Shown here in pieces: positions 1 through 64,000 of a DNA stretch of 64,000 nt (its first letter is position 1; every line of letters begins with the position of its first letter). The notes beneath the pieces are model-generated. The model made no database searches. It had not been told where the DNA came from and worked only from the letters and a program-made list of their open reading frames with translations. Source of the stretch: Treponema sp. CETP13 (lineage in GTDB: Bacteria; Spirochaetota; Spirochaetia; Treponematales; Treponemataceae); the NCBI GenBank assembly GCA_001885315.1, contig MLPZ01000013.1, positions 62,001-126,000 on the forward strand. The letters are read 5' to 3'. The position numbers were made by a program, and so were the translations under genes.

Positions 1-123
1 GTTTGTCCAGACTGTGGTGGCGAAATTGTTATGAAAACTTTGTTTGAAAATGGAAAACTTAAGAATGTAGCAGAATGTCAAAAATGTAAACGTCAAGAAC
101 GACGACCTAAAGATTTTAATTAA
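1..123 (+). CDS. C-terminal fragment of a zinc-ribbon protein
   Basis: The window opens inside an open frame that runs 40 codons to a TAA at 121-123. The fragment has two CxxC pairs (CPDC at its first residues and CQKC about 25 residues later) followed by a basic tail (KRQERRPKDFN), the pattern of a treble-clef or zinc-ribbon end. The N-terminal part lies outside the window, so the protein cannot be named. It is followed by a strong hairpin terminator shared with the convergent dinG gene. The frame is clear; the function is not. Confidence 0.6.
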   Translation, partial: VCPDCGGEIVMKTLFENGKLKNVAECQKCKRQERRPKDFN

Positions 124-157
124 TTTTTAGAATACCATTTTCATACTGAAATTACAC

Positions 158-215
158 AAAAAAGAGACTATAGTAAAAGTTCTTTAATGAGGCCTTTACT
201 ATAGTCTCTTTTTTT
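158..215. terminator. Bidirectional rho-independent terminator
   Basis: A 17-bp perfect stem (161-177 pairs with 195-211, core GAGACTATAGT) with a 17-nt loop is flanked by A-rich sequence on the left and a T run on the right. It can stop transcription in both directions and lies between the convergent zinc-ribbon gene and dinG. Confidence 0.9.
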
Positions 216-244
216 ATCACACAAGGCTAAATTATACAAAATAT

Positions 245-2668
245 TTATTTATCGAAAAAATTTTTTACAGTTTTTAAAATATCATTAGAAGATTTGAAAC
301 ATTTTTTTGTATTTGGAATACTTCCTAAAAACAACTTTCCATACTGTTTGGTTATTAGTCGCTTATCTAAGACTACAACTGAACCATAATCTGTTGTACG
401 TCGCAATAACCTACCAAACCCTTGTCGAAATTTTATTACAGCAGATGGTAAACTTAATTCCATAAAAGCACTTCTATCTTGTTTTTCTATGTTTTCCGCT
501 CGAGCAGCATAAATTGGATCACTAGGAACAGAGAATGGTAATTTCACAATTATAACTTGAGATAGTGATTCTCCAGGAACATCTACTCCCTCCCAAAAAG
601 AATCCGTTGCAAAAAGAACACTGTTCTTTTCCTTCTTAAATAATTCCAATAATCTAAAACGATCATCATCACCTTGCTTATATACTTTTATTCCTTTTTT
701 AGCCAATGGTAACGAGGTTGCATTCCAAGCAGAGCGCAAGGACTCGTATGAAGTAAATAACACAAGAGTAGCCCCACCAATAGCCTCACAAAGCTTTTTT
801 ATCATATCTTCAACATAAAATTGAAAATCGACAGAATTAGAAAAAGGAGCATCTGTAGGTATACTCAAAAGTAAATTTGAATCATACGGGAATGGAGATT
901 TATATTCACCTGTAATTATTCGATCAAAATCTGCTAAATATGCTCCATTCCTAGTCATCCAATAATTGAAATTCCCTGCAATTTGTAGAGTTGCTGACGT
1001 ACAAACAACAGTCTTAAAAGGCTCATATACGCCTTTATTCATAAAAGGAGCAATATTTAATGGAGTTTGAATAAGTTGAGGATATACCTTATCATAAATC
1101 ACTCTTTTTTCAATCCAAAAAACAGTTTCTCTTTGTTCTTCCCATTCACAAAAATTATGACAAAGTACACCTGTAGAATCCAGACGGCTTAAAATCATTT
1201 TGGTTTCCCAAACTATTTCATTTTGTTGTTCATCTTCTGGAATTCCTTTTATGATTTTTCTTATAAAACTTGTATATGTAGCTATATCTTTATAAAGCAC
1301 ATCTAATAAATAAAGAAGATTTTCAGCAGAAACTACTGTTTTATCACTTAAACGCCATGAATAATTATCTCCTAAAATTTGCAAAGCACTTTCTTCCATA
1401 TCTTCAATATGATGTTTAAACTCTTGAGTAATAGTAACAAGTTCTTGTATAGAAGCATTTTCAGAAGAAAGTGTCTCTAAAACATAAAAATAACCTGCTA
1501 TAGCTCCTTTTCGTTTACGATAAATAAGATTCATTTGCTTTAATAATTTAAATCTGCTTATCCTCTCAGAAAAAAAACTTGTTGCTGCATTTTCAATACC
1601 ATGTGCTTCATCTAAGATAATTCGTGTATACGAAGGTAATACAGCAGTATCATCATAACCAACTGTCATTCTCATTTCTATATCAGCAAAAAGCATATGA
1701 TGATTTACAATTAATATATTTGCTTCTGAAGCTTGTTTTCTCATCTGCATTACAAAACAGTCTTCATGAAATGGACAGCGCATACCTAAACATGCATCAG
1801 ATTCAGAATTTATACGTTGCCAAATACTTTCTTTTGGCATAAAAGATAAATCTGAACGGCTTCCTGTTTGTGTTGTTTTGGTCCATTTATGAATAGTTTC
1901 TAACTCATCATTTTCATCACTAAATAAGTCTTTTTCACCTAATGCATCATTCAAACGACGTAAACAAACAAAGTTTTGACGTCCTTTTACAAGAACAACT
2001 TTTACCTGTTTATTTATTACTTTTAATGCTGTAGGAATGTCTTTTTCATATAATTGATGTTGTAAATTAATAGTTCCAGTGGATATAACGACTCTTTCAT
2101 TATTTTCAATTGTCCATAATAATGCTGGTATTATGTATGCATAAGATTTTCCGACTCCTGTCCCTGCTTCAAAAACACCTATTTTATTATCGTTAAATAC
2201 CTCACAAACAGATTTTAAAAGTTCTATTTGACTTTTCCGTTCCTCAAAATATTCATTTTGTTTGCTTAAAGGGCCATCATTTGAAATATAACTGGCAGTT
2301 TTAAGCAAATCTAATGAAACCTTTTTTTTTAATCGAATGGGTTCAACAACTACATAAACTTCTGTTACTTCATTATTTATTATAAAAAAACCACGAGTAT
2401 TCTGAGCACAAATACTTGCTACATTTTGGTCTGCTAGAGAAGGATAAAGAACTCCAGATGGATGATTATGAATAAAAACATTACTTTTGTAAGATTCTGG
2501 ATGCACAATAACATCATTCTCTGTTCCACGTGCAAAAACGGTAATGTTATTAACTAAACCTTCTTCAGAAAGAAAACCACCCGCAAAAACTTCATTTCCA
2601 TGTGCTTCGCTTATAGCCTTAAGAAGAGTTTTTTTTGCGTGTTCAGAAAAACGTTTGTTTATATCCAT
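245..2668 (-). CDS. dinG: DinG-family ATP-dependent helicase with N-terminal JAMM (RadC-like) domain
   Basis: 807-residue product starting at MDINKRF. Residues 1-110 form a JAB/MPN-type domain with a complete JAMM signature: E26, H67-N-H69, seven residues, S77, two residues, D80 (HNHPSG as in RadC). Residues 130-807 are an XPD/DinG superfamily-2 helicase: Walker A EAGTGVGKS (167-175), four cysteines for an iron-sulfur cluster (FVCLRR, then CLGMRC and EDC), DEAH box (LDEAHG), CTSATL, and motif VI (RQGFGRLLRR). DinG helicases unwind DNA 5' to 3' and resolve R-loops and G-quadruplexes; the JAMM part suggests a peptidase or scaffold activity but this is inferred. The frame stays open upstream to 2824 only because it reads through tRNA-Glu, so the ATG at 2668 is chosen. 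That ATG directly abuts the T run of the tRNA terminator and has no Shine-Dalgarno sequence. Confidence 0.9.
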   Translation of the reverse strand: MDINKRFSEHAKKTLLKAISEAHGNEVFAGGFLSEEGLVNNITVFARGTENDVIVHPESYKSNVFIHNHPSGVLYPSLADQNVASICAQNTRGFFIINNEVTEVYVVVEPIRLKKKVSLDLLKTASYISNDGPLSKQNEYFEERKSQIELLKSVCEVFNDNKIGVFEAGTGVGKSYAYIIPALLWTIENNERVVISTGTINLQHQLYEKDIPTALKVINKQVKVVLVKGRQNFVCLRRLNDALGEKDLFSDENDELETIHKWTKTTQTGSRSDLSFMPKESIWQRINSESDACLGMRCPFHEDCFVMQMRKQASEANILIVNHHMLFADIEMRMTVGYDDTAVLPSYTRIILDEAHGIENAATSFFSERISRFKLLKQMNLIYRKRKGAIAGYFYVLETLSSENASIQELVTITQEFKHHIEDMEESALQILGDNYSWRLSDKTVVSAENLLYLLDVLYKDIATYTSFIRKIIKGIPEDEQQNEIVWETKMILSRLDSTGVLCHNFCEWEEQRETVFWIEKRVIYDKVYPQLIQTPLNIAPFMNKGVYEPFKTVVCTSATLQIAGNFNYWMTRNGAYLADFDRIITGEYKSPFPYDSNLLLSIPTDAPFSNSVDFQFYVEDMIKKLCEAIGGATLVLFTSYESLRSAWNATSLPLAKKGIKVYKQGDDDRFRLLELFKKEKNSVLFATDSFWEGVDVPGESLSQVIIVKLPFSVPSDPIYAARAENIEKQDRSAFMELSLPSAVIKFRQGFGRLLRRTTDYGSVVVLDKRLITKQYGKLFLGSIPNTKKCFKSSNDILKTVKNFFDK

Positions 2669-2700
2669 AAAAAAAAAGACCGGTTCATAGAACCGGTCTG
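2669..2700 (-). terminator. tRNA-Glu terminator
   Basis: Read on the minus strand, a perfect 9-bp stem (AGACCGGTT / AACCGGTCT, loop CTATG) is followed by nine T residues. It begins four bases after the tRNA 3' end, and its T run ends at the dinG start codon. Confidence 0.9.
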
Positions 2701-2703
2701 TAA

Positions 2704-2775
2704 CATCTCCTAGGGGAATTGAACCCCTGTTGCCGGGATGAAAACCCGAGGTCCTAACCACTAGACGAAGGAGAC
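2704..2775 (-). tRNA. tRNA-Glu (anticodon UUC)
   Basis: A 72-nt cloverleaf on the minus strand. The acceptor stem is GTCTCCT / AGGAGAT with G as discriminator base; the anticodon stem is TCGGG / CCCGG with loop TTTTCAT giving anticodon TTC; the T arm is CAGGGGTTCAATTCCCCT. CCA is not encoded. It has its own promoter upstream and a terminator immediately downstream, so it is a single-gene unit. The D arm (TCGTCTAGTGGTTAGGA) is typical of bacterial tRNA-Glu. Confidence 0.96.
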
Positions 2776-2814
2776 AAAAATTAATTAACATGGTTAGTGT
2801 CAATCGACTTTGAT

Positions 2815-2843
2815 AATTTACCAAAATTATTTATTTATGTCAA
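2815..2843 (-). promoter_or_regulatory. Sigma70-type promoter of tRNA-Glu
   Basis: On the minus strand TTGACA (2843-2838) is followed by a 17-bp spacer and TAAATT (2820-2815). Transcription would start near 2808, about 33 nt before the mature tRNA. A second TTGACA at 2803-2798 lacks a good -10 box at the right distance. Confidence 0.7.
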
Positions 2844-2873
2844 TACGCATTTTACCATTTTTTTAATATTTTT

Positions 2874-4139
2874 CTAATTATTTATACCCAAACAATTTTC
2901 AGCAAGAATTCGTAACTTGCGTGTATCATCATCATCTAATCCTAAACGCGCTGCTTTATCTATACCAGCGATAGCTTCTTCATTTTTACCTAAACGATAC
3001 AAAGACATTGCTCGCCGATAATTTACATGTGCTTGATAAGGATTGATAGCTAATGACCTATCAAAACATGTTAAAGCTTCCTCCTCTTTATTCATGACAC
3101 TTAGAACAATACCCATATAATACAAAGAATGATAATTTTTTGCATTATAATCAATACTTTTTTTAAAATCTTTAATTGCATTTTCATAATCATTCATAGC
3201 AAAATATGTCATTCCCCTATGTTTATGCATAACTGAAAGAACTTGTTTTGATGGCATAGGATCTGAAGAAATTATACGAGTATAAATTGATATTGCATTT
3301 TCATTATCACCATTATTTTGAGCATGTATTGCCTCTAAAATTAAATCATCAATAGTACCCTTTACATAAGGAGATGAACTTGCAATATTTTTATAACTAT
3401 CCATAGTTCCAGAAATTTCTGTTTTAGCGTTTATCTTATCTGTTGTAAGAACATCTGCTTGGCGATAAAAAGCTTCTCTTCTTTTTGCTAATTCATTATT
3501 TAATTTTCTTTGATAATCTCGTACTTCTTGAAAAAGAATATCTGTCAGGCTTAAACTTGCATTCATAGACGCAAGCTTTCGTCTTAAAGGTAAATCAAAA
3601 GGTGAAAATGCTGATTTATATATAAGCTCATGCTCAACTTCAGCCCAGGCATCTTGAAGAATTGTTCGAATTTGAATTTCACAAACCAACCCTTCAGGAA
3701 ACCTTTTTAATGGAACTGTTTCTTTTATTTTTTTTGGAATTTCTATTAGAATATGAATTGATTCATAACCAAATTCACTATATGAACGTTCAGCCCCTTT
3801 TCGTTCTACTTCTAAAATAGAAAAAGAATCTTTTAAATTTTGTTCTACAATAGATAAATCATCAAGAAAGGGACATATTATTCGCATTGCAATAAGATCA
3901 GTTAAAACAGGAAATTGTTTTTTATATAAGGTTTCAGGTTGAACACGAATAACTTTACGATAATAACTCTCAAAACTTTTAATTCTTGTTTTTATGGTTG
4001 GTACTGAATGTGTCTTTAGTTTAGATTTTACAGTTATTTCTATTTCATGTAATAATTTTGTAAAAATAGGATAATATGATTTATATGAATTAGAAAGTTC
4101 ATCTTTTGATTGGATTATATTAGTTTTATTGTTATTCAT
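2874..4139 (-). CDS. RelA/SpoT-domain (p)ppGpp synthetase-like protein with C-terminal TPRs
   Basis: 421 residues. Residues 40-230 match the Rel synthetase fold: TRIKSFESYYRK (RxKS/T region), D81 in DLIAMRI (metal-binding Asp), GYESIH (124-129), E154 in EIQIRT and WAEVEH (165-170). There is no HD hydrolase, TGS or ACT domain, so it resembles a small alarmone synthetase (ATP plus GDP/GTP to ppGpp/pppGpp) rather than long RelA/SpoT. Residues 265-415 hold about four TPR units, probably a protein-interaction or autoinhibitory module. The gene lies downstream of flaA beyond a terminator and upstream of tRNA-Glu. Synthetase fold is confident; catalytic activity is inferred from the motifs. Confidence 0.85.
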   Translation of the reverse strand: MNNNKTNIIQSKDELSNSYKSYYPIFTKLLHEIEITVKSKLKTHSVPTIKTRIKSFESYYRKVIRVQPETLYKKQFPVLTDLIAMRIICPFLDDLSIVEQNLKDSFSILEVERKGAERSYSEFGYESIHILIEIPKKIKETVPLKRFPEGLVCEIQIRTILQDAWAEVEHELIYKSAFSPFDLPLRRKLASMNASLSLTDILFQEVRDYQRKLNNELAKRREAFYRQADVLTTDKINAKTEISGTMDSYKNIASSSPYVKGTIDDLILEAIHAQNNGDNENAISIYTRIISSDPMPSKQVLSVMHKHRGMTYFAMNDYENAIKDFKKSIDYNAKNYHSLYYMGIVLSVMNKEEEALTCFDRSLAINPYQAHVNYRRAMSLYRLGKNEEAIAGIDKAARLGLDDDDTRKLRILAENCLGINN

Positions 4140-4171
4140 CTCTTTCTTTTAATAAAATTTAAAAGTACATT

Positions 4172-4203
4172 AAAAAAGCAGTAGACACATCTACTGCTTT
4201 TTT
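4172..4203 (-). terminator. flaA terminator
   Basis: Perfect 11-bp inverted repeat AAAAGCAGTAG / CTACTGCTTTT (4174-4184 with 4191-4201), six-base loop, with A/T runs on both flanks. It lies 20 nt after the flaA stop codon and separates flaA from the Rel-TPR gene. Confidence 0.9.
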
Positions 4204-4221
4204 ACGATAACCGAATGATTC

Positions 4222-5313
4222 TTACTGAACCGTTACAGGTTCTTCATCTTCTGTAGCAGTTATAGTTGGTTGAAAACCAGTTTCTTCAGCCATCTTATTT
4301 TTTTCAATAAAACGATTAACTTGTAATTGACCAAAATTGGACATTTCCCAAGCTTGTTTTTTTGCTTCACTTTCTGTAACAATATTCCAAATATCCTCAT
4401 CATCAATATCACGATCAGTTTCTAGAACAGCTTTATCATATATAATCTTTACATCTTTAAAATAACCTACAAAATCGCCACCATCCATAGAAGCATCACG
4501 AACAATTTGAAAACCAATAAATTTTACATATGGTAATCCTCGTGGATACAATGGGTATAATCGAAATTCACGTGAACGAACCTCTGACAAATATGAAGGA
4601 TTCTCCCACTGTAATTCTTTCCAACCATCAAATAAAAGATTACCCATAAAATATCGTCTTTCTACACCGTCAGTATCACTAAGCAATACATACAAAGTAT
4701 GAGGAAACTGCATTCCATAAGTAGTTACAGCAAGAGATTTTACTGTTCCCACATTTTTTACTATACCATATGCAGCAGTATCACTATCATATGCCTTTTC
4801 AAAACGAGTAGCTCCACTTGCTTTTTCTTCGTCAGTCTGAGCATCAGCTGCATTTCCATTTTCATCGTAACTAATTAATTCATCAAAAGCAGGTATTTCA
4901 TATGGTGGCACTATTCGAGCATTTGCATTTGCCTTCCATGTTGGGAATGATACTCTTACTCCCATAACGTTCGAACCTGCAAAAGGTACTTCTGCACTTT
5001 CTTTTACAGGAGCAGGTATAACCATAGAATTTGTAATAGATGCAACATTTCTCGAAGATGAGTTAAGAACAACTTCCCATTGACTAAGTGCAAGAGAAGT
5101 TTTCATCAAAGCTTTCTGACTCTCTGTGTATGTAGAACCAGCGTTAACTGAAAAATCCATAACAGTCCTTGAGTTTTGTGTAGGATTTCCATTTCCATCG
5201 GGAAGGATATCTGCATCCAAAGTCCCAAAATCAATAATTGTTGCTTCTTCGGCAAAAGCTAAACCACTTGCTAGCATACACGCTGCAATAAGTAAACCTA
5301 AAGACCTCTTCAT
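4222..5313 (-). CDS. flaA: Flagellar filament outer-layer protein FlaA
   Basis: 363 residues with a clear signal peptide (MKRSLGLLIAACMLASGLAFA, cleavage before EEATI), as expected for the sheath protein of spirochaete periplasmic flagella. The mature part has the FlaA-type beta-rich pattern (GVRVSFPTWKANANARIVPPYEIPAF, LYPLYPRGLPYVKFIGFQIVRD). FlaA coats the FlaB core in the periplasm. A strong ribosome site (AAGGAG) precedes the ATG and a sigma70-type promoter lies upstream, in line with FlaA genes being sigma70- rather than sigma28-driven in treponemes. It follows the glycan/amidase operon in the same direction. Treponemes often carry several FlaA paralogues, so the exact paralogue is not assigned. 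Confidence 0.9.
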   Translation of the reverse strand: MKRSLGLLIAACMLASGLAFAEEATIIDFGTLDADILPDGNGNPTQNSRTVMDFSVNAGSTYTESQKALMKTSLALSQWEVVLNSSSRNVASITNSMVIPAPVKESAEVPFAGSNVMGVRVSFPTWKANANARIVPPYEIPAFDELISYDENGNAADAQTDEEKASGATRFEKAYDSDTAAYGIVKNVGTVKSLAVTTYGMQFPHTLYVLLSDTDGVERRYFMGNLLFDGWKELQWENPSYLSEVRSREFRLYPLYPRGLPYVKFIGFQIVRDASMDGGDFVGYFKDVKIIYDKAVLETDRDIDDEDIWNIVTESEAKKQAWEMSNFGQLQVNRFIEKNKMAEETGFQPTITATEDEEPVTVQ

Positions 5314-5358
5314 TCAAAGCTCCTTTTTGTACATTTTTCTGTAGCCTTATACTTATAG

Positions 5359-5385
5359 AGTATACGCATGATTTCGTTTTGTCAA
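5359..5385 (-). promoter_or_regulatory. Probable sigma70-type flaA promoter
   Basis: Minus strand TTGACA (5385-5380) and TATACT (5364-5359) are separated by 15 bp, shorter than the usual 17. Start of transcription would be near 5352, giving a leader of about 38 nt with AAGGAG before the ATG. No sigma28 element (TAAA, GCCGATAA) is present. Confidence 0.6.
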
Positions 5386-5389
5386 TGAT

Positions 5390-5890
5390 TTATTTTGCCA
5401 AATCATTAGCTTTAACAAAATCTTTACCACATATCTCATTTCCAGCTATAAAAATTGTAACATTTTTTATACCTCTTACGAGGTGTTTTATATTCAATCG
5501 CATGAGTTCACATGCTTTTTGCGTATTTGACGTACTTTCATCTTGCATAGATGCATCTTCAGAAAGATTTACATAGATAGAATTCCCCTCTCTATAATTA
5601 AAGAGTGATTTTGTTCCATTCTTAAAAAGAGCCTTATACCTGTAAGTCTCTGGCCCTAATAATAATTCTTTAATAACAAAATCATCTTTTGTTAATGGAG
5701 AATCTGTTTGCATCCATCTTTCCTCAGTATACAAAGAATCATAATCCATCGATTCAAATACAAATACAAATCTCTTACCAGGTCCTTCTTTTATATATAA
5801 AAAAATTGATAAAAAAAGACAAACAACAATTACCGTTATTAGTATTTTGTGAAATTGAGAAATATGACGTTTAAAAAAATGTGTTATCAT
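5390..5890 (-). CDS. GerMN-domain membrane-anchored protein
   Basis: 166 residues. A hydrophobic segment at about 16-33 (ILITVIVVCLFLSIFLYI) anchors an extracytoplasmic domain. The rest resembles the GerMN domain: FVFVFESMDYDSLYTEERW, then LLLGPETYRYKALF, then YVNLSEDAS. GerMN domains occur in GerM and LpqB and are usually linked to cell-wall enzymes. Its ATG overlaps the TGA of the amidase (ATGA), so the two are translationally coupled, which supports a cell-wall role. It is the last gene of the operon, just ahead of the flaA promoter. Confidence 0.7.
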   Translation of the reverse strand: MITHFFKRHISQFHKILITVIVVCLFLSIFLYIKEGPGKRFVFVFESMDYDSLYTEERWMQTDSPLTKDDFVIKELLLGPETYRYKALFKNGTKSLFNYREGNSIYVNLSEDASMQDESTSNTQKACELMRLNIKHLVRGIKNVTIFIAGNEICGKDFVKANDLAK

Positions 5891-6930
5891 GGTATACCGG
5901 TAAAACCCTTAGAAGTTTCGAAATGTTTTACAAAAGAAACAAGTCCATTATATATTCCCAATGCAACTTTATGCAAGTAGTTTTTATCTATGAGATAAGC
6001 TGCCTCTTGTGTATTTGAAATAAAACCCATTTCCACAAGCACACTAGGCATTTTTGCATTTTTACAAACGAACCATTCCTCTTCTTTTATTCCTCTTGAT
6101 AGCGAAAAAGAGCCTATTTCTTTTGCTAATCCATCATCTATATATTTTGCAATTAAAATACTCTCTGTTGTAAATTCCTCTTCCATCATAGAATTTAATA
6201 TTGGTTGCAATTCTTTATCTGCTGAAGAATCAGTTAAAACGTTTCTTCTATAACCAGGACTTAAATACCATACTTCATATCCATTTGCTGTTGTATCAAA
6301 AGCTGAGTTCGCATGAACAGAAACAAACAAAATTGCTTCATTCTCTTGTAAGACTACACTGTTAGCTTTGTCTGTACGTTGCGCTAGTGATAAAAAATAA
6401 TCATCGTCCCGTGTAAGTAAAACCTTTTTATCAGGGAACGTTCGTAAAAGCATTGTATAAAGATCTTTGCCAACCGTTAATGTCAAATCCTTTTCTCTAA
6501 TTGTTTGTTTTTTACCGTTTATGACCTGAGTGGACATTGCCCCAGGATCTTTTCCCCCATGTCCAGGGTCAATTAATATTGCCCCTATTCTATATTTACT
6601 TTCGGGTGGAATTGAATTAAATAAATCTTGCAAAGTCGTTAAAAAATTAGAATCAGCATATATACTTCCGTTTTTATTTGTTAATGTATTACATACTTTT
6701 ATTTCACTGTAATCTAACAATACTAAATTGGAATAGGCCGAAAAAGAAACATGATGCCCATTTTTTTCTAAAATTCCATTACTGGACATCCCATCCCAAT
6801 ATAATGTTGAACCAGTAATCTTTGCAATTTCACTTAAACTTATCATTTCTGAAAGAGAAGTGTTCTCTGCTTCTATTATAGAAGTAATTACTAAGATTGG
6901 AATTAAAAATATAAGTTTTTTATTTTTCAT
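5887..6930 (-). CDS. N-acetylmuramoyl-L-alanine amidase (Amidase_3)
   Basis: 347 residues with an N-terminal hydrophobic export signal (KKLIFLIPILVITSIIEA). Residues 30-75 resemble the copper-amine-oxidase-N-like module often found ahead of this enzyme (ISLSEIAKITGSTLYWDGMS). Residues 113-335 are a zinc amidase: H124 in DPGHGGKDPGA, E146 in IREKD, H206 in VSVHAN and catalytic E300 in LVEMGFISN. It cleaves the amide bond between muramic acid and the stem peptide in the periplasm. It overlaps its neighbours by 4 nt at both ends (ATGA). AmiC-like by family; whether it acts in division or flagellar insertion is unknown. Confidence 0.92.
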   Translation of the reverse strand: MKNKKLIFLIPILVITSIIEAENTSLSEMISLSEIAKITGSTLYWDGMSSNGILEKNGHHVSFSAYSNLVLLDYSEIKVCNTLTNKNGSIYADSNFLTTLQDLFNSIPPESKYRIGAILIDPGHGGKDPGAMSTQVINGKKQTIREKDLTLTVGKDLYTMLLRTFPDKKVLLTRDDDYFLSLAQRTDKANSVVLQENEAILFVSVHANSAFDTTANGYEVWYLSPGYRRNVLTDSSADKELQPILNSMMEEEFTTESILIAKYIDDGLAKEIGSFSLSRGIKEEEWFVCKNAKMPSVLVEMGFISNTQEAAYLIDKNYLHKVALGIYNGLVSFVKHFETSKGFTGIP

Positions 6931-8456
6931 TTAGCATTTGTCCTATTAGTTTCACAAAAATATACAGCTCCTTGTAAACCACCTCTATAAAAAGCATGTA
7001 AAAATTTTTTATCCTTCATAGGGACCTTTGTTTTTATTAAAGAAGGTAAAATAGAAAGACTTTCTTTTATTGTTAGTCCATTCCAATCAGTCATGGTACT
7101 TTTTTTAGCTTCATTAAGGGACATTAATTCTGATACAGGAAAAGCAGACGGTGGAAATTGAGTATCAAGTGGTTGTTCTAAAAAAGCGTCAGTTTGTTTG
7201 TTATGTGTTGAAAGTCTAATAAATATACATTTTCGTGCTTCATTACAGGCTTTGCTTGCGTCATTTCGATTTTTTAAACAGGAAATGACATTTCCAGCTT
7301 TTTCAACATTGTTTAATGGAAAACTTGTTATATCACCAGCTGATATTCGAGGGAAAACATCTCTAACACCAGGAATTGTTTTTGCTTTCGATATGTTTTC
7401 AATTTTAGTTGCCATTCCAGGAATTGAAATCCATGCTCTTTCAGCACTTGTTAATGAACAAGGCACTTCAAATATATCATCCATCCCTTCTATAGGAATA
7501 CGTCTTTTAATGAGTTCATTCGGAGTTTCTCCTAAAGCAAGCAAAATAGCTTGTTTTGTTACGTTCAATTTTGATGCATATGGATATGTCCAACCTGACA
7601 TATATCCACCAGAAAGTCTTCCAGCAATTTCACCAATCATAGGTCCTTTAGAAGTAAGCTTTATGTCTGCTTTTGCCGCGCCATAGGTAAGTCCCAATGC
7701 TTTTATACCATTAACAAAAGCCGTAAGTAAATCTAACTTTTCTGATTCTGATACTATTGTCGGTATAGTATGTCCCATTTCTATAAAATAAGGTGGATAA
7801 AATATGTGTCTATCAGCAAACCCTGTAATTGTAATTTCTCCATTAAAAATAAGAGCATCTATGGAATACTCTTTGCCATCCATATAATCTTCTAAAATTG
7901 CCTGCTTTGTTCTAGAATATTTTATAGCTTCATGTATTGCAGGGTTAAATTCTTCTATACTGCGAATCATTCTGCAGCCTCTTCCGCCCATATTATCACA
8001 CGGTTTTACTACAAAATATTTTTTGTCTTTCTTTAGTGCTTGAAATGCACTTTGTGTATTTTTTTTAATTGTATCTAGTGAAAGTTCAATAAAATCAGGA
8101 GAAGCTACTTTGTTTTTAAAACAAGTACGCATTAAGATTTTATTACTTGCATTGAGAGCAGCTTGAGGTGTATGTGCTTGTAGCCCAACTTCGGCTGCAA
8201 TACAAGAAACCGCATAAGAAAAATCTGTTCCAGCAGTAAAGACACCATCGATCCCGTTTGTTTTTTTCATTTCCAACGCAAGTTTTTTTAAAGAATCTAT
8301 ATCTTTTAAATCTATTTTTTCAAATCTATCAGAAAGAGGAACACATATCGCATTTTCATTTGCATCAACAACGGTGATATGACAACCAAGTTCTCGAGCA
8401 CTCTCGATTGCAGGCTTTTGCATTAATCCGGCACCCAAAATTAGGATATGTTTCAT
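6927..8456 (-). CDS. ATP-grasp carboxylate-amine ligase-like protein
   Basis: 509 residues. The N-terminus is a nucleotide-binding pre-ATP-grasp fold (MKHILILGAGLMQKPAIESA). The central part carries ATP-grasp signatures: KKYFVVKPCDNMGGRGCRMI (phosphate-binding loop), ILEDYMDGKEYSIDALIFNG, and a metal site around IGEIAGRLSGGYMSGW. Family members join a carboxylate to an amine or thiol with ATP hydrolysis. The substrate cannot be read from sequence. It sits between the sugar cytidylyltransferase fusion and the amidase with 4-nt overlaps on both sides, suggesting it adds an amino-acid-like group to the sugar or peptide made by this operon (inference). Confidence 0.85.
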   Translation of the reverse strand: MKHILILGAGLMQKPAIESARELGCHITVVDANENAICVPLSDRFEKIDLKDIDSLKKLALEMKKTNGIDGVFTAGTDFSYAVSCIAAEVGLQAHTPQAALNASNKILMRTCFKNKVASPDFIELSLDTIKKNTQSAFQALKKDKKYFVVKPCDNMGGRGCRMIRSIEEFNPAIHEAIKYSRTKQAILEDYMDGKEYSIDALIFNGEITITGFADRHIFYPPYFIEMGHTIPTIVSESEKLDLLTAFVNGIKALGLTYGAAKADIKLTSKGPMIGEIAGRLSGGYMSGWTYPYASKLNVTKQAILLALGETPNELIKRRIPIEGMDDIFEVPCSLTSAERAWISIPGMATKIENISKAKTIPGVRDVFPRISAGDITSFPLNNVEKAGNVISCLKNRNDASKACNEARKCIFIRLSTHNKQTDAFLEQPLDTQFPPSAFPVSELMSLNEAKKSTMTDWNGLTIKESLSILPSLIKTKVPMKDKKFLHAFYRGGLQGAVYFCETNRTNAK

Positions 8457-10894
8457 ACTAATTCTCCTAACTCAGAAACTTTTATACAATAAACTTCAAA
8501 AGTATCACCTAAATTCATAAGTTTACTTTTCATTCTTAAATGGGCTTCCTTCTCTTTTGTATACCCTGGGAACCGTTCTGGGTGATGTCCTGTATATACT
8601 ATTTTTTTTACTTTGAAACCATATTTCTTCAAAAGTGCAGATACTTTTGCTGGTTCAAAAATTGTATAATGATCGCTTGGACTATTTTTATAGAAATTTT
8701 CCTTGTTATATTGTGCAGATACCCCTGACCCAGAAGGAGTAGAAAAGGCAAAGATACCGTTAGGAATTAACAAGGTTGATACTTTTCTTAAAACTGAATC
8801 TAAATTTTCAAAGTGTTCAATTACATACCACATTGTCACAGCTTCAAAACGAGTCCTACCAAAAGACTCAGCTGGCTCAAAGTCAGGGAAAAAAGATTGG
8901 ACAACAGGATATCCTAGTTCTTTATTTATGTATTCTATAGCTTCTTCTGAAGCATCAATTCCATAAGGGGTCCATCCAATATCCGCCGAAGCTGCTAAAA
9001 AAGGACCATACGCACATCCAATGTCAAATATAGCAGGAACAGTGTTTTTCTTACTATTATTTTTATGTTTTTTCCAATACAAGGCATCTATAACCGCAGA
9101 ACGTCGCACTCCTGCAGACTTTATCGAATTAAAATCTTCTAAATAGGTCTTTCCATACTGTCTTCTATAATTTTCAAAAAAATACGGTTCTTTATAAGAA
9201 ATACTTGGGGTAACATTAAATGAAATATATATTAACCCACAATGAGAACAACGTCTAAGTGTTTTATTTTCATCTCTAAAAATCACCTTATCTGGCTCTG
9301 TTTTTAAATTTTTAGTTTTAACAGAGCAAAAAGGACAACCCCTTCTTCTACAATTAGACACAGAAATCATTAAGTCTTCTAAAGATGATCTTTGCGCCAT
9401 TAAAGCTTTCTTCATTTCTTTACCACACCCTAGTTTATTAGGATGTAATATCATTTCTGAAATTGTCTGTGTATTTATTGCTCCATTCATAATACATGCA
9501 AATCCAAATTTTTTAGCTAATTGAATGTGCAAAGGTGTTGTTCCTAATAAAATAACGGCGCAATTAGCAGCAGCAGCTTCAAAGGCTGTAAATCCATAAT
9601 GAGTTACTACAAGATCGTACTTTGAAAGTTTCTCGCTAAGATTAGGAATTGTATCTCTAGCAACTGTTAAATCTAAGGAAGTTCCATCAACAGCTTTGAC
9701 ATTTTTAAAAGCTGTTTCTGCAATTGAGGTAAGTCCAGCAGGATCTTCTCCTCCAACTGAAATTAATACTTTATGAATCTCTGTAGTAAAGTTTTTACGT
9801 TTTTTTTGAGGTAAATCAATAAACGCTGGATTAAATATATTAGAAGAGCGATCCATGCTTAAAGAAGGAATTATATCCACTACAAAGTCGCAATATGAAG
9901 TATTTAGAGACCCCTCATCAATAGCTATTACAGGAGCTATAGCCCATAACTTTTGTGCCATTGCCTTAGAAAGAGAAAACATATCTGCCCAAATAAAATC
10001 ATATTTACGTTCAGTAAAACTATGAACAATTTGCCAGTCATCTAGTTCATTATTTTTTAAGGCATCGTCAATTAAACTACTGCATTGTTGTAAATTGTAA
10101 CTTTGTGGAATATATAAAAACGCCCCTGTTTTTGCAGCTAGTTTAATACAGCGTCTTAAATGTCCTGTCCCATGTCCTTTCTGAACGGAAGGACATAACA
10201 AAATATTTTTAGTAACAGTAGGAATACTAATTGTTTTAATAATTTTTGAAGCTGTATACGTTTTTTGTATTTTTTTTGTACCACTTATAACATGAACAAA
10301 TCTACGTGCAGTTTCATAATCCTCTCGTGTATCTATTGTTGTTCTAAGATTTGGAAAATTCCACTCTTTAGGGGCTTTTTCCATTATAATAGAATAATCT
10401 TCTGGGTATAAATAAATAGCAGGCCCAACATGTTCATGGTCATAGGCACTATCTGTTTTCTCTGCAGCATCAAGTAGAGTATGTGCATTAAAAACTTCAA
10501 CCCCACTACCATGCGGTAACCCTGTATATGTAAAATAATCACATTTTTTAGAAACAAAATTTTCGATCGATGCTTGTGCTGCATCATAGAATAAAAATGG
10601 ATTATCTCCGGTTGCTCGGATAAGAATATCAGCGTCTGTCTCTTTAATTATTAAGCAAAATCTTTCTAAGACGTCTTCTTTGGGCCCTGCAAAACATTCC
10701 CACCCCTTTTCTTTTGCAATTAAAGACAAAATAGGATAAGAATCTTCATCTGTTGCTAAAATATATTTATCTGCAGGAACACAATGCATTGCATCCATAG
10801 TCCAAGCAATTATAGGTTTACCACCAAGAGTTAAGGTTGCTTTTTGAGGAAGACGTGTTGAATCAAGACGACACTGAATTACTAATATAGTCAC
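8453..10894 (-). CDS. Trifunctional fusion: SpsF-like cytidylyltransferase, PseG-like domain, methyltransferase
   Basis: 813 residues from a GTG start that overlaps the upstream stop (TAGTG) and has CAGGAG nine bases before it; the frame is open 27 nt further but that part lacks such a site. Residues 1-230 are an SpsF/NeuA-type cytidylyltransferase (VIQCRLDSTRLPQKATL, RATGDNPF, HGSGVEVF). Residues 230-520 resemble PseG, a UDP-sugar hydrolase/GT-B half (GHGTGHLRRC, IDEGS, VLISVGGEDPAG, HYGFTAFEAAAAN). Residues about 520-570 form a zinc ribbon (CPFC, CSHC), followed by a class I SAM methyltransferase (FDIGCAYGPFLAASADIGW, MWYVIEHFENLD). The set suggests synthesis and methylation of a CMP-activated nonulosonate-like or related sugar. 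Domain assignments are firm; substrate is inference. Confidence 0.85.
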   Translation of the reverse strand: MTILVIQCRLDSTRLPQKATLTLGGKPIIAWTMDAMHCVPADKYILATDEDSYPILSLIAKEKGWECFAGPKEDVLERFCLIIKETDADILIRATGDNPFLFYDAAQASIENFVSKKCDYFTYTGLPHGSGVEVFNAHTLLDAAEKTDSAYDHEHVGPAIYLYPEDYSIIMEKAPKEWNFPNLRTTIDTREDYETARRFVHVISGTKKIQKTYTASKIIKTISIPTVTKNILLCPSVQKGHGTGHLRRCIKLAAKTGAFLYIPQSYNLQQCSSLIDDALKNNELDDWQIVHSFTERKYDFIWADMFSLSKAMAQKLWAIAPVIAIDEGSLNTSYCDFVVDIIPSLSMDRSSNIFNPAFIDLPQKKRKNFTTEIHKVLISVGGEDPAGLTSIAETAFKNVKAVDGTSLDLTVARDTIPNLSEKLSKYDLVVTHYGFTAFEAAAANCAVILLGTTPLHIQLAKKFGFACIMNGAINTQTISEMILHPNKLGCGKEMKKALMAQRSSLEDLMISVSNCRRRGCPFCSVKTKNLKTEPDKVIFRDENKTLRRCSHCGLIYISFNVTPSISYKEPYFFENYRRQYGKTYLEDFNSIKSAGVRRSAVIDALYWKKHKNNSKKNTVPAIFDIGCAYGPFLAASADIGWTPYGIDASEEAIEYINKELGYPVVQSFFPDFEPAESFGRTRFEAVTMWYVIEHFENLDSVLRKVSTLLIPNGIFAFSTPSGSGVSAQYNKENFYKNSPSDHYTIFEPAKVSALLKKYGFKVKKIVYTGHHPERFPGYTKEKEAHLRMKSKLMNLGDTFEVYCIKVSELGELV

Positions 10895-11862
10895 TATTTT
10901 TGGCTCCTGCACCGTTCCCAATTATCAACTAGATACGGCATATCCATTTTAAATCTATATCTATTTTTTTCAACCCATTTTCGAGCATCGATAAAATCTT
11001 TTATCGATGAAAATAAATTTTTAGATGCACTTCTAATATAGTTAAAAACTCGACTAATGGGAATATAAGCATGATCATTTGTAAAAACAGGTGCTGTATT
11101 TTTTAGGTAAAATCGTAACTGCATATAATCAACAGTACTATCTTCTAATGGAATTTCTTCTTCATACATAAATTTAAGCATTGGTGATATTTGTATTTTT
11201 TCACCCCACAACCAACCACGAAGAGAAAAATCTAGGTTTTGCCAATATGGATTTGTAAGCGTATAATCAAAACCTCCAAGTTGCTTAAATTTATTACAAT
11301 TGTAAATACCAATAAAATCAAAAGGGTATGCAGTATCAGAAAAACTTGAAAGAATAGTTTCTGGAGAAATAATAAGAGAATACTTCTCTACCGAAGGAAC
11401 CATACGTACTGGCAAATACATAAAAGAATTAGATTGCAAATAAGGAGCTGTACAAAAAATATTATCCTTAATAATTTTATCGTAACTATTTTTTGTTACC
11501 ATATTCTTTGTAATTTTTATATCATCCCACAAAACAAGTGCAAATTCCGTTAAAGACTCTCCAATTGCTGCATTTATCATTTCTCCAGAAGTAATTTTTT
11601 CTTGTGGAATAATAAATTTTACAGCAGGATAATTTTGCGCATATTCTTCTATAACATAACTTTGAGCTGAATTTTCAACACAAATAATTCTTGCGAAACC
11701 TTCTGACAAAAGGGTTTCTAATTGTTGGCTACGAAAATGAGTTCCACCTCTGTTTAATAAAATAACGGTAAGGGGAATTTTTATATTTGGAGAACAAACA
11801 TTTCCACCTAATATAGTGCGTTTAAATTGTCTTTCATTAAAAATTATAGGTATAGTATTCAT
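10894..11862 (-). CDS. Family-2-like glycosyltransferase
   Basis: 322 residues from ATG 11862 (MNTIPIIFNERQF; AAGG upstream); the frame is open to 11895. It has a GT-A pattern: LTVILLNRGGTHFRSQQLETLL at the nucleotide-binding start, then FALVLWDDIKITKN with an Asp pair in the DXD position, and FIGIYNCNKFKQLGGFDYTL, typical of an acceptor-site loop. It lacks membrane segments, so it would act in the cytoplasm. The start lies 26 nt inside the upstream spiro-SPASM gene and its stop overlaps the GTG of the fusion gene, so all three are coupled. Donor and acceptor are unknown; flagellin or an envelope glycan are possibilities suggested only by position. Confidence 0.7.
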   Translation of the reverse strand: MNTIPIIFNERQFKRTILGGNVCSPNIKIPLTVILLNRGGTHFRSQQLETLLSEGFARIICVENSAQSYVIEEYAQNYPAVKFIIPQEKITSGEMINAAIGESLTEFALVLWDDIKITKNMVTKNSYDKIIKDNIFCTAPYLQSNSFMYLPVRMVPSVEKYSLIISPETILSSFSDTAYPFDFIGIYNCNKFKQLGGFDYTLTNPYWQNLDFSLRGWLWGEKIQISPMLKFMYEEEIPLEDSTVDYMQLRFYLKNTAPVFTNDHAYIPISRVFNYIRSASKNLFSSIKDFIDARKWVEKNRYRFKMDMPYLVDNWERCRSQK

Positions 11863-13405
11863 CACATGCCTTACATTGAGAGCTATATTTCCCATCTAAA
11901 TGCGATTGAAAAGCCTGCATACCTTTTGCAAATATCTGATGCATAGAATCGGTAAATGCATTGCCACAATCAGGGAATTGCTGTTTGCCTACCTGTTTTG
12001 CAAATACAGCTTCTTTGCAAACAGGTACCGTCCCATCTATTAATATACACATATCTCTGCAAAGATGCCAACAAGGAGTTCGTTTTAATGGTTCAAGGTT
12101 TGCAACTGTTCTATCTTTTAGTAACCCTGTACAATTATCATATTTCTGAATAATGAATTTTTCATCAAACTGTTTATCCCAATATCGATAAAACTCTTCC
12201 ATTTCCATCTCATTATCTGTCATTCTTACAAATTGAGGGTATACTACATTTTTAAATGACTGTTTTAACAATAATACGGTTCTCATTGCCTTTTGATATA
12301 AGATGTTAGCCATTGCTATATCAGAAATATTCCTAATCTTTCCATAAGTCTCAACTTTTATAGAGTCTAAACGAATAATCCAATTTATCGGTTCCATATT
12401 AAAATTACGATTGCCACTTTCTTTTATTATTTGGGTAATTTCATTAATTAGATTTTCAGTTATTTCTATTCCATCTGTTTCAATAAGTAAAGATAAAGAC
12501 TTATATGATAATACCTTTTTTACGATTTTTACAAAATCAGGATGTAGTAAAGGATCACCAAATAATGAAAGTGAAATAACCGCATCGTCAGAAAAATCTG
12601 CAATTTTATCAATAAGAATTGCTAATTTTTCAAATGACATTCTATTATTAGGTTCATATTGCATATTTGGAGTATCATAAATTGTAGGATTTTTAACCCC
12701 CTTGACTATTTGTACTTCATAATATGCCGGCAAAGTGCGTAATACGGATGCAGTATTTATGGCTTCATCACAAAGAGTGTACATATTAAAATTAGCAGCA
12801 TCAAAAGTATTTTGCATACTTTGGGTTTCATTTTGAACAAGTTTTTGTACTAATTGTTTACACAACAAAAAATTACGTTTTGTATCACAGGAAAAATCTA
12901 TTCGAAAAGAACGATAATCTTTTTTTGAAAGTACTGTTTCAATTTCAAAAGAATTTATATCAGTTTGCATTAATTCAAAAATTGAATTTTTTGATATAGG
13001 ATTTGTACAAAAATCTGCTTTATCTTTTATCAATGTATTCAGAATCTTTACCGTACCAATATTTAAAACTTCAGGAGCAATTCCATAAGGGAATCCATCT
13101 GCAAAGGTATATTCAGCAGCATATTTTAGTTGTGTCTGCAACAATTCTTCTGTAATTGTTGTACTATAAAAAGGACATTCAGAATGTGCAAAAATGATTG
13201 TATCAGCTTCATATTCAAGAGCATTTTTTAGCATATAATCAAAAACGTCCTTCAAAGTTTGTTTGTTTTCAATTGTTTTGATTGCACATACATTTGAAAT
13301 TTGTTTTGCCCACTGTAAAGATCGACTTATAGCATTCTGCCCAAGGATATTTTCTTTTGCATACTTTCCGGCTTCTCCGGCATACAATATTATCAAATTT
13401 TTCAT
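11837..13405 (-). CDS. spiro-SPASM protein: degenerate nucleotidyltransferase, Cys-less radical-SAM-like and SPASM domains
   Basis: 522 residues from ATG 13405 (MKNLIILYAGE); the open frame begins 72 nt earlier. The first 200 residues resemble a degenerate sugar cytidylyltransferase (LGQNAISRSLQWAK; TIIFAHSECPFY; DGFPYGIAPEVL). Residues 220-430 follow a radical-SAM barrel (VISLSLFGDPLLHPDF; LLIETDGI) but the CxxxCxxC that should bind the 4Fe-4S cluster is absent (region YEVQIVKGVKNPTIYD). The C-terminus is a Cys-rich SPASM domain (PCWHLCRDMCILIDGTVPVC ... QCKAC). This fits the spirochaete-restricted spiro-SPASM family; the function is not established. It opens the six-gene operon. Confidence 0.85.
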   Translation of the reverse strand: MKNLIILYAGEAGKYAKENILGQNAISRSLQWAKQISNVCAIKTIENKQTLKDVFDYMLKNALEYEADTIIFAHSECPFYSTTITEELLQTQLKYAAEYTFADGFPYGIAPEVLNIGTVKILNTLIKDKADFCTNPISKNSIFELMQTDINSFEIETVLSKKDYRSFRIDFSCDTKRNFLLCKQLVQKLVQNETQSMQNTFDAANFNMYTLCDEAINTASVLRTLPAYYEVQIVKGVKNPTIYDTPNMQYEPNNRMSFEKLAILIDKIADFSDDAVISLSLFGDPLLHPDFVKIVKKVLSYKSLSLLIETDGIEITENLINEITQIIKESGNRNFNMEPINWIIRLDSIKVETYGKIRNISDIAMANILYQKAMRTVLLLKQSFKNVVYPQFVRMTDNEMEMEEFYRYWDKQFDEKFIIQKYDNCTGLLKDRTVANLEPLKRTPCWHLCRDMCILIDGTVPVCKEAVFAKQVGKQQFPDCGNAFTDSMHQIFAKGMQAFQSHLDGKYSSQCKACDEYYTYNF

Positions 13406-13464
13406 ACAACTATAGTATCGGTTAGTAATAGAGTAAACTGTACTCCCTAATTCTAAATATTGCA

Positions 13465-13493
13465 TAGACAGATACATGAATATTCGTTATTTT
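13465..13493 (+). promoter_or_regulatory. xseA promoter
   Basis: TAGACA (13465-13470), 17-bp spacer, TATTTT (13488-13493). Start of transcription near 13500 puts the upstream ATG at 13476 outside the transcript and leaves AGAGAGG (13499-13505) as ribosome site for the GTG at 13515. Confidence 0.6.
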
Positions 13494-13514
13494 ATGTTAG
13501 AGAGGTTCATTCTA

Positions 13515-14744
13515 GTGATAGATACAATGCAAGATATTTTAACCACAGAAACACTTTCTGTAACACAATTAACTGATATATTAAAAGAACTTATTGAAGG
13601 TGCTTTTCCACTTATTACTGTTGAAGGTGAAATATCAAATTGTAAGCCCTCAAGTACAGGACATCTCTATTTTACCTTAAAAGATAAAAATTCTGCTATT
13701 TCTGCAGTAATGTTTAAAGGGCGATATCAACATATTTCATTTTTCCCTAAAGATGGACAAAAAGTAAAAGTAAAGGGATCTCTTTCTGTCTATAAAGCCA
13801 GAGGGACATATCAAATTATTATTACTGCAATTGAACCAGCTGGTGCTGGAGATATTCTGGCCATGCTTGAAGAACGAAAAAAACGACTGAATATGGAAGG
13901 CCTTTTTGATAGTAAAAATAAAAAAACACTGCCGTTTTTTCCAAAGACAATTGGGCTTATTTCAAGTCCAACAGGAGCTGGGACTCGTGATGTAATACAA
14001 ATAGTACAAAGACGAAACCCTAAAATTTCTATAATCGTTTTTCCAACTCCGGTTCAAGGGGAAGAAGCTGCTGAAGGAATAATAAAACAAATACACACAG
14101 CCAATGACTATGAACTAGCAGATGTACTTATTGTTGGCCGCGGGGGAGGCTCATTAGAAGATTTACTGCCTTTTAGTGATGAAGAAGTTGTTCGTACAAT
14201 TGCTGCTTCTGAAATTCCTGTAATTTCTGCAGTTGGCCACGAAATTGACTGGGCATTAAGTGATTATGCTGCTGATATGAGAGCCCCTACTCCTTCTGCA
14301 GCAGCTGAACTTGCTACACCGTTATATACAGAAATCCTTGAACGAATTGATAACTCTAAACATCTACTCTTACAAGAAATACTACATAAAAATAATAATA
14401 TGCGACTTTTAATAAAATCTTTTTCTGTAGAACAACTTGAGCTTAGATTTAGAAATATAGAACAGCCTATATTAAAACGTTTTGATGATGCAAAAGAAGA
14501 CTTATTAAATTCTCTACTAGAAAAAATAAAATTATATAGCCAACGCGTCGAAGTTGCAAAAAACAAACTTGAAGGAGCTAATCCAACAGCTATTTTAGCA
14601 AGAGGATATTCAATGGTACGAGATGTCGAAACAGGAACAATTATTCGGAATGTACAAGATACTCAAAATGGTAAACAAATTAAAATAACGGCAGCGACAG
14701 CAAATATTATAGCAAAGGTTACCAATATAGAAGGAAGAAAATAA
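13515..14744 (+). CDS. xseA: Exodeoxyribonuclease VII large subunit
   Basis: 409 residues from the proposed GTG at 13515 (AGAGAGG nine bases upstream); the frame opens at 13476 and an ATG at 13527 is an alternative. The N-terminal OB-fold is clear (VTQLTDILKELIEGAF ... VEGEISNCKPSSTGHLYFTLKD). The catalytic region has IGLISSPTGAGTRDVIQI, DVLIVGRGGGSLEDLLPFSDE and VISAVGHEIDWALSDYAADMRAPTPSAAAE, followed by the long helical arm. With XseB it degrades single-stranded DNA to oligonucleotides. First gene of xseA-xseB-mutL. Confidence 0.96.
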   Translation: MIDTMQDILTTETLSVTQLTDILKELIEGAFPLITVEGEISNCKPSSTGHLYFTLKDKNSAISAVMFKGRYQHISFFPKDGQKVKVKGSLSVYKARGTYQIIITAIEPAGAGDILAMLEERKKRLNMEGLFDSKNKKTLPFFPKTIGLISSPTGAGTRDVIQIVQRRNPKISIIVFPTPVQGEEAAEGIIKQIHTANDYELADVLIVGRGGGSLEDLLPFSDEEVVRTIAASEIPVISAVGHEIDWALSDYAADMRAPTPSAAAELATPLYTEILERIDNSKHLLLQEILHKNNNMRLLIKSFSVEQLELRFRNIEQPILKRFDDAKEDLLNSLLEKIKLYSQRVEVAKNKLEGANPTAILARGYSMVRDVETGTIIRNVQDTQNGKQIKITAATANIIAKVTNIEGRK

Positions 14745-14746
14745 TC

Positions 14747-14980
14747 ATGAAAGACTTTGAAAGTAAATTAAATCGTTTAGAAACACTTGGAAATGAAATA
14801 AAAAAAGATGATGTAGGGCTTGAAGAGGCATTAAATATGTTTGAAGAAGGGATAACCCTTGCCAGAACGATGGAAACAGAACTAAACAAAATTGAAGGTA
14901 AGGTTCAACAATTAATAAACCAACCTCAACCACCAAAAGAAAAACCAGAATTAGATCTATTTTCTGGACTTGATAGCTAA
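14747..14980 (+). CDS. xseB: Exodeoxyribonuclease VII small subunit
   Basis: 77 residues, the usual size. The helical XseB pattern is present: FESKLNRLETLGNEIKKDDV, LEEALNMFEEGITLARTMET. Several copies bind the helical arm of each XseA. The ATG lies 2 nt after the xseA stop codon and GGAAG is 10 nt upstream, so the pair is co-translated. The C-terminus is Pro/Lys rich. Confidence 0.94.
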   Translation: MKDFESKLNRLETLGNEIKKDDVGLEEALNMFEEGITLARTMETELNKIEGKVQQLINQPQPPKEKPELDLFSGLDS

Positions 14981-14985
14981 AAAAT

Positions 14986-16854
14986 ATGCAGAACAAAGAA
15001 TTATCACAAGATCAGTTAAAACAAAAAGTTTTTATCGCTCACCGTGGTGAAGGAAATCCCGTACATTCTTTACCTGAAAATGTGGCAAGAAAAATAGCTG
15101 CAGGAGAAGTCATAGATAGACCAAACGCTATTTTACGTGAAATGCTCGACAATGCAGTAGATTCTGGAGCAACTCGTATTATTTCAGAAATTAAAAATGG
15201 TGGAATAGATTCTATTCGTGTTGTAGATAATGGGTGTGGTATGACAAAAGAAGACTTACAAAACTGTGCATACCCACATGCAACAAGCAAAATTGTTACA
15301 GAAAAAGATTTAGATAATTTATCTACCTTGGGGTTTCGAGGTGAAGCACTAGCTTCTATTGCAGCTGTAAGTAGATTAAGCATTCAAACTGCTCGAAAAA
15401 ACACCGGAAGCTGGAAAGTAGAAGTTACCGTTGGTAAAAAACACGAGATAGTCCCATCATATCTAGACTCTGGAACAATTGTACATTCACAAGGTTTATT
15501 TGAAAACTTTCCAGCCCGTCGCCAATTCTTAAAACGTCCTGGTACAGAAAGTAACATGTGTCGTCAAACATTTATCGAAAAAGTCATACCGTATCCAGAT
15601 ATTGCCTTCAGATTAATAATTGATAATAAAATACGTCTTGACCTTCCAAAAGATCAAACCTTAATATCCCGCTTTATTAATGCAATTGATTGTAAATATG
15701 ATACTAATCTCTTTTCTGAAATTCATGCATTTGACACAGAAAACGAAACCCCTCAATGGAAAATTACCATTGTATTAAGCCCTCCAGAAATTTCACGACC
15801 AGATAAAAAACACATGTATATATTTGTTAATGGGCGAAGAATTCAAGAATATTCTATGTTACAAGCTATCGATTATGGAGCTCAAGGATTTTACCCTAAC
15901 GGAACCCATCCTATTTGCGCTTTATTTATTGAAATGAATCCACACCTAGTAGACTTTAATATACATCCTGCAAAAAAAGAAGTTCGCTTTAAGAACAGTA
16001 CCCCAATCCACCATGCAGTTAGCACAACTGTAAGGTCATTTTATCATGCACACACCATAAAAAATCTTGCACAAGAAAAAAACCTTCAACGACCTTTAGA
16101 ATTCCGTAATAAAATTAAATCATCAGATTCAGCTTTAACAAAAAAACACGAAAAAACATCAAATACTTCTTTATATAAGGAAGTATTTGAGAGCCCTACA
16201 CCCAATAAAACAGAACATAATTTTACAGATACTTACAAAAAATTTGAAAGAAAATTTAGAGAAAATGTTTCAAATCCTGTTACAGTATCAAGTAATACTA
16301 GTCCTTTTACAAAACGTGATTGGAATTATGTTGGACAAGCACTGGGAGTATTTCTTATTGTAGAAAAAAATAACGAACTATTACTAGTTGATCAGCATGC
16401 AGGACATGAAAGAATCAGATATAACGATTTTATGGAAAATGCTGGAAAAAAACAAAAATTACTTATACCTTTTATACTTGAAACATCTGAACCAGAAGAA
16501 GATAACTATTTAAAGAAAATTACAAAATCACTATCAGATGCTGGTTTTGATATAAAAGATTGTGGTGCTGGTCACTGGGAAATAAGTTCTGTTCCAATAA
16601 AATGGGAAGGAACAGAGGGCGATTTACAAAAAAGTTTACTCGAAAAACGGTTAGCACCAAATGAAGTAATCCGTGCTATTGCAGCTACAACCGCTTGTCG
16701 TGGTGCTATTAAAGATGGAAATATTCTTGATCGTACTACTGCCGAAAAATTATTAGATAAAATTTTTGCACTAGAAGAACCTTTTTGTCCTCACGGTAGA
16801 CCAATATGGACAACAATTACAAAACAAGAGCTGTTTGACCGGGTACATAGATAA
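14986..16854 (+). CDS. mutL: DNA mismatch repair protein MutL
   Basis: 622 residues. The GHKL ATPase is intact: LPENVARKIAAGEVIDRP, E for hydrolysis in REMLDNAVDSGA, DNGCGM, TSKI and GFRGEALASIAAVS. The C-terminal dimerisation domain has endonuclease-type motifs (QALGVFLIV, LLLVDQHAGHERIRY, ACRGAIKDG, CPHGRPIW), but in the DQHA(X)2E(X)4E motif the final Glu is replaced by Asn (RIRYND). MutL links MutS to strand removal; spirochaetes lack MutH, so nicking is usually assigned to MutL itself. About 20 extra residues precede the conserved start and no clear ribosome site precedes the ATG, which follows xseB by 5 nt. Confidence 0.95.
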   Translation: MQNKELSQDQLKQKVFIAHRGEGNPVHSLPENVARKIAAGEVIDRPNAILREMLDNAVDSGATRIISEIKNGGIDSIRVVDNGCGMTKEDLQNCAYPHATSKIVTEKDLDNLSTLGFRGEALASIAAVSRLSIQTARKNTGSWKVEVTVGKKHEIVPSYLDSGTIVHSQGLFENFPARRQFLKRPGTESNMCRQTFIEKVIPYPDIAFRLIIDNKIRLDLPKDQTLISRFINAIDCKYDTNLFSEIHAFDTENETPQWKITIVLSPPEISRPDKKHMYIFVNGRRIQEYSMLQAIDYGAQGFYPNGTHPICALFIEMNPHLVDFNIHPAKKEVRFKNSTPIHHAVSTTVRSFYHAHTIKNLAQEKNLQRPLEFRNKIKSSDSALTKKHEKTSNTSLYKEVFESPTPNKTEHNFTDTYKKFERKFRENVSNPVTVSSNTSPFTKRDWNYVGQALGVFLIVEKNNELLLVDQHAGHERIRYNDFMENAGKKQKLLIPFILETSEPEEDNYLKKITKSLSDAGFDIKDCGAGHWEISSVPIKWEGTEGDLQKSLLEKRLAPNEVIRAIAATTACRGAIKDGNILDRTTAEKLLDKIFALEEPFCPHGRPIWTTITKQELFDRVHR

Positions 16855-16924
16855 CAGAGGAAAACATACAAAATTCCTATGCAATCTATGCCCAACCTTA
16901 CATTTTTTCTATTCTGTTTCTAAA

Positions 16925-18958
16925 TTAGTTACTAGAAATCTTGCTTAGAAGAGCTTTAACTTGATCTTTTTCATACTCAGGATCTTTTTCTTGTAATGCA
17001 ATTAAATATTTCTCTGCATTTTCGTTATCTTGTAGAGCTAGAAAAACTTTAGCAAGTTCAAAATATGCTTCACTTTTTGATGGATTACTCTGCAATATTT
17101 CTAAGTATAAACTCTTTGCTTTATCATATTCTTTCATTGCAGCATAGACTTTACATAAATTCATTCGTACAGTATTGTCTGTTGATTTTAATTTTAAAGC
17201 TTTTAAAAAATAATTTACTGCATCTTCATATTTTTCTTGTTTTTGATATACACTAGCCAGATTGTTAATAGCTTCAAAACTTTCTGGATCAAGAGAAACA
17301 GCCTTTTTTAAATATTTAAATGCATTATCATCCATATCATTATCAAGATACAATTTACCAAGATTATTGTTTGCTTTTACATGATTGGGATCTATTCTTA
17401 AACATGCAGTGTATGAACTAATCGCAGTTTCCCAATCGCCACTTAAATCTTTCAGTAACCCATAGTTATATAGATAAGTGGCATTATTAGGATTCCCTTC
17501 TGCTGCAAATTTAGCATATTTAATGGCTTCATCTATTTTATTATTTCCATACAACGCAGTAGAAAGATTATAATTTGTAACTATATCATCAGGGGCATAT
17601 GCTAATGCCTTTTTGTAATAAATTTCAGCTTGATCATAATTACCCTGATATGTATAAATTATACCAATATTTTGAAGTGCCGTTAAATCAGTCATGTCAA
17701 GTTCTAACTCTGATTTATATGCATTTATTGCTCCTGGGAAATCACCTTTTTTTTGTAATGCCTTACCTAACTCTTTATAAGCTTTAGCATATAAAGAGTT
17801 TGCTTGGATTGCTTTTCTAAAAGAAGTAATTGCTCCATCTGTATTTCCTAATTTATTATAAGTAAGTCCCAAATTAAACCAAGCATTTTCGAAAGATGAA
17901 TCAATTTTTGTAGAAGAAGCAAAAGAGGTTTTTGCAGAACTATATTTTTTTAAGCGATATTGAACCTTCCCTAATTCATAATAGTAAAGATAATTTTGAG
18001 AATCATTGCTTACTGCTTCTGTAAATTCATCTACTGCCTTCGAATAATCTTTATCTATGTTTGCTTTTTTTCCAAGAACATAATGAGGGATAGCTTGATT
18101 TTCTTTGTAATCAAGCGCTTTTTCTGCATAATATACAGCGGGATTTTCCAGTTTAACTTTAGTTTCAAGATCTTCTTGAGATTCAGAACTTTCAAATAAT
18201 AAGCCACTAATTTCTGCCAATTTAGAACCAGAAAAATCTTTTTCTTCTTGAGGTAATGCTTTTTCAGCAGATTTAAAATGATCTAATGCACTATCAAACT
18301 GTCCTGATAACAACTGTGCTTTACCGGTTGCTATCTCATCCTTTACAAGCTCAATTTGTTTTTTTAACGCTTGACTTTTTTTTGCAAGCTCTTCTTCTCT
18401 TGCTTTTTGCTCCGCAGCTGTTTTTTCAGCTAGAGCTTTTCTTCTAGCTTCTTCTGCAGCTTGTTCTGCCTTCTTTTGTTTTTCAGTTGCAGCTTTTTCT
18501 TCTTGTAATTTTAACGCCTCAGCTAAGGCTGCTTGTGATTTTGCGTTTTCCTGAGCCATTTTATTTACAGCATTTTCTAATCCATCTGTATCAACAGAAA
18601 TAGTTCTTGATTCATCATCATTACTTTTTTCTTTTTTTAACTCAAGAACTTTATCACTTAACGCAAGTGCTTCTGTATCATTTGCATTTTCGATTAAAAG
18701 TTTATCTAACAAATCCATAGCCCGATCATATTCGCCTTTTTGAATATATCTTTCAATTAATGACAATGTATTAGCTCTTTCTTGATCTGCTACGAGTTCT
18801 TGACTTTTAGATGAACTTACAACCCCTTTTACAATTATTGTTCCAATCGTTCCAACTAAGAGAACCGCCGCAACACTAACCGCAATGATTATTATTCTTT
18901 TTTTATTAATAGCATTTTGATTCTGCGTATTTTTATCCTGGTGGTTATTATCGTTCAT
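16925..18958 (-). CDS. Membrane-anchored multi-TPR protein
   Basis: 677 residues. One transmembrane segment at about 20-43 (KKRIIIIAVSVAAVLLVGTIGTII) with a short Asn/Gln-rich cytoplasmic N-terminus. Residues 115-205 are Ala/Glu/Lys-rich and predicted coiled coil. Residues 205-670 hold at least twelve TPRs, many near consensus (AWFNLGLTYNKLGNTDGAI, AYKELGKALQKKGDFPGAI). Such proteins are scaffolds, in this orientation exposed to the periplasm. AAGGAG precedes the ATG. It is followed upstream by a smaller TPR protein in the same direction, probably one operon. No enzymatic domain is visible and the partner is unknown. Confidence 0.85.
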   Translation of the reverse strand: MNDNNHQDKNTQNQNAINKKRIIIIAVSVAAVLLVGTIGTIIVKGVVSSSKSQELVADQERANTLSLIERYIQKGEYDRAMDLLDKLLIENANDTEALALSDKVLELKKEKSNDDESRTISVDTDGLENAVNKMAQENAKSQAALAEALKLQEEKAATEKQKKAEQAAEEARRKALAEKTAAEQKAREEELAKKSQALKKQIELVKDEIATGKAQLLSGQFDSALDHFKSAEKALPQEEKDFSGSKLAEISGLLFESSESQEDLETKVKLENPAVYYAEKALDYKENQAIPHYVLGKKANIDKDYSKAVDEFTEAVSNDSQNYLYYYELGKVQYRLKKYSSAKTSFASSTKIDSSFENAWFNLGLTYNKLGNTDGAITSFRKAIQANSLYAKAYKELGKALQKKGDFPGAINAYKSELELDMTDLTALQNIGIIYTYQGNYDQAEIYYKKALAYAPDDIVTNYNLSTALYGNNKIDEAIKYAKFAAEGNPNNATYLYNYGLLKDLSGDWETAISSYTACLRIDPNHVKANNNLGKLYLDNDMDDNAFKYLKKAVSLDPESFEAINNLASVYQKQEKYEDAVNYFLKALKLKSTDNTVRMNLCKVYAAMKEYDKAKSLYLEILQSNPSKSEAYFELAKVFLALQDNENAEKYLIALQEKDPEYEKDQVKALLSKISSN

Positions 18959-19014
18959 ATATTATTGTACTCCTTAGTATCTTTCACTTTTATATTCTAA
19001 ATACTTATTTCTTA

Positions 19015-19833
19015 TTAATCTAGTTCGGCATCTTCATCATTATATTCAATAATACCTTCTGAACCTGCTGTTAAATTTGTAGATTCAGTTTGTTGTAATT
19101 CAGCTGCAACTTCTTCAAGCAATTTTTTTCGTCGAGCCGCTTCTGCTTTAGCTTTTTCTGCTTCAAGTTGTGCAGCTTTTTCTGCCGCAGCGGAAGCTTC
19201 TTCTTGAGCTAGTTTTTCTGCCGCAGCTTTTTCTGCTGCAATTTTTTCTTCTTCTTCTTTTATACGAGCAGCTTCCTCAGCAAGGCGTTTTTCTTCATCT
19301 GCCTGTGCTACTAATTCTGTATTTAATGCATCAATCATAGCTTGAACATTTTCTTTTTGTTCACTATTACTATCAATCAAAAGATATTTTGTATAATCAT
19401 CAATACTTTTTTGATAATTACCCATCCTTAAATTGGTATTTGCTCTATTCAAATAGGCTTTTGCATATAAAGAATCTGCTGATATAGCATACCCATAATA
19501 TTCAACCGCTTTTTCATAATTTTCTTCTAAAAAACAAACATTTCCAGCATTAAAATATAATATTTTTTTTCGGGTCCCCGGCACAGTTAACCCTTTTAAA
19601 AAAAATTCTAAAGCCTTTTCATTTTGATTTAGTTGCATATAACAAACACCCAAATAGTTATAAACTAATGGATTTACTTCAGTTTCTAATAAAGCTTTTT
19701 GAAAATAAGGTATTGCTTCTGTAGGACGATTACCCGAAAAATAACGCTCTCCATCTTCAAAAGACGTTGCTGAAAGCACATTAGCTATTGATAAGACAAA
19801 TAAAAGAAACATTATTTTTTTTATTTTTGGCAT
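19015..19833 (-). CDS. Exported TPR protein with coiled-coil tail
   Basis: 272 residues from ATG 19833 (MPKIKKIMFLLF, GAGAGG upstream); the frame is open 33 nt further. It has a signal peptide (cleavage near ANVLSA), about four TPRs (PLVYNYLGVCYMQLNQNEKA, YAKAYLNRANTNLRMGNYQK) to residue 165 and an Ala/Glu/Lys-rich coiled coil at 175-245 that resembles the coiled coil of the neighbouring 677-residue TPR protein. Probably periplasmic. It precedes that gene in the same direction (57-nt gap) and is divergent from the third TPR gene, suggesting a functional group. Confidence 0.8.
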   Translation of the reverse strand: MPKIKKIMFLLFVLSIANVLSATSFEDGERYFSGNRPTEAIPYFQKALLETEVNPLVYNYLGVCYMQLNQNEKALEFFLKGLTVPGTRKKILYFNAGNVCFLEENYEKAVEYYGYAISADSLYAKAYLNRANTNLRMGNYQKSIDDYTKYLLIDSNSEQKENVQAMIDALNTELVAQADEEKRLAEEAARIKEEEEKIAAEKAAAEKLAQEEASAAAEKAAQLEAEKAKAEAARRKKLLEEVAAELQQTESTNLTAGSEGIIEYNDEDAELD

Positions 19834-19851
19834 ATCGAAACCTCTCTGTAT

Positions 19852-19880
19852 TTGACATATTTTCATAAAACCTTTACATT
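19852..19880 (+). promoter_or_regulatory. Sigma70-type promoter of the TPR/phosphoesterase operon
   Basis: TTGACA (19852-19857), 17-bp spacer, TACATT (19875-19880). The short leader carries CGGAGG seven bases before the ATG at 19906. Confidence 0.7.
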
Positions 19881-19905
19881 TTCTATATATAACATCGGAG
19901 GATAA

Positions 19906-21276
19906 ATGACATTAATTCAATTATTTTTTATTCTATTACTCGCAATAGTTGTTATTTTTCTTGTCTATTTTATTATTCATTATTTTGTTGCTCCAGAAAA
20001 AACAGATGGTATACAAACATTATTAAAACAAGGTAAAGTCTCTAGCGCAATAAAACTTGCTAAACGATTATTAAACAACAATCCTGATGATTATCATGCC
20101 CATTATTATCTTGGAAAAGCATATTTAGCAGATAACAGACCGGAACTAGCTCTTTTAGAATACAAAATAGTCAATAAAAAAGCAATATTCAGCACGGGGT
20201 TATCAGAACTAACATTTAGAAAAGAAAGTGCTCAATTATATAAGCAATTTAATCGTGATAAAGAAGCTTTACAAGAATATATACTACTTACAAAACTCGA
20301 TCCTTCTAATTCTGATTTTTTTTATAATGCCGGTATTTTATTTGAAAAATCTAATAAAACAGAACAAGCACTAATTTATTACGAAAAAGCAATTTTACTA
20401 AATAAAAAAAATGGTAAAGCACATTCAGCAAAAGGAAGACTGCTTTATAGGACTAAACAATATTCAGAAGCTAAAAAAGAATTAGATATTGCAGTAACAA
20501 ATTCTCCTAATATATTTGAAAATTATTATTATCTTGGAAAAATTTTAAAAGAGGCAAAAGATTATCCATCAGCTATAAATTATTTTGAAAAATCACTACG
20601 AGATCCTGCTTATAAGGTTCGTTCTTATATTGAAAGAGGATCTTGCTATATGTATGCAAATCGAGAAGATAAAGCGGTTTTAGAATTTGAAAAAGCAATT
20701 AATTCTTCAAAAAATGACTCATCGAAAGAAATGCTTTATGCAAAATATTTTCTTGCTGCTACATATGAAAAACAACATAAACTAGAAAAAGCATTAAAAC
20801 TATGGCAATCAATTTTTTCAGTTGATCATTCATTCAAAGATGTAGCCTCAAAACTTGCCACATACAGCGATTTACAACATAATGATAACATGAAAGAATA
20901 CTTGACCTCTAACACTGATAATTTTGTTGAAATCTGTAAAAAAACTGCTGAACAAGCAATGCATTTTTCGATTAAGCAAGGCTCATCAACAAGTTTTGGA
21001 GCTCGGTTCGTGGTAACAGAAACAAATAAAAATAATTGGATGAACATACGACAACAATTAATACTGCTTTTATTTTACAGAGATCCTGATCTTATAAAAG
21101 ATACTATACCAAGAAAACTTATAGACGATATGAAAAAAAATAATTGTGTCAAAGGTATAATTTGTACTAGTTCAGATTTTACTAGAAGTGCCAAAACTTT
21201 TGCAGAAAGTAGGCCTATAGAATTAATTAATAGAGAAAAATTAGAAAATATTCTATCTAAGATTTCTGTTATATAG
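19906..21276 (+). CDS. Membrane-anchored TPR protein with Mrr-like C-terminal domain
   Basis: 456 residues. An N-terminal membrane helix (residues 3-26) is followed by TPRs to about residue 320 (HAHYYLGKAYLADNRPELAL, ENYYYLGKILKEAKDYPSAI). The last 125 residues resemble the restriction-endonuclease fold of Mrr-type proteins in their second half: VKGIICTSSDFTRSAKTFAE followed by IELINREKLENIL. The expected catalytic Asp and Q/ExK residues are not obvious, so the domain may be an inactive binding version. It has its own promoter and a good ribosome site, and starts an operon with the phosphoesterase (8 nt gap) and the ParB-like gene. Confidence 0.75.
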   Translation: MTLIQLFFILLLAIVVIFLVYFIIHYFVAPEKTDGIQTLLKQGKVSSAIKLAKRLLNNNPDDYHAHYYLGKAYLADNRPELALLEYKIVNKKAIFSTGLSELTFRKESAQLYKQFNRDKEALQEYILLTKLDPSNSDFFYNAGILFEKSNKTEQALIYYEKAILLNKKNGKAHSAKGRLLYRTKQYSEAKKELDIAVTNSPNIFENYYYLGKILKEAKDYPSAINYFEKSLRDPAYKVRSYIERGSCYMYANREDKAVLEFEKAINSSKNDSSKEMLYAKYFLAATYEKQHKLEKALKLWQSIFSVDHSFKDVASKLATYSDLQHNDNMKEYLTSNTDNFVEICKKTAEQAMHFSIKQGSSTSFGARFVVTETNKNNWMNIRQQLILLLFYRDPDLIKDTIPRKLIDDMKKNNCVKGIICTSSDFTRSAKTFAESRPIELINREKLENILSKISVI

Positions 21277-21284
21277 GGAAATAA

Positions 21285-21950
21285 ATGAAAATTTTATGCA
21301 TTTCTGATCAAATAGATCCTCTTATTTACAATAATAGAATAAAAGAAATGTATAAAGACGTAGATATAGTTCTTTCTGCTGGCGATTTACCAATGCAATA
21401 TTTAGATTTTATAGTCTCATCTCTTAACGTACCTACATATTTTGTTTTTGGAAATCATAATCTAAAAGAATTATCATATTATGAAAAAGGGATGTCTTCT
21501 ACACATACATATATGTTAGCAACAGAAAAAATGAAACATTTCCACGGAGCAGTTTATTCTGGATTCCAAGTAAAAAAAGCAAAAAATGTTTTGATTGTAG
21601 GATGTTCCGGATCTTTGCGTTACAATAATGGTCTTAGCCAATATACAGAACATGAAATGAAATGGAAACTTATTAAAATGTTGCCTCAACTTTTGGTAAA
21701 TAAAATTTGTTACGGTCGCTATGTAGATATTTTTTTGACTCATGCTGCCCCTTTTAATATTCAAGATAGGAAAGATGCATGTCACAAAGGGTTTAAAAGT
21801 TACCGATGGTTTATAAAAAAGTTTAAACCTAAATATATGATTCATGGACATATACATTTGTATGATGTAAATGAACCAAGAATTACTGAATGGGAAGGAT
21901 GCACTATTATTAATGCATTTAGCCATTATATTTTAAATTATGAGGAATAA
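21285..21950 (+). CDS. Calcineurin-like metallophosphoesterase family protein
   Basis: 221 residues with the binuclear metal phosphoesterase order of motifs: ISDQID (first strand), SAGDLPM, FGNHN, LTHAAP and IHGHIH. The first motif is normally DxH; here the His is replaced (DQI), so one metal ligand is missing or supplied differently. Substrate unknown; family members act on phosphodiesters, nucleotides or protein phosphates. It lies 8 nt after the TPR-Mrr gene and 3 nt before the ParB-like gene, in one operon. Confidence 0.8.
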   Translation: MKILCISDQIDPLIYNNRIKEMYKDVDIVLSAGDLPMQYLDFIVSSLNVPTYFVFGNHNLKELSYYEKGMSSTHTYMLATEKMKHFHGAVYSGFQVKKAKNVLIVGCSGSLRYNNGLSQYTEHEMKWKLIKMLPQLLVNKICYGRYVDIFLTHAAPFNIQDRKDACHKGFKSYRWFIKKFKPKYMIHGHIHLYDVNEPRITEWEGCTIINAFSHYILNYEE

Positions 21951-21953
21951 TAC

Positions 21954-22859
21954 ATGGATATTGCAAAAAGTCAATCTCGAGATGATTTTATAAAAGCACA
22001 TAATAAAGCTATGTATAATGGAATACAACATTTTCTAAATCCAGATGAAACAGAATTGTTATCTTTTAGCGACATAAAAAAATGGCTAAAACCAAAAGAT
22101 GAAATATATACAGGAATGCAATGCGTTCCTATTTCATTAATTGTTGGAAGCGAAGGTCGTTATAAGGATTTTGATAATCATTTTTTCCCTAAAAATACCC
22201 ATCTCCAAAAAAGATGGGAACGGATAGATCAAGCGCATCTCACCGATATAATTCTTCCACCTATAAAACTCTATGAGTTAGGGGGCCTATATTTTGTCCG
22301 TGATGGAAATCACAGAGTTTCAGTAGCAAAATCACAAGGTGTAATAGACATAGATGCAGAAGTGGTAAGTTTACAAAGTGAAATAAATTTAATTCCTGGA
22401 ATGTCTAAACGTCAGATTTTACATCGTGTTATTGATTATGAAAAAAAAATATTCTATCAAGAGACAGGATTTGGCGACATTACTGACGACTGGGAATTAA
22501 ATCTTTCTTCACCAGGTCAATATGATGTTATATTAAACCATATTCTTATTCATAAATATTATATAAATCAGAATATGACAAAAGAAATTGAAATGCATGA
22601 TGCGATTCTTTCTTGGTATAATAATGTATATATTCCTGTAATTAGGGTCATAAAAAAACAAAAAATAATGAAACGATTTCATAAAAGAACAGAATCTGAT
22701 ATGTATGTTTGGTTAATTCGCTATTGGGATGAGTTAAAACAACAACTTGGTAATGATTATTCTCTAGATACAGCTGCTTCTCAATTTAAAGATGCATATG
22801 GTCTTAATTTTATTCAAAGGATTTTATTAAATATAAAAAAAAATAAATTTGATTCTTGA
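21954..22859 (+). CDS. ParB/sulfiredoxin-fold protein of unknown function
   Basis: 301 residues. Residues 60-140 resemble the ParB N-terminal/sulfiredoxin fold: VPISLIVGSEGRYKDF, then DIILPPIKLYELGGLYFVRD and the hallmark GNHRVSVAKSQG (compare DGxHR). The C-terminal half (WYNNVYIPVIRVIKKQKIMK, TESDMYVWLIRYWDEL) recalls DUF4032-type proteins and lacks the ParB helix-turn-helix. ParB-fold proteins can be CTPases, but activity here is not established. Third gene of the operon; a separate promoter follows before the rsbU-like gene. Confidence 0.65.
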   Translation: MDIAKSQSRDDFIKAHNKAMYNGIQHFLNPDETELLSFSDIKKWLKPKDEIYTGMQCVPISLIVGSEGRYKDFDNHFFPKNTHLQKRWERIDQAHLTDIILPPIKLYELGGLYFVRDGNHRVSVAKSQGVIDIDAEVVSLQSEINLIPGMSKRQILHRVIDYEKKIFYQETGFGDITDDWELNLSSPGQYDVILNHILIHKYYINQNMTKEIEMHDAILSWYNNVYIPVIRVIKKQKIMKRFHKRTESDMYVWLIRYWDELKQQLGNDYSLDTAASQFKDAYGLNFIQRILLNIKKNKFDS

Positions 22860-22862
22860 CTG

Positions 22863-22891
22863 TTGAAAAATTCAATGGTAAGATATATTAT
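22863..22891 (+). promoter_or_regulatory. Promoter of the partner-switching operon
   Basis: TTGAAA (22863-22868), 17-bp spacer, TATTAT (22886-22891). The leader is almost pure A/T, with a tandem 10-bp repeat TTATAAAATA at 22891-22910, then AAGGGGAG before the TTG start. Confidence 0.65.
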
Positions 22892-22933
22892 TATAAAATA
22901 TTATAAAATATATATAATAAAAGGGGAGAAGAA

Positions 22934-24592
22934 TTGTCCTTTTTAAATGATAATTTTGCTTACATACCATTGTTTTTAAGCACTGTAATAATTTTGGTAG
23001 TATTTTTGCTTTCAATTGTGGCAAAGAAAAATAATACTAAAATTGTTAATATAAGTTTTGTTCTAGCCTTATTAATTGCATTAATAGGAACTGTTTATAC
23101 CCTGTTAAATCCGAGCATTTCGATAATTGCTTTTACATTATTGTGTGAAAATATTCTATTTATTCCAGTTTTAATAACTTTAATAAAAAACGCTCAAAAC
23201 GATGAGATTATTGAACCTTTAGTTGAAGAAAACAACGAAAACGAAGAAAGAATAATTGCAAACGAAATTGAAGAAAAAATAAAGAAAAAAGACACCTTTT
23301 ATGAAAAATGTTTTTCTTTTATAAATAAAGCAACTTCAGATTATTCAGAAGAAAATGGGTTTGAAAAACTCCTTGATCGTGTTAATGAATCACTCAGAAC
23401 AGAAACAAATGCTGATGGATGTGCTATTTTAGCGCTTGATGATTTTGAAGATTTACTCCATGTAAAATCATTTGTTGGAGATTTTCCTCCTCCATATAAA
23501 ATACCTGACAATATTCCACATAAAAAAAATAGAGTTGAAATGAATTTTAAATATGCGGAATTCCCTATAAAAGATAATATTTTTGCAGATATTATTACAA
23601 AAGGAGAGCCAGAACTAATTGTTGATTCTGCAAATGATAATAGAATATATAAAAATGAACCAGAAGAGTTTTTAAAAACAGGCAGTTATTTATTTATCCC
23701 AATGAAATCATCTGATACAGTTATTGGAATTGTTTGTTTAGCTCGAAAGTTTGATACAGAAGCCTTTACGCAAGAAGATTTAGATAAGGCTATCATTTTA
23801 ACTAACTTTGCAAGTATTTCAGTAAAAACATATTATGTTTTCAGTGAATATATAGAACATAGAGAATTAACTAAAGAAACAGAAATTGCTTATAAATTGC
23901 AAAAAAGTTTAGCCCCTAAAAAACTGCCTGTACTCCCTAGTCTATCTTTAGGAACATTTTTTAAAGCTGTCGACGGAGTTTGTGGTGATTATTATGATGT
24001 AATTCCTTCTAGAAAGACTCGTATTTCCTTCATTTTAACAGATGTAGCTGGAAAAGGAATGAACTCACTAATAATTATGGTCATGCTCCGAGCCATTTTA
24101 AGATTAATTGTTAATACTCAAGAAAGTGCTGGAACTATATTATCTTGGGCTAATCATGGAATTGTTGGTGAAAAAGATATCGATCACTTTGCAAGTTTAG
24201 CACTTATAAATTATAACAGTATTACAAAAGAAGCGGAATTTGCTACAGCAGGATCAACCCCAATTATTCATTATGCTGCTGATGATAAAATATGTAGAAA
24301 TATTTCGACAACTTCAGAGCCTTTAGGGGTTGCCAAAAGCACTGTATACAAAGATTCAAAACTACAATTATACAAAGATGATATACTTGTAATGTTTACA
24401 GATGGGATTACAGAAGCTATAGATAAGGAAGGTAATCAGTATTCAAATGAGCGCTTATGTGATATAATAACAAAGTCTGCTAGTTTATCAGGCAAGAAAA
24501 TTTCTGCTGCTATAAAATCAGATTTAGATAAGTTTTGTGGTAATACACATCAACATGATGACCAAACAGTTTTAGTAATAAAAATACAATAA
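22934..24592 (+). CDS. Membrane GAF-PP2C (SpoIIE/RsbU-type) serine phosphatase
   Basis: 552 residues from a TTG start with AAGGGGAG upstream. Three membrane helices (about 8-28, 40-58, 62-85) are followed by an acidic linker, a GAF domain (145-305) and a SpoIIE-type PP2C domain (315-552) with metal-binding Asp residues in VCGDYYDV, LTDVAGKGM, FTDGITEA and HDDQTVLV. Such phosphatases remove phosphate from a STAS anti-anti-sigma protein and so switch a regulatory partner on. The STAS protein and the kinase follow directly. The signal sensed by the GAF/membrane part is unknown. Confidence 0.9.
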   Translation: MSFLNDNFAYIPLFLSTVIILVVFLLSIVAKKNNTKIVNISFVLALLIALIGTVYTLLNPSISIIAFTLLCENILFIPVLITLIKNAQNDEIIEPLVEENNENEERIIANEIEEKIKKKDTFYEKCFSFINKATSDYSEENGFEKLLDRVNESLRTETNADGCAILALDDFEDLLHVKSFVGDFPPPYKIPDNIPHKKNRVEMNFKYAEFPIKDNIFADIITKGEPELIVDSANDNRIYKNEPEEFLKTGSYLFIPMKSSDTVIGIVCLARKFDTEAFTQEDLDKAIILTNFASISVKTYYVFSEYIEHRELTKETEIAYKLQKSLAPKKLPVLPSLSLGTFFKAVDGVCGDYYDVIPSRKTRISFILTDVAGKGMNSLIIMVMLRAILRLIVNTQESAGTILSWANHGIVGEKDIDHFASLALINYNSITKEAEFATAGSTPIIHYAADDKICRNISTTSEPLGVAKSTVYKDSKLQLYKDDILVMFTDGITEAIDKEGNQYSNERLCDIITKSASLSGKKISAAIKSDLDKFCGNTHQHDDQTVLVIKIQ

Positions 24593-24609
24593 TACATAGG
24601 GGTATTAGT

Positions 24610-24948
24610 ATGGAGTTAAAGATCCGAAAAAATGGCGAAACATACATTATAGATGTTAACGGCGAAATGGACTTATACAATTCGTATAAGTTAAAAGAGT
24701 TAATTATGAAAATGCTTGAAAAAAATGTTTCTAAATTTGTTATTAATCTTGAACAAGTAGATTATATTGACTCATCAGGAATTGGAGCATTAATTTATAT
24801 TTGTTCAACAATTAAAAAAATGAGTTTAAAACTTTCAATTGCAAACATACATGGTTCTGTAAAGAAAGTTATTGAGTTAACAAAATTAATGGGATATTTC
24901 CCTATTTCAAATAGTGTTGAAGAAGCACTCTTAATGATTAACGAATAA
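24610..24948 (+). CDS. STAS-domain anti-sigma factor antagonist (RsbV/SpoIIAA type)
   Basis: 112 residues, whole-length STAS domain. The phosphoacceptor region VDYIDSSGIGALIYICS is intact, with the Ser pair where RsbV and SpoIIAA are phosphorylated. AGGGGT precedes the ATG; the gene lies 17 nt after the phosphatase and 16 nt before the kinase. Dephosphorylated protein would bind the RsbW-like kinase and release its target. Confidence 0.92.
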   Translation: MELKIRKNGETYIIDVNGEMDLYNSYKLKELIMKMLEKNVSKFVINLEQVDYIDSSGIGALIYICSTIKKMSLKLSIANIHGSVKKVIELTKLMGYFPISNSVEEALLMINE

Positions 24949-24964
24949 AAGGATAAGATTTATT

Positions 24965-25513
24965 ATGTCAATTGTGAAAGAATTACACTCAGATGAAAAT
25001 GACCCTTTATTTGATAAAACTAATATGCTATATAAAGAATTCCCATCTGATTTCAGACAAATACGATATTTCACTTTATTAATTGTTCAGTCAGCTCCTC
25101 TAGAAATTAAAGAAATTAATTTGCTGGAACAACAAATTAGTGAAGTAATTAAGAATGCAGTTAAACATGGAAATAACTGTGATATAAATAAGAAAGTCCG
25201 TGTATGGTATTCCTTTTCTCCAAAACATGCTCATTTAATTGTTGAAGATGAAGGTGAAGGTTTTAAGGAATTAGATAAATGGAATGAATTTAATAGAAAA
25301 CGATTAGAATGTCTTCATCAACAAAATTTTGAGCAACTAGCTAATTATGTTTCTTTTAGGACTAAACTTAGTGATGATCAGGATGGAGGTAATGCTCTGT
25401 TTGCTGCACTAGAATATTGGGGCGGTGGATTCGTTTATAATGGAAAGAAAAATGGCGTTGCAATGTTAAAAAAATTCCAGCAAAAACGCTCTGTTAGTCA
25501 TGATGGAGAATAA
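24965..25513 (+). CDS. RsbW-like serine kinase / ATP-binding protein
   Basis: 182 residues with a GHKL fold: N box EVIKNAVKHGNN and G1 box VEDEGEGF. It lacks a His-phosphoacceptor domain. It would phosphorylate the STAS protein and sequester a target. There is an insert of about 30 residues after the G1 box (WNEFNRKRLECLHQQNFEQL), longer than in classical RsbW. AAGGAT precedes the ATG. No sigma factor gene is adjacent, so the final target is open. Confidence 0.85.
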   Translation: MSIVKELHSDENDPLFDKTNMLYKEFPSDFRQIRYFTLLIVQSAPLEIKEINLLEQQISEVIKNAVKHGNNCDINKKVRVWYSFSPKHAHLIVEDEGEGFKELDKWNEFNRKRLECLHQQNFEQLANYVSFRTKLSDDQDGGNALFAALEYWGGGFVYNGKKNGVAMLKKFQQKRSVSHDGE

Positions 25514-25530
25514 TTAATTTGTAATCATTC

Positions 25531-25567
25531 AAAACTGTTGAAACTTTCGTTTCAACAGTTTTTTTTT
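25531..25567. terminator. Terminator after the partner-switching operon
   Basis: Stem AAACTGTTGAAA / TTTCAACAGTTT (12 bp) with a short loop and nine T residues. It lies between the convergent rsbW-like and lipoprotein genes and may serve both. Confidence 0.92.
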
Positions 25568-25577
25568 ACCACATCCT

Positions 25578-26864
25578 TTAATGAATATTGTAATAATATC
25601 TATTTATATACTTAATACGATTGTCAGCTTGTTTCCATAATTTACTATCTGGATAAGACTCTACTAACGTTTTATAAGATTCTAACGCTTTCTTTATATC
25701 TTTTATCTCAGATTTTTTTTCATAAGTTTGTCCAAGCAAAAACCATCCTTTATCAATATCAGATACAGCATTAATGAAAAACTGATCTAAATAAGCAATG
25801 CAATTTTGATAATTACCATTGTCATAAGAATCTTTTGCTGCGTCGTATAATTCATCTGCAGTCTTTAGATTAGTTTCAATATCCAATGTATTTTCCCCTT
25901 CATTAGCATCTAAAAGATCTACTTCATTAGTAAGAATTGGTTCTTCACCAACAAGATTTGTATTAGTCACATTGGGATTAAGAGTAATTGCATTGGAAAT
26001 AGTAACCTGCACATATTCTCCTATATTTTCATTATCAATTAAATCTTGTTTATAAAAATGTAAAATAACAGTTCCAGTATTTATGGCTTTAAATTTAAAA
26101 AGAGTATTTTCGTTATCATATAGGCGTTTATTATATTTTGTAAAAGATTCTTTTGTATCTGTCTCACCTAAATAAATCCATTTTTTCCCCTTCATTACAA
26201 CATCAAAAGATTCATCCTTTATCGCTTCAATGTATTTAGAAATAGGAACAGCTTTATTTGTTACTGTATTTACATCATTATCCTCAATTTCATTTTCACT
26301 ATTCTCTATATCTAAATCGTTATCACTTTCTGTAAATTGAACAGAACTATCTGGTATTTTAGTTATTTCTTGAGTAGGCTCCTCATTAAGAACTATTAAT
26401 TTATTTGATTCATTAGATACTTCCTCATTTTGATCTAAAGGAACAATAAAAACTGTATCATCTTCAAGTTTAGGTTCTTCTACAATAACGTTTGAATCAT
26501 CTTCGTCTGCAATTATATCACTTTTAAAAGGTTCATCAGATTTAATAACAGAGGGACTATAGTCATTTGAAAGTATTGTATCATCCGTATTAATTATTAC
26601 CGGTTCACTTGTTTTTTTTACAACCGCTGTATTAGACTGAGAATCTTCATCCTCTTCTTCGTTTACAATTGAAACCATAACTTCTTCATTAACATCTTCT
26701 CTATCATTTACATTTTTTGTATTATCAATTGTTTCATTTTCAATTGTTGTATCTACAGAATCTGGGAGCATTGTCTTAGACTGACTTTCCAATTTTGTAG
26801 TTTCACATGAACTCAAACTTAATAGAATCAGAAAAACAGTAAAATAAATAAGTCTTTTTTTCAT
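25578..26864 (-). CDS. Acidic lipoprotein with C-terminal TPR-like region
   Basis: 428 residues. The N-terminus is a lipoprotein signal (KKRLIYFTVFLILLSLSSC, lipobox LSSC). Residues 25-215 are a low-complexity, very acidic and Thr/Ser/Asn-rich linker. A beta-rich module at about 220-310 (KGKKWIYLGE ... GTVILHFYKQD) and a TPR/BamD-like helical region at 345-425 (AKDSYDNGNYQNCIAYLDQF, SYKTLVESYPDSKLWKQAD) follow. Likely a periplasmic surface-anchored scaffold. It overlaps the membrane-protein gene upstream by 4 nt, placing it in the smc transcription unit. Confidence 0.75.
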   Translation of the reverse strand: MKKRLIYFTVFLILLSLSSCETTKLESQSKTMLPDSVDTTIENETIDNTKNVNDREDVNEEVMVSIVNEEEDEDSQSNTAVVKKTSEPVIINTDDTILSNDYSPSVIKSDEPFKSDIIADEDDSNVIVEEPKLEDDTVFIVPLDQNEEVSNESNKLIVLNEEPTQEITKIPDSSVQFTESDNDLDIENSENEIEDNDVNTVTNKAVPISKYIEAIKDESFDVVMKGKKWIYLGETDTKESFTKYNKRLYDNENTLFKFKAINTGTVILHFYKQDLIDNENIGEYVQVTISNAITLNPNVTNTNLVGEEPILTNEVDLLDANEGENTLDIETNLKTADELYDAAKDSYDNGNYQNCIAYLDQFFINAVSDIDKGWFLLGQTYEKKSEIKDIKKALESYKTLVESYPDSKLWKQADNRIKYINRYYYNIH

Positions 26865-27241
26865 GGCGCGTTCCTTAAAATATTTTTTATCATTTTATCA
26901 TTTGAAAATTGTATTTGTTGTAGCAAATCATCTTCTGGAGAAGAAAACAAATCCTCACACTCTTGTTTTGACCATTTTTTAGGTATCGTTCTATTAAGCA
27001 TATATGAACTAACTGATTGAGGTTCTAAAGGTGGAATTAAATCATCTTCTAAAACAAAAGTATTAGGTATTGATACCGTAGTTGTTTTTGCATTAGTAAA
27101 ATTTACTATTATCAAAACAAAAACTATTACGAGAAATGAAACTATTATAAAAAAGAATTTATTTTTTATAATAGAATTTATTTGAATACGAATTTTTTTT
27201 TGTATATTTTGAAAATAATTCTTACGTTTCAGGCTGCTCAT
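26861..27241 (-). CDS. Small single-pass membrane protein
   Basis: 126 residues from ATG 27241 (AGAGGG six bases upstream). A basic N-terminal cytoplasmic part (about 28 residues) is followed by one membrane helix (FFFIIVSFLVIVFVLIIVNF) and about 75 extracytoplasmic residues with no motif I recognise (IPKKWSKQECEDLFSS). The start overlaps the end of smc by 20 nt and the stop overlaps the lipoprotein gene by 4 nt. It may link the lipoprotein and membrane, but no function is known. Confidence 0.65.
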   Translation of the reverse strand: MSSLKRKNYFQNIQKKIRIQINSIIKNKFFFIIVSFLVIVFVLIIVNFTNAKTTTVSIPNTFVLEDDLIPPLEPQSVSSYMLNRTIPKKWSKQECEDLFSSPEDDLLQQIQFSNDKMIKNILRNAP

Positions 27242-30200
27242 TAATACCCTCTTCACTTAAATCGATAGAATTAACATTCCCTTCCGAAGATTCCAATAAT
27301 TTTTTTGCCTCTTTTTCTAAAATTTCACGCTCTTTTTCTTGCTTCTTTTTTTCTATTTCTCTCTTCTTTAATTCTTCTTTAAAAGGATCTGTGATCGTTC
27401 CATCAGGGTTGTGTATTCGTTTTGGTGGATGAGGAGGAACAACTACCCCCTCTTCTGAGTCGACTTCTTCCTCTTCAAATTCTTCAGGCTCAGGAATAAA
27501 AACCTTTGAACCTTCTTCTAGTTTTATGGTGATTACTTTACTAATTCCTGATTCTTCCATTGTAACTCCAAGCATTGTACTTGCAGCAGCAACTGTTTTT
27601 TTATTATGCGTAATAACAATATATTGACTCATATTACCAAATTCACGCAACATTTGCACAAATCGCAATACATTTTGTTCATCTAAAGCAGCGTCAATCT
27701 CATCTAGTAGACAAAATGGAGATGGACGTACCATATACGTTGCAAAAAGCAATCCTACCGCTGTCATTGTTTTTTCACCACCAGAAAGCAATGCAATATT
27801 TTCCAACTTTTTACCAGGTGGTTGTGCAAAGATATCAATCCCTGATTCAAGAACATTTGTGGGATCTACTAAACGTAATTCAGCGCGGCCTCCTCCAAAA
27901 AGCCTACGAAACATATTATGAAAGTTCTTTTTTATCTTATTGTATGTTTCTAAAAACAATTCGGTCGATTCTGCTTTTATTTCTTCGGTAATACGTTGTA
28001 AATCCTCACAAGCCTTTTCTAAATCATCACATTGTTTAGAAAGAAATTCATATCTTTCTTTTGTTTCACCAAATTCTTCTGGAGCCATTAAATTTACTTG
28101 TCCAAGGCTGTTAAACCGCCGGCGCAAAGCAACTAATTTTTCTTTGAGTTCAACAGGTTTTTCTGTAATTTGATCAATACGATCTTCAAATTCAGAAATT
28201 TCTCGAGAATTTGTTTCTCTAAAATGATCTTGAACATTTCTTATTTCTGTTTGAGCTGTGTTAAGCTGTAAATGATAATCTTCTATCTTTTTTTGATAAT
28301 TTCCAAGTGTTGCTGTTAAATTAGCAAGATTTCCACGAGCTCCATCTACATCTGAATTTCTAGATTGAATACTTTTTTCTAGTTTTTCTAGCTTTTCTGT
28401 TAATTTTAGTCCTTCACGTTGGATTGAAGATATCTCACCTTCTAGTTCTAGCAATTTATCTTCTATTTCGTCGAAACGTTTTTGTTCTGTAAATAATTCA
28501 TTTTCAAGTTCTCGTAATGCTGACTCTTGTAAATTTAATTCTCGTCGAAGCATCTTAAGTTGATTTTCAGCCCCTTCAACACGAGTCTTCATTTTTGCTT
28601 GATTTATTCGTAAATCTTCTAATGTAATTTTATATTCATCTATTTTAGCAACTAAACCACTGTTAGTAGTTTTTAAATTACTTATTTGTTCTCGTTTTTT
28701 TGCTTCTTCTTCAATACTTGTTTGAATCTTTTTATCAATAGAACGTTTTTTAGTTATAATTCCTTCAGGGGACAAAAACTCATCAATAAAAGTTGGAGAA
28801 TTTTTAGAAAAAACCGTAACCGCTGTTTCAAGTTGAGCCAATGCTCCTTCAATATCATCAAATACTTTTACGGTATTTTCAGCAACTTTTTTTATATCCC
28901 GATCAGATACATTCTGCAGATTTACAAAATCACTGAAAATCTTTTTTCTTCCAGAAGCAAGAACTTTTAAATATTCAAGTTTTTCATATATTTGATCTTT
29001 AGCCTTTGTTGCATCCGTTGTTGAATATCCAGCTTCTTTTAGTTTTGAATCAAGTTCTGTAACTATGTTTTCAGTAATAGATTCAAGATCTTTTTGATAT
29101 TCTGCACGTTCACTCAATAAAGAGTTTATGTTTTGAGTTAGAATTTCCTCTTGGCGATCGTTTTCGTTGATTTGATTTGAAGCCAATTCAATGTTTTTCT
29201 CAAAAGAAATAATATTTTTGGCAATCTCTTCAAGACGATGTTTTACTTCTCTCACAACACTTTCTTGTTCATCATTTTCTTCTTGTAATGATTCAATGCG
29301 CTCTTCTATTCCTGCTTTTTTTCCTTCAAGTTGATGAACTTTTTCTCGAGCTGTGTTTCTACTTTCTTCGTATAATTTTTGTTGTTCAGACTTTCCTTTT
29401 TCTTCTACTGCCAATTGAATTGTTTTTTTCTGAATATTGTTTAATTCAGTTTCCATTTCATTGACTTCGTCCATGTTTGATGAAAGTTTTTTATTAATAG
29501 TATTTATTTTTTCTTGAATTTCGGAACGTTCAATTTCTAGTTTTTTAACATCCGATTCACGGTTTTTTAAAGTTTCTCTAAAACCTTGTAATTTTAAAAG
29601 CTGAATATCTGTGTCAGTATTAAAAATACTCTCTCGTAACTTTCTGTATTCTATAGTTTTATCTGATTGTACTTTTAAAGTATCATAACTACGTTTAACC
29701 TCTACAAGAACAGCTTCAACTTTTTTCATATTTTCACGCGTACGCCCAAGTTTTCTGTTCGCTTCTGCTCTTTTTGCTTTAAATCGAGTAATACCAGCAG
29801 CTTCTTCAAATAGATAGCGACGATCTTCTGGACGGCTAGAAAGAATTTGATCAATTTTTCCTTGCTCCATTACAGAATATGCAGCTTTACCAACCCCTGT
29901 ATCCCAAAAAAGTTCTCGTACATTTTTTAGTCTAACCTGTTCATTATTTATCCAATATTCGCCTTCTCCAGATCTATATAAGCGCCTTTTTATCGTAACT
30001 TCACTATTATTAAGAGGAAGTAATCCCTCATTGTTATAAATAGTAAGAGCAACTTCTGCTACATTTACCGCTTTACGATTTTCAGTTCCGTTAAAAATAA
30101 CATCTTCCATTTTATCTGCGCGTAAAGATTTTGATCCTTGTTCTCCAAGAACCCACTTTACAGCATCAACAACATTGCTTTTACCACAACCATTAGGACC

Positions 30201-30290
30201 TAAAAGAGCCGTAATACCATCTGCAAATTCAATATGTGTCCTATCTGCAAACGATTTAAAACCAAATATATCTAAACTTTTTAAAAACAA
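27222..30290 (-). CDS. smc: Chromosome segregation protein SMC
   Basis: 1022 residues from a TTG start with GAGG six bases upstream. The N-terminal ATPase lobe has Walker A (GPNGCGKSNVVDAVKWVLGE) and VMEQGKIDQILS; the C-terminal lobe has signature ALLSGGEKTMTAVGL and Walker B (FCLLDEIDAALDEQN). Two long coiled coils connect them. The middle (about 400-520) lacks the normal hinge with its Gly-rich motif, and the protein is about 150 residues shorter than typical SMC. A charged C-terminal tail of about 90 residues (Glu/Lys, with a PPHPPKR patch) follows the head. SMC with ScpAB compacts and segregates chromosomes. It is transcribed divergently from the rep-like gene. Confidence 0.93.
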   Translation of the reverse strand: MFLKSLDIFGFKSFADRTHIEFADGITALLGPNGCGKSNVVDAVKWVLGEQGSKSLRADKMEDVIFNGTENRKAVNVAEVALTIYNNEGLLPLNNSEVTIKRRLYRSGEGEYWINNEQVRLKNVRELFWDTGVGKAAYSVMEQGKIDQILSSRPEDRRYLFEEAAGITRFKAKRAEANRKLGRTRENMKKVEAVLVEVKRSYDTLKVQSDKTIEYRKLRESIFNTDTDIQLLKLQGFRETLKNRESDVKKLEIERSEIQEKINTINKKLSSNMDEVNEMETELNNIQKKTIQLAVEEKGKSEQQKLYEESRNTAREKVHQLEGKKAGIEERIESLQEENDEQESVVREVKHRLEEIAKNIISFEKNIELASNQINENDRQEEILTQNINSLLSERAEYQKDLESITENIVTELDSKLKEAGYSTTDATKAKDQIYEKLEYLKVLASGRKKIFSDFVNLQNVSDRDIKKVAENTVKVFDDIEGALAQLETAVTVFSKNSPTFIDEFLSPEGIITKKRSIDKKIQTSIEEEAKKREQISNLKTTNSGLVAKIDEYKITLEDLRINQAKMKTRVEGAENQLKMLRRELNLQESALRELENELFTEQKRFDEIEDKLLELEGEISSIQREGLKLTEKLEKLEKSIQSRNSDVDGARGNLANLTATLGNYQKKIEDYHLQLNTAQTEIRNVQDHFRETNSREISEFEDRIDQITEKPVELKEKLVALRRRFNSLGQVNLMAPEEFGETKERYEFLSKQCDDLEKACEDLQRITEEIKAESTELFLETYNKIKKNFHNMFRRLFGGGRAELRLVDPTNVLESGIDIFAQPPGKKLENIALLSGGEKTMTAVGLLFATYMVRPSPFCLLDEIDAALDEQNVLRFVQMLREFGNMSQYIVITHNKKTVAAASTMLGVTMEESGISKVITIKLEEGSKVFIPEPEEFEEEEVDSEEGVVVPPHPPKRIHNPDGTITDPFKEELKKREIEKKKQEKEREILEKEAKKLLESSEGNVNSIDLSEEGINEQPET

Positions 30291-30364
30291 ATTTTACCTC
30301 ATTTGATTGAACAAGAAAAAAAATAGCTTATAGCCGATAATTCAACCATTTTACATTGAGCTAT

Positions 30365-30393
30365 ATTTTATACGAGAAAAGAGTGTCTTGCAA
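30365..30393 (-). promoter_or_regulatory. smc promoter
   Basis: Minus strand TTGCAA (30393-30388), 17-bp spacer, TAAAAT (30370-30365). Leader of about 68 nt before the smc TTG. The -35 hexamer is palindromic and is the same six bases as the -35 of the divergent helicase promoter. Confidence 0.6.
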
Positions 30394-30416
30394 GTATAGT
30401 TTTTTTTTCATACAAT
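30388..30416 (+). promoter_or_regulatory. Promoter of the Rep/UvrD helicase gene
   Basis: TTGCAA (30388-30393), 17-bp spacer, TACAAT (30411-30416). The -10 box ends 9 nt before the ATG at 30426, so the transcript would have a leader of about 3 nt and no Shine-Dalgarno site. Confidence 0.65.
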
Positions 30417-30425
30417 TAAAAGACA

Positions 30426-32591
30426 ATGACATTAACGCAATTAAAACAAGAATTAAATTCAGAACAATATAAAGCTGTTACAACTACTAAAGGAGCTCTA
30501 CTTATTATTGCCGGAGCAGGATCAGGAAAAACTCGCGTTATTACTTATAGAATCGCATACATGCTTAGTAGTGGAATCCCACAAAGTCAGATTTTAGCAC
30601 TGACATTCACAAACAAAGCAGCTCGAGAAATGGAAGAACGCATAAAAGAAAAAACACAAAAAAAATTACAAAATTTAACTGTTTCAACTTTTCATGCTTT
30701 TGGAGTAAAAATTCTTCGTGCAGATATAGATAAACTTGGATGGAGAACTAATTTTTCTATCTACGATGAAGTTGATCGGAATCAACTTATAAAAGACACA
30801 GGACGTGAACTCGGGTTTACCTCTGATGCTCTTGATGTTTATAAAATTGGCAACCTATTTTCAAACATAAAATGTGGTCGTTGGAATTGGGAAAGTCAAA
30901 ATGACATGTATCGAGAATTATATAATGGATATCAAGAAGGCTTGCAATTATACAATGCAGTAGATTTTGATGATTTAATTGCTCTTCCTATAAAACTTTT
31001 TAAAGAACACCCAGAGGTATTACAAAAATATCGGGATAGATATAAATATATTATGGTAGATGAATTCCAAGATACATCGCTCCAACAATATGAAATCATG
31101 CATCTTCTTGCAGATGAAAATATAGCTGTTGTTGGTGATGACGATCAAAGTATTTATAGTTGGCGAGGGGCAAATTATGAAAACATTTTGACCTTTGAAA
31201 AAGACTTTAAAAATGTAACTGAAATTAGGTTGGAACAAAATTATCGATCCACAGAAACAATTCTAGCTGCCGCTAATGGAGTGATTTCACATAATACAAA
31301 TCGAAAAGATAAAGCCTTATGGAGTGGAAATGGTAACGGGAAACCTATTGAAATTTACATGCCCGAAAACGAAACTGCAGAAGCTGACTTTATAGCAGAA
31401 TGTATACAAGGTATGTGTATGAGCGAAAAACGCAATTATGATGACTTTGGTGTACTAATACGAGCAAATACTCTTTCTAGACATATAGAAGAAGCGTTTT
31501 TAGAATGTGATATTCCTTATACAATGAGTGGAGGAACTAGCTTTTTTCAACGCAAAGAAATTAAAGATGTAATTTCTTATATGAGAGTATGTGCTAACCA
31601 TGACGATGATATTAATTTATTACGCATTATTAATACACCTCGTAGAGGTATAGGTCGTAAAGTTATTGAAACACTTAATACAATTGCTAATACGAAACAA
31701 TGCTCGTTATGGGGCGCTATAGAAACAGTATTAAAAGAAAGAAAAGGTGACTATAGTACAATAGATTTACCTACCAGTTCTCTTAATCCAAATACAAAAA
31801 ACAAGGAAACAGATTCCTCCCTACAAAATGAAACAACTTCACAATCCTTTGATTTGTTTGGACATGCAGAGGCTTCTTTTACACAGAAATTAACTTCTAA
31901 AGCTCTCGACTCTCTCGATGAATTTTATACACTTATTACATCACAACGAGAAGCGTTACTAAAAGCTGGCAAGCATCTATCAAAATGTGTCCGAGAAATG
32001 GTCGATAAAATTAATTATTGGGATTATTTAGTTGGTGAGTACAAAAAAAGTGAGAAAGCAGCTCGTTATAAGTGGATGAATATTGAATATTTATGCAAAT
32101 CTATAGAAGTATGGGAAAAAAATCCTGATAATCTAGAGACAGGTTTATATACCTATCTAAACCGAATAACCATAATATCACAAGATAATAATGATGATGA
32201 TTCTCTAAAAGGAAAAGTAAATTTAATGACAATTCATGCTTCGAAAGGCCTTGAATTTCCTGTCGTATTCATTGCAGGTTGTGAAGAAGGTATTATTCCT
32301 CATGCCCGTAGTATTGAAGATCAGGGAGAAGAAGGAGTTGAAGAAGAACGAAGATTATTTTATGTTGCTATTACCAGAGCGCGTGACAAACTTTTTATTT
32401 CGGCATGTCAAAAACGCCGTAAAATGCAAAACACAGTTGATTGTGTTCCGTCCCCTTTTTTGGATGAAATTCCAGAACAGCTTGTAATGTACCATGAACC
32501 TGCAAAAGAAGTTGATAAAGCTACAGCACAAAATATATTTGCATCTATGAAAAAGAAATTCGCTTTACCAGAGGATATGAAACCTAATTAA
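30426..32591 (+). CDS. UvrD/Rep/PcrA-type superfamily-1 DNA helicase
   Basis: 721 residues with all SF1A motifs: Q motif LNSEQYKAV, Walker A AGAGSGKTRVIT, LALTFTNKAA, VDEFQDTS (Walker B), VVGDDDQSIYSWRGA, LEQNYRST, IHASKGLEFPVVF and VAITRARDKL. These 3'-5' translocases act in repair and replication restart. An insert of about 55 residues near 440-500 (Ser/Thr/Asn rich) interrupts domain 2B. The start is firm because the conserved N-terminus begins within ten residues. Whether it is the PcrA, UvrD or Rep orthologue cannot be fixed here. It overlaps the convergent gene by 4 nt. Confidence 0.93.
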   Translation: MTLTQLKQELNSEQYKAVTTTKGALLIIAGAGSGKTRVITYRIAYMLSSGIPQSQILALTFTNKAAREMEERIKEKTQKKLQNLTVSTFHAFGVKILRADIDKLGWRTNFSIYDEVDRNQLIKDTGRELGFTSDALDVYKIGNLFSNIKCGRWNWESQNDMYRELYNGYQEGLQLYNAVDFDDLIALPIKLFKEHPEVLQKYRDRYKYIMVDEFQDTSLQQYEIMHLLADENIAVVGDDDQSIYSWRGANYENILTFEKDFKNVTEIRLEQNYRSTETILAAANGVISHNTNRKDKALWSGNGNGKPIEIYMPENETAEADFIAECIQGMCMSEKRNYDDFGVLIRANTLSRHIEEAFLECDIPYTMSGGTSFFQRKEIKDVISYMRVCANHDDDINLLRIINTPRRGIGRKVIETLNTIANTKQCSLWGAIETVLKERKGDYSTIDLPTSSLNPNTKNKETDSSLQNETTSQSFDLFGHAEASFTQKLTSKALDSLDEFYTLITSQREALLKAGKHLSKCVREMVDKINYWDYLVGEYKKSEKAARYKWMNIEYLCKSIEVWEKNPDNLETGLYTYLNRITIISQDNNDDDSLKGKVNLMTIHASKGLEFPVVFIAGCEEGIIPHARSIEDQGEEGVEEERRLFYVAITRARDKLFISACQKRRKMQNTVDCVPSPFLDEIPEQLVMYHEPAKEVDKATAQNIFASMKKKFALPEDMKPN

Positions 32592-33523
32592 TTTTCTACA
32601 TCACTATCTTCTAAAGTTTCAAAACCCGATTTAAAATAGCTTCCACCATTTAAAGGAAGTTCATTGTTTTCTATTTTTTTATAAACCGAAGGTTCTTCAA
32701 ATTTCGCCTCCCCAGAATGAGGAGGATAAATAATCGAATTATGTTTAGTAATTTCTGCTTGAATATCATTAATCTTTGATAAAACTAAATACGGACTGTT
32801 TAGTACCATAATTGTATTATCTTGAGAGTACAAAGGGGTACCTGGAAATTTTGATAAAAGCTTAACATTTCTAATAACAGATCTTCTCCCGGTAGCACAG
32901 GTATAAACAGTTCCATTTATATTTAAGTATTTGTCAACCAATAATGTTATTTCTTCTGGTTTTTCTATATTATTTGTAGTAAAGCTCGCCTGATCATTAG
33001 AGTAATCAACAGATGAAATCCAGTATCTAATTGCATAAATTGATGCATTATCTTCGGTATTTAATACATAATAACCAGTTAATTCTTGTTGAATTTTTGG
33101 TTTATCAAGTGATATTTCTTTTAAATTACCACAGGGTCTCCAATAGAAACCTTCTGTATTTTTTGATTCATTATCTTCATTTGCACTTCCCTTTTCCCAG
33201 TATTCAAGATATAACCCGTTATCTATTCTTACAATACTATTTTGATCAGGAATATATTTTGTAAAATAAATACCATCATACCAATATTGATAAAAAGGCT
33301 TAAAAGTCAAACTTATATTTATATCAGCTTCATTACTATTTACAATCTCTATAAACACACTTTTGTTTTCCCAAATACCGTCAATATTAAAAGATTGAGT
33401 AGTAGTAGGTACATCTTGAGAAGAAAGCGACATAAGTACATAATTTAATACATAAAAAAATACAAATACTTTTTTTATACTATAATTTGTTATTAATTTT
33501 ATCTTCAAAAGCCAATCCATCAT
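32588..33523 (-). CDS. Exported hypothetical protein
   Basis: 311 residues, not recognised. A hydrophobic N-terminal segment (about 20-35, VFVFFYVLNYVLMSL) acts as a signal or anchor. The rest is rich in Tyr, Asn and beta-prone stretches (GIWENKSVFIEIVN, EGFYWRPCGNLKEI, LTGYYVLNTEDNASIYAIRY), suggesting a periplasmic or outer-surface beta protein. ATG codons occur in tandem (MMDW). Its 3' end overlaps the helicase gene by 4 nt; it is divergent from the uracil-DNA glycosylase. Confidence 0.6.
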   Translation of the reverse strand: MMDWLLKIKLITNYSIKKVFVFFYVLNYVLMSLSSQDVPTTTQSFNIDGIWENKSVFIEIVNSNEADINISLTFKPFYQYWYDGIYFTKYIPDQNSIVRIDNGLYLEYWEKGSANEDNESKNTEGFYWRPCGNLKEISLDKPKIQQELTGYYVLNTEDNASIYAIRYWISSVDYSNDQASFTTNNIEKPEEITLLVDKYLNINGTVYTCATGRRSVIRNVKLLSKFPGTPLYSQDNTIMVLNSPYLVLSKINDIQAEITKHNSIIYPPHSGEAKFEEPSVYKKIENNELPLNGGSYFKSGFETLEDSDVEN

Positions 33524-33559
33524 ATCTGTATTTTCGGCATGTTTATCCTTTAATCAAGC

Positions 33560-33588
33560 TTGTTTTTTTTATTCCCATGAATTATTAT
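33560..33588 (+). promoter_or_regulatory. Promoter of the uracil-DNA glycosylase gene
   Basis: TTGTTT (33560-33565), 17-bp spacer, TATTAT (33583-33588). The -10 box ends 7 nt before the ATG at 33596 and no Shine-Dalgarno is present: predicted leaderless. Confidence 0.55.
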
Positions 33589-33595
33589 TAAAACA

Positions 33596-34423
33596 ATGAA
33601 AATTGACGAAAAAAAAATTTTATATAATCTATTAGAAACATCAAATGCGTATATAAATAAAACTGCAAAATCATCACCCCCGCATTTTACTGATGATTTT
33701 GTAGAACAATCAAAGGTTTTACCATCAAATCCAGTAAAACCTACAGAGAACAAAACAACTTTAGAATACATTGCACAGCAAATTGCTACATGCCAACGAT
33801 GTCAGCTTTCGAAAACTCGCCACTATACTGTTCCAGGGAATGGAGTAGAACATCCTCTAGTTTTAATTATTGGTGAAGGACCTGGTGAAGACGAAGATTT
33901 ATCGAGTCAACCTTTTGTAGGAAGAGCAGGCCAACTCCTAGACAAAATGATGGCTGCAATTCAACTATCTAAGACAACAAATGTTTTCATTAGCAATATA
34001 GTGAAATGTCGTCCTCCCCATAATAGAAACCCTGAACCTCAAGAAAGTGAAGCGTGTCGCTCTTGGCTTGATTCTCAAATTATTTTATTACAACCAAAAG
34101 CAATATTAGCTCTTGGAAAAGTAGCCTCCCATAATTTGCTTGGTATATCAGACACTATGAGTAAAATGCATGGACAATTTTACAATTATCGTGGAATTCC
34201 TGTCATGCCAACCTATCATCCAAGCGCATTACTGCGAAATGAAAGCATGAAACGCCCTGCATGGGAAGATCTTAAAAAATTAAGGGCAGAACTATTAAAA
34301 ATGGCACCTGGTTATACAGATGCTTCTTATTATACTCTTGCAGAACATAAGCCTAAAATGGCATACCCACAAAGCAGTGTTTTTAATAATTTAATGAAAC
34401 AGATTCCTCGTTATAACAACTAG
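33596..34423 (+). CDS. Family-4 (4Fe-4S) uracil-DNA glycosylase
   Basis: 275 residues. After a 50-residue linker the UDG fold begins: IATCQRCQLSKTR (first two cluster Cys), motif A IGEGPGEDED, VGRAGQLLDKMM, VKCRPPHNRNP and EACRSWL (remaining Cys), and motif B PTYHPSALLRN. It removes uracil from DNA after cytosine deamination. Family-4 enzymes typify thermophiles and many bacteria including spirochaetes. The N-terminal extension and a 45-residue tail are unusual. It forms an operon with priA, 15 nt downstream. Confidence 0.92.
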   Translation: MKIDEKKILYNLLETSNAYINKTAKSSPPHFTDDFVEQSKVLPSNPVKPTENKTTLEYIAQQIATCQRCQLSKTRHYTVPGNGVEHPLVLIIGEGPGEDEDLSSQPFVGRAGQLLDKMMAAIQLSKTTNVFISNIVKCRPPHNRNPEPQESEACRSWLDSQIILLQPKAILALGKVASHNLLGISDTMSKMHGQFYNYRGIPVMPTYHPSALLRNESMKRPAWEDLKKLRAELLKMAPGYTDASYYTLAEHKPKMAYPQSSVFNNLMKQIPRYNN

Positions 34424-34438
34424 CAAAGGTGGTTAAGA

Positions 34439-36475
34439 ATGCCAAAATGGGTTGAAGTTTTTATAAATGTACCATTGATTTCGAGTTTTACTTATGCAGT
34501 ACCATCAGAAATAAAAGGATACCCTTTGGTTTCAAGTTCAAAAAAAGATATATCTCTTGTTGGATTGCGTGCTGAGGTCTTATTTGCAAATAGAAAAAAA
34601 ACTGCCTTTATTACAAAAGAATTTGATACCTTACCCAAAGATTTGGGATTCGAAGCAAGTAAAATAAAACCTTTAAATAGAATTATAGACAAAGAAAAAG
34701 TTTTTACATTAGAACAAGTAAAAATGGCTCTTTGGATGGAACATTACTATTTATGCTCGCGTGGTGAAGCTCTTTCGGCTATGATTCCATCAGGCCGTCG
34801 AGAAACAGCTTGTGGAAGTTCTTCTTTTACCGACACAACTATTTTCAATAAATCACAACAACTATCTGAAGAGCAAAAAATAGCTGTTGAGGGAATTCTT
34901 AATAGTTCAAAATTAATAAATTATTTATATGGTTCCACAGGAACTGGAAAGACAGAAGTTTTTTTACAAGCTGCCGAGCATATTCTAAAAAATGGGAAGG
35001 GTGTAATTTATCTTGTACCTGAAATAGGTCTTACACATCAAGTAATAGAATCTGTTGTAAAAAGATTTGGAGATACTGCTGCAGTATTACATTCAGGGCT
35101 CACTGGAAGTCAAAAATTAACTGAATGGCGACGAATTATGCATAAAGAAGCTCGTGTTATAATTGGAGCTAGGAGTGCTGTATTTGCTCCTGTACCAGAT
35201 TTGGGTATGATTATAATCGATGAAGAACACGATTCAAGCTATAAATCTGGTCAAAGTCCTCGCTATTCGGCACGACAAGTTGCAATGTGGCGATGTTCAC
35301 AATTAAAAATTCCTCTTCTAATGGGAAGTGCCACACCCTCTATTGAAAGTTGGAAATCCATAAAAGATGGTACCATACAAAAATTTACACTGACTAAACG
35401 TCTTTCTGGAGGAAAACCACCAGAAATTGAAGTTGTAAACCTTTCTGATGGAAGTAAAGCTTCAAAAACAGAAGGTTGTATTTCGGTAAAACTCGAAAAT
35501 GAAATGCGCCAAACACTAGAAAGAGGTCGCCAATGTATTCTTTTTCTAAACAGAAGAGGATTCTCTCATTTCTATAAATGTAACACATGTGGATTTGAGC
35601 TTAAATGTAAAAACTGTTCTGTTGCTCTCACCTACCATCGTGAAGAGAACAGATTAAAATGTCATTATTGCGGTTGGAGCATAGAACCACCAAAAGAGTG
35701 CCCTGAGTGTGGATCGCTTGATACCGGTTATGCAGGGTTTGGTACAGAATTTATCGAAAATGAAGTACGTGCAAAATTCCCCAATGCTCAAATCCAACGA
35801 GTTGATACTGACTTACTAACTAAAAAAGGAGAATTAGAAAAATACATCAAAAAATTTAGAGATGGGAAGATCGACATTATGCTTGGGACTCAAATGGTAG
35901 CAAAAGGTCTTAATTTTCCTAATTTACAGCTTGTAGGAGTTATTTTAGCTGATACAGGCCTTCATATGCCAGATTTTAGAGCTGCAGAACGCACTTTTTC
36001 GTTAATAACGCAAGTTGCAGGCCGTGCTGGGCGTTTTTTCCCTGATGGTAAAGTCATAGTACAATCATATAATCCCAAAAGACCGGCAATTGCCCTTGCT
36101 TGTAATAATCAACTAGAAAAATTCTACGAAGATGAACTAGAACAGAGAAAAATGCTTTTTTTTCCTCCTTATTCACGATTACTAAGACTTGTTTTTAGAT
36201 CTGCAAGCCAAAAGGTAGCAGAGCAATCAGCAAACGGGGCAGAAGAAATACTTCTATCATATATTAACAAGAACAAACTTGATAAATCTGTCTTTATTCT
36301 TGGACCAAGCGAATGCGGATTAGCCAAAATCGCTGCAAATTATCGTTTTCAAATTCTTTTACAAGGAGAAAAAATATCAGAATTGCAACAATGTGCTGCA
36401 AATTTATTATATAATTACCATCCTCCTCGCGCGGTCTATATAGAAGTTGACATAGACCCTGTTAGTCTACTATAA
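34439..36475 (+). CDS. priA: Primosomal protein N', replication-restart helicase PriA
   Basis: 678 residues. N-terminal 3'-DNA-binding domain (1-110), then SF2 helicase: Walker A YGSTGTGKTEVF, IDEEHDSSYKSG (DEEH box), LMGSATPS, and motif VI QVAGRAGRF. Two zinc-binding loops with eight Cys are intact (CNTCGFELKCKNC and CHYCGWS...CPECGS). PriA reloads the replisome at stalled forks. AAGGTGG precedes the ATG. The stop codon lies within the -10 box of the next gene's promoter. Confidence 0.96.
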   Translation: MPKWVEVFINVPLISSFTYAVPSEIKGYPLVSSSKKDISLVGLRAEVLFANRKKTAFITKEFDTLPKDLGFEASKIKPLNRIIDKEKVFTLEQVKMALWMEHYYLCSRGEALSAMIPSGRRETACGSSSFTDTTIFNKSQQLSEEQKIAVEGILNSSKLINYLYGSTGTGKTEVFLQAAEHILKNGKGVIYLVPEIGLTHQVIESVVKRFGDTAAVLHSGLTGSQKLTEWRRIMHKEARVIIGARSAVFAPVPDLGMIIIDEEHDSSYKSGQSPRYSARQVAMWRCSQLKIPLLMGSATPSIESWKSIKDGTIQKFTLTKRLSGGKPPEIEVVNLSDGSKASKTEGCISVKLENEMRQTLERGRQCILFLNRRGFSHFYKCNTCGFELKCKNCSVALTYHREENRLKCHYCGWSIEPPKECPECGSLDTGYAGFGTEFIENEVRAKFPNAQIQRVDTDLLTKKGELEKYIKKFRDGKIDIMLGTQMVAKGLNFPNLQLVGVILADTGLHMPDFRAAERTFSLITQVAGRAGRFFPDGKVIVQSYNPKRPAIALACNNQLEKFYEDELEQRKMLFFPPYSRLLRLVFRSASQKVAEQSANGAEEILLSYINKNKLDKSVFILGPSECGLAKIAANYRFQILLQGEKISELQQCAANLLYNYHPPRAVYIEVDIDPVSLL

Positions 36476-36476
36476 T
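36447..36476 (+). promoter_or_regulatory. Consensus sigma70 promoter of the DtxR-like gene with internal inverted repeat
   Basis: Perfect TTGACA (36447-36452) and perfect TATAAT (36471-36476), spacer 18 bp. The spacer holds an inverted repeat TAGAC-N7-GTCTA (36453-36469), a possible operator. The promoter lies in the last codons of priA and TATAAT covers its stop codon. TATAAT ends 7 nt before the ATG at 36484. Confidence 0.75.
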
Positions 36477-36483
36477 ATATAAC

Positions 36484-36858
36484 ATGACACAAAGTTTAGA
36501 AGATTACTTAGAAGTAATAGGCAATCTAAAGAATACAAACAATAATCCCAGAGTAAAAGACATAGCAGCTATATTAAAAGTTTCAAAGCCTTCTGTTCAT
36601 ACTGCTTTACACCAGCTCGAGAATAAAGGAATGATTACTCATGAGCATTATGGAGCCATTACTATAACGAAAGAGGGATTTAAACGATATTCTGATATAA
36701 AACACCGACATGACACTTTAAAACAATACTTACTACAAGTACTAAGTGTTTCTGCAGAAAATGCAGAAAAAGATGCTTGTGAAATGGAACATAAAATGTC
36801 AGATGAAACTTTTTCTAAATTTGAAGCAAAACTTGCTGAACATATATCCTCAATATAA
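36484..36858 (+). CDS. DtxR/MntR-family metal-dependent transcriptional regulator (short form)
   Basis: 124 residues. A winged helix (VKDIAAILKVSKPSVHTALHQLENKGMI) is followed by the DtxR dimerisation/metal domain. Ligand candidates are conserved: D7 and E10 in LEDYLEVIG, H in HRHDTL, and Cys/Glu/His in DACEMEH. There is no C-terminal SH3-like domain, as in MntR. Such proteins repress metal uptake genes when Mn or Fe is bound. No transporter is next to it in this window. No ribosome site precedes the ATG; a consensus promoter ends 7 nt before it. Confidence 0.85.
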   Translation: MTQSLEDYLEVIGNLKNTNNNPRVKDIAAILKVSKPSVHTALHQLENKGMITHEHYGAITITKEGFKRYSDIKHRHDTLKQYLLQVLSVSAENAEKDACEMEHKMSDETFSKFEAKLAEHISSI

Positions 36859-36860
36859 TT

Positions 36861-37643
36861 TTAAGGATGTATTCTTTCTCCTGTATAATCTATATTCCAC
36901 AAAAATAATCCTGTACTAGGAGCCGTTGGGCCAGCATTTAATCTATTTTGACTTTTTAAAATATGCTCAAAATAAGCTGCATCATATCCTTTTTGTTCAA
37001 AATATATTAAACTTCCTGTAATGGATCGTACCATTTTCCATAAAAAGGCATTGGCTTTTATTTCAAAAACAAGTTTTTCACCTTCCATATAAAACTTAGC
37101 ATTATACAAATAACGATGTTTTGAAAGACTTTGATCTCGGACAGAAGCAAAAGTTGTACAATCGATTTCACCTCTTAAACAACTCGCCATTTGGTTTAAA
37201 ACCTCTACATTAGGGTAATGATGTATCGGCCACACATATCGCATATCTGTAGCCAAAGGATTCCCACAATGCATAAAATATTTATAAGTACGAGACACAG
37301 CACTAAAACGGGCATTAAAATCTTGATTTTTTTCTTCTACATCCATAACACGAATATCTTTTGGCAACAAACTATTTAAAGCTGAAATGTAATTTTTAAT
37401 TGATATTGTATCGATTGGTGAAAAAAAATTTGCAGCCTGGGCTTTTGCATGGACCCCACTATCTGTTCTCCCAGAACCTTGTATCTCTATTGGTTGCTTA
37501 TGAATTTTAGTTAACACTTTTTCTATTTCTTCTTGAACAGTTCGAACTGTAGAAACAACAACCCCATTTTTATGTTTCAATTGTTTTTGCCAACCACAAA
37601 AATCAGTTCCATCATAAGATATATAAAGTAGTATATTCCGCAT
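36861..37643 (-). CDS. truA: tRNA pseudouridine synthase A
   Basis: 260 residues from ATG 37643 (MRNILLYISYDGT; TAAGGTG upstream). Catalytic Asp in SGRTDSGVHAKAQ; other TruA motifs are FNARFSAVSRTYKY, ANAFLWKMVRSITGSL and GPTAPSTGLFLW. It makes pseudouridine at positions 38-40 of tRNA anticodon arms. It ends 2 nt from the end of the convergent DtxR-like gene, with no visible terminator. Confidence 0.95.
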   Translation of the reverse strand: MRNILLYISYDGTDFCGWQKQLKHKNGVVVSTVRTVQEEIEKVLTKIHKQPIEIQGSGRTDSGVHAKAQAANFFSPIDTISIKNYISALNSLLPKDIRVMDVEEKNQDFNARFSAVSRTYKYFMHCGNPLATDMRYVWPIHHYPNVEVLNQMASCLRGEIDCTTFASVRDQSLSKHRYLYNAKFYMEGEKLVFEIKANAFLWKMVRSITGSLIYFEQKGYDAAYFEHILKSQNRLNAGPTAPSTGLFLWNIDYTGERIHP

Positions 37644-37665
37644 TAAAATCACCTTACTCTAGCCA

Positions 37666-38568
37666 CTAAGTATCAAAATCTAAGTCTAAATCTAAATCTA
37701 AAGTCTCAGCTTCTTTTAACTCTTTATTAATATTATCATACAACGCTCTAGAATGCTCCAATAGTGGTCCTGGTTTAGCCTTAGTCGATTTTCCCAAACC
37801 AAAACTTCGAGCGATAGCATGCTTTGCATTATCAAGTTTTTTAATTCGAGCGTTTATATCTTCTCTTTGTCCATATTTAAATTCGAGCAAACCACATAAA
37901 TAAATAACACCATCATAACCATAATTTTTATCTATATCAGGACCCAAGTTCGCTAAACCAGTAAGATTTTCTTTTTGTGCTTGTTCTCTTATTAGGGATT
38001 CATCATAAAAAAACAATGCTTTTCGATAAAATCTCTGAGAAATATAGTCAAACCCTCTATTTGGACATTCAGCATCCAAATCTTTTGTAATCCAAGCAAG
38101 ACGTAGAGAAATAATAGCCCGTTTTATTGTTGGTAAAAAAGAAGCTGGCATTTGTTCATAAGATAAAAGTGCTAAATAATACATAGCAGCACCATCATAT
38201 AATTTTCTCGGTTTATCTAAATTGTAATACGGGAAAATTGTATTCACAGCTGATTTTCTCTTTTGTTCAGTGTGTATTAAATTTCTAATTACACTTGGCT
38301 CTGGCTTTACATCAAAATCTTGCCATAACAAAGCAACTTGACAATGGGGACAGGCACATACTGGATATAGTAAAGGGTACACTTTACCAAATTTAGGTGA
38401 AGGTTCATATGTTCTGTGAAGTTCATCCGTAAGATCTCCTGCAATCATACGTCCCCCACCACTTAATATTTCTTCTCTTTTAAATTTTTTTTTGCAATAA
38501 GGACAATGAATTTCCTTTTTTTTATAAAAAGAAATTGCAGGTAGTTTATCCTTGTCAAGACTTGCCAT
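37666..38568 (-). CDS. DUF2225 zinc-ribbon protein
   Basis: 300 residues. The N-terminus has CPYC followed by CACPHC, a split zinc ribbon typical of DUF2225, and a helical remainder (YDGAAMYYLALLSYEQMP, ISLRLAWITKDL) that resembles TPR-like packing. The C-terminus ends in an acidic Leu-Asp repeat (ETLDLDLDLDFDT) encoded by repeats of AAATCT/AGATTT units. GGGGAG precedes the ATG. Function unknown; family members are found across Firmicutes and spirochaetes. It lies between acpS and truA. Confidence 0.8.
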   Translation of the reverse strand: MASLDKDKLPAISFYKKKEIHCPYCKKKFKREEILSGGGRMIAGDLTDELHRTYEPSPKFGKVYPLLYPVCACPHCQVALLWQDFDVKPEPSVIRNLIHTEQKRKSAVNTIFPYYNLDKPRKLYDGAAMYYLALLSYEQMPASFLPTIKRAIISLRLAWITKDLDAECPNRGFDYISQRFYRKALFFYDESLIREQAQKENLTGLANLGPDIDKNYGYDGVIYLCGLLEFKYGQREDINARIKKLDNAKHAIARSFGLGKSTKAKPGPLLEHSRALYDNINKELKEAETLDLDLDLDFDT

Positions 38569-38582
38569 ATACTACTCCCCTT

Positions 38583-38957
38583 CTATTTTTCCAATATCAC
38601 TTGAGCAATAGCATACTCTTTTTCATGTGATAAAGAAAGATGAATTTTTGTAATACCTTCATTATCTATTATTATTTTAGCATCTCCAAATATTCTAAGA
38701 CTTGGATTCCCGTTTTTTTGTCGTTCCACCGAAACATTTTTTAAAGAAAAGCCTTTTAATCCTATTCCTAGAGCTTTTCCAAAAGCTTCTTTTGCTGCAA
38801 ATCGAGCAGCCATACTCTGCAAAGCTCCCTCTCTAGATAAAGAATAAATATAATTAACTTCGTCTATGTGAAAATAACGCTCAACAATTTGTTTTTTATC
38901 ATACCATTTCTCGAATCTAGAAACTCTTGCTATATCAATTCCTGTACCATAAATCAT
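38583..38957 (-). CDS. acpS: Holo-[acyl-carrier-protein] synthase
   Basis: 124 residues. Active-site Asp in GIDIARVSRF and Glu in RFAAKEAFGKALG, plus the C-terminal HLSLSHEKEYAIAQVILE. It transfers 4'-phosphopantetheine from CoA to ACP. The ATG overlaps the stop of cdaR by 4 nt (ATGA). Normal length. Confidence 0.95.
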   Translation of the reverse strand: MIYGTGIDIARVSRFEKWYDKKQIVERYFHIDEVNYIYSLSREGALQSMAARFAAKEAFGKALGIGLKGFSLKNVSVERQKNGNPSLRIFGDAKIIIDNEGITKIHLSLSHEKEYAIAQVILEK

Positions 38958-40051
38958 TCTGAAATTATACCTTTTTCTATAGTTGCATTACTCGTATCTG
39001 TATTTTTATCTTCTGTTGGTAATGTGTTTTTGTCTTCTGTTATTGTACTTGTATCTACGATATTTTCATCCGAAGGTTCTTTAGAATCAGTACTCTCTTC
39101 TACTTCTTTTTGAACCACTTGAATTTGAACAGGAATCTTAGAAGGAGAAAGTGATTTAGTCTCAAAACGCTGAGAAACAAAAATACGTAATGGCATTTCA
39201 TACTCTCCTTCCTCAGTTATTTCTGAAAAATCTACAAAGACATTTATCAATGAAGATTTATAAGATTCAATATCAAGTTGCTTCCCATATAATTCAATTG
39301 AAACTTTGGGCAATTCACCAACAACCTCTAGCGTATCAATGAGATTTTCGCTTTGAACAATAATATCACTAAATACTTTTGTTTGATAAACTGGTTCTAT
39401 TTCGATCCAAGCCATAATTTTTTCAGGTTGTTCTATATTTAACACATTCGAAAAATTATGAATGAACGTTTCTGTATTAAATGACATAGATTTGTTAGTA
39501 AGGTTTATTTTATCAGCCTTTATATCTGAAATAGATTTAATATTTAACTCCGGTCCTGAAACATATACGTTTTCTGGAACAAAAGAGACTTTCGATACTT
39601 GATACCCATGTTCACATTCTCCAATATAATCAGGAACTAAAGATACCCATTTTCCAATTCGTTTTTGTAGATAAACAGAAATTGTTTTTTGCATAACTTC
39701 AATTTGTAAAGGTTCCATCGATACAAGATTAGATGAAGTGATTAAATCTAAAGGGATTTCGTATTTTCCACTTTCTAAATATTGACTAGTATCTAATTGC
39801 AATGAAATATCAGAAGAAACAATATTAGAAATGTTTTCTTCATTACTTTTAAGTGATACTTGCACCGTTTGAGGGATAGTGTTAGTTATAACCATTTCCC
39901 CTGTTTCTTTTACCGTTACAGGAATTGCGAAGTTTTTTGTTTCAAGTGTTAACATTTGATTTGAAAGATACAAAATTATAGCTAGAGAGATTGAGATTAT
40001 CTTAGCAGGAAGATTATGGGTTATTTTTGAAAAAAAATGATTCATTTTCAT
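38954..40051 (-). CDS. cdaR: YbbR-domain protein, c-di-AMP cyclase regulator
   Basis: 365 residues from ATG 40051 (GGAG upstream, 2 nt after the cdaA stop). One membrane helix near residue 20 (PAKIISISLAIILYLS) is followed by at least three YbbR repeats in the periplasm (QTVQVSLKSNEENISNIV; PENVYVSGPELNIKSI; PKVSIELYGKQLDIES) and a Thr/Ser/Asp-rich tail of about 45 residues. In Firmicutes CdaR binds CdaA and modulates its activity. The adjacent cdaA supports the same role here. Confidence 0.9.
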   Translation of the reverse strand: MKMNHFFSKITHNLPAKIISISLAIILYLSNQMLTLETKNFAIPVTVKETGEMVITNTIPQTVQVSLKSNEENISNIVSSDISLQLDTSQYLESGKYEIPLDLITSSNLVSMEPLQIEVMQKTISVYLQKRIGKWVSLVPDYIGECEHGYQVSKVSFVPENVYVSGPELNIKSISDIKADKINLTNKSMSFNTETFIHNFSNVLNIEQPEKIMAWIEIEPVYQTKVFSDIIVQSENLIDTLEVVGELPKVSIELYGKQLDIESYKSSLINVFVDFSEITEEGEYEMPLRIFVSQRFETKSLSPSKIPVQIQVVQKEVEESTDSKEPSDENIVDTSTITEDKNTLPTEDKNTDTSNATIEKGIISE

Positions 40052-40052
40052 G

Positions 40053-40841
40053 CTATATATTCTCCGCAATATTTGCATCTGAAAGATCCAATTGTTGTTC
40101 TAATATTTTACGCATTTCTTGTGTAGATAAATCATAATTTAATATTGAATCGTAACAAAGTGTTATAGCTCCAGTTTCTTCAGAAACTACTAAAATTACA
40201 GCATCAGTTTCTTCTGAAAGACCAAGCGCTGCTCTATGACGAGTACCAAAGGTTTTTTTTATGTCATATTGTTCAGACAATGGTAAAAAACAACCTGCAG
40301 CAATTACTTTACCACCTTGAATAACAACTGCCCCATCATGGAGTGGTGTATCACTGCCAAAAATAGTAACTAATAAGCTTGATGATAAATCTGCATTAAG
40401 TTTTGTCCCAGTATCTACAATATCCCTTAAACCAGTTTTACGTACAAAAACAGCTAACATGCCTCTTTTCTGACGGGAAAGCATCTCCGCTGCTATAAGA
40501 ACAGAATCAACATATGTATGCTTTGTATGATTTCCAAACTTAAGCCAATCACCTTGAATTAATTTTAAGACAAGTTTACGTAATTCAGGTTGAAATACAA
40601 GTGCAAATCCTATTAAAAGGCCAGGAGCAAGAAGATTTAAAATCCATAAAATCGTATCAAGTTTTAAATACAGAGCTACACTGTAAAATAATACTACAAT
40701 TATAATGCCTTTTAATATTTGAATACTGTGCGTGTTTACAAGAATACCATACACTTTATAAATAATAAAAGCTAATATTGTAATATCAAGGAGTGGACCT
40801 ATATAATCATACAATTTTATAATGCTTTCAAAACTGCTCAC
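40053..40841 (-). CDS. cdaA: Diadenylate cyclase CdaA
   Basis: 262 residues from a GTG start that overlaps the folP stop (TAGTG). Three membrane helices occupy residues 10-85 and the DAC domain follows, with DGA motif TPLHDGAVVIQGG and RHR motif GTRHRAALGLSEETDA, both needed to make c-di-AMP from two ATP. c-di-AMP controls potassium and osmotic balance and cell-wall homeostasis. Order folP-cdaA-cdaR-acpS forms one operon. Confidence 0.95.
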   Translation of the reverse strand: MSSFESIIKLYDYIGPLLDITILAFIIYKVYGILVNTHSIQILKGIIIVVLFYSVALYLKLDTILWILNLLAPGLLIGFALVFQPELRKLVLKLIQGDWLKFGNHTKHTYVDSVLIAAEMLSRQKRGMLAVFVRKTGLRDIVDTGTKLNADLSSSLLVTIFGSDTPLHDGAVVIQGGKVIAAGCFLPLSEQYDIKKTFGTRHRAALGLSEETDAVILVVSEETGAITLCYDSILNYDLSTQEMRKILEQQLDLSDANIAENI

Positions 40842-41677
40842 TAAATTCTCCCAAGAACCGCCAACATATCTATAGTCTCTGAAACATCATGAACGCGTAA
40901 CATTGTTGCCCCATATTGCACAGCTAGTAAATTAGCTGCAAGTGTTCCTACCATACGATCTTCTACTTTTTTTCCTGTAATTTCACCAATACATGATTTT
41001 CGTGAAAGGGCCATAAGAATATGCTGTACTTCTGGTATACCTGCTTGATGAATAGCATCTATTATTTTTTGACTAGCTTGTATTAATTTAATATTCGTGT
41101 CTAAATTTTTGCCAAAACCAATCCCCGTATCAAGAATAATCTTTTTTGCATCTATGCCATGTTCGATAGCATATTTTGCACGTCCTATAAGATATGCAGA
41201 AATTTCATTTACGGGATTTGCATATTCAGTATTCTCTTGCATTATAACAGGAATTCCGCGTTTATGCATTAATATAATTGGCATTTTTTCTGATGCACAA
41301 TAATCTGCAAGTTCAGGTGAATCTTCTAAGGCTGAAATATCATTTACTATATCTGCTCCAGCCTTTCGAGCTTCTTGCATAACTGATAATTTACGTGTAT
41401 CTACTGAAATAGGCTTGTCTGTGTGTTTTCTAATTTCTGTAATAACAGGGATTATTCGCTCACACTCTTCTTGGGCAGATACATAATCAGAACCAGGGCG
41501 AGAACTTTCTCCCCCAATATCAACAATATCTGCCCCCTCCTCAAACATTTTTAGTGCCATATCTGCACCAGATCTACTTCCTTCCCAAATAGAATCTGGA
41601 GTCACGTTTACAATTCCCATAACAAAGGCTGGACGCTCTGTAGTGATATATTTATTTGAAAGTTCTAATTTTAACAT
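40841..41677 (-). CDS. folP: Dihydropteroate synthase
   Basis: 278 residues. Conserved pterin-site motifs: MGIVNVTPDSIWEGSR, GADIVDIGGESSRPGS, ISVDTRKLSVMQEA, IVNDISA, LDTGIGFGKNLDTNI and LRVHDVSE. It joins p-aminobenzoate to the dihydropterin. The usual DSFSDGG is DSIWEGS here. AAGGA precedes the ATG. First gene of the c-di-AMP operon, 33 nt after dxs in the same direction. Confidence 0.94.
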   Translation of the reverse strand: MLKLELSNKYITTERPAFVMGIVNVTPDSIWEGSRSGADMALKMFEEGADIVDIGGESSRPGSDYVSAQEECERIIPVITEIRKHTDKPISVDTRKLSVMQEARKAGADIVNDISALEDSPELADYCASEKMPIILMHKRGIPVIMQENTEYANPVNEISAYLIGRAKYAIEHGIDAKKIILDTGIGFGKNLDTNIKLIQASQKIIDAIHQAGIPEVQHILMALSRKSCIGEITGKKVEDRMVGTLAANLLAVQYGATMLRVHDVSETIDMLAVLGRI

Positions 41678-41709
41678 GTATTTATTTTCCTTAAAATTAA
41701 TTTTAGCAA

Positions 41710-43620
41710 TTATATAAATAATTTCATTGCCTTTTTAGCAAGATACGTAGCTGACAGATGAGCATCTTCTAAAATTTCCTTTCGATTTCCTTGTGCTAAA
41801 AATCTATCAGGGAATCCACTCACAGCAGTTTTTTTATCATCAAAAGTGCGATCAACAAGAGACTCAAGATAAGTTCCAATTCCACCTATGCGAATACCAT
41901 CTTCTACAAAAAATATTCTATTATATTGTTTTGCAATATCAAGAAAATAATGTTTATCTAGAGGTTTTAAGAACCGTAAATTATAAACATCAGCATTTAT
42001 GTTATTTTCTATGGCAAGTATATCAGTTGCCTCTTGTACTTCAGGGAAAATTCCTCCGGTACATACAAAAAGCATTTTTTTTGTGTCGTTTTTTTTATTG
42101 GAATCATCTAGCACAGGTCTTTTACATAAAACCCCACGCCCTTGTTCAATAGGCAAACTAAACTCATCTCGTTCTTGAGGACAAGCCCCTTTTGGATATC
42201 TAATTACAACAGGAAATGTTTGCTTAAATGCCCACCGTAACATAAGTTGTAATTCACTAGCAGAAGACGGAGCGAGAAGAGATATTCCAGGAACAGGACG
42301 TAACAATGAAATATCAAATATACCTTGATGTGTTTCTCCATCAAAAGGAACAGCTCCTGAGCGATCAAGAACAAACACAGACGGTACTGATTGTAAAGCT
42401 ATATCGTGAATAAGTTGATCTACAGCACGTTGTATAAATGTGGAATAAATAGCAACAAGAGGTTTCATCCCAGAACGAGCAAGCCCCCCTGCAAAAGTTA
42501 CCGCATGTTGTTCTGCAATCCCGACATCAAAAAAACGATCAGGATATTGTTTAGCAAAGGGAAGTAATCCTGTTCCTGTAGCCATCGCTGCTGTTATAGC
42601 ACAAATTTTTTCATCTTTTGCAGCTAAATTCAGAAATTCATTAGAAAAGACTTGTGTAAAAGTTTTACAACTATGTACATGTTTTAATTCACCAGTCTCT
42701 ATATTGAAAGGAGATATTCCATGAAATTTTACAGGATCTTTTTCTGCAGGAGAATATCCTTTTCCCTTTTTTGTAACTACATGTATAACTACTGGACGAT
42801 GAATACGTTTTACTCGTCGTAAAACCTTAAGAAGATCTTCTAAATGATGCCCATTTAATGGGCCAACATATTCAAACCCGACATCTGAAAATAAATTATT
42901 GGGGAAAATTAAGCTTTTAATAGCTCGTTTTAATTTATAATTAAACCACGATAAACCTTTCCCTATTAATGGAATATGCTCTATTACAGCACTGACATTA
43001 AATCGCAAAGTTTGATATTGTGGGGTTGTAGTTAATCGACTTAAATATTTTGACAAAGTCCCATGATTGCTGGTGATAGACATCTTATTGTCATTTAATA
43101 CGATAACTAAGTTTTTTGCTATTTGGCCTGCATGGAAAAGACCTTCCATAGCCATTCCACCTGTTAGAGCTCCGTCCCCAATCACAGCAATAACCTTGCC
43201 ATCTTTATGTAATAAATCTCTACCAGTCAAAAGCCCTAAAGCTGATGATATTGAAGTGGATGAGTGGCCTGCATCAAACCAATCGTGTTCACTTTCTGCT
43301 TGTTTTGTAAAACCTGATAGCCCGTTTCTTTGACGGATTGTGTCAAAGGTATTATTACGACCAGTAAGAATTTTATGGGCATAACACTGATGACTAACAT
43401 CCCAAATAATTGCATCTTTAGGGCTATCAAAGACGGTATGCAGCGCAACTGTAAGTTCTACAACTCCTAGATTACTGGCTAAATGCCCTCCATTTTTAGA
43501 AGTTACCGAAATAATTCTAGAGCGAATCTCTGCTGAAAGTTGTTTTAATTGTAATACTGATAAATTGTTTAGGTCTTCAGGACCGTTGATTGTGTCAAGA
43601 AGCGTAGTAAAAACTCCCAA
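41710..43620 (-). CDS. dxs: 1-deoxy-D-xylulose-5-phosphate synthase
   Basis: About 636 residues. Thiamine-dependent DXS motifs are complete: GGHLASNLGVVELTVALH, IGDGALTGGMAMEGL, PLNGHHLEDL, and the second half DVGIAEQHAVTFAGGLA and DRSGAVPFDGETHQG. First enzyme of the MEP isoprenoid pathway. The start is unclear: the frame is open to 43662, which is inside the terminator hairpin of the gene upstream. The TTG at 43620 is given because the family usually starts at LLDxINxPEDL, a few residues downstream; GGGAG overlaps it and would fit an ACG at 43605. The body is certain, the start is not. Confidence 0.93.
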   Translation of the reverse strand: MGVFTTLLDTINGPEDLNNLSVLQLKQLSAEIRSRIISVTSKNGGHLASNLGVVELTVALHTVFDSPKDAIIWDVSHQCYAHKILTGRNNTFDTIRQRNGLSGFTKQAESEHDWFDAGHSSTSISSALGLLTGRDLLHKDGKVIAVIGDGALTGGMAMEGLFHAGQIAKNLVIVLNDNKMSITSNHGTLSKYLSRLTTTPQYQTLRFNVSAVIEHIPLIGKGLSWFNYKLKRAIKSLIFPNNLFSDVGFEYVGPLNGHHLEDLLKVLRRVKRIHRPVVIHVVTKKGKGYSPAEKDPVKFHGISPFNIETGELKHVHSCKTFTQVFSNEFLNLAAKDEKICAITAAMATGTGLLPFAKQYPDRFFDVGIAEQHAVTFAGGLARSGMKPLVAIYSTFIQRAVDQLIHDIALQSVPSVFVLDRSGAVPFDGETHQGIFDISLLRPVPGISLLAPSSASELQLMLRWAFKQTFPVVIRYPKGACPQERDEFSLPIEQGRGVLCKRPVLDDSNKKNDTKKMLFVCTGGIFPEVQEATDILAIENNINADVYNLRFLKPLDKHYFLDIAKQYNRIFFVEDGIRIGGIGTYLESLVDRTFDDKKTAVSGFPDRFLAQGNRKEILEDAHLSATYLAKKAMKLFI

Positions 43621-43629
43621 AAATAAAGT

Positions 43630-43676
43630 AAAAAAAAGACCGCTAGTTTGTATTGAAAACAATCAAACGCGCGGCC
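43630..43676 (-). terminator. Strong terminator upstream of dxs
   Basis: Read on minus: GGCCGCGCGTTTGATTG pairs with CAATACAAACTAGCGGTC (one bulge, two mismatches, four-base loop), followed by a run of eight T. It ends the unit recO-rpoZ-miaA-small ribosomal gene. Confidence 0.88.
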
Positions 43677-43727
43677 TTGTCGCATAATCATACTGAAGCA
43701 ATACACAAACTAGCCTTTGTGCAAAGC

Positions 43728-43817
43728 CTATTTATTCTTATGACGATTCCGTCTAAGCTTCTTTTTTCGCTTATGTGTGCTTATCTTATGACGCTTTCGT
43801 TTTCTACCACAAGGCAT
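43728..43817 (-). CDS. COX24/AURKAIP1-domain small ribosomal-type protein
   Basis: A 29-residue, strongly basic product beginning MPCGRKRKRHKISTHKRKKK, with AAGGAG eight bases before the ATG. The conserved stretch RKRKRHK(I/M)xTHKRKK(R/K)LRRxRHK is that of AURKAIP1/COX24-domain proteins, counterparts of mitochondrial small-subunit proteins and of the tiny bacterial 30S proteins of this family. It is missed by length-limited gene finders. It is followed by a strong terminator. Confidence 0.88.
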   Translation of the reverse strand: MPCGRKRKRHKISTHKRKKKLRRNRHKNK

Positions 43818-43865
43818 ATATAGCACTCCTTCATACCAAAATTTCTCTTTATTATCTGTTATTTA

Positions 43866-44864
43866 TTACATTTGGTCAAGGGTTGAATCTTTGAGAAATG
43901 GAAAATGCTTACAAATAGTTTCTTGTACTTGGTTAATATCGTCTGCAGGTATTCGAATAACATTGTGAAGTTGCTTAAAAAAGGTTATTTGTCGTTTAGC
44001 GTATCTACGTGTATCTTTTTTTATACATGATTTTATACTCTCAAGAGGTTCATCTTTATTGGTAAAAAATTCTCTGTATCCTATTGCTTGCATACCAGGA
44101 TCATCTTTTGTATATCCAGATTTTATGAGTTGAGATACTTCGTTTTCAAGTCCATTATTAAAAAGTAATTCAACGCGTTTATTTATGCGATTATATAACT
44201 CTTCTCTTGGGCGCTCTAATTCTATGACACAAAAATTAAAACCTTTACGATAAGTTTTGGGAATTGAAAAATATGAACGAGGGTGCCCTGTTTCTAGAAC
44301 AATTTCAAGGGCTCGTTTAATACGATATTCATCATTAATGTTAATTTTTTTTGCACTTTCAGGATCAAGTTCCTTTAATTCGTTCCATATAACTTCTTTG
44401 CCCTCAATTTCCATTCTATGAGCAATTTGGGCACGAAGTGTTTTATTTACTTGGGGAGTTGGAGGCAATCCGTATAAGAAATTACGAATATAAAAGGCAG
44501 TTCCTCCGCAGATAACTGGAAGTTTTTTTTTATCGCAAATATCTTTACACATTTTATTTGCATTACGATAAAACTCCCCTGCTCCAAATTGTTCGTTGGG
44601 TAAACACATATCGATCATTTTGTGAGGAACACGGGAAAGAAATTCTTTGTCTGGTTTAGCAGTGCCTATATCCATGCCTTTGTATACTTGCATAGAATCT
44701 GCATTTATAATTTCTGCACGATTACCAAAAGGAGCCGTTTTTGCAAATAACGTCTCCATAAGAGCAGTTTTTCCACAAGCAGTAGGAGCAAATATAACTA
44801 AAACGGGAACATCTTCACCCTTTTCAGGTATAGTTGTTCCCGTTTCTTCACTTAAAACATTCAT
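43866..44864 (-). CDS. miaA: tRNA dimethylallyltransferase
   Basis: 332 residues. P-loop variant FAPTACGKTALMETL (normally GPTASGKT), then INADSMQVYKGMDIGTAKP, GGTAFYIRNFLYG and GMQAIGYREF and RRYAKRQITFFK. It adds an isoprenyl group to A37 of tRNAs reading UNN codons, using the product of the MEP pathway begun by Dxs nearby. No clear ribosome site precedes the ATG; rpoZ ends 22 nt upstream. Confidence 0.95.
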   Translation of the reverse strand: MNVLSEETGTTIPEKGEDVPVLVIFAPTACGKTALMETLFAKTAPFGNRAEIINADSMQVYKGMDIGTAKPDKEFLSRVPHKMIDMCLPNEQFGAGEFYRNANKMCKDICDKKKLPVICGGTAFYIRNFLYGLPPTPQVNKTLRAQIAHRMEIEGKEVIWNELKELDPESAKKININDEYRIKRALEIVLETGHPRSYFSIPKTYRKGFNFCVIELERPREELYNRINKRVELLFNNGLENEVSQLIKSGYTKDDPGMQAIGYREFFTNKDEPLESIKSCIKKDTRRYAKRQITFFKQLHNVIRIPADDINQVQETICKHFPFLKDSTLDQM

Positions 44865-44885
44865 AATTTTTATAAAATTAAACCG

Positions 44886-45080
44886 TTATCTATCTTCAAT
44901 TCGAAATTCAACTTCATGATTAAAAAGCTGTTTAGCAGCTAAAGAAACAACTTTTCCATCATTTTCTTCAATTGAAGGATCATTTATCATTGACATTTGG
45001 TAAGCACGGCGACTTGAAGCTACAGTAATTTCATACATATTATCTTTATATTCAACAAGTTTTTCTAAAGGAAATATCAT
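44886..45080 (-). CDS. rpoZ: RNA polymerase omega subunit
   Basis: 64 residues. The omega pattern is visible: LVEYKDNMYEITVASSRRAYQMS followed by GKVVSLAAKQLFNHEVEFRIED (compare NRYELVLVASKRARQL and ALREI). It supports polymerase assembly and, in other bacteria, the ppGpp response. GGGAG precedes the ATG. The protein is short and divergent, as spirochaete omega subunits are. Confidence 0.8.
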   Translation of the reverse strand: MIFPLEKLVEYKDNMYEITVASSRRAYQMSMINDPSIEENDGKVVSLAAKQLFNHEVEFRIEDR

Positions 45081-45160
45081 CTAAGACTCCCGATTATAGT
45101 TTAAATTCAATTAAGTAAGTATATCAAAAAGAGAAATTCATTACAAGACATTGCCCCTAA

Positions 45161-45919
45161 TTATAATATATCGCGCCCAGCTTCTAAAGAATGTAATTTA
45201 CTTTCAGCAGCTTGACTAATTAAAAAAAATAGTAACTGATGCAATTCATTGTATGAATTTTGAGATAAGGCTGTAGCGCGTGATTGATTTGGAGGTAATG
45301 AAGTCACCTTCTGTAAATAGTGTATTGCTTCATCTCCTATAGGGAAATTAAATCCACTTGGAAATTCTGCTATACAATCATTACAAATAAATCCATTTTC
45401 TGTTGCAGAATATAATCTTACCGAATTTTTAGAAAAAGGAGTTCTGCAGGTACTACAAAAAAAACAATCAGGTTGTAAGCCCATAAACTCTAAATAGCGC
45501 CATAAAAAACGTAAAGTTCCAGTTTTTGCACTGTTTTCGTTAACAAGATTTAATCCATCTAAAAAACCTTTTATTAAATAAAACATAGTTTCTGGTTCAG
45601 AAACTCCTCCTGTTTTTATTACTAATTCTGCTCCAAGAGCAGCAGCACAAGTTTTATAAATATTTTCTCTAATAGAAGGACGTGTTTCTAACACATCAAA
45701 ATCTTGTACTTTTATTGAGTTTTTAGAAGAATCCACGTATAGCCACATTTTACCACTATGATACGGTGAAACAAGCGATTTTAATTTCCCTTTTCTGCCA
45801 CCAAAAACCATGGCTGTAAACACTCCCCTTTCTGGACTAATACATGTAGCAAGACGACTTGATTCACCAACAGCACGTAAAGAAAGGACTATTACAGTAT
45901 TTGTTATGTTTCGCTCCAT
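45161..45919 (-). CDS. recO: DNA repair protein RecO
   Basis: 252 residues. An N-terminal OB fold (VIVLSLRAVGESSRLATCIS) is followed by a helical domain and a zinc finger with CFFCSTC and ICNDC. RecO loads RecA on SSB-coated DNA. The -10 box TATACT ends 7 nt before the ATG and there is no ribosome site. Divergent from recJ, whose product prepares the single strands RecO acts on. Confidence 0.9.
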   Translation of the reverse strand: MERNITNTVIVLSLRAVGESSRLATCISPERGVFTAMVFGGRKGKLKSLVSPYHSGKMWLYVDSSKNSIKVQDFDVLETRPSIRENIYKTCAAALGAELVIKTGGVSEPETMFYLIKGFLDGLNLVNENSAKTGTLRFLWRYLEFMGLQPDCFFCSTCRTPFSKNSVRLYSATENGFICNDCIAEFPSGFNFPIGDEAIHYLQKVTSLPPNQSRATALSQNSYNELHQLLFFLISQAAESKLHSLEAGRDIL

Positions 45920-45926
45920 ATGTAAA

Positions 45927-45932
45927 AGTATA
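45927..45932 (-). promoter_or_regulatory. recO -10 element, predicted leaderless start
   Basis: Minus strand TATACT (45932-45927), 7 nt before the ATG at 45919. The -35 region is weak (CTGTAG at 17-bp spacing). No Shine-Dalgarno follows. Confidence 0.45.
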
Positions 45933-45999
45933 ACAGATACACAAAAAAACTACAGCATATTTTATATATCTTACCATTTTATAAAATCAAAATTTATGG

Positions 46000-46005
46000 T
46001 ATTGT
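46000..46005 (+). promoter_or_regulatory. recJ -10 element, predicted leaderless start
   Basis: TATTGT at 46000-46005 ends 7 nt before the ATG at 46013. The -35 region is poor (TTTTAT). No Shine-Dalgarno precedes the ATG. Confidence 0.35.
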
Positions 46006-46012
46006 TAGATAT

Positions 46013-48151
46013 ATGAAAAATTGGAATAAAAAAGCTATCTCAAAAGAAGTTGTTAAAGATATTCATAGCCGATATGGTTGTGATATGCTGCTTGCATCAA
46101 TACTTACACGCCGTGGCATTACAAAAGGTTCTGACATTTTATATTATCTAGAAAACGATATACGTTATTTTCATAACCCTTTTTTATTCAACACAATGGA
46201 AGATGCTGTAGATAGAATTTTAACAGCAAAAGAAGAAGGCGAAAAAGTTCTTATTTTTGGAGATAGAGACGTTGACGGAATAACGAGTACCACTTTATTG
46301 TATCAATATTTATTAGACGAAAAAATGGATATAAGCTGGAAAATTCCAGCTGGCGATGATGCTTATGGATTGACAATGCAAGTAATTGATGACTTTGCTG
46401 CTAATTATGGTACATTAATTATTACGGTAGATTGTGGAATTTCTAACAACCAAGAAATTGCACACGCTGCAGAATTGGGTATCGATGTAATAGTTACAGA
46501 CCATCATAATGCACCAGAAGATTTACCTGAACCGGCTATCATAGTTGACCCAAAAGTTGAGAATAGTGGATATCCGTTCAAAGATATTTCAGGTTGTGCG
46601 GTTGCGTATAAACTTGTAACAGCTTTACGATTTGCAAAAAGCGAACTATATAAACAAGAAATTTGCTTATTAAATGTACGCCCTTTAAATGAAGCTTATA
46701 TTGTAGAAGGAATAAAAGTTGTAAATGCGTGTGAAACAGATAGAATCTCGGAGACTATAATACCAGGTGGATTATCTTTTCAAGAAACTCGTTTACTTCC
46801 TTTTCTAAAAGGACAGCAAATTTTTGTATGGGATGAAAGTTTGCAACAAAAGCAACTTATAAAAATATTTGGAAAAGGAATAGAATTTAATTTACTAGAT
46901 ATTCGCCCTGAAATAGCAAAAATCATGCCAAAAATAGCCAATTTATCCTTAATACGGCTTACAAGTCTTTCTAAAATAGCTCGATACGAAGAGAAAACAC
47001 CGACAGAACTCGATACATTCTTAAATATTTTTATTACCTTTGTCACTCGTAAAGCCGCTTCTATTCAAACAAAAGAGCGAAATGCTCAAGACTTGCAATT
47101 AGTAGCACTTGCTGCTATTGCAGATATTATGCCTTTAAAAAATGAAAATCGTATTTTTGTACGACGTGGACTTGCCACAATTAATAGCAATAAGGCTAGG
47201 ATTGGGTTACAAGAACTCTTAGGTTACCAGAATTTACTGGGGAAACAACTAAGCAGTACAGATCTTTCTTGGAATGTTGTTCCGGTATTAAATGCAACAG
47301 GACGACTTGGAAAAGCTCAATTAGGCGTGCAATTATTATGTGAAACCGATCCCCAAAAAAGAAATGCTTTAGCTGTCCAAATAATTGAATTAAACAAACA
47401 ACGAAAACAATTGGGGGCAGATGCTTTTATAATTGCAAATAAACTGGCAAGAGAAAATCTTACTACTTTTTCGAATAAACTGGCTTTTGCCGCTGATGAT
47501 AAAATAAACCGAGGAGTAACGGGAATTGTCGCTAACAAATTAGTTCAATTTTATAATGTTCCTGCAATTGTTATTACTTTTTTGGGAGAGACAGGTATTG
47601 GCTCTGTTCGTTCATGCAGAAATTTCAATCTAACTGGAATGCTCGAAAGTATGTCAGAATTATTTATAAATCATGGTGGTCACAATTTTGCAGCAGGGTT
47701 TAGTTTTGATAAAAAGAATTTTGATAAAATTAAAGAAGCTTTTATAAAATTCACTCCTTATATTGAACTATCAGAAAGAACAGATGACGATTATGTTGAA
47801 ATCGATGCAGAATTACCAATTCAGTATATTCAGCCATCTTTACTAAATCTCATCGATATCTTAGAGCCTTATGGAGAAGAAAATAAGCCCCTTATATTTA
47901 TGTCAAAAAACCTAAAGATTACAGCTGCTGATATCATGGGTAAAACAGAAAAGCTTCATTTAAAATTGACATTAGATTGCGGGAAAAATAAGTGGCCTGC
48001 TTTGTTTTGGGGAGCAGGAGATAGACTGGGAAAAGACTTTAAGGTAGGAGATAGAATTGATGCCATATATCAAATAAGTAGAAATACTTTTAATGGCAAA
48101 ACAACCCCTCAAATGATATTAATTGATTGTATAAAGACTAACCAAACATAA
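46013..48151 (+). CDS. recJ: Single-stranded-DNA-specific exonuclease RecJ
   Basis: 712 residues, longer than the usual 560-580. DHH-superfamily motifs: IFGDRDVDGITST (Arg where most have Tyr), ITVDCGISN, VTDHHNAPEDLPE, ISGCAVAYKL, LVALAAIADIMPL, LNATGRLGKA, and in the C-terminal half GIVANKLVQFYNVPAIV and NHGGHNFAAGFS. An insert of about 130 residues (roughly 215-345) lies between the third and fourth motifs. It degrades single-stranded DNA 5' to 3' in repair. Divergent from recO, 93 nt apart. Confidence 0.93.
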   Translation: MKNWNKKAISKEVVKDIHSRYGCDMLLASILTRRGITKGSDILYYLENDIRYFHNPFLFNTMEDAVDRILTAKEEGEKVLIFGDRDVDGITSTTLLYQYLLDEKMDISWKIPAGDDAYGLTMQVIDDFAANYGTLIITVDCGISNNQEIAHAAELGIDVIVTDHHNAPEDLPEPAIIVDPKVENSGYPFKDISGCAVAYKLVTALRFAKSELYKQEICLLNVRPLNEAYIVEGIKVVNACETDRISETIIPGGLSFQETRLLPFLKGQQIFVWDESLQQKQLIKIFGKGIEFNLLDIRPEIAKIMPKIANLSLIRLTSLSKIARYEEKTPTELDTFLNIFITFVTRKAASIQTKERNAQDLQLVALAAIADIMPLKNENRIFVRRGLATINSNKARIGLQELLGYQNLLGKQLSSTDLSWNVVPVLNATGRLGKAQLGVQLLCETDPQKRNALAVQIIELNKQRKQLGADAFIIANKLARENLTTFSNKLAFAADDKINRGVTGIVANKLVQFYNVPAIVITFLGETGIGSVRSCRNFNLTGMLESMSELFINHGGHNFAAGFSFDKKNFDKIKEAFIKFTPYIELSERTDDDYVEIDAELPIQYIQPSLLNLIDILEPYGEENKPLIFMSKNLKITAADIMGKTEKLHLKLTLDCGKNKWPALFWGAGDRLGKDFKVGDRIDAIYQISRNTFNGKTTPQMILIDCIKTNQT

Positions 48152-48165
48152 AAAAGGAAATCAGT

Positions 48166-49182
48166 ATGAATTTGCACAAGAAATATTTTATATTTTACAT
48201 TACCTGTATCTACCTTTTATGCACTATTCCACCTTTGTTTGCACGAAACGCTGTATACAATGGCGAAAAATATACATTAGATCTCTTATATACTGACGTG
48301 GCGTATCCTGGGGATGCTATTTACATGGAATTAAACTACACTCCACATTTTTCTTTATTTTCGTCATACACTTATTCTATAGAAGCAACTGCAAAACTTA
48401 TGATAGCTGGAAACAGAGAAACACTTAGAAAGACAAATTTATTTCTAGTAAATTCAGAAAAACAAAAACTGGTTGGTTATATTCCACTTTCTTCATGGTA
48501 TACAGAAAGCAATTTTAACCTAAAAATTACATATCAAATTTTTAGGACAAAAAAACATATTACTACAGCTTATACTGACAAAATGGAATTTGACGTTCCT
48601 GTAAACTTAATAGCTAAAAAGTTCCATTCAGAAAAAATCGATTTAGATGATGTAAATAGCTCAATAAAAACAGATTCAAGTAAAGAACGAGCTATACAAA
48701 TCAATACACTTAATAAAGTAATAAGAAAAGTTTCTAGTAACGATATTTACCAAACAAAAAAATTCTCAAGTCCAGTAGAATCTACAAGACGAACTGCTTT
48801 TTTTGGAGACAGGCGAACCTATGTCTATTCAAATGGAACCAGTTCATCAAATTTACATTATGGAATTGATTTTGGAGTTCCTACAGGAACTGCCGTCTAT
48901 GCTTGTGGAAATGGGAAAGTTGTCCTTGCCGAAAATCGAATAACAACAGGCTGGACGGTTGTTATTGAGCATTTACCTGGAATATATAGTTTATATTATC
49001 ACCTAGATTCCTATTCTGTTAAAGTTGGACAGATGGTAAAACAAGGTGAACAAATAGCTCTTTCAGGTTCTACAGGGCTCGCGACAGGACCACATTTACA
49101 TTGGGAAATGCGTATGTATGGCGAAGCAGTTAGCCCTGATTGGTTTATGACTGAGTTTTCAGGATGGGAAAAAACAAAGTAA
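48166..49182 (+). CDS. M23 (LytM-type) metallopeptidase
   Basis: 338 residues. A signal peptide or anchor (YFIFYITCIYLLCTIPPLFA) is followed by a 200-residue beta domain and a C-terminal peptidase M23 domain: HYGIDFGVPTGTAVYA (first zinc ligands) and GLATGPHLHWEMR. The HxH and GxDF residues are intact, so it should be an active peptidoglycan endopeptidase or an activator of amidases. AAGGAAA precedes the ATG. It follows recJ by 14 nt. Confidence 0.9.
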   Translation: MNLHKKYFIFYITCIYLLCTIPPLFARNAVYNGEKYTLDLLYTDVAYPGDAIYMELNYTPHFSLFSSYTYSIEATAKLMIAGNRETLRKTNLFLVNSEKQKLVGYIPLSSWYTESNFNLKITYQIFRTKKHITTAYTDKMEFDVPVNLIAKKFHSEKIDLDDVNSSIKTDSSKERAIQINTLNKVIRKVSSNDIYQTKKFSSPVESTRRTAFFGDRRTYVYSNGTSSSNLHYGIDFGVPTGTAVYACGNGKVVLAENRITTGWTVVIEHLPGIYSLYYHLDSYSVKVGQMVKQGEQIALSGSTGLATGPHLHWEMRMYGEAVSPDWFMTEFSGWEKTK

Positions 49183-49203
49183 TAATTTTATCTTACTTTG
49201 TTT
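49172..49203. terminator. Bidirectional terminator containing both stop codons
   Basis: AAACAAAGTAA (49172-49182) pairs perfectly with TTACTTTGTTT (49193-49203), 10-nt loop. The stop codon of the peptidase gene and that of the convergent HEAT-repeat gene each lie inside an arm. Confidence 0.75.
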
Positions 49204-50605
49204 CCAAAATATGTTTTGCCTTTTGTTTAATGGCTGAACTACTGTCTTCTTCTGAAATTGTTTTTACAATAGATGTCAAAGAACTATATTTATTTTCTCT
49301 ATATATATCGAGCCCTGTTCCTCGTGTAGCTACATCGTCATTTTCTAAAAACAATTTACATGTCTTTTCCCATTTTTTTGATGGATATTTTGTGAAAAGT
49401 TTCCCAAAGGCATATCGTAAAGTTTTGTAGGAATCCTTTTCGAACGTTTTATTCGCAGCATCTATAACAGTGTCATAACTAGATGTTATTTTATATTTTA
49501 ATAAATAACTTGCACATTTAGAACGAATTGTATCATTCTTTTTTTGATCTGCTACAATCTCTTCTAAATATTCAACTCCTTTTTTGTCATTAAGAGCTGC
49601 TATGCCTTCCATCGCGGCATATAAAACAACAGTTTCACTATCATGTTGGGCTCTATAACGCAAATACGGGGCTGCATCGGTAATTTTTTGTTCTGTGGCA
49701 ATTTCGATAGCTTTTTTTCTGACTTTCCAATAGTCATCTTTTATTGCAGATACAATAACATTCTGTACCTTTTTACTATCATAATAAGAAAGCCCACGTA
49801 ATGCATATTCTCTTATAGAAGGTTCACTTGAAGTATATAGATTTATTAATACATCTACTGATTCATTTTTCTTCATCTCTCCAATTGCTTCAGCAGCATA
49901 CATTCGTACATATAAATTTTCATCTTCATCTTCTGCAAGAGATTTAAGTTTGTCCCATGTTTCAAGCACTTGTAGATTTCCAAGAGCTTTTACTAAAGCT
50001 TGTTTTCTTGTGATACTTAAATCTTCTTCATCAAACATAGTTGTTAAAAAAACAGCCTGTTCTTCCCCACCAACAACCCCCAAAGCAGAAATAGCCATAT
50101 CATAATATTCTTCATTTTCTGTTTCTAAAAGAGCTTGTAGTGGCAAAGCTGCTTGTTTTATATCCATTGTTTTTACATATTCACAAACAAGTGATACCGT
50201 ATCATTTTTTTCGTCATAAGGATCTTCAAGCAATGAAATAGCATAATCTTCAAGTGCATCAATCTTAAAATGAGTACAATATTTAATTATACCCTCTCGT
50301 ACGTCTTGATTTTTGGTTATTTTAAAAAGGTCAATTAACGAATCTGTCAAATCGTTATTTTCTTCTTTTATAAGTGTAGTAATTAACGTAGCAACTTCTG
50401 TATCTAAACCATATTCAATTGTTTCAATACGTTTTTCATTTTCAGATTTTTCTTCAGTTTTTTTTTCTGGTTCAGAATTTTCTATTTCTTGACTTGTTAC
50501 TTTTTGTGGAAAAACAAAAAAAGTAACAAAAAGTAATCCAAGTATGAGAAAACAAGAAAACTTTTTGTCGTTTTTGATTTTCAATACCATTGGTTTATTT
50601 CTCAT
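49193..50605 (-). CDS. Exported HEAT-repeat protein
   Basis: 470 residues from ATG 50605 (AAGGAG nine bases before; a TTG at 50614 lies too close to that site). A hydrophobic signal (FSCFLILGLLFVTFFVF, about 17-33) precedes an acidic stretch and about ten HEAT/PBS-lyase-like helical repeats (ITRKQALVKALGNLQVLETWDKL, VRMYAAEAIGEMKKNESVDV). These are scaffold solenoids. It lies 15 nt after tgt in the tgt-lptG-lptF group. Partner unknown. Confidence 0.8.
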   Translation of the reverse strand: MRNKPMVLKIKNDKKFSCFLILGLLFVTFFVFPQKVTSQEIENSEPEKKTEEKSENEKRIETIEYGLDTEVATLITTLIKEENNDLTDSLIDLFKITKNQDVREGIIKYCTHFKIDALEDYAISLLEDPYDEKNDTVSLVCEYVKTMDIKQAALPLQALLETENEEYYDMAISALGVVGGEEQAVFLTTMFDEEDLSITRKQALVKALGNLQVLETWDKLKSLAEDEDENLYVRMYAAEAIGEMKKNESVDVLINLYTSSEPSIREYALRGLSYYDSKKVQNVIVSAIKDDYWKVRKKAIEIATEQKITDAAPYLRYRAQHDSETVVLYAAMEGIAALNDKKGVEYLEEIVADQKKNDTIRSKCASYLLKYKITSSYDTVIDAANKTFEKDSYKTLRYAFGKLFTKYPSKKWEKTCKLFLENDDVATRGTGLDIYRENKYSSLTSIVKTISEEDSSSAIKQKAKHILETK

Positions 50606-50620
50606 CTCGCACAACTCCTT

Positions 50621-51754
50621 TTAACTTTTGTTATTGTAACGATTCAAAAAAGCTTTTTTATACTTTGAAAATCGATCTTCGTTTATTGCATCACGAATTT
50701 CATGTATCATGTTATGTAAAAAATATAAATTATGATAACTTGCAAGCATGCTAGATAAGATTTCATTGTTTTTATATAGATGCCGTAAATACGAACGAGT
50801 ATAATCTCGACAAACTTTACAATGACATTCAGAATCAATTGGTGAAAAATCATCAATATATTCTGCCCGTTTAATTGAAATATTTCCATCTTTTGTAAAA
50901 TAAGATCCATTACGTGCATTTCGAGTTGGTAATACACAGTCAAACATATCTACCCCGTTTTCAACAGCTTCTAAAATATAATCAGGAGTACCAATTCCCA
51001 TAACATATAGAGGTTTTTTTCGAGGTAATAAAGGAGCTGTGTATGCTAAAAATTCAGAATATTTTTCCCGAGGTTCCCCAACAGACAAACCACCAATCGC
51101 TATTCCAGGAGTATCTAATTCTGAAACAAAATTAGCGCTCTGTTCTCGTAAATCTTTTTCAAAAGCCCCTTGAACAATTGCAAACAAATTTCCTTTGTAT
51201 CCTTCGTCTTGTTTAATTTTCCATTGGGCCTTTGCTCGAGTTGCCCAATCACTGGTAATTTTAAGAGCTTCTATAGCTTCTTTTCGATTAGTTCCCCAAC
51301 CACTGCAAATATCGAGTTGCATTTGAATATCACTATTAAACATCGATTGCAAATTTACAACTTTTTCTGGACTTAACATATGCCGTGATCCATCAATATG
51401 GCTTTTAAAAGTAACACCTTCTTGTGTAATTTTCCTAAATTCTGACAGAGAAAATACTTGAAATCCACCAGAATCAGTCAAAAAATTCCTCTTAAAACCA
51501 GTAAATCCATGTAATCCACCAGCTTTTTGCAATAGCTCAGCGCCTGGTCTTAAATACAGATGATATGTATTTGCAAGAATAATTTCAAATCCTATCTCTT
51601 CAAGATCCTCTTTGGTCATCGCTTTTACAGTCGCGTTAGTCCCTACTGGCATAAATACCGGTGTTTGAACATCCCCGTGAGGTAAATGCATTACACCTGT
51701 TCGCGCTCTAGAATCACTGTCTTTGTGATGTTCTTCAAAAATCTCTTTAATCAT
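50621..51754 (-). CDS. tgt: Queuine tRNA-ribosyltransferase (TGT)
   Basis: 377 residues from ATG 51754 (AAAGGA upstream; an in-frame TTG precedes). Catalytic Asp residues in FLTDSGGFQVFSL and DMFDCVLPTRNARNG, zinc site CHCKVC with a following His. It exchanges guanine-34 for preQ1 or queuine in tRNAs with GUN anticodons. Normal bacterial length. Confidence 0.96.
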   Translation of the reverse strand: MIKEIFEEHHKDSDSRARTGVMHLPHGDVQTPVFMPVGTNATVKAMTKEDLEEIGFEIILANTYHLYLRPGAELLQKAGGLHGFTGFKRNFLTDSGGFQVFSLSEFRKITQEGVTFKSHIDGSRHMLSPEKVVNLQSMFNSDIQMQLDICSGWGTNRKEAIEALKITSDWATRAKAQWKIKQDEGYKGNLFAIVQGAFEKDLREQSANFVSELDTPGIAIGGLSVGEPREKYSEFLAYTAPLLPRKKPLYVMGIGTPDYILEAVENGVDMFDCVLPTRNARNGSYFTKDGNISIKRAEYIDDFSPIDSECHCKVCRDYTRSYLRHLYKNNEILSSMLASYHNLYFLHNMIHEIRDAINEDRFSKYKKAFLNRYNNKS

Positions 51755-51778
51755 TACCAATCCTTTATACTTGTTACC

Positions 51779-52843
51779 TTATGTTCGGGCAAAAAACAAT
51801 AAAACTATACTAGATATAACAAAAACAATAACAGTAAACCACGCCCCCACTAGAGGAGAAACATATCCAAAACGAGCAAAATACATAAATATCATTTGCA
51901 TAACATAAAAAATTACTGTTGCACACACACAAAGTATTAAACTTGATAAAAGAATATTCTTACGCGATTTTCCAGTAAGCGCAATAGATAAAAAAACAAC
52001 AATAAATATTACAAAAGGAAATGAATATTTATAATAATATTGTGATAAAGCTTCTTCATCTGGTAATCCAGCTCTTTGTAATTTTGCAATATACTGTCTA
52101 GCCTTATCTGCATTAACTTGTGTTACATCTACCGTAACACTTTGAAAAGTTTCAGGAGGTTCAAAACTTGTAAAATCTGTACCTGAGGAAACAAAAATCT
52201 TATCATTTTTTAATGTATATGTGATAGCATTATAAAATTCCCAAGATTTATTATTCTTCCACTTTGCCGAAGATGCATATATTATTTTATTTAATGATTT
52301 ATCTTTATTTCTTATAACTATGTATACAGTATTAAGCTGTTTTTTTCTGTCATTATAAGAATCAGCCTTGTAGACAATAAGGCCTCCTTCAGCTTGTACG
52401 ACAACTTTTTTATTATCAAGATTTTTTACTTTTTTTAAAACTTGATTCTGCAATTCAACTTTTTGACTATAATATGGAATAACCAAATTGTCTTCAAAAA
52501 AGAAAAATCCAATACTCAAAATAAAAGCAAAAATTAAAAGCGGAAATGTAAACCTAAACAAAGAAATACCAGAAGCAAAGATCACTGTAAGCTCACTATT
52601 CACATAGAGCATACTAAGGGTAAATGCAACTGCAAAAAGTATAGATAAAGGAATAGACCAAGCAAGAGTTTGCGGTATATATAAAAGACTTATTTTAGCA
52701 ACTGTAGCTGCAGAAACTTCATAAGATAAATATTTTGAAATATTCATTAATAAATCAATAAGTGATAATAAAAATGAGAAAAAAAACATCGCACCAAAAA
52801 AAACAGGTAAAAACTTTTGAAATAGATATCGATATAATCTCAT
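51779..52843 (-). CDS. lptG: LptG-type permease (YjgP/YjgQ family)
   Basis: 354 residues from ATG 52843, which overlaps the lptF stop by 4 nt (ATGA); the frame is open 72 nt further. Six membrane helices with a central periplasmic beta-jellyroll (KVVVQAEGGLIVYKADSYND) as in LptG. LptFG extract a lipid from the inner membrane with the LptB ATPase. Treponemes are usually said to lack classical LPS, so the cargo may be another glycolipid (inference). Confidence 0.85.
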   Translation of the reverse strand: MRLYRYLFQKFLPVFFGAMFFFSFLLSLIDLLMNISKYLSYEVSAATVAKISLLYIPQTLAWSIPLSILFAVAFTLSMLYVNSELTVIFASGISLFRFTFPLLIFAFILSIGFFFFEDNLVIPYYSQKVELQNQVLKKVKNLDNKKVVVQAEGGLIVYKADSYNDRKKQLNTVYIVIRNKDKSLNKIIYASSAKWKNNKSWEFYNAITYTLKNDKIFVSSGTDFTSFEPPETFQSVTVDVTQVNADKARQYIAKLQRAGLPDEEALSQYYYKYSFPFVIFIVVFLSIALTGKSRKNILLSSLILCVCATVIFYVMQMIFMYFARFGYVSPLVGAWFTVIVFVISSIVLLFFART

Positions 52844-53973
52844 TTTTTTAACAACCTTAGGTAAATAATACAGGCAGCAACAAAAACTATTACATTGGGT
52901 AACCAAACCGCCCAAAACCCATTAAATCCATTGCGGTATCCTGAAGTTTGACCTATCATAAATACAGCCCAATATAAAACAGAAATTCCTATACCAAGTA
53001 TTAAACCTATTGTTTGACCATTCTGCTTACCAAAACTAACTGATAAAGGCATAGCCAAAAAAGCAAAAAAAAGAGATCCTAATGGGAGGGCAAATTTTTT
53101 ATAAAATTCAAGATAATGATAGTTTAACACAAATGATTTTTTTTTATTATTTTCACTCTGCATTTTTTTTATTTTTGTATGTAAATCATATGCAGTCATC
53201 TCGTTGGGGCTTACCCCTCCTTCGTAACCACCAAATTCTGATTCAAAAATATTCATCTCACAATTTTCTGCGCTTAAAAGATCATAACTTGTTCGATTAT
53301 CAAACGGCAAAATAATTACTTGCGGTGAACTCATCTGTAATTGCATAATGACAGATGGATCATCAGGTGCTGTTATATGAGATTTACCAGAAACAATTAT
53401 ACGTTGATTACCTTCTGAATCTTTGTCAAACATTAGTAAATCTGAAACATCTTTATCCTGAACATTTCCTATTACTAAAATTGAATCCTGTGTTCTTTTT
53501 ATTGAATGAGGTTCAAGTAATACTGCCGGATTTGACACTGAAATTTTTGCAGTTAATTCTCTGTATTTTATTGTGCCTAATGGAAGGAAATAATCATTTA
53601 CAAAAAATGAAAAAATAGAAATAACTAATCCCAAAATAAGAACAGGTTTTAAGATTGTTGTGTAAGAATGGCCTGAAGCGCGTAAAATTAAAATTTCATT
53701 ATCAGTGACCATACGACCAAGACACATTAAAAATCCTACAAGCGTTGCAAAAGGAGCCGATTGAGCTATGATAAAAGGCATAGCATAAACAATCAACCGA
53801 ATTACATTTCCAATTGACACACGTTTTTTTAATAAGGTTTCTGCTGTTAATAAAATTTGATTTACAAAAAAAATTAAAAAGAAAAAAAGAAAACTAATAA
53901 GAAAATATATAAATAATTGTTTTAAAAGATATTTAAAAAAAATATTATTTGACAAATCTTTCTTCTTAAACAT
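52840..53973 (-). CDS. lptF: LptF-type permease (YjgP/YjgQ family)
   Basis: 377 residues, three membrane helices at each end and a periplasmic domain between (LLEPHSIKRTQDSILVIGNV ... IIVSGKSHITAP). The coupling-loop region MCLGRMVTDNEILILRASG matches LptF. AAGAGG precedes the ATG. Translationally coupled to lptG. Downstream of dut and the M16 protease in the same direction. Confidence 0.88.
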   Translation of the reverse strand: MFKKKDLSNNIFFKYLLKQLFIYFLISFLFFFLIFFVNQILLTAETLLKKRVSIGNVIRLIVYAMPFIIAQSAPFATLVGFLMCLGRMVTDNEILILRASGHSYTTILKPVLILGLVISIFSFFVNDYFLPLGTIKYRELTAKISVSNPAVLLEPHSIKRTQDSILVIGNVQDKDVSDLLMFDKDSEGNQRIIVSGKSHITAPDDPSVIMQLQMSSPQVIILPFDNRTSYDLLSAENCEMNIFESEFGGYEGGVSPNEMTAYDLHTKIKKMQSENNKKKSFVLNYHYLEFYKKFALPLGSLFFAFLAMPLSVSFGKQNGQTIGLILGIGISVLYWAVFMIGQTSGYRNGFNGFWAVWLPNVIVFVAACIIYLRLLKK

Positions 53974-53987
53974 TTAATATAAACCTC

Positions 53988-54431
53988 TTATTTTCCGGTA
54001 CTGCCATACCCACCTGAACCTCTTTTTGTTTCTGAAAGGGTCTGAGAAAATTGATATGAAGCACAACATACTGGAGCTAGAACAAATTGAGCAATACGGT
54101 CTCCATTAGAAATAGTTACCATTTTTTTGCCAAGATTTATTAAACAAACTTTTGCTTCTCCGCGATAATCCGAGTCTATTGTACCAGGAGAATTAAGTAC
54201 AGTTATTCCATATTTTGCTGCTAGCCCACTACGTGGTCGTACTTGAATCTCATATCCTTGTGGTATTTCCAAAAAAAGACCTGTGGGTATTAATTTAAAC
54301 TCACCTGGAGCAAGAGAAATATCCTCAGAAAGATAAGCGTAGACATCGGCCCCTGCAGAACCGGCTGTTTTATATTCAGGAAACTTGACATCTGATTGAG
54401 ATTGTACTTTTACTACTATATTTTTTTTCAT
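53988..54431 (-). CDS. dut: dUTP pyrophosphatase
   Basis: 147 residues from ATG 54431 (AGGA upstream; the frame is open 45 nt more). Five trimeric-dUTPase motifs: AGSAGADVYAYL, VRPRSGLAAK, LNSPGTIDSDYRGE, NGDRIAQFVLAPV, and the C-terminal RGSGGYGSTGK. It lowers dUTP and supplies dUMP, complementing the uracil-DNA glycosylase encoded elsewhere in the window. Confidence 0.96.
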   Translation of the reverse strand: MKKNIVVKVQSQSDVKFPEYKTAGSAGADVYAYLSEDISLAPGEFKLIPTGLFLEIPQGYEIQVRPRSGLAAKYGITVLNSPGTIDSDYRGEAKVCLINLGKKMVTISNGDRIAQFVLAPVCCASYQFSQTLSETKRGSGGYGSTGK

Positions 54432-54488
54432 CACAAATCCTAACCTAACACATTTTATACTATCAAACAGTAACAAATTGTCATACTT

Positions 54489-55763
54489 CTAGATATTTTT
54501 TCGTATTCGTTTTTTTAACTTTGGTCCATAAATAAAGATAACTTGTTTTTCAATACATAACAAGGAATTAAGAGTTTGAATTATTTCATTTTTTGTAATA
54601 GAACGAACCTTAGTTAACGTTTCTTCAATTGTTTCCAATTCAAACCCAAGTGAAAATTGTCGACTCATTTTTTTCATATGTTGTTCAACGTCTTCTGCAT
54701 TAATAATCTCTTCACCACAAATATGTTCTTTAGCAGCAATAATTTCATCATCTGAAATTGTTGCTGTACGTAAATTTGCAATCTCGTCTTTTAATTTTTG
54801 TAACACTTCTCCTGTCTTATCAGCTGGAGTTGAAGCGTATGCACACCAAACACCACAGTCATCATAAATACTAAAAAAGCTATAAACATTATAACAATAA
54901 CCACCATTTTCACGCAAAGACTGAAATAACCGAGAACTCATTGTATCACCTATAAGGGCATTAAGAATAGCCCAACAGTAATAATCAGTACGGGTAAATG
55001 GAATTGTAAGGGGAAACGCATAAAAAATCTGTTCCATTTGAAATTCAGCCTTTTTTACTGTAATCCCAGAATGCCATACCGGTAATTCAAACTTATGATT
55101 TTGTAATAGCCCAGGTTTTACGATAGGTCGATTGGGAAGTTTTTCCAGTTCGACAATGGCTTCAGATACATCAAAATTGCCCGCTATAGAAACTTGTAAG
55201 GCTCCATTTCTTATATATTTTTTATACCAATCCAATAGACTTGTACGTTGTAATTTATTAACATCATTAACAGAGCCTGCAATAGAAGCTGATACGGTAT
55301 TATTAGGCCATAAAACTTCTGAAAATTCATCCATAGCAGAATCTTCTGGATCATCTTTTGTAGCCAAAATTTCAGAACAAATAACAGAACGTTCTTTTTC
55401 TATATCATTTTCATTAAAAGCTGAATTTGAAACCATCTCTGATAAAATACAAAGAGCTTCTTTAAAATGAATATACGGAACCGTAAAATGAACACAAACA
55501 TCTTCTCGTTCTGTAAAAGCATTAATATATCCACCCATTCTATCAAAAGAACAAGCAATATCATAAGCACTTAAACCTTTAGGATATCTTTGAGATGGAT
55601 TTGTCCCTTTAAATAGTAGATGTTCTACAAAATGCGTAATACCTTTTTGATTTTCTTTTTCATAACGAGATCCTGTAGAAAACCAAAAACCGACTGCAAT
55701 AGTACGAGACGTCGCAATCGGTTCTGATAAAAATACTACGCCGTTATCTAAAACGGCAGTCAT
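54489..55763 (-). CDS. M16 family zinc metallopeptidase
   Basis: 424 residues, one-chain M16B size. Inverted zinc motif HFVEHLLFKGT (HxxEH) with the downstream Glu in EREDVCVHFTVP..ERSVICSEI. The second half (YYCWAILNALIGDTMSSRLFQSLRENGGYCYNVYSF) has the R/Y substrate-binding residues. Similar to YmxG-type processing peptidases. The ATG directly follows the pnp stop (TAAATG) with no ribosome site, so translation is coupled. Confidence 0.92.
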   Translation of the reverse strand: MTAVLDNGVVFLSEPIATSRTIAVGFWFSTGSRYEKENQKGITHFVEHLLFKGTNPSQRYPKGLSAYDIACSFDRMGGYINAFTEREDVCVHFTVPYIHFKEALCILSEMVSNSAFNENDIEKERSVICSEILATKDDPEDSAMDEFSEVLWPNNTVSASIAGSVNDVNKLQRTSLLDWYKKYIRNGALQVSIAGNFDVSEAIVELEKLPNRPIVKPGLLQNHKFELPVWHSGITVKKAEFQMEQIFYAFPLTIPFTRTDYYCWAILNALIGDTMSSRLFQSLRENGGYCYNVYSFFSIYDDCGVWCAYASTPADKTGEVLQKLKDEIANLRTATISDDEIIAAKEHICGEEIINAEDVEQHMKKMSRQFSLGFELETIEETLTKVRSITKNEIIQTLNSLLCIEKQVIFIYGPKLKKRIRKNI

Positions 55764-57866
55764 TTATTTTTTTGCCTGAGCTTCTAAAGCTTCAACATAA
55801 GAAAGATTAAGACGACCCATTCTATCAATTTCTAATAATTTAACAGGAATCTTTTGGCCCTCTTTTACTACATCACTCACAGATTTAATTTTATCTCGTG
55901 AAAATTGTGAAATATGGCAAAGACCTTCCTTTCCAGGGAGAATTTCAACAAAAGCACCAAAATCCATAATACGCTTTATAGTACCATTATAAATAGCACC
56001 AACTTCTGGATCTTCAACAATGCCTTTAATCGCAGCTTTTGCTGCATCAGTTGCTTTTCCTGTATTTCCATAAACAGTAACAGTTCCATCATCATCGGTA
56101 TTGATAGTAACATCATAATCTGAACAAAGCGCTTTTACTGTTTTTCCACCAGGACCAATTAAAGCTCCAATTTTGTCCATTGGAATTTTCATTTTTTCAA
56201 TTCTAGGAGCATTTTGGCTAATTTCTTTTCGTGGTTTAGAAATAGCTTTATTCATAATGCTAAGGATATGAAGTCGTGCTTTTTTTGCCTGAGCAAGAGC
56301 TTTTGTCATAATTTCAGTTGTTACACCAGCAATTTTAATATCCATTTGGAAAGCTGTAATTCCATCTTCTGTACCAGCAACTTTAAAGTCCATATCTCCT
56401 AAATGATCTTCTTCACCAAGAATATCAGTCAAGATTGCATATTTTTCGTAATGTTCACCTTCTGTGATAAGTCCCATTGCAATACCAGCTACAGGTTTTT
56501 TCATAGGAACACCAGCAGCTAAAAGTGATAGACAACCACCACAAACTGAGGCCATAGAAGAAGATCCATTACTTTCCATAATTTCTGATACAACACGAAC
56601 TGTATAAGGAAATTGTTCCTGAGAAGGAAGCATAGCTTGCAGCGCGCGACGAGCAAGATTTCCATGTCCTATTTCACGACGACCAGTATTTAAGCGGCCA
56701 CATTCACCTACAGAATAAGGAGGGAAATTATAATGTAACATGAAACTTTCTTTGCGATCACCATCAATATCATCAAGAATTTGTTCATCTCTTGAAGTTC
56801 CTAATGTGGTTACTGCTAAAGATTGTGTTTCTCCACGAGTAAATAGAGCTGATCCATGAGGTCTTTTTAGAACATCAATTTCACAAGTAATAGGGCGAAC
56901 TTCATCTAATGCACGTCCATCAACACGTTTATTTTCATTAAGAATATGACTACGAAGAATATCATAGTTCATTTTGTCAAATAATGAGTCAAATAATTTA
57001 GCTTGGATAGGATCTTCAAGTTGCTCCACATATTTTGCAGCTATTTCATCTTTAACTACTTTTATTGCATTGCCTCGTTCAAACTTTCCACCCTGAAAAC
57101 ATGCAATTTCCATTTTTGGCATTGCTTCTGCTAAGATAGCATCTTTGTTCTCAAGATCAACAGTTAAAGGAGCTAATGGTAATTTTTCTTTACCAGCTTT
57201 TGCTTTTAACTCATCTTGCAAATGACACATCTCTGTAATTGATGCTTGGGCAACACTAAGAGCTCCTAACATAAGTTCTTCAGAAACTTCTTGAGCCCCA
57301 CCTTCAACCATTGTAAAGCCATCAGCTGTACCAGCTACTACAATTTCAATTTCGGATCGCTCTAAATCAGCCATTTTTGGATTAACAACATATTGACCAT
57401 CAATATAACCAACGCGGGCAGCAGCGACAGGCCCATTAAAAGGTATATCAGAAATTGTTACTGCAGCAGAAGATGCAATAACAGCAAGTATATCAGGAGA
57501 ATGAATCCCATCTGCAGAAATACAAGTAGGAATAATTTGAATTTCACGCCCAAAAGCCATATCAAATAGCGGGCGCATAGGACGATCTATAAGACGGGAA
57601 ACTAAAATTTCCTTATCCTTAGGACGGCCCTCTCGTTTTAAAAATCCACCAGGTATTTTACCTGCTGCATAGTATTTTTCATTGTAATCAACAGTTACAG
57701 GAACATAATCTAAACCTTCCTGCGCAGACGACGATGCACAAACTGTTGCTATAACTGATGTTCCGCCTAATGTAGCGAGAACAGCGCCGTTTGCTTGTTT
57801 TGCAATACGACCAGTTTCAAGAATCAGCTCTTCATCGCCGATTTTGTAAGTTACTCTTTGAACCAT
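55764..57866 (-). CDS. pnp: Polyribonucleotide nucleotidyltransferase
   Basis: 700 residues, standard domain order: RNase PH 1 (PVTVDYNEKYYAAGKIPGGF), helical linker, catalytic RNase PH 2 (LHYNFPPYSVGECG, GHGNLARRAL, ILGEEDHLGDMDFKVAG), KH (IGALIGPGGKTVKALC) and S1 (VGAIYNGTIKRIMDFGAFVE). It degrades RNA phosphorolytically. AAGGAA precedes the ATG. It follows rpsO across a hairpin, the arrangement seen in many bacteria. Confidence 0.98.
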   Translation of the reverse strand: MVQRVTYKIGDEELILETGRIAKQANGAVLATLGGTSVIATVCASSSAQEGLDYVPVTVDYNEKYYAAGKIPGGFLKREGRPKDKEILVSRLIDRPMRPLFDMAFGREIQIIPTCISADGIHSPDILAVIASSAAVTISDIPFNGPVAAARVGYIDGQYVVNPKMADLERSEIEIVVAGTADGFTMVEGGAQEVSEELMLGALSVAQASITEMCHLQDELKAKAGKEKLPLAPLTVDLENKDAILAEAMPKMEIACFQGGKFERGNAIKVVKDEIAAKYVEQLEDPIQAKLFDSLFDKMNYDILRSHILNENKRVDGRALDEVRPITCEIDVLKRPHGSALFTRGETQSLAVTTLGTSRDEQILDDIDGDRKESFMLHYNFPPYSVGECGRLNTGRREIGHGNLARRALQAMLPSQEQFPYTVRVVSEIMESNGSSSMASVCGGCLSLLAAGVPMKKPVAGIAMGLITEGEHYEKYAILTDILGEEDHLGDMDFKVAGTEDGITAFQMDIKIAGVTTEIMTKALAQAKKARLHILSIMNKAISKPRKEISQNAPRIEKMKIPMDKIGALIGPGGKTVKALCSDYDVTINTDDDGTVTVYGNTGKATDAAKAAIKGIVEDPEVGAIYNGTIKRIMDFGAFVEILPGKEGLCHISQFSRDKIKSVSDVVKEGQKIPVKLLEIDRMGRLNLSYVEALEAQAKK

Positions 57867-57913
57867 TTTATTTCCTTCTTTGCAAACACTACTTCAATTT
57901 GCAAAACACTACT

Positions 57914-57949
57914 AAAAAGCCTGACACTAGTAATCAGCGCCAGGCTTTT
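57914..57949 (-). terminator. rpsO-pnp intergenic hairpin
   Basis: Minus strand AAAAGCCTG pairs with CAGGCTTTT (extended by GCGC/AGTGT partial pairing) and is followed by TTTTT... then AGT. It may be a partial terminator or an RNase III processing site, as between rpsO and pnp in Escherichia coli. Confidence 0.7.
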
Positions 57950-57959
57950 GCTCCGATAA

Positions 57960-58229
57960 TTATTTTCGGAGTCCTAGTTCCTTGATAAGTGTACGATAGC
58001 CTTCAAGGTTTGTTCTTTTAAGATATTTCAAAAGTTTGCGGCGTTGACCAACAAGCTTAAGAAGACCACGAGCTCCGCTCTTGTCTTTTTTAAAAGTCTT
58101 GCAATGTTCAGTTAATTCTTTAATTCGTTCTGTCAAAAGAGCGATCTGAACTTTTGTGTTACCGGTGTCTTTTTCATTTTCACCGAAGTTGCTTACTACT
58201 GAAGCTTTTTTTTCGTTTGTAAGTGACAT
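57960..58229 (-). CDS. rpsO: 30S ribosomal protein uS15
   Basis: 89 residues, full length. Typical motifs: [52 protein letters not shown]. It binds the central junction of 16S rRNA. AAGGAG precedes the ATG. It follows ribF by 3 nt and precedes pnp. Confidence 0.98.
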
Positions 58230-58232
58230 TAC

Positions 58233-59126
58233 TTACTCCTTCATAGGATTTCTAAATTCGATTTTTGTTACCGTAGCCGGACAGCCCTGTTCAAGCGGAA
58301 TTTCCAAATGAAGGAATTTGGAATCCACATACATTACTGTATCAAACCCGGCAGCATTAACAGGGTATGTGCCGACCGGTGGCAAAACCTGTAAACTGTC
58401 TGATTTGTGAGCAGAAATTGCTCTAGAAACTGATTTAAGCTTTTTATTTATAGTCTTAGTTTTATGCCATTTAAAAACAGAACCATCAAGTGTGTAATTA
58501 TAACCCAATAAATGAGCAGCAAATACTAACTCACCTTTTTGTATAGCACAACGAACAGCACTCGAACTAATGCGCATATCTTGATATAAAACTTCAGCGC
58601 AAACTATAAATTTAAGTCCGTATTGTAAGCAATATTGCTCTATCTCGAAGACACCGGTATCGAGGCCTCGCCCACAACGGAAATCAGTCCCAACTGACAA
58701 TAACTGCATAGAGCAGGAATTTCTTAATACAGTTAGAAAATCGTGTCCTTTCATTCTACTGAAATCATCAGAAAAGTCAATGACTACGCAAAAATCAAAT
58801 CCTTTATTCTCAAAATAATATCTTCGTAATCTATTTGTCGAAAGGTTTCCTGGAAAATTATTTTTTTGTTTAAATTCACGTGGTGAGCGAGAAAATGTAA
58901 CAACCCCTACTTTAGAAACTCCTTTAGAATTTTCATTTTGACTCATTGATGATCTTTTTTGAGATAAAACAGTACTAAACAGGGCCTGATGTCCTTTATG
59001 CATTCCATCAAACCCCCCTATTGTTATAGCTGAACCATACGGACAATTTTCTTGGGAAAAATATTCACGAACTTTTGAGTCTTTATTTGTATAATCTTGT
59101 AAATCATTCCACGTAAACTCTTTCAT
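58233..59126 (-). CDS. ribF: RibF-type FAD synthetase with eroded riboflavin kinase domain
   Basis: 297 residues. The adenylyltransferase half is intact: TIGGFDGMHKGHQALF, VVTFSRSPREF, VGTDFRCGRG and MRISSSAVRCAI. In the C-terminal half, the flavokinase signature GxxxGxPTAN is missing; what remains reads GYNYTLDGSVFKWHKTKTIN and PPVGTYPVNAAGFD. It may therefore make FAD from FMN but not phosphorylate riboflavin. The start overlaps the hybrid kinase stop (ATATGA) with no ribosome site. Order ribF-rpsO-pnp as in other treponemes. Confidence 0.88.
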   Translation of the reverse strand: MKEFTWNDLQDYTNKDSKVREYFSQENCPYGSAITIGGFDGMHKGHQALFSTVLSQKRSSMSQNENSKGVSKVGVVTFSRSPREFKQKNNFPGNLSTNRLRRYYFENKGFDFCVVIDFSDDFSRMKGHDFLTVLRNSCSMQLLSVGTDFRCGRGLDTGVFEIEQYCLQYGLKFIVCAEVLYQDMRISSSAVRCAIQKGELVFAAHLLGYNYTLDGSVFKWHKTKTINKKLKSVSRAISAHKSDSLQVLPPVGTYPVNAAGFDTVMYVDSKFLHLEIPLEQGCPATVTKIEFRNPMKE

Positions 59127-61471
59127 ATTATTAATTTAGCTAATTCCTTATAGAGTTTTTCTGATTCGATAGGTTTCATTAAATGTGCATTCATACCAGC
59201 CTGCAAACTTTTTTCTATATCTTCTTTGTATGCATTGGCTGACAAAGCTATAATCGGTATTTTTTTATCCATTTCCCTTATTTTTTCTGTTGCTTCCAAT
59301 CCATTCATAACAGGCATTCTAATATCCATTAGTATAGCAGAATAAACTACAGAGGAATCATGTAGTGAATTCTCATACATTTCACAAGCTATCTTACCAT
59401 TTTCAGCACAATGAACAATAAAACCTTTCTTTTTTAGCAAGTGCTCGGCTATTTCTGTATTGATAGCATTATCTTCACAAAGTAAAATATGTTTTCCCAC
59501 AAAACCTTCTAGATTATCATTTCTTTGTTTCATCTTAGTTACTTGTGCAATTTGACTTGCAGAAGGACGTGTAACGGGTATTTTAACAATAAAAGTTGTA
59601 CCTTTACCTAGCGTTGAAGAACAGTCAATACTACCTTGCATTGCTTCTACTAATTTTTTTGTTATAGAAAGGCCTAGCCCAGTACCACCTTCACTCTGAG
59701 TAAGACTATTATTTTCTTTTGTAAAAGAATCATACATTTTCTTCTGGAACTCTTCACTCATTCCAACACCAGTATCAACAACTTTCACAGTTAAAAAACA
59801 TTTTGCGTTTTGTACTGTCGTACTAACATCAAAAGTAACTTTTTTCCCAGATTCTGTATATTTAATTGCATTATTTAATAAATTAATAAATATCTGTTCA
59901 AATCGTTTTTCATCTGTGATTATATATTCAGTACCGGCCTCTAATTTTGTAGTAAAAACTAAATTAATATTTTTTTCGTTAGCCCTTTGTTTCACAATTG
60001 ATTCAATATCAAAAATAAGTTCATTTAAATCATAGACATCAAAATAAAACTGTATGCTTTCTGATTCTATTCTTTGCATATCTAGAATATCATTTACTAA
60101 TGATAATAAATAAGAGGCTGATGCATAAATTTTTTTAAAATAATCATTACTTTTTTTATTTTCAATCTCTTTTATACCAAAATTACTTAAACCCATTATT
60201 GCAGTAAGAGGCGTTCGCATATCATGACTCATTCGTGCAAGAAAATCTGATTTTATTTTATTTGCATTTCGAGCATATGCCTCGGCAATCTTTACTTGTT
60301 TATATGCCATACTTAAATCATAATTTGCACATTGTAAAGCAAGTTTCTGTTTACCTTGTACTTTATTATTTCGTAAAAGCAATAGAATTATTATACTAAG
60401 CAATCCTATTACAAGAGAACACGAAATCATAAAAATTTGAATAAAATACTTTTGAATAAAAGAAAGGTGTTGGTTAATTATCTCTATCTCACCTGAATAT
60501 TTTTTTGGTATCTTTAAATTAAATTTTTTTATTACATCATCATTTAAACACATAGTGTCTGGGGTAATAAGAGTTGTAACAGAACTCATGTCGTCTCCAT
60601 TACAAAAACGAGTAGCTAAATCTGCAGCTTGCTCTCCCATTATAGCAAACTTAAGAACAATACCACCTAGAAGACCATATTCAATATTGGGATAATCTGT
60701 TCTAAAACAAGGAACAGAAGCATTATCAAATACAAATTTAGCGGCTTTTTTCTCAGAATAATCATTCCCCAAAACATCATTTCTAAAATTTAAGTAAATA
60801 AGAATAGAGTGCTTATTTAAACTCCCGAGTATATTTTTTATTTCTTGGGGCGTTAATTCCGAAGTATTTATATATTTTAAAGCTAAATTATGTTCACCCA
60901 TCACTGATTCAAGTTGTTCTCTAGTACCAGCTGCCGATATCGTATTATCTGTAATAGCATAAAGCGTATCAGCAAATGGATAAAGTTCTACAGCAAAATC
61001 AAGAGTTTCTTTATAATAACCTTTTTCTACAATACCACAAACATCTGCAGCTTTTGCCACATCTTGTGCTTTTTTTACATCGTTAATTGCTAAAAATACA
61101 ATAGGAGCGTCACCAAAACAATCTTTTTTATGTAATAAAGTAAAATCTAAAGCGTTATCATCTGCTACAACAATACAATCATAGGATGCATATTTTGTAG
61201 CAGATTTATTAATTAAGGACAGAGTTGTTTCTACCGCATCACTATACGGTATATTTTTTGAATCCATAAAAATATAATCTATATTATCTAAAGGATTAAT
61301 TTTATTATTAAATCCTTCTAATTGATATGATACTGTTTCCCAATCGTAATTATAAGCGGAAATAAATAAAATATTATTTTCTTTTGTTTTTGCATACAAA
61401 AAATTTATATTAAATATGCAAAATAAAAATAAAAAAAATAAATTTTTTATAAATAGTTTTAGGAATTTCAT
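59123..61471 (-). CDS. Hybrid sensor histidine kinase with ABC-substrate-binding-like sensor
   Basis: 782 residues. Signal/anchor at 1-26, periplasmic domain 30-335 like ABC-type substrate-binding proteins (NNILFISAYNYDWETVSYQL; DCIVVADDNALDF; FRTDYPNIEYGLLGG), membrane helix 343-367, HisKA with H416 (MSHDMRTPLTAIMG), HATPase (FINLLNNAIKYTESG; DTGVGM; GTGLGLSI) and a receiver (ILLCEDNAINTEIAEHLL; MDIRMPVMNGLEA). No output domain is adjacent. The ATG is immediately preceded by TATAAT-N6, so a leaderless start is predicted. It lies upstream of ribF with a 4-nt overlap. Confidence 0.92.
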   Translation of the reverse strand: MKFLKLFIKNLFFLFLFCIFNINFLYAKTKENNILFISAYNYDWETVSYQLEGFNNKINPLDNIDYIFMDSKNIPYSDAVETTLSLINKSATKYASYDCIVVADDNALDFTLLHKKDCFGDAPIVFLAINDVKKAQDVAKAADVCGIVEKGYYKETLDFAVELYPFADTLYAITDNTISAAGTREQLESVMGEHNLALKYINTSELTPQEIKNILGSLNKHSILIYLNFRNDVLGNDYSEKKAAKFVFDNASVPCFRTDYPNIEYGLLGGIVLKFAIMGEQAADLATRFCNGDDMSSVTTLITPDTMCLNDDVIKKFNLKIPKKYSGEIEIINQHLSFIQKYFIQIFMISCSLVIGLLSIIILLLLRNNKVQGKQKLALQCANYDLSMAYKQVKIAEAYARNANKIKSDFLARMSHDMRTPLTAIMGLSNFGIKEIENKKSNDYFKKIYASASYLLSLVNDILDMQRIESESIQFYFDVYDLNELIFDIESIVKQRANEKNINLVFTTKLEAGTEYIITDEKRFEQIFINLLNNAIKYTESGKKVTFDVSTTVQNAKCFLTVKVVDTGVGMSEEFQKKMYDSFTKENNSLTQSEGGTGLGLSITKKLVEAMQGSIDCSSTLGKGTTFIVKIPVTRPSASQIAQVTKMKQRNDNLEGFVGKHILLCEDNAINTEIAEHLLKKKGFIVHCAENGKIACEMYENSLHDSSVVYSAILMDIRMPVMNGLEATEKIREMDKKIPIIALSANAYKEDIEKSLQAGMNAHLMKPIESEKLYKELAKLII

Positions 61472-61477
61472 TTCTTA

Positions 61478-61505
61478 ATTATATCTTAAATACACAAATA
61501 TACAA
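61478..61505 (-). promoter_or_regulatory. Promoter of the hybrid kinase gene
   Basis: Minus strand TTGTAT (61505-61500), 16-bp spacer, perfect TATAAT (61483-61478) ending 6 nt before the ATG. The predicted start of transcription is the A of the ATG. Confidence 0.55.
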
Positions 61506-61534
61506 GATATAATTAAACATCTTACTTTAAAAAC

Positions 61535-61563
61535 TTGATTCTATTAGAGAAATTATATAAAAT
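61535..61563 (+). promoter_or_regulatory. Promoter of the GNAT gene
   Basis: TTGATT (61535-61540), 17-bp spacer, TAAAAT (61558-61563) ending 7 nt before the ATG at 61571, with no Shine-Dalgarno site. Confidence 0.5.
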
Positions 61564-61570
61564 TATTTTT

Positions 61571-62143
61571 ATGCAAGACAATAAAATATTTAACACTTCC
61601 CGACCAATTGATCAACATATACGTTCAGTAAATATAGACTCGAATGATTCTAAACAAATTCTCGATATTTACACCCCATTTGTTACAGATACAACTGTAA
61701 CCTTCGAATATAAAGTTCCTACATTACAAGAATTTACACAAAGAATTATTTCGATTTCAAATAAGTTTCCCTATTTAGTATATGAAAAGAATAATGTTAT
61801 TTTAGGATATGCTTATGCATCAAAATACAATGAGAGAGAAGCTTATAAATTTACAGTAGATTTATCTATTTATGTAGACCAGAAAATTCAAGGACAAGGC
61901 ATAGGAACTGCTTTATATGATGCCCTATGTTTAAACTTACAAAAACAAGGATATCGTACAGCCTACGCAATTATAACAAGTCCTAATGTTCCTAGTGAAA
62001 ATTTTCATACAAAATATGGGTTTAAGAATTTAGCGTTATTTGAAAAAAGTGGCTATAAATTTAATAAATGGATTGATATTCGTTATATGCAATTGCAGCT
62101 CAATGAATATAGTAAATCACCTGAATTACAAATTATAAACTAA
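61571..62143 (+). CDS. GNAT-family N-acetyltransferase (phosphinothricin acetyltransferase-like)
   Basis: 190 residues from ATG 61571; the frame is open 36 nt upstream but that part contains the promoter. GNAT motifs: ILDIYTPFVTDTTVTFEYKV, GYAYASKYNEREAYKFTVDL, acetyl-CoA loop QKIQGQGIGTALYDAL and NVPSENFHTKYGFKNLA. The pattern fits the Pat/YncA group that acetylates amino compounds such as phosphinothricin or methionine sulfoximine. True substrate unknown. Convergent with truB, divergent from the hybrid kinase. Confidence 0.88.
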   Translation: MQDNKIFNTSRPIDQHIRSVNIDSNDSKQILDIYTPFVTDTTVTFEYKVPTLQEFTQRIISISNKFPYLVYEKNNVILGYAYASKYNEREAYKFTVDLSIYVDQKIQGQGIGTALYDALCLNLQKQGYRTAYAIITSPNVPSENFHTKYGFKNLALFEKSGYKFNKWIDIRYMQLQLNEYSKSPELQIIN

Positions 62144-62146
62144 TAA

Positions 62147-63202
62147 CTAATTAGTTAATGGGATTACAAACCCGTACTTTAAATATAGTTTATTTTTCTT
62201 ATAAAAAACAATAACTTCTCCTGCAAAAAAACCATCCTCACAAAAAACAGCAAGATGATAAGTATCTAAAGAGCAATCTGTTAATTTTTCTATAAAAAAG
62301 CTTTCTTTAAGCGGTTTCCCGTTAAAAAAACTATCCTTAGCATTTTCATGCAAATGAACCGGAAAAAAACCACACTCTTTTGCAATTTTACTATCCATAG
62401 AACGCAATTTCTGAACAACTTCTTCTTGTAAACGTAATTCTACCGCCGTATCTGTTGAGAAGTTTTTATCTGCTTGTTGCGATTTTAGGATTGCACTATC
62501 ATTAACAACAGTGTTTATGTCAAAAGAACGCAAAAAACTAGTCCCTACAGCATCTTTTAATTCAAAGGAACCAACCGAGGTTCTTAAAAGTCCTATTAAA
62601 TGTGCTGCAGAACCACTTTCAATACCTATATCACGAGCTAAACACCTAATATATGTCCCTTTAGAAACATGGAATATAATATGAGCATATTGAACTAGAT
62701 TTTCATTATTATATTTTAACTCTTTTATCTTAGAACTAAAAACAGTTATAGGTCTTTTAGGAATTTCAAATTCTTTGCCAGCTCTTGCTAAATCACTTGC
62801 ACGTTTGCCATTAACATGCACAGCCGAAAAAGACGGAGGAGATTGCATTAAATCGCCACAAAATTTTTCAACAGCCTTAATAACATTATTTTTTGTGGGA
62901 AGTTCTTTGGTTTTTATTACTTTACCAAAAAGATCGAGAGTATCTGTTTCTGATCCAAATTGGATGATAGCCTCATATTTTTTATCAAAAGCTGTAACAC
63001 GTTGTGCAAGGCGAGTATGAGAACCTGTCATCACAACAAGCAACCCTTGTGCAAAGCTATCAAGTGTACCTGTATGACCAACTTTTTTAGTATGTAAGGC
63101 ATGCTTTATTGTATAAAGTGAAGAAAAACTAGTTTTACCTGGTAATTTTGCAAAAAGTACAATTCCACCAGGACTAACTGTATGTGTATTATTTAGACTC
63201 AT
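62147..63202 (-). CDS. truB: tRNA pseudouridine-55 synthase
   Basis: 351 residues. Catalytic Asp in VGHTGTLDSFAQGLL; other motifs are YEAIIQFGSETDTLD, PPSFSAVHVNGKRASDLARAG and SKGTYIRCLARDIG. It forms pseudouridine 55 in the T loop. About 45 C-terminal residues follow the family core. Its start lies 14 nt inside rbfA, so translation is coupled. Confidence 0.95.
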   Translation of the reverse strand: MSLNNTHTVSPGGIVLFAKLPGKTSFSSLYTIKHALHTKKVGHTGTLDSFAQGLLVVMTGSHTRLAQRVTAFDKKYEAIIQFGSETDTLDLFGKVIKTKELPTKNNVIKAVEKFCGDLMQSPPSFSAVHVNGKRASDLARAGKEFEIPKRPITVFSSKIKELKYNNENLVQYAHIIFHVSKGTYIRCLARDIGIESGSAAHLIGLLRTSVGSFELKDAVGTSFLRSFDINTVVNDSAILKSQQADKNFSTDTAVELRLQEEVVQKLRSMDSKIAKECGFFPVHLHENAKDSFFNGKPLKESFFIEKLTDCSLDTYHLAVFCEDGFFAGEVIVFYKKNKLYLKYGFVIPLTN

Positions 63203-63584
63203 CTATTAAAGGAGACTCTTTTTCGCGCTTATCTTGTTCTCTTTCAAGTTCATTCAACTTATTTACCATCTCAAATCCCTCTTTAATACTTGTATCAGCT
63301 ACAAATGTTAACTTTGGAATCTTACGTAAAGTAAGTTTTTTACCAAGAGCATGCTGGATAAATCCAGCTGCACTTTGTAATCCTTGAACGCCTTTCTCTA
63401 TAATTTTATCCTTCATAAAACTTGAGACATAAACTTTTGCAAATCCTAAATCTGCAGCAACTTCAACACGATTAATACTTAAAAAAGTCGAAACTCTTGG
63501 GTCCTTCACTTGTCCTTGCATAATCATTGTTGAAATTTCTTCGCGTATTTGTTCACCTAAGCGAACCATTCTATACCCAGCCAT
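63189..63584 (-). CDS. rbfA: Ribosome-binding factor A
   Basis: 131 residues. KH-like RbfA pattern: MVRLGEQIREEISTMIMQGQ, DPRVSTFLSINRVEVAADLG, FAKVYVSSF and RKIPKLTFVADTSI. Helps mature the 5' end of 16S rRNA in cold adaptation. TAATG overlaps the infB stop with the rbfA start. A charged C-terminal tail is present. Confidence 0.95.
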   Translation of the reverse strand: MAGYRMVRLGEQIREEISTMIMQGQVKDPRVSTFLSINRVEVAADLGFAKVYVSSFMKDKIIEKGVQGLQSAAGFIQHALGKKLTLRKIPKLTFVADTSIKEGFEMVNKLNELEREQDKREKESPLIDESK

Positions 63585-64000
63585 TATGCCCCTGCTTTTT
63601 TAGATTCTTTTTCTTTTCGAATCTTCTCTTGAACAAGCGTTTCGCCAAGTTTTCGAGCGACATCTACAAATTCAATAATTTCCATTTGGTCACCAACTTT
63701 CACGTCTTGCCAATTTGCTATGCCGATACCGCATTCAAAACCTTTTTCGACAGATTTTGCATCATCCTTAAACCGCTTTAACGATGAAATTTTTGCATTA
63801 CTATTTATAACAATACCGTCACGAATAATATTTACATGGGCATTTCGTTTAACAACACCTTGGGTAACATACGCTCCAGAAATAAGCCCAATTTTAGGAA
63901 CTTTGAACGTATCTCGAACTTCGAGCATTCCAATAACATTTTCTTTACTATCAGGAGAAAGCATTCCTTCCATAGCAGCAGTAATTTCTTCTACAGCCTG
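63584..64000 (-). CDS. infB: Translation initiation factor IF-2, C-terminal fragment
   Basis: 138 residues are in the window and the frame stays open at the right edge. The sequence is the C2 domain of IF-2: GMLEVRDTFKVPKIGLISGAYVTQGVVKRN, IRDGIVINS, ISSLKRFKDDAKSV, GFECGIGIANWQDVKVGDQME. IF-2 delivers initiator tRNA to the 30S subunit. The C-terminus continues with an extra Lys-rich tail (about 30 residues). The N-terminal GTPase part is outside the window. Confidence 0.95.
   Translation of the reverse strand, partial: QAVEEITAAMEGMLSPDSKENVIGMLEVRDTFKVPKIGLISGAYVTQGVVKRNAHVNIIRDGIVINSNAKISSLKRFKDDAKSVEKGFECGIGIANWQDVKVGDQMEIIEFVDVARKLGETLVQEKIRKEKESKKAGA

Follow-up and report, generated by a model that had tools for sequence, protein, structure and literature searches.

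Glycosylation through nonulosonic acid (NulO) pathways and Maf transferases is a cytoplasmic process. Polypeptide GalNAc-transferases glycosylate Ser/Thr residues of proteins. In Bacillus subtilis, SpsF and SpsG carry out for legionaminic acid the steps corresponding to those predicted below for SpsF-type and PseG-like domains (PMC7439481). As to spirochaetes, a paper by Wyss (1998), cited in PMC13144727, states in its title that the flagellins of Treponema are glycosylated and the sheath proteins are not, and in Leptospira the flagellin glycan probably mediates core-sheath contacts (PMC13144727). The FlaB of T. denticola carries an essential glycan of 450.2 Da (PMC9481697). We came across no published account of the biosynthetic genes for this glycan, including those for its N-acyl part, and the literature on locus tags from T. 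pallidum and Borrelia added nothing. The N-acyl group is reportedly 2-methoxy-4,5,6-trihydroxyhexanoyl, from a structure said to have been worked out by Kurniyati in 2017 (a study cited in PMC9481697); the mass computed for Pse5Ac7Ac, in which this group is substituted for the N7 acetyl, is 450.185 Da.

The window, i.e., the whole stretch of 64,000 nucleotides of the Treponema sp. CETP13 genome that was analyzed, contains, according to ORF and domain calls, six tightly coupled ORFs on the minus strand, leading into flaA. They encode a spiro-SPASM protein (11837..13405; TIGR04321, 473.7 bits against a cut-off of 250), a glycosyltransferase-like protein of GT-A fold (GT; 10894..11862, assigned by structure, with a further in-frame ATG at 11895), an SpsF/PseG/methyltransferase fusion (8453..10921; CTP_transf_3, TIGR03590, Methyltransf_23), an ATP-grasp carboxylate-amine ligase with an LAL_C2 domain (6927..8456; Pfam), an N-acetylmuramoyl-L-alanine amidase of the Amidase_3 type with an N-terminal hydrophobic segment (5887..6930; PF01520), and a membrane-anchored Germane (GerMN) domain protein (5390..5890; PF10646). 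The gene of the flagellar filament sheath protein, flaA (4222..5313, minus strand; PF04620, 252.1 bits), follows in the same direction after a gap of 76 nt; both the six coupled genes and the position of flaA are thus as described in the earlier note. The overlaps of 1-26 nt reported there were nearly right: they comprise about 26 nt between the spiro-SPASM and GT genes (taking 11862 as the GT start), 28 nt between the GT and fusion genes if the latter starts at TTG 10921, and 4 nt at each of the three junctions from the fusion to the GerMN gene. A terminator scan of the minus strand revealed no terminator-like site between the genes, the best one, a candidate intrinsic terminator with a 15-pair stem and a T-tract (4171..4204, minus strand), being located directly 3' of flaA, and therefore we regard the unit as composed of seven genes. 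Its upstream limit is the divergent xseA (13476..14744, plus strand; TIGR00237, 436.8 bits). Promoter scanning gave sites no commoner than in shuffled sequence.

In our opinion this single transcription unit probably interleaves two modules. Module A (spiro-SPASM, SpsF, PseG-methyltransferase and ATP-grasp) would be the dedicated part of a NulO pathway for O-glycosylation of FlaB; module B (GT, amidase and GerMN, with flaA) would have an envelope and periplasmic-flagellum role independent of module A.

The order of the genes is the same in all 56 Treponema loci possessing all seven of them, and the spacing is compact in 50 of these. Positional orthologues of the GerMN gene were found in 52/52 testable Treponema loci, flaA is directly next to it in 50/51 testable ones, and xseA is upstream and divergent in 38/39. 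Most of the sampled families of the class Spirochaetia have the same order and coupling, with flaA adjacent as well, and this conservation in the seven genes is far beyond chance. Gene content, gene order, co-occurrence, motifs and folds all come directly from the computation. As for T. denticola, in its presumed genome the flaA unit consists of the amidase, GerMN and flaA genes, and the glycan genes are dispersed elsewhere; the lack of clustering in the very source of the characterized glycan counts against our preferred reading.

The spiro-SPASM protein is built of an SpsF-like N-terminal domain, a degenerate radical-SAM barrel and C-terminal SPASM/twitch cysteines. Its family aligns with SpsF in hhalign (probability 96.9, E 1.4e-10), and in VIA-align of the AlphaFold model (pLDDT 91.2) residues 1-230 resemble the Leptospira cytidylyltransferase 6oew (Z 20.4) and residues ~175-522 resemble SuiB and BtrN (Z 20-22). 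The Pfam SPASM match is just under the cut-off, and the SPASM/twitch cysteines C445, C463, C511 and C514 (11864..12073, minus strand) are present in 113/113 family members. The radical-SAM site CxxxCxxC (12674..12697, minus strand) is lost, the family alignment giving V...T..D at residues 237, 241 and 244. Among the 113 members this motif is intact in 46 and lost in 67, and its state has changed at least seven times on the tree, five of these changes being forced by well supported branches; in evolutionary terms it is unusual for the radical-SAM cluster to be lost repeatedly while the auxiliary cysteines stay invariant. Because the motif is absent from the protein of the window, radical-SAM chemistry was ruled out as an assumption for Treponema sp. 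CETP13. The label "Spiro-SPASM", applied previously, holds for the TIGR04321 family and the SPASM cysteines; it does not extend to the radical-SAM cluster motif, and the SpsF-like domain has to be added to it.

The fusion protein comprises an SpsF-type cytidylyltransferase (residues ~11-215), a PseG-like hydrolase, a Cys-rich linker and a class I SAM methyltransferase (~625-771), with Pfam matches to CTP_transf_3 (97.4 bits) and Methyltransf_23 (74.8 bits). The CTP_transf_3 part keeps the RxxSxR...K and DNP motifs, and this predicted SpsF-type domain would supply the CMP-NulO synthetase. The PseG part matches TIGR03590 under the family cut-off (E 1.1e-8); it contains GHGTGHLRR at residue 249, and the GxGHxxR residues are invariant in 12/12 relatives. 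As to the methyltransferase profile, sugar C-methyltransferases (5t64, TcaB9) match about as well as O-methyltransferases, a near-tie that counts against the O-methylation in our preferred reading.

In the ATP-grasp protein Pfam recognizes ATP-grasp_4 (E 3.5e-13) and LAL_C2 (E 7.3e-10), and the profile of its family matches the L-amino acid ligase BL00235 (3vot, E 4.6e-38) and also BacD; judging from the core and the LAL_C2 domain, it is a predicted member of the L-amino acid ligase family. The earlier note spoke of adding an amine-type group; the reaction would more plausibly be the formation of an amide bond on an amine, catalysed by an ATP-grasp enzyme resembling L-amino acid ligases. At least 17 genomes outside Spirochaetia encode the ATP-grasp protein in fusion with an FMN_dh (2-hydroxyacid oxidase) domain, an arrangement compatible with a 2-hydroxy acid as the substrate. 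This fusion favours a hydroxy or methoxy acid over another possibility, which we consider rather unlikely though worth keeping in mind, that the enzyme attaches an amino acid, or comes in at a late stage with CMP-NulO or the glycoprotein as substrate, instead of joining a methylated acid to a UDP-4-amino sugar; the neighbouring methyltransferase and the structure reportedly found in T. denticola point the same way as the fusion. What speaks for an amino acid or late action is the LAL_C2 domain together with the L-amino acid ligases being the best structural relatives, and the existence of several N5-acyl variants of C. jejuni pseudaminic acid, including the di-O-methylglyceroyl one (PMC3068675).

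The remaining genes of the predicted NulO pathway are found outside the unit. A NeuB-type synthase gene of CETP13 (C16:10680-11405, E 1.0e-56, under the cut-offs of both TIGR03586 and TIGR03569) lies among unrelated genes, with no PseB-C-I operon around it. The roles of UDP-GlcNAc 4,6-dehydratase and sugar aminotransferase are predicted for proteins matching PF02719 (E 7.5e-107) and PF01041 (E 1.3e-86), respectively, whose genes are adjacent in most relatives but apart in CETP13. There are five Maf-type loci (PF01973), one of them matching FlagModPseD under the cut-off. PseH (TIGR03585) over the cut-off was detected in none of the 80 genomes profiled, the best match in CETP13 (E 2.4e-15) being under it, and for this reason the system is described only as working like the classical Pse pathway, not as belonging to it. 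Sub-cut-off PseH-like GNAT proteins occur in 18 of the 80 genomes, which counts against a replacement of PseH.

Of these 80 genomes, 67 encode flagellin and 13 do not. The spiro-SPASM and ATP-grasp genes were each found in 60, the PseG-methyltransferase fusion in 59 and Maf in 62 of the 67 flagellin-positive genomes, and none of them in any of the 13 flagellin-negative ones, these counts ignoring phylogeny and corresponding to about three or four independent flagellar losses plus one loss in Borrelia. Thus, the co-occurrence across spirochaetes anticipated by the earlier note was found for the glycan genes, and its suggestion of a glycan function with flagellin as the acceptor is well supported by the profiling. 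Borrelia-type genomes have flagellin and contain no module A genes, NeuB, Maf, 4,6-dehydratase or aminotransferase. A genome presumed to be of the T. pallidum type has, in spite of its small size (1.14 Mb), retained spiro-SPASM-GT-fusion, ATP-grasp, NeuB and Maf, as well as the mutually adjacent dehydratase/aminotransferase pair, and genomes presumably of the T. denticola group have all module A genes. Genome G276 is flagellated and has Maf and NeuB without module A, which is therefore not a strict requirement for NulO transfer; genome G289 has module A and no strong dehydratase/aminotransferase matches. As a whole, the gene row disappears along with flagella or flagellin sugars, with module B retained even by the sugar-less Borrelia, and most likely the conserved row makes an unusual nine-carbon sugar coating the core flagellins. 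It is improbable, in our view, that the operon instead makes an envelope glycan linked to the outer membrane or peptidoglycan, with the relation to flagella being indirect and both disappearing in reduced or non-motile lineages. Such a glycan would agree with the co-transcription of a cell-wall amidase and a GerMN protein and with the persistence of GT-AmiA-GerMN in flagellin-less genomes; however, the envelope-like genes are exactly those persisting without module A, flagellin-less genomes of up to 2.9 Mb have no module A yet keep other sugar genes (dehydratases, aminotransferases), and the distribution of module A follows that of Maf and of the serine sites in FlaB.

As for module B, the GT has no match in Pfam (E 0.01) or NCBIfam. 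Its AlphaFold model (pLDDT 92.2), which supports a predicted GT-A fold, is closest to polypeptide GalNAc-transferases (Foldseek E 1.3e-12; VIA-align Z 19.9, next family 15.6), a likeness of fold without the sequence-family match that would place it in GT27, the family of these enzymes. A divergent SpsF was rejected as its identity (hhalign probability 0.2). This fold and the mid-operon position could suggest that the GT is itself the flagellin transferase and that the Maf proteins do otherwise. The chances of this appear slim: the GT occurs in Borrelia, which has no NulO genes, and in flagellin-less genomes, and is absent from genome G206 despite module A, whereas Maf tracks flagellin without such exceptions, Borrelia apart. 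The amidase (PF01520, 156.7 bits) has DPGHGG, EKDL, SVHAN and VEMGF, i.e., its hydrolase motifs are intact, and the GerMN protein matches PF10646 exactly at the cut-off (E 1.3e-4). GT-AmiA-GerMN-FlaA in Borrelia, as well as GT-AmiA-GerMN in flagellin-less genomes, occur without the glycan genes, and one genome has module A without the GT (locus L194). Since the two sets are found apart, we distinguish two interleaved modules and reject the single six-gene system proposed earlier; nor was the idea of a glycan tied to the cell wall borne out, given the intact hydrolase motifs and the persistence of GT-amidase-GerMN without glycan genes.

The VEVSQL site of FlaB has its Ser in 50/58 and the RIAS site in 51/58 non-Borrelia flagellins, and each in 0/5 of those from Borrelia; both glycosylated serines are thus gone in Borrelia, and the serine sites track the pathway. 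Together with the known glycan on T. denticola FlaB this favours the FlaB core flagellins, and not FlaA, as the most likely acceptor. FlaA could be suspected from the place of its gene, next in the unit and adjacent in most families sampled; we rejected it as highly implausible. NulO/Maf glycosylation proceeds in the cytoplasm, Borrelia has flaA beside GT-AmiA-GerMN and no NulO genes, and Treponema sheath proteins are unglycosylated by the title of Wyss (1998), cited in PMC13144727. FlaA, moreover, is exported to the periplasm via a signal peptide (PMC9481697).

With FlaB as the acceptor, we infer the substrates, the order of steps and the enzyme roles as follows. The PF02719 dehydratase and DegT aminotransferase, encoded elsewhere, would yield a UDP-4-amino sugar; the methyltransferase would O-methylate a sugar acid, and the ATP-grasp enzyme, acting in place of PseH, would form an amide between this acid and the 4-amino group of the sugar (later N7). 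The PseG domain would take off UDP, NeuB would condense the product with PEP to NulO, SpsF would convert it to CMP-NulO, and Maf-like transferases would move the NulO from the CMP-sugar onto Ser/Thr of FlaB. More tentatively, and at somewhat less than even chances, we propose an undescribed route, in which the ATP-grasp enzyme, the PseG-fused methyltransferase and a 2-hydroxyacid enzyme amidate the NulO precursor, an O-methylated deoxy sugar acid replacing the acetylation by PseH, and a repeatedly "killed" radical-SAM protein on an SpsF-like domain persists solely as the carrier of an auxiliary Fe-S cluster. The participation of ATP-grasp and methyltransferase would fit the T. denticola FlaB glycan. 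The outcome is a named gene set for the flagellin glycan, including orthologues in the T. pallidum-type genome, with a predicted enzyme for each step and set apart from the GT-amidase-GerMN envelope module; Borrelia is predicted to have lost the whole pathway plus the FlaB sites.

Compared with other TIGR04321 and radical SAM-SPASM proteins, the spiro-SPASM protein has a score far over the cut-off, the SPASM cysteines and a BtrN/SuiB-like fold, but differs by the SpsF-like N-terminal domain and the loss of CxxxCxxC, shared with the 67 members mentioned. The B. subtilis sps operon (SpsC, D, E, F, G, M) likewise pairs SpsF with an SpsG/PseG-like protein and has the NeuB-type SpsE; in contrast, its role is in the spore crust and it employs SpsD, an acetyltransferase, whereas in Treponema SpsF and SpsG are fused, together with a methyltransferase. 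Flagellin glycosylation with Pse/Leg by the PseB-C-H-G-I-F and Maf system of Campylobacter and Helicobacter relies on corresponding enzymes, namely a dehydratase, an aminotransferase, a PseG-like hydrolase, a NeuB-type synthase, a CMP-transferase and Maf, and its acceptor, flagellin Ser/Thr, is the one predicted here. Unlike it, the spirochaetes have an ATP-grasp enzyme and a PseG-fused methyltransferase instead of PseH over the cut-off, and their pathway is spread over several loci and linked to flaA, amidase and GerMN. In the di-O-methylglyceroyl pseudaminic acid of C. jejuni, too, a flagellin NulO bears an O-methylated sugar acid in amide linkage, but the group is on N5 and needs the aminopeptidase-like Cj1295, and no ATP-grasp ligase is named for it (PMC3068675). 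Finally, T. denticola differs from CETP13 in that its module A genes are dispersed; the mass of its FlaB glycan equals that of Pse5Ac7Ac with a methoxy-trihydroxyhexanoyl N-acyl group.

The earlier note placed a six-gene glycan operon beside flaA, at window positions 5390-13405, and the positions of its six ORFs proved to be correct, all of them on the minus strand. Family searches identified the product of the first gene as a spiro-SPASM protein (TIGR04321, 473.7 bits), that of the third (the fusion) as an 822-aa protein joining CTP_transf_3, a PseG-like region and a SAM methyltransferase, and that of the fourth as an ATP-grasp protein with the L-amino-acid-ligase domain LAL_C2, followed by Amidase_3, Germane (GerMN) and FlaA; the second ORF, a GT-A-fold glycosyltransferase-like protein (GT), has no match in Pfam or NCBIfam. 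Successive ORFs of the six overlap by about 26, 28, 4, 4 and 4 nt, and flaA follows after a 76-nt gap. Since the top terminator-like site lies just 3' of flaA and no intergenic one was found between the operon genes on the minus strand, we consider the unit to comprise seven genes. In T. denticola, flaA was found experimentally to be co-transcribed with four upstream genes (PMC9481697). The terminator-like site separates flaA from the gene directly after it (2874-4139, minus strand), encoding a RelA/SpoT-domain protein with C-terminal TPR repeats, a position that this gene holds in 41 of the 45 Treponema loci where it could be tested. An unusual fusion is also encoded in the window (245-2824, minus strand): in its N-terminal part, a helicase of the DinG/YoaA type has a match to a RadC-like JAB domain (PF04002), which at 22.6 bits narrowly exceeds the cut-off.

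We compared 80 named Treponema-type loci. All 56 that have the seven genes arrange them as spiro-SPASM, GT, fusion, ATP-grasp, amidase, GerMN, flaA (with compact spacing in 50), and xseA is upstream and divergent in 38/39. Other families of class Spirochaetia have the same order, but SpsF is a separate gene and PseG is fused to the methyltransferase (PseG-MT). The presumed T. denticola genome has the unit in separate parts: spiro-SPASM, GT and the fusion stay together, and amidase and GerMN precede flaA; its close relative G019 has the ATP-grasp gene on its own, and the presumed T. pallidum Nichols genome (1,139,633 bp) shows the T. denticola split with all genes retained.

The spiro-SPASM protein exceeds the cut-off in 286 of 393 Spirochaetota genomes. 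In a profile panel of 80 genomes, spiro-SPASM, PseG-MT, the ATP-grasp orthologue and Maf are each present in 59 to 62 of the 67 flagellated genomes, and none of the four was found (spiro-SPASM over cut-off) in the 13 lacking flagellin; Fisher p-values ignore shared ancestry and are description only, the independent events numbering about four or five. The informative exception is provided by five Borrelia-type genomes, which are flagellated and lack the glycan genes as well as NeuB, Maf, dehydratase and aminotransferase. Reading all flagellins, we found the serine of VEVSQL in 50/58 and that of RIAS in 51/58 non-Borrelia sequences and in 0/5 from Borrelia, where E and D occupy these positions. 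A published study discusses both motifs as sites of glycosylation in T. denticola and finds them substituted in FlaB of B. burgdorferi (PMC7431986). In G276, a flagellated genome, Maf and NeuB occur without spiro-SPASM, PseG-MT and ATP-grasp, possibly reflecting a simpler nonulosonic-acid (NulO) system or a gap in the assembly; one G276 flagellin carries E at the position of the second serine.

The profiling thus bears out the single glycan system of the earlier note in part: the glycan genes track flagellin, whereas GT, amidase and GerMN persist without them. In Borrelia the glycan genes are gone and GT-AmiA-GerMN-FlaA remains compact, its order unchanged; three flagellin-less genomes keep GT-AmiA-GerMN without flaA, and others keep GT-AmiA. 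One genome (L194) lacks GT and carries the complete glycan set along with amidase, GerMN and flaA. GT, amidase and GerMN therefore form an envelope module independent of the glycan genes. The confidently predicted structure of GT is closest in fold to polypeptide GalNAc-transferases (Z 19.9; next family 15.6); its signature residues GG[FY]D and [DE]F..R are mostly retained, and the DxD region varies at its acidic position. Upstream of the GT-amidase pair, three loci from genomes without flagellin (L180, L182, L183) have genes that match an aldehyde dehydrogenase and a PUA-domain amino-acid kinase; these are proA/proB-like, as annotated in L182.

The N-terminal 200 residues of spiro-SPASM are related to SpsF (hhalign probability 96.9), and in structure comparison this part resembles Leptospira cytidylyltransferase 6oew (Z 20.4), the remainder having a SuiB- and BtrN-like radical-SAM/SPASM fold. 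The CxxxCxxC motif, which binds the catalytic cluster of radical-SAM enzymes, is replaced by V..T..D in the window protein, and 67 of the 113 family members (the T. denticola and T. pallidum types among them) no longer have it; on a quick tree with some long branches its state changed at least seven times, five changes being forced by well supported branches. As all four SPASM cysteines stay in 113/113 members, the auxiliary cluster likely has a non-radical role in species without CxxxCxxC.

A PF02719 dehydratase usually adjoins a DegT aminotransferase away from the operon (at 84.8-87.1 kb in the presumed T. pallidum genome), and NeuB and one to five Maf-like transferases are encoded elsewhere in these genomes; PseH, the curated acetyltransferase model, exceeded its cut-off in 0/80 genomes. 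Together with these enzymes, the operon PseG and SpsF are predicted from sequence to make up a complete NulO route minus the acetyltransferase. In the window's own genome, L188:7402-10478 and L189:6181-9937 hold a tandem pair of Maf-like genes about 15 kb from where the window starts and a PseD/Maf-like gene that overlaps one of PBP2/SpoVD type.

Profile comparison relates the ATP-grasp protein to L-amino acid ligases. Its orthologue is fused to an FMN_dh domain, of the 2-hydroxyacid oxidase family, in at least 17 genomes outside class Spirochaetia; L203-L205 and L191 show such a fusion with an FMN-dependent 2-hydroxyacid oxidase-like domain. Two genes downstream of the presumed T. pallidum cluster there is a stand-alone FMN_dh-domain relative (L115:14341-15222, E 6e-37). 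We take the T. denticola FlaB glycan to be a pseudaminic-type NulO with a 2-methoxy-4,5,6-trihydroxyhexanoyl N7 acyl group, for which a residue mass of 450.185 was calculated. The glycan has a mass of 450.2 Da (PMC9481697). An amide ligase, putatively the ATP-grasp protein, and a methyltransferase are what such an acyl group would need. The profile of the operon's methyltransferase matches O-methyltransferases of the UbiG type as well as C-methyltransferases of the TcaB9 type, and the enzyme may act on O or on C. A precedent is found in C. jejuni, where a methylated sugar-acid amide is carried on flagellin pseudaminic acid (PMC3068675).
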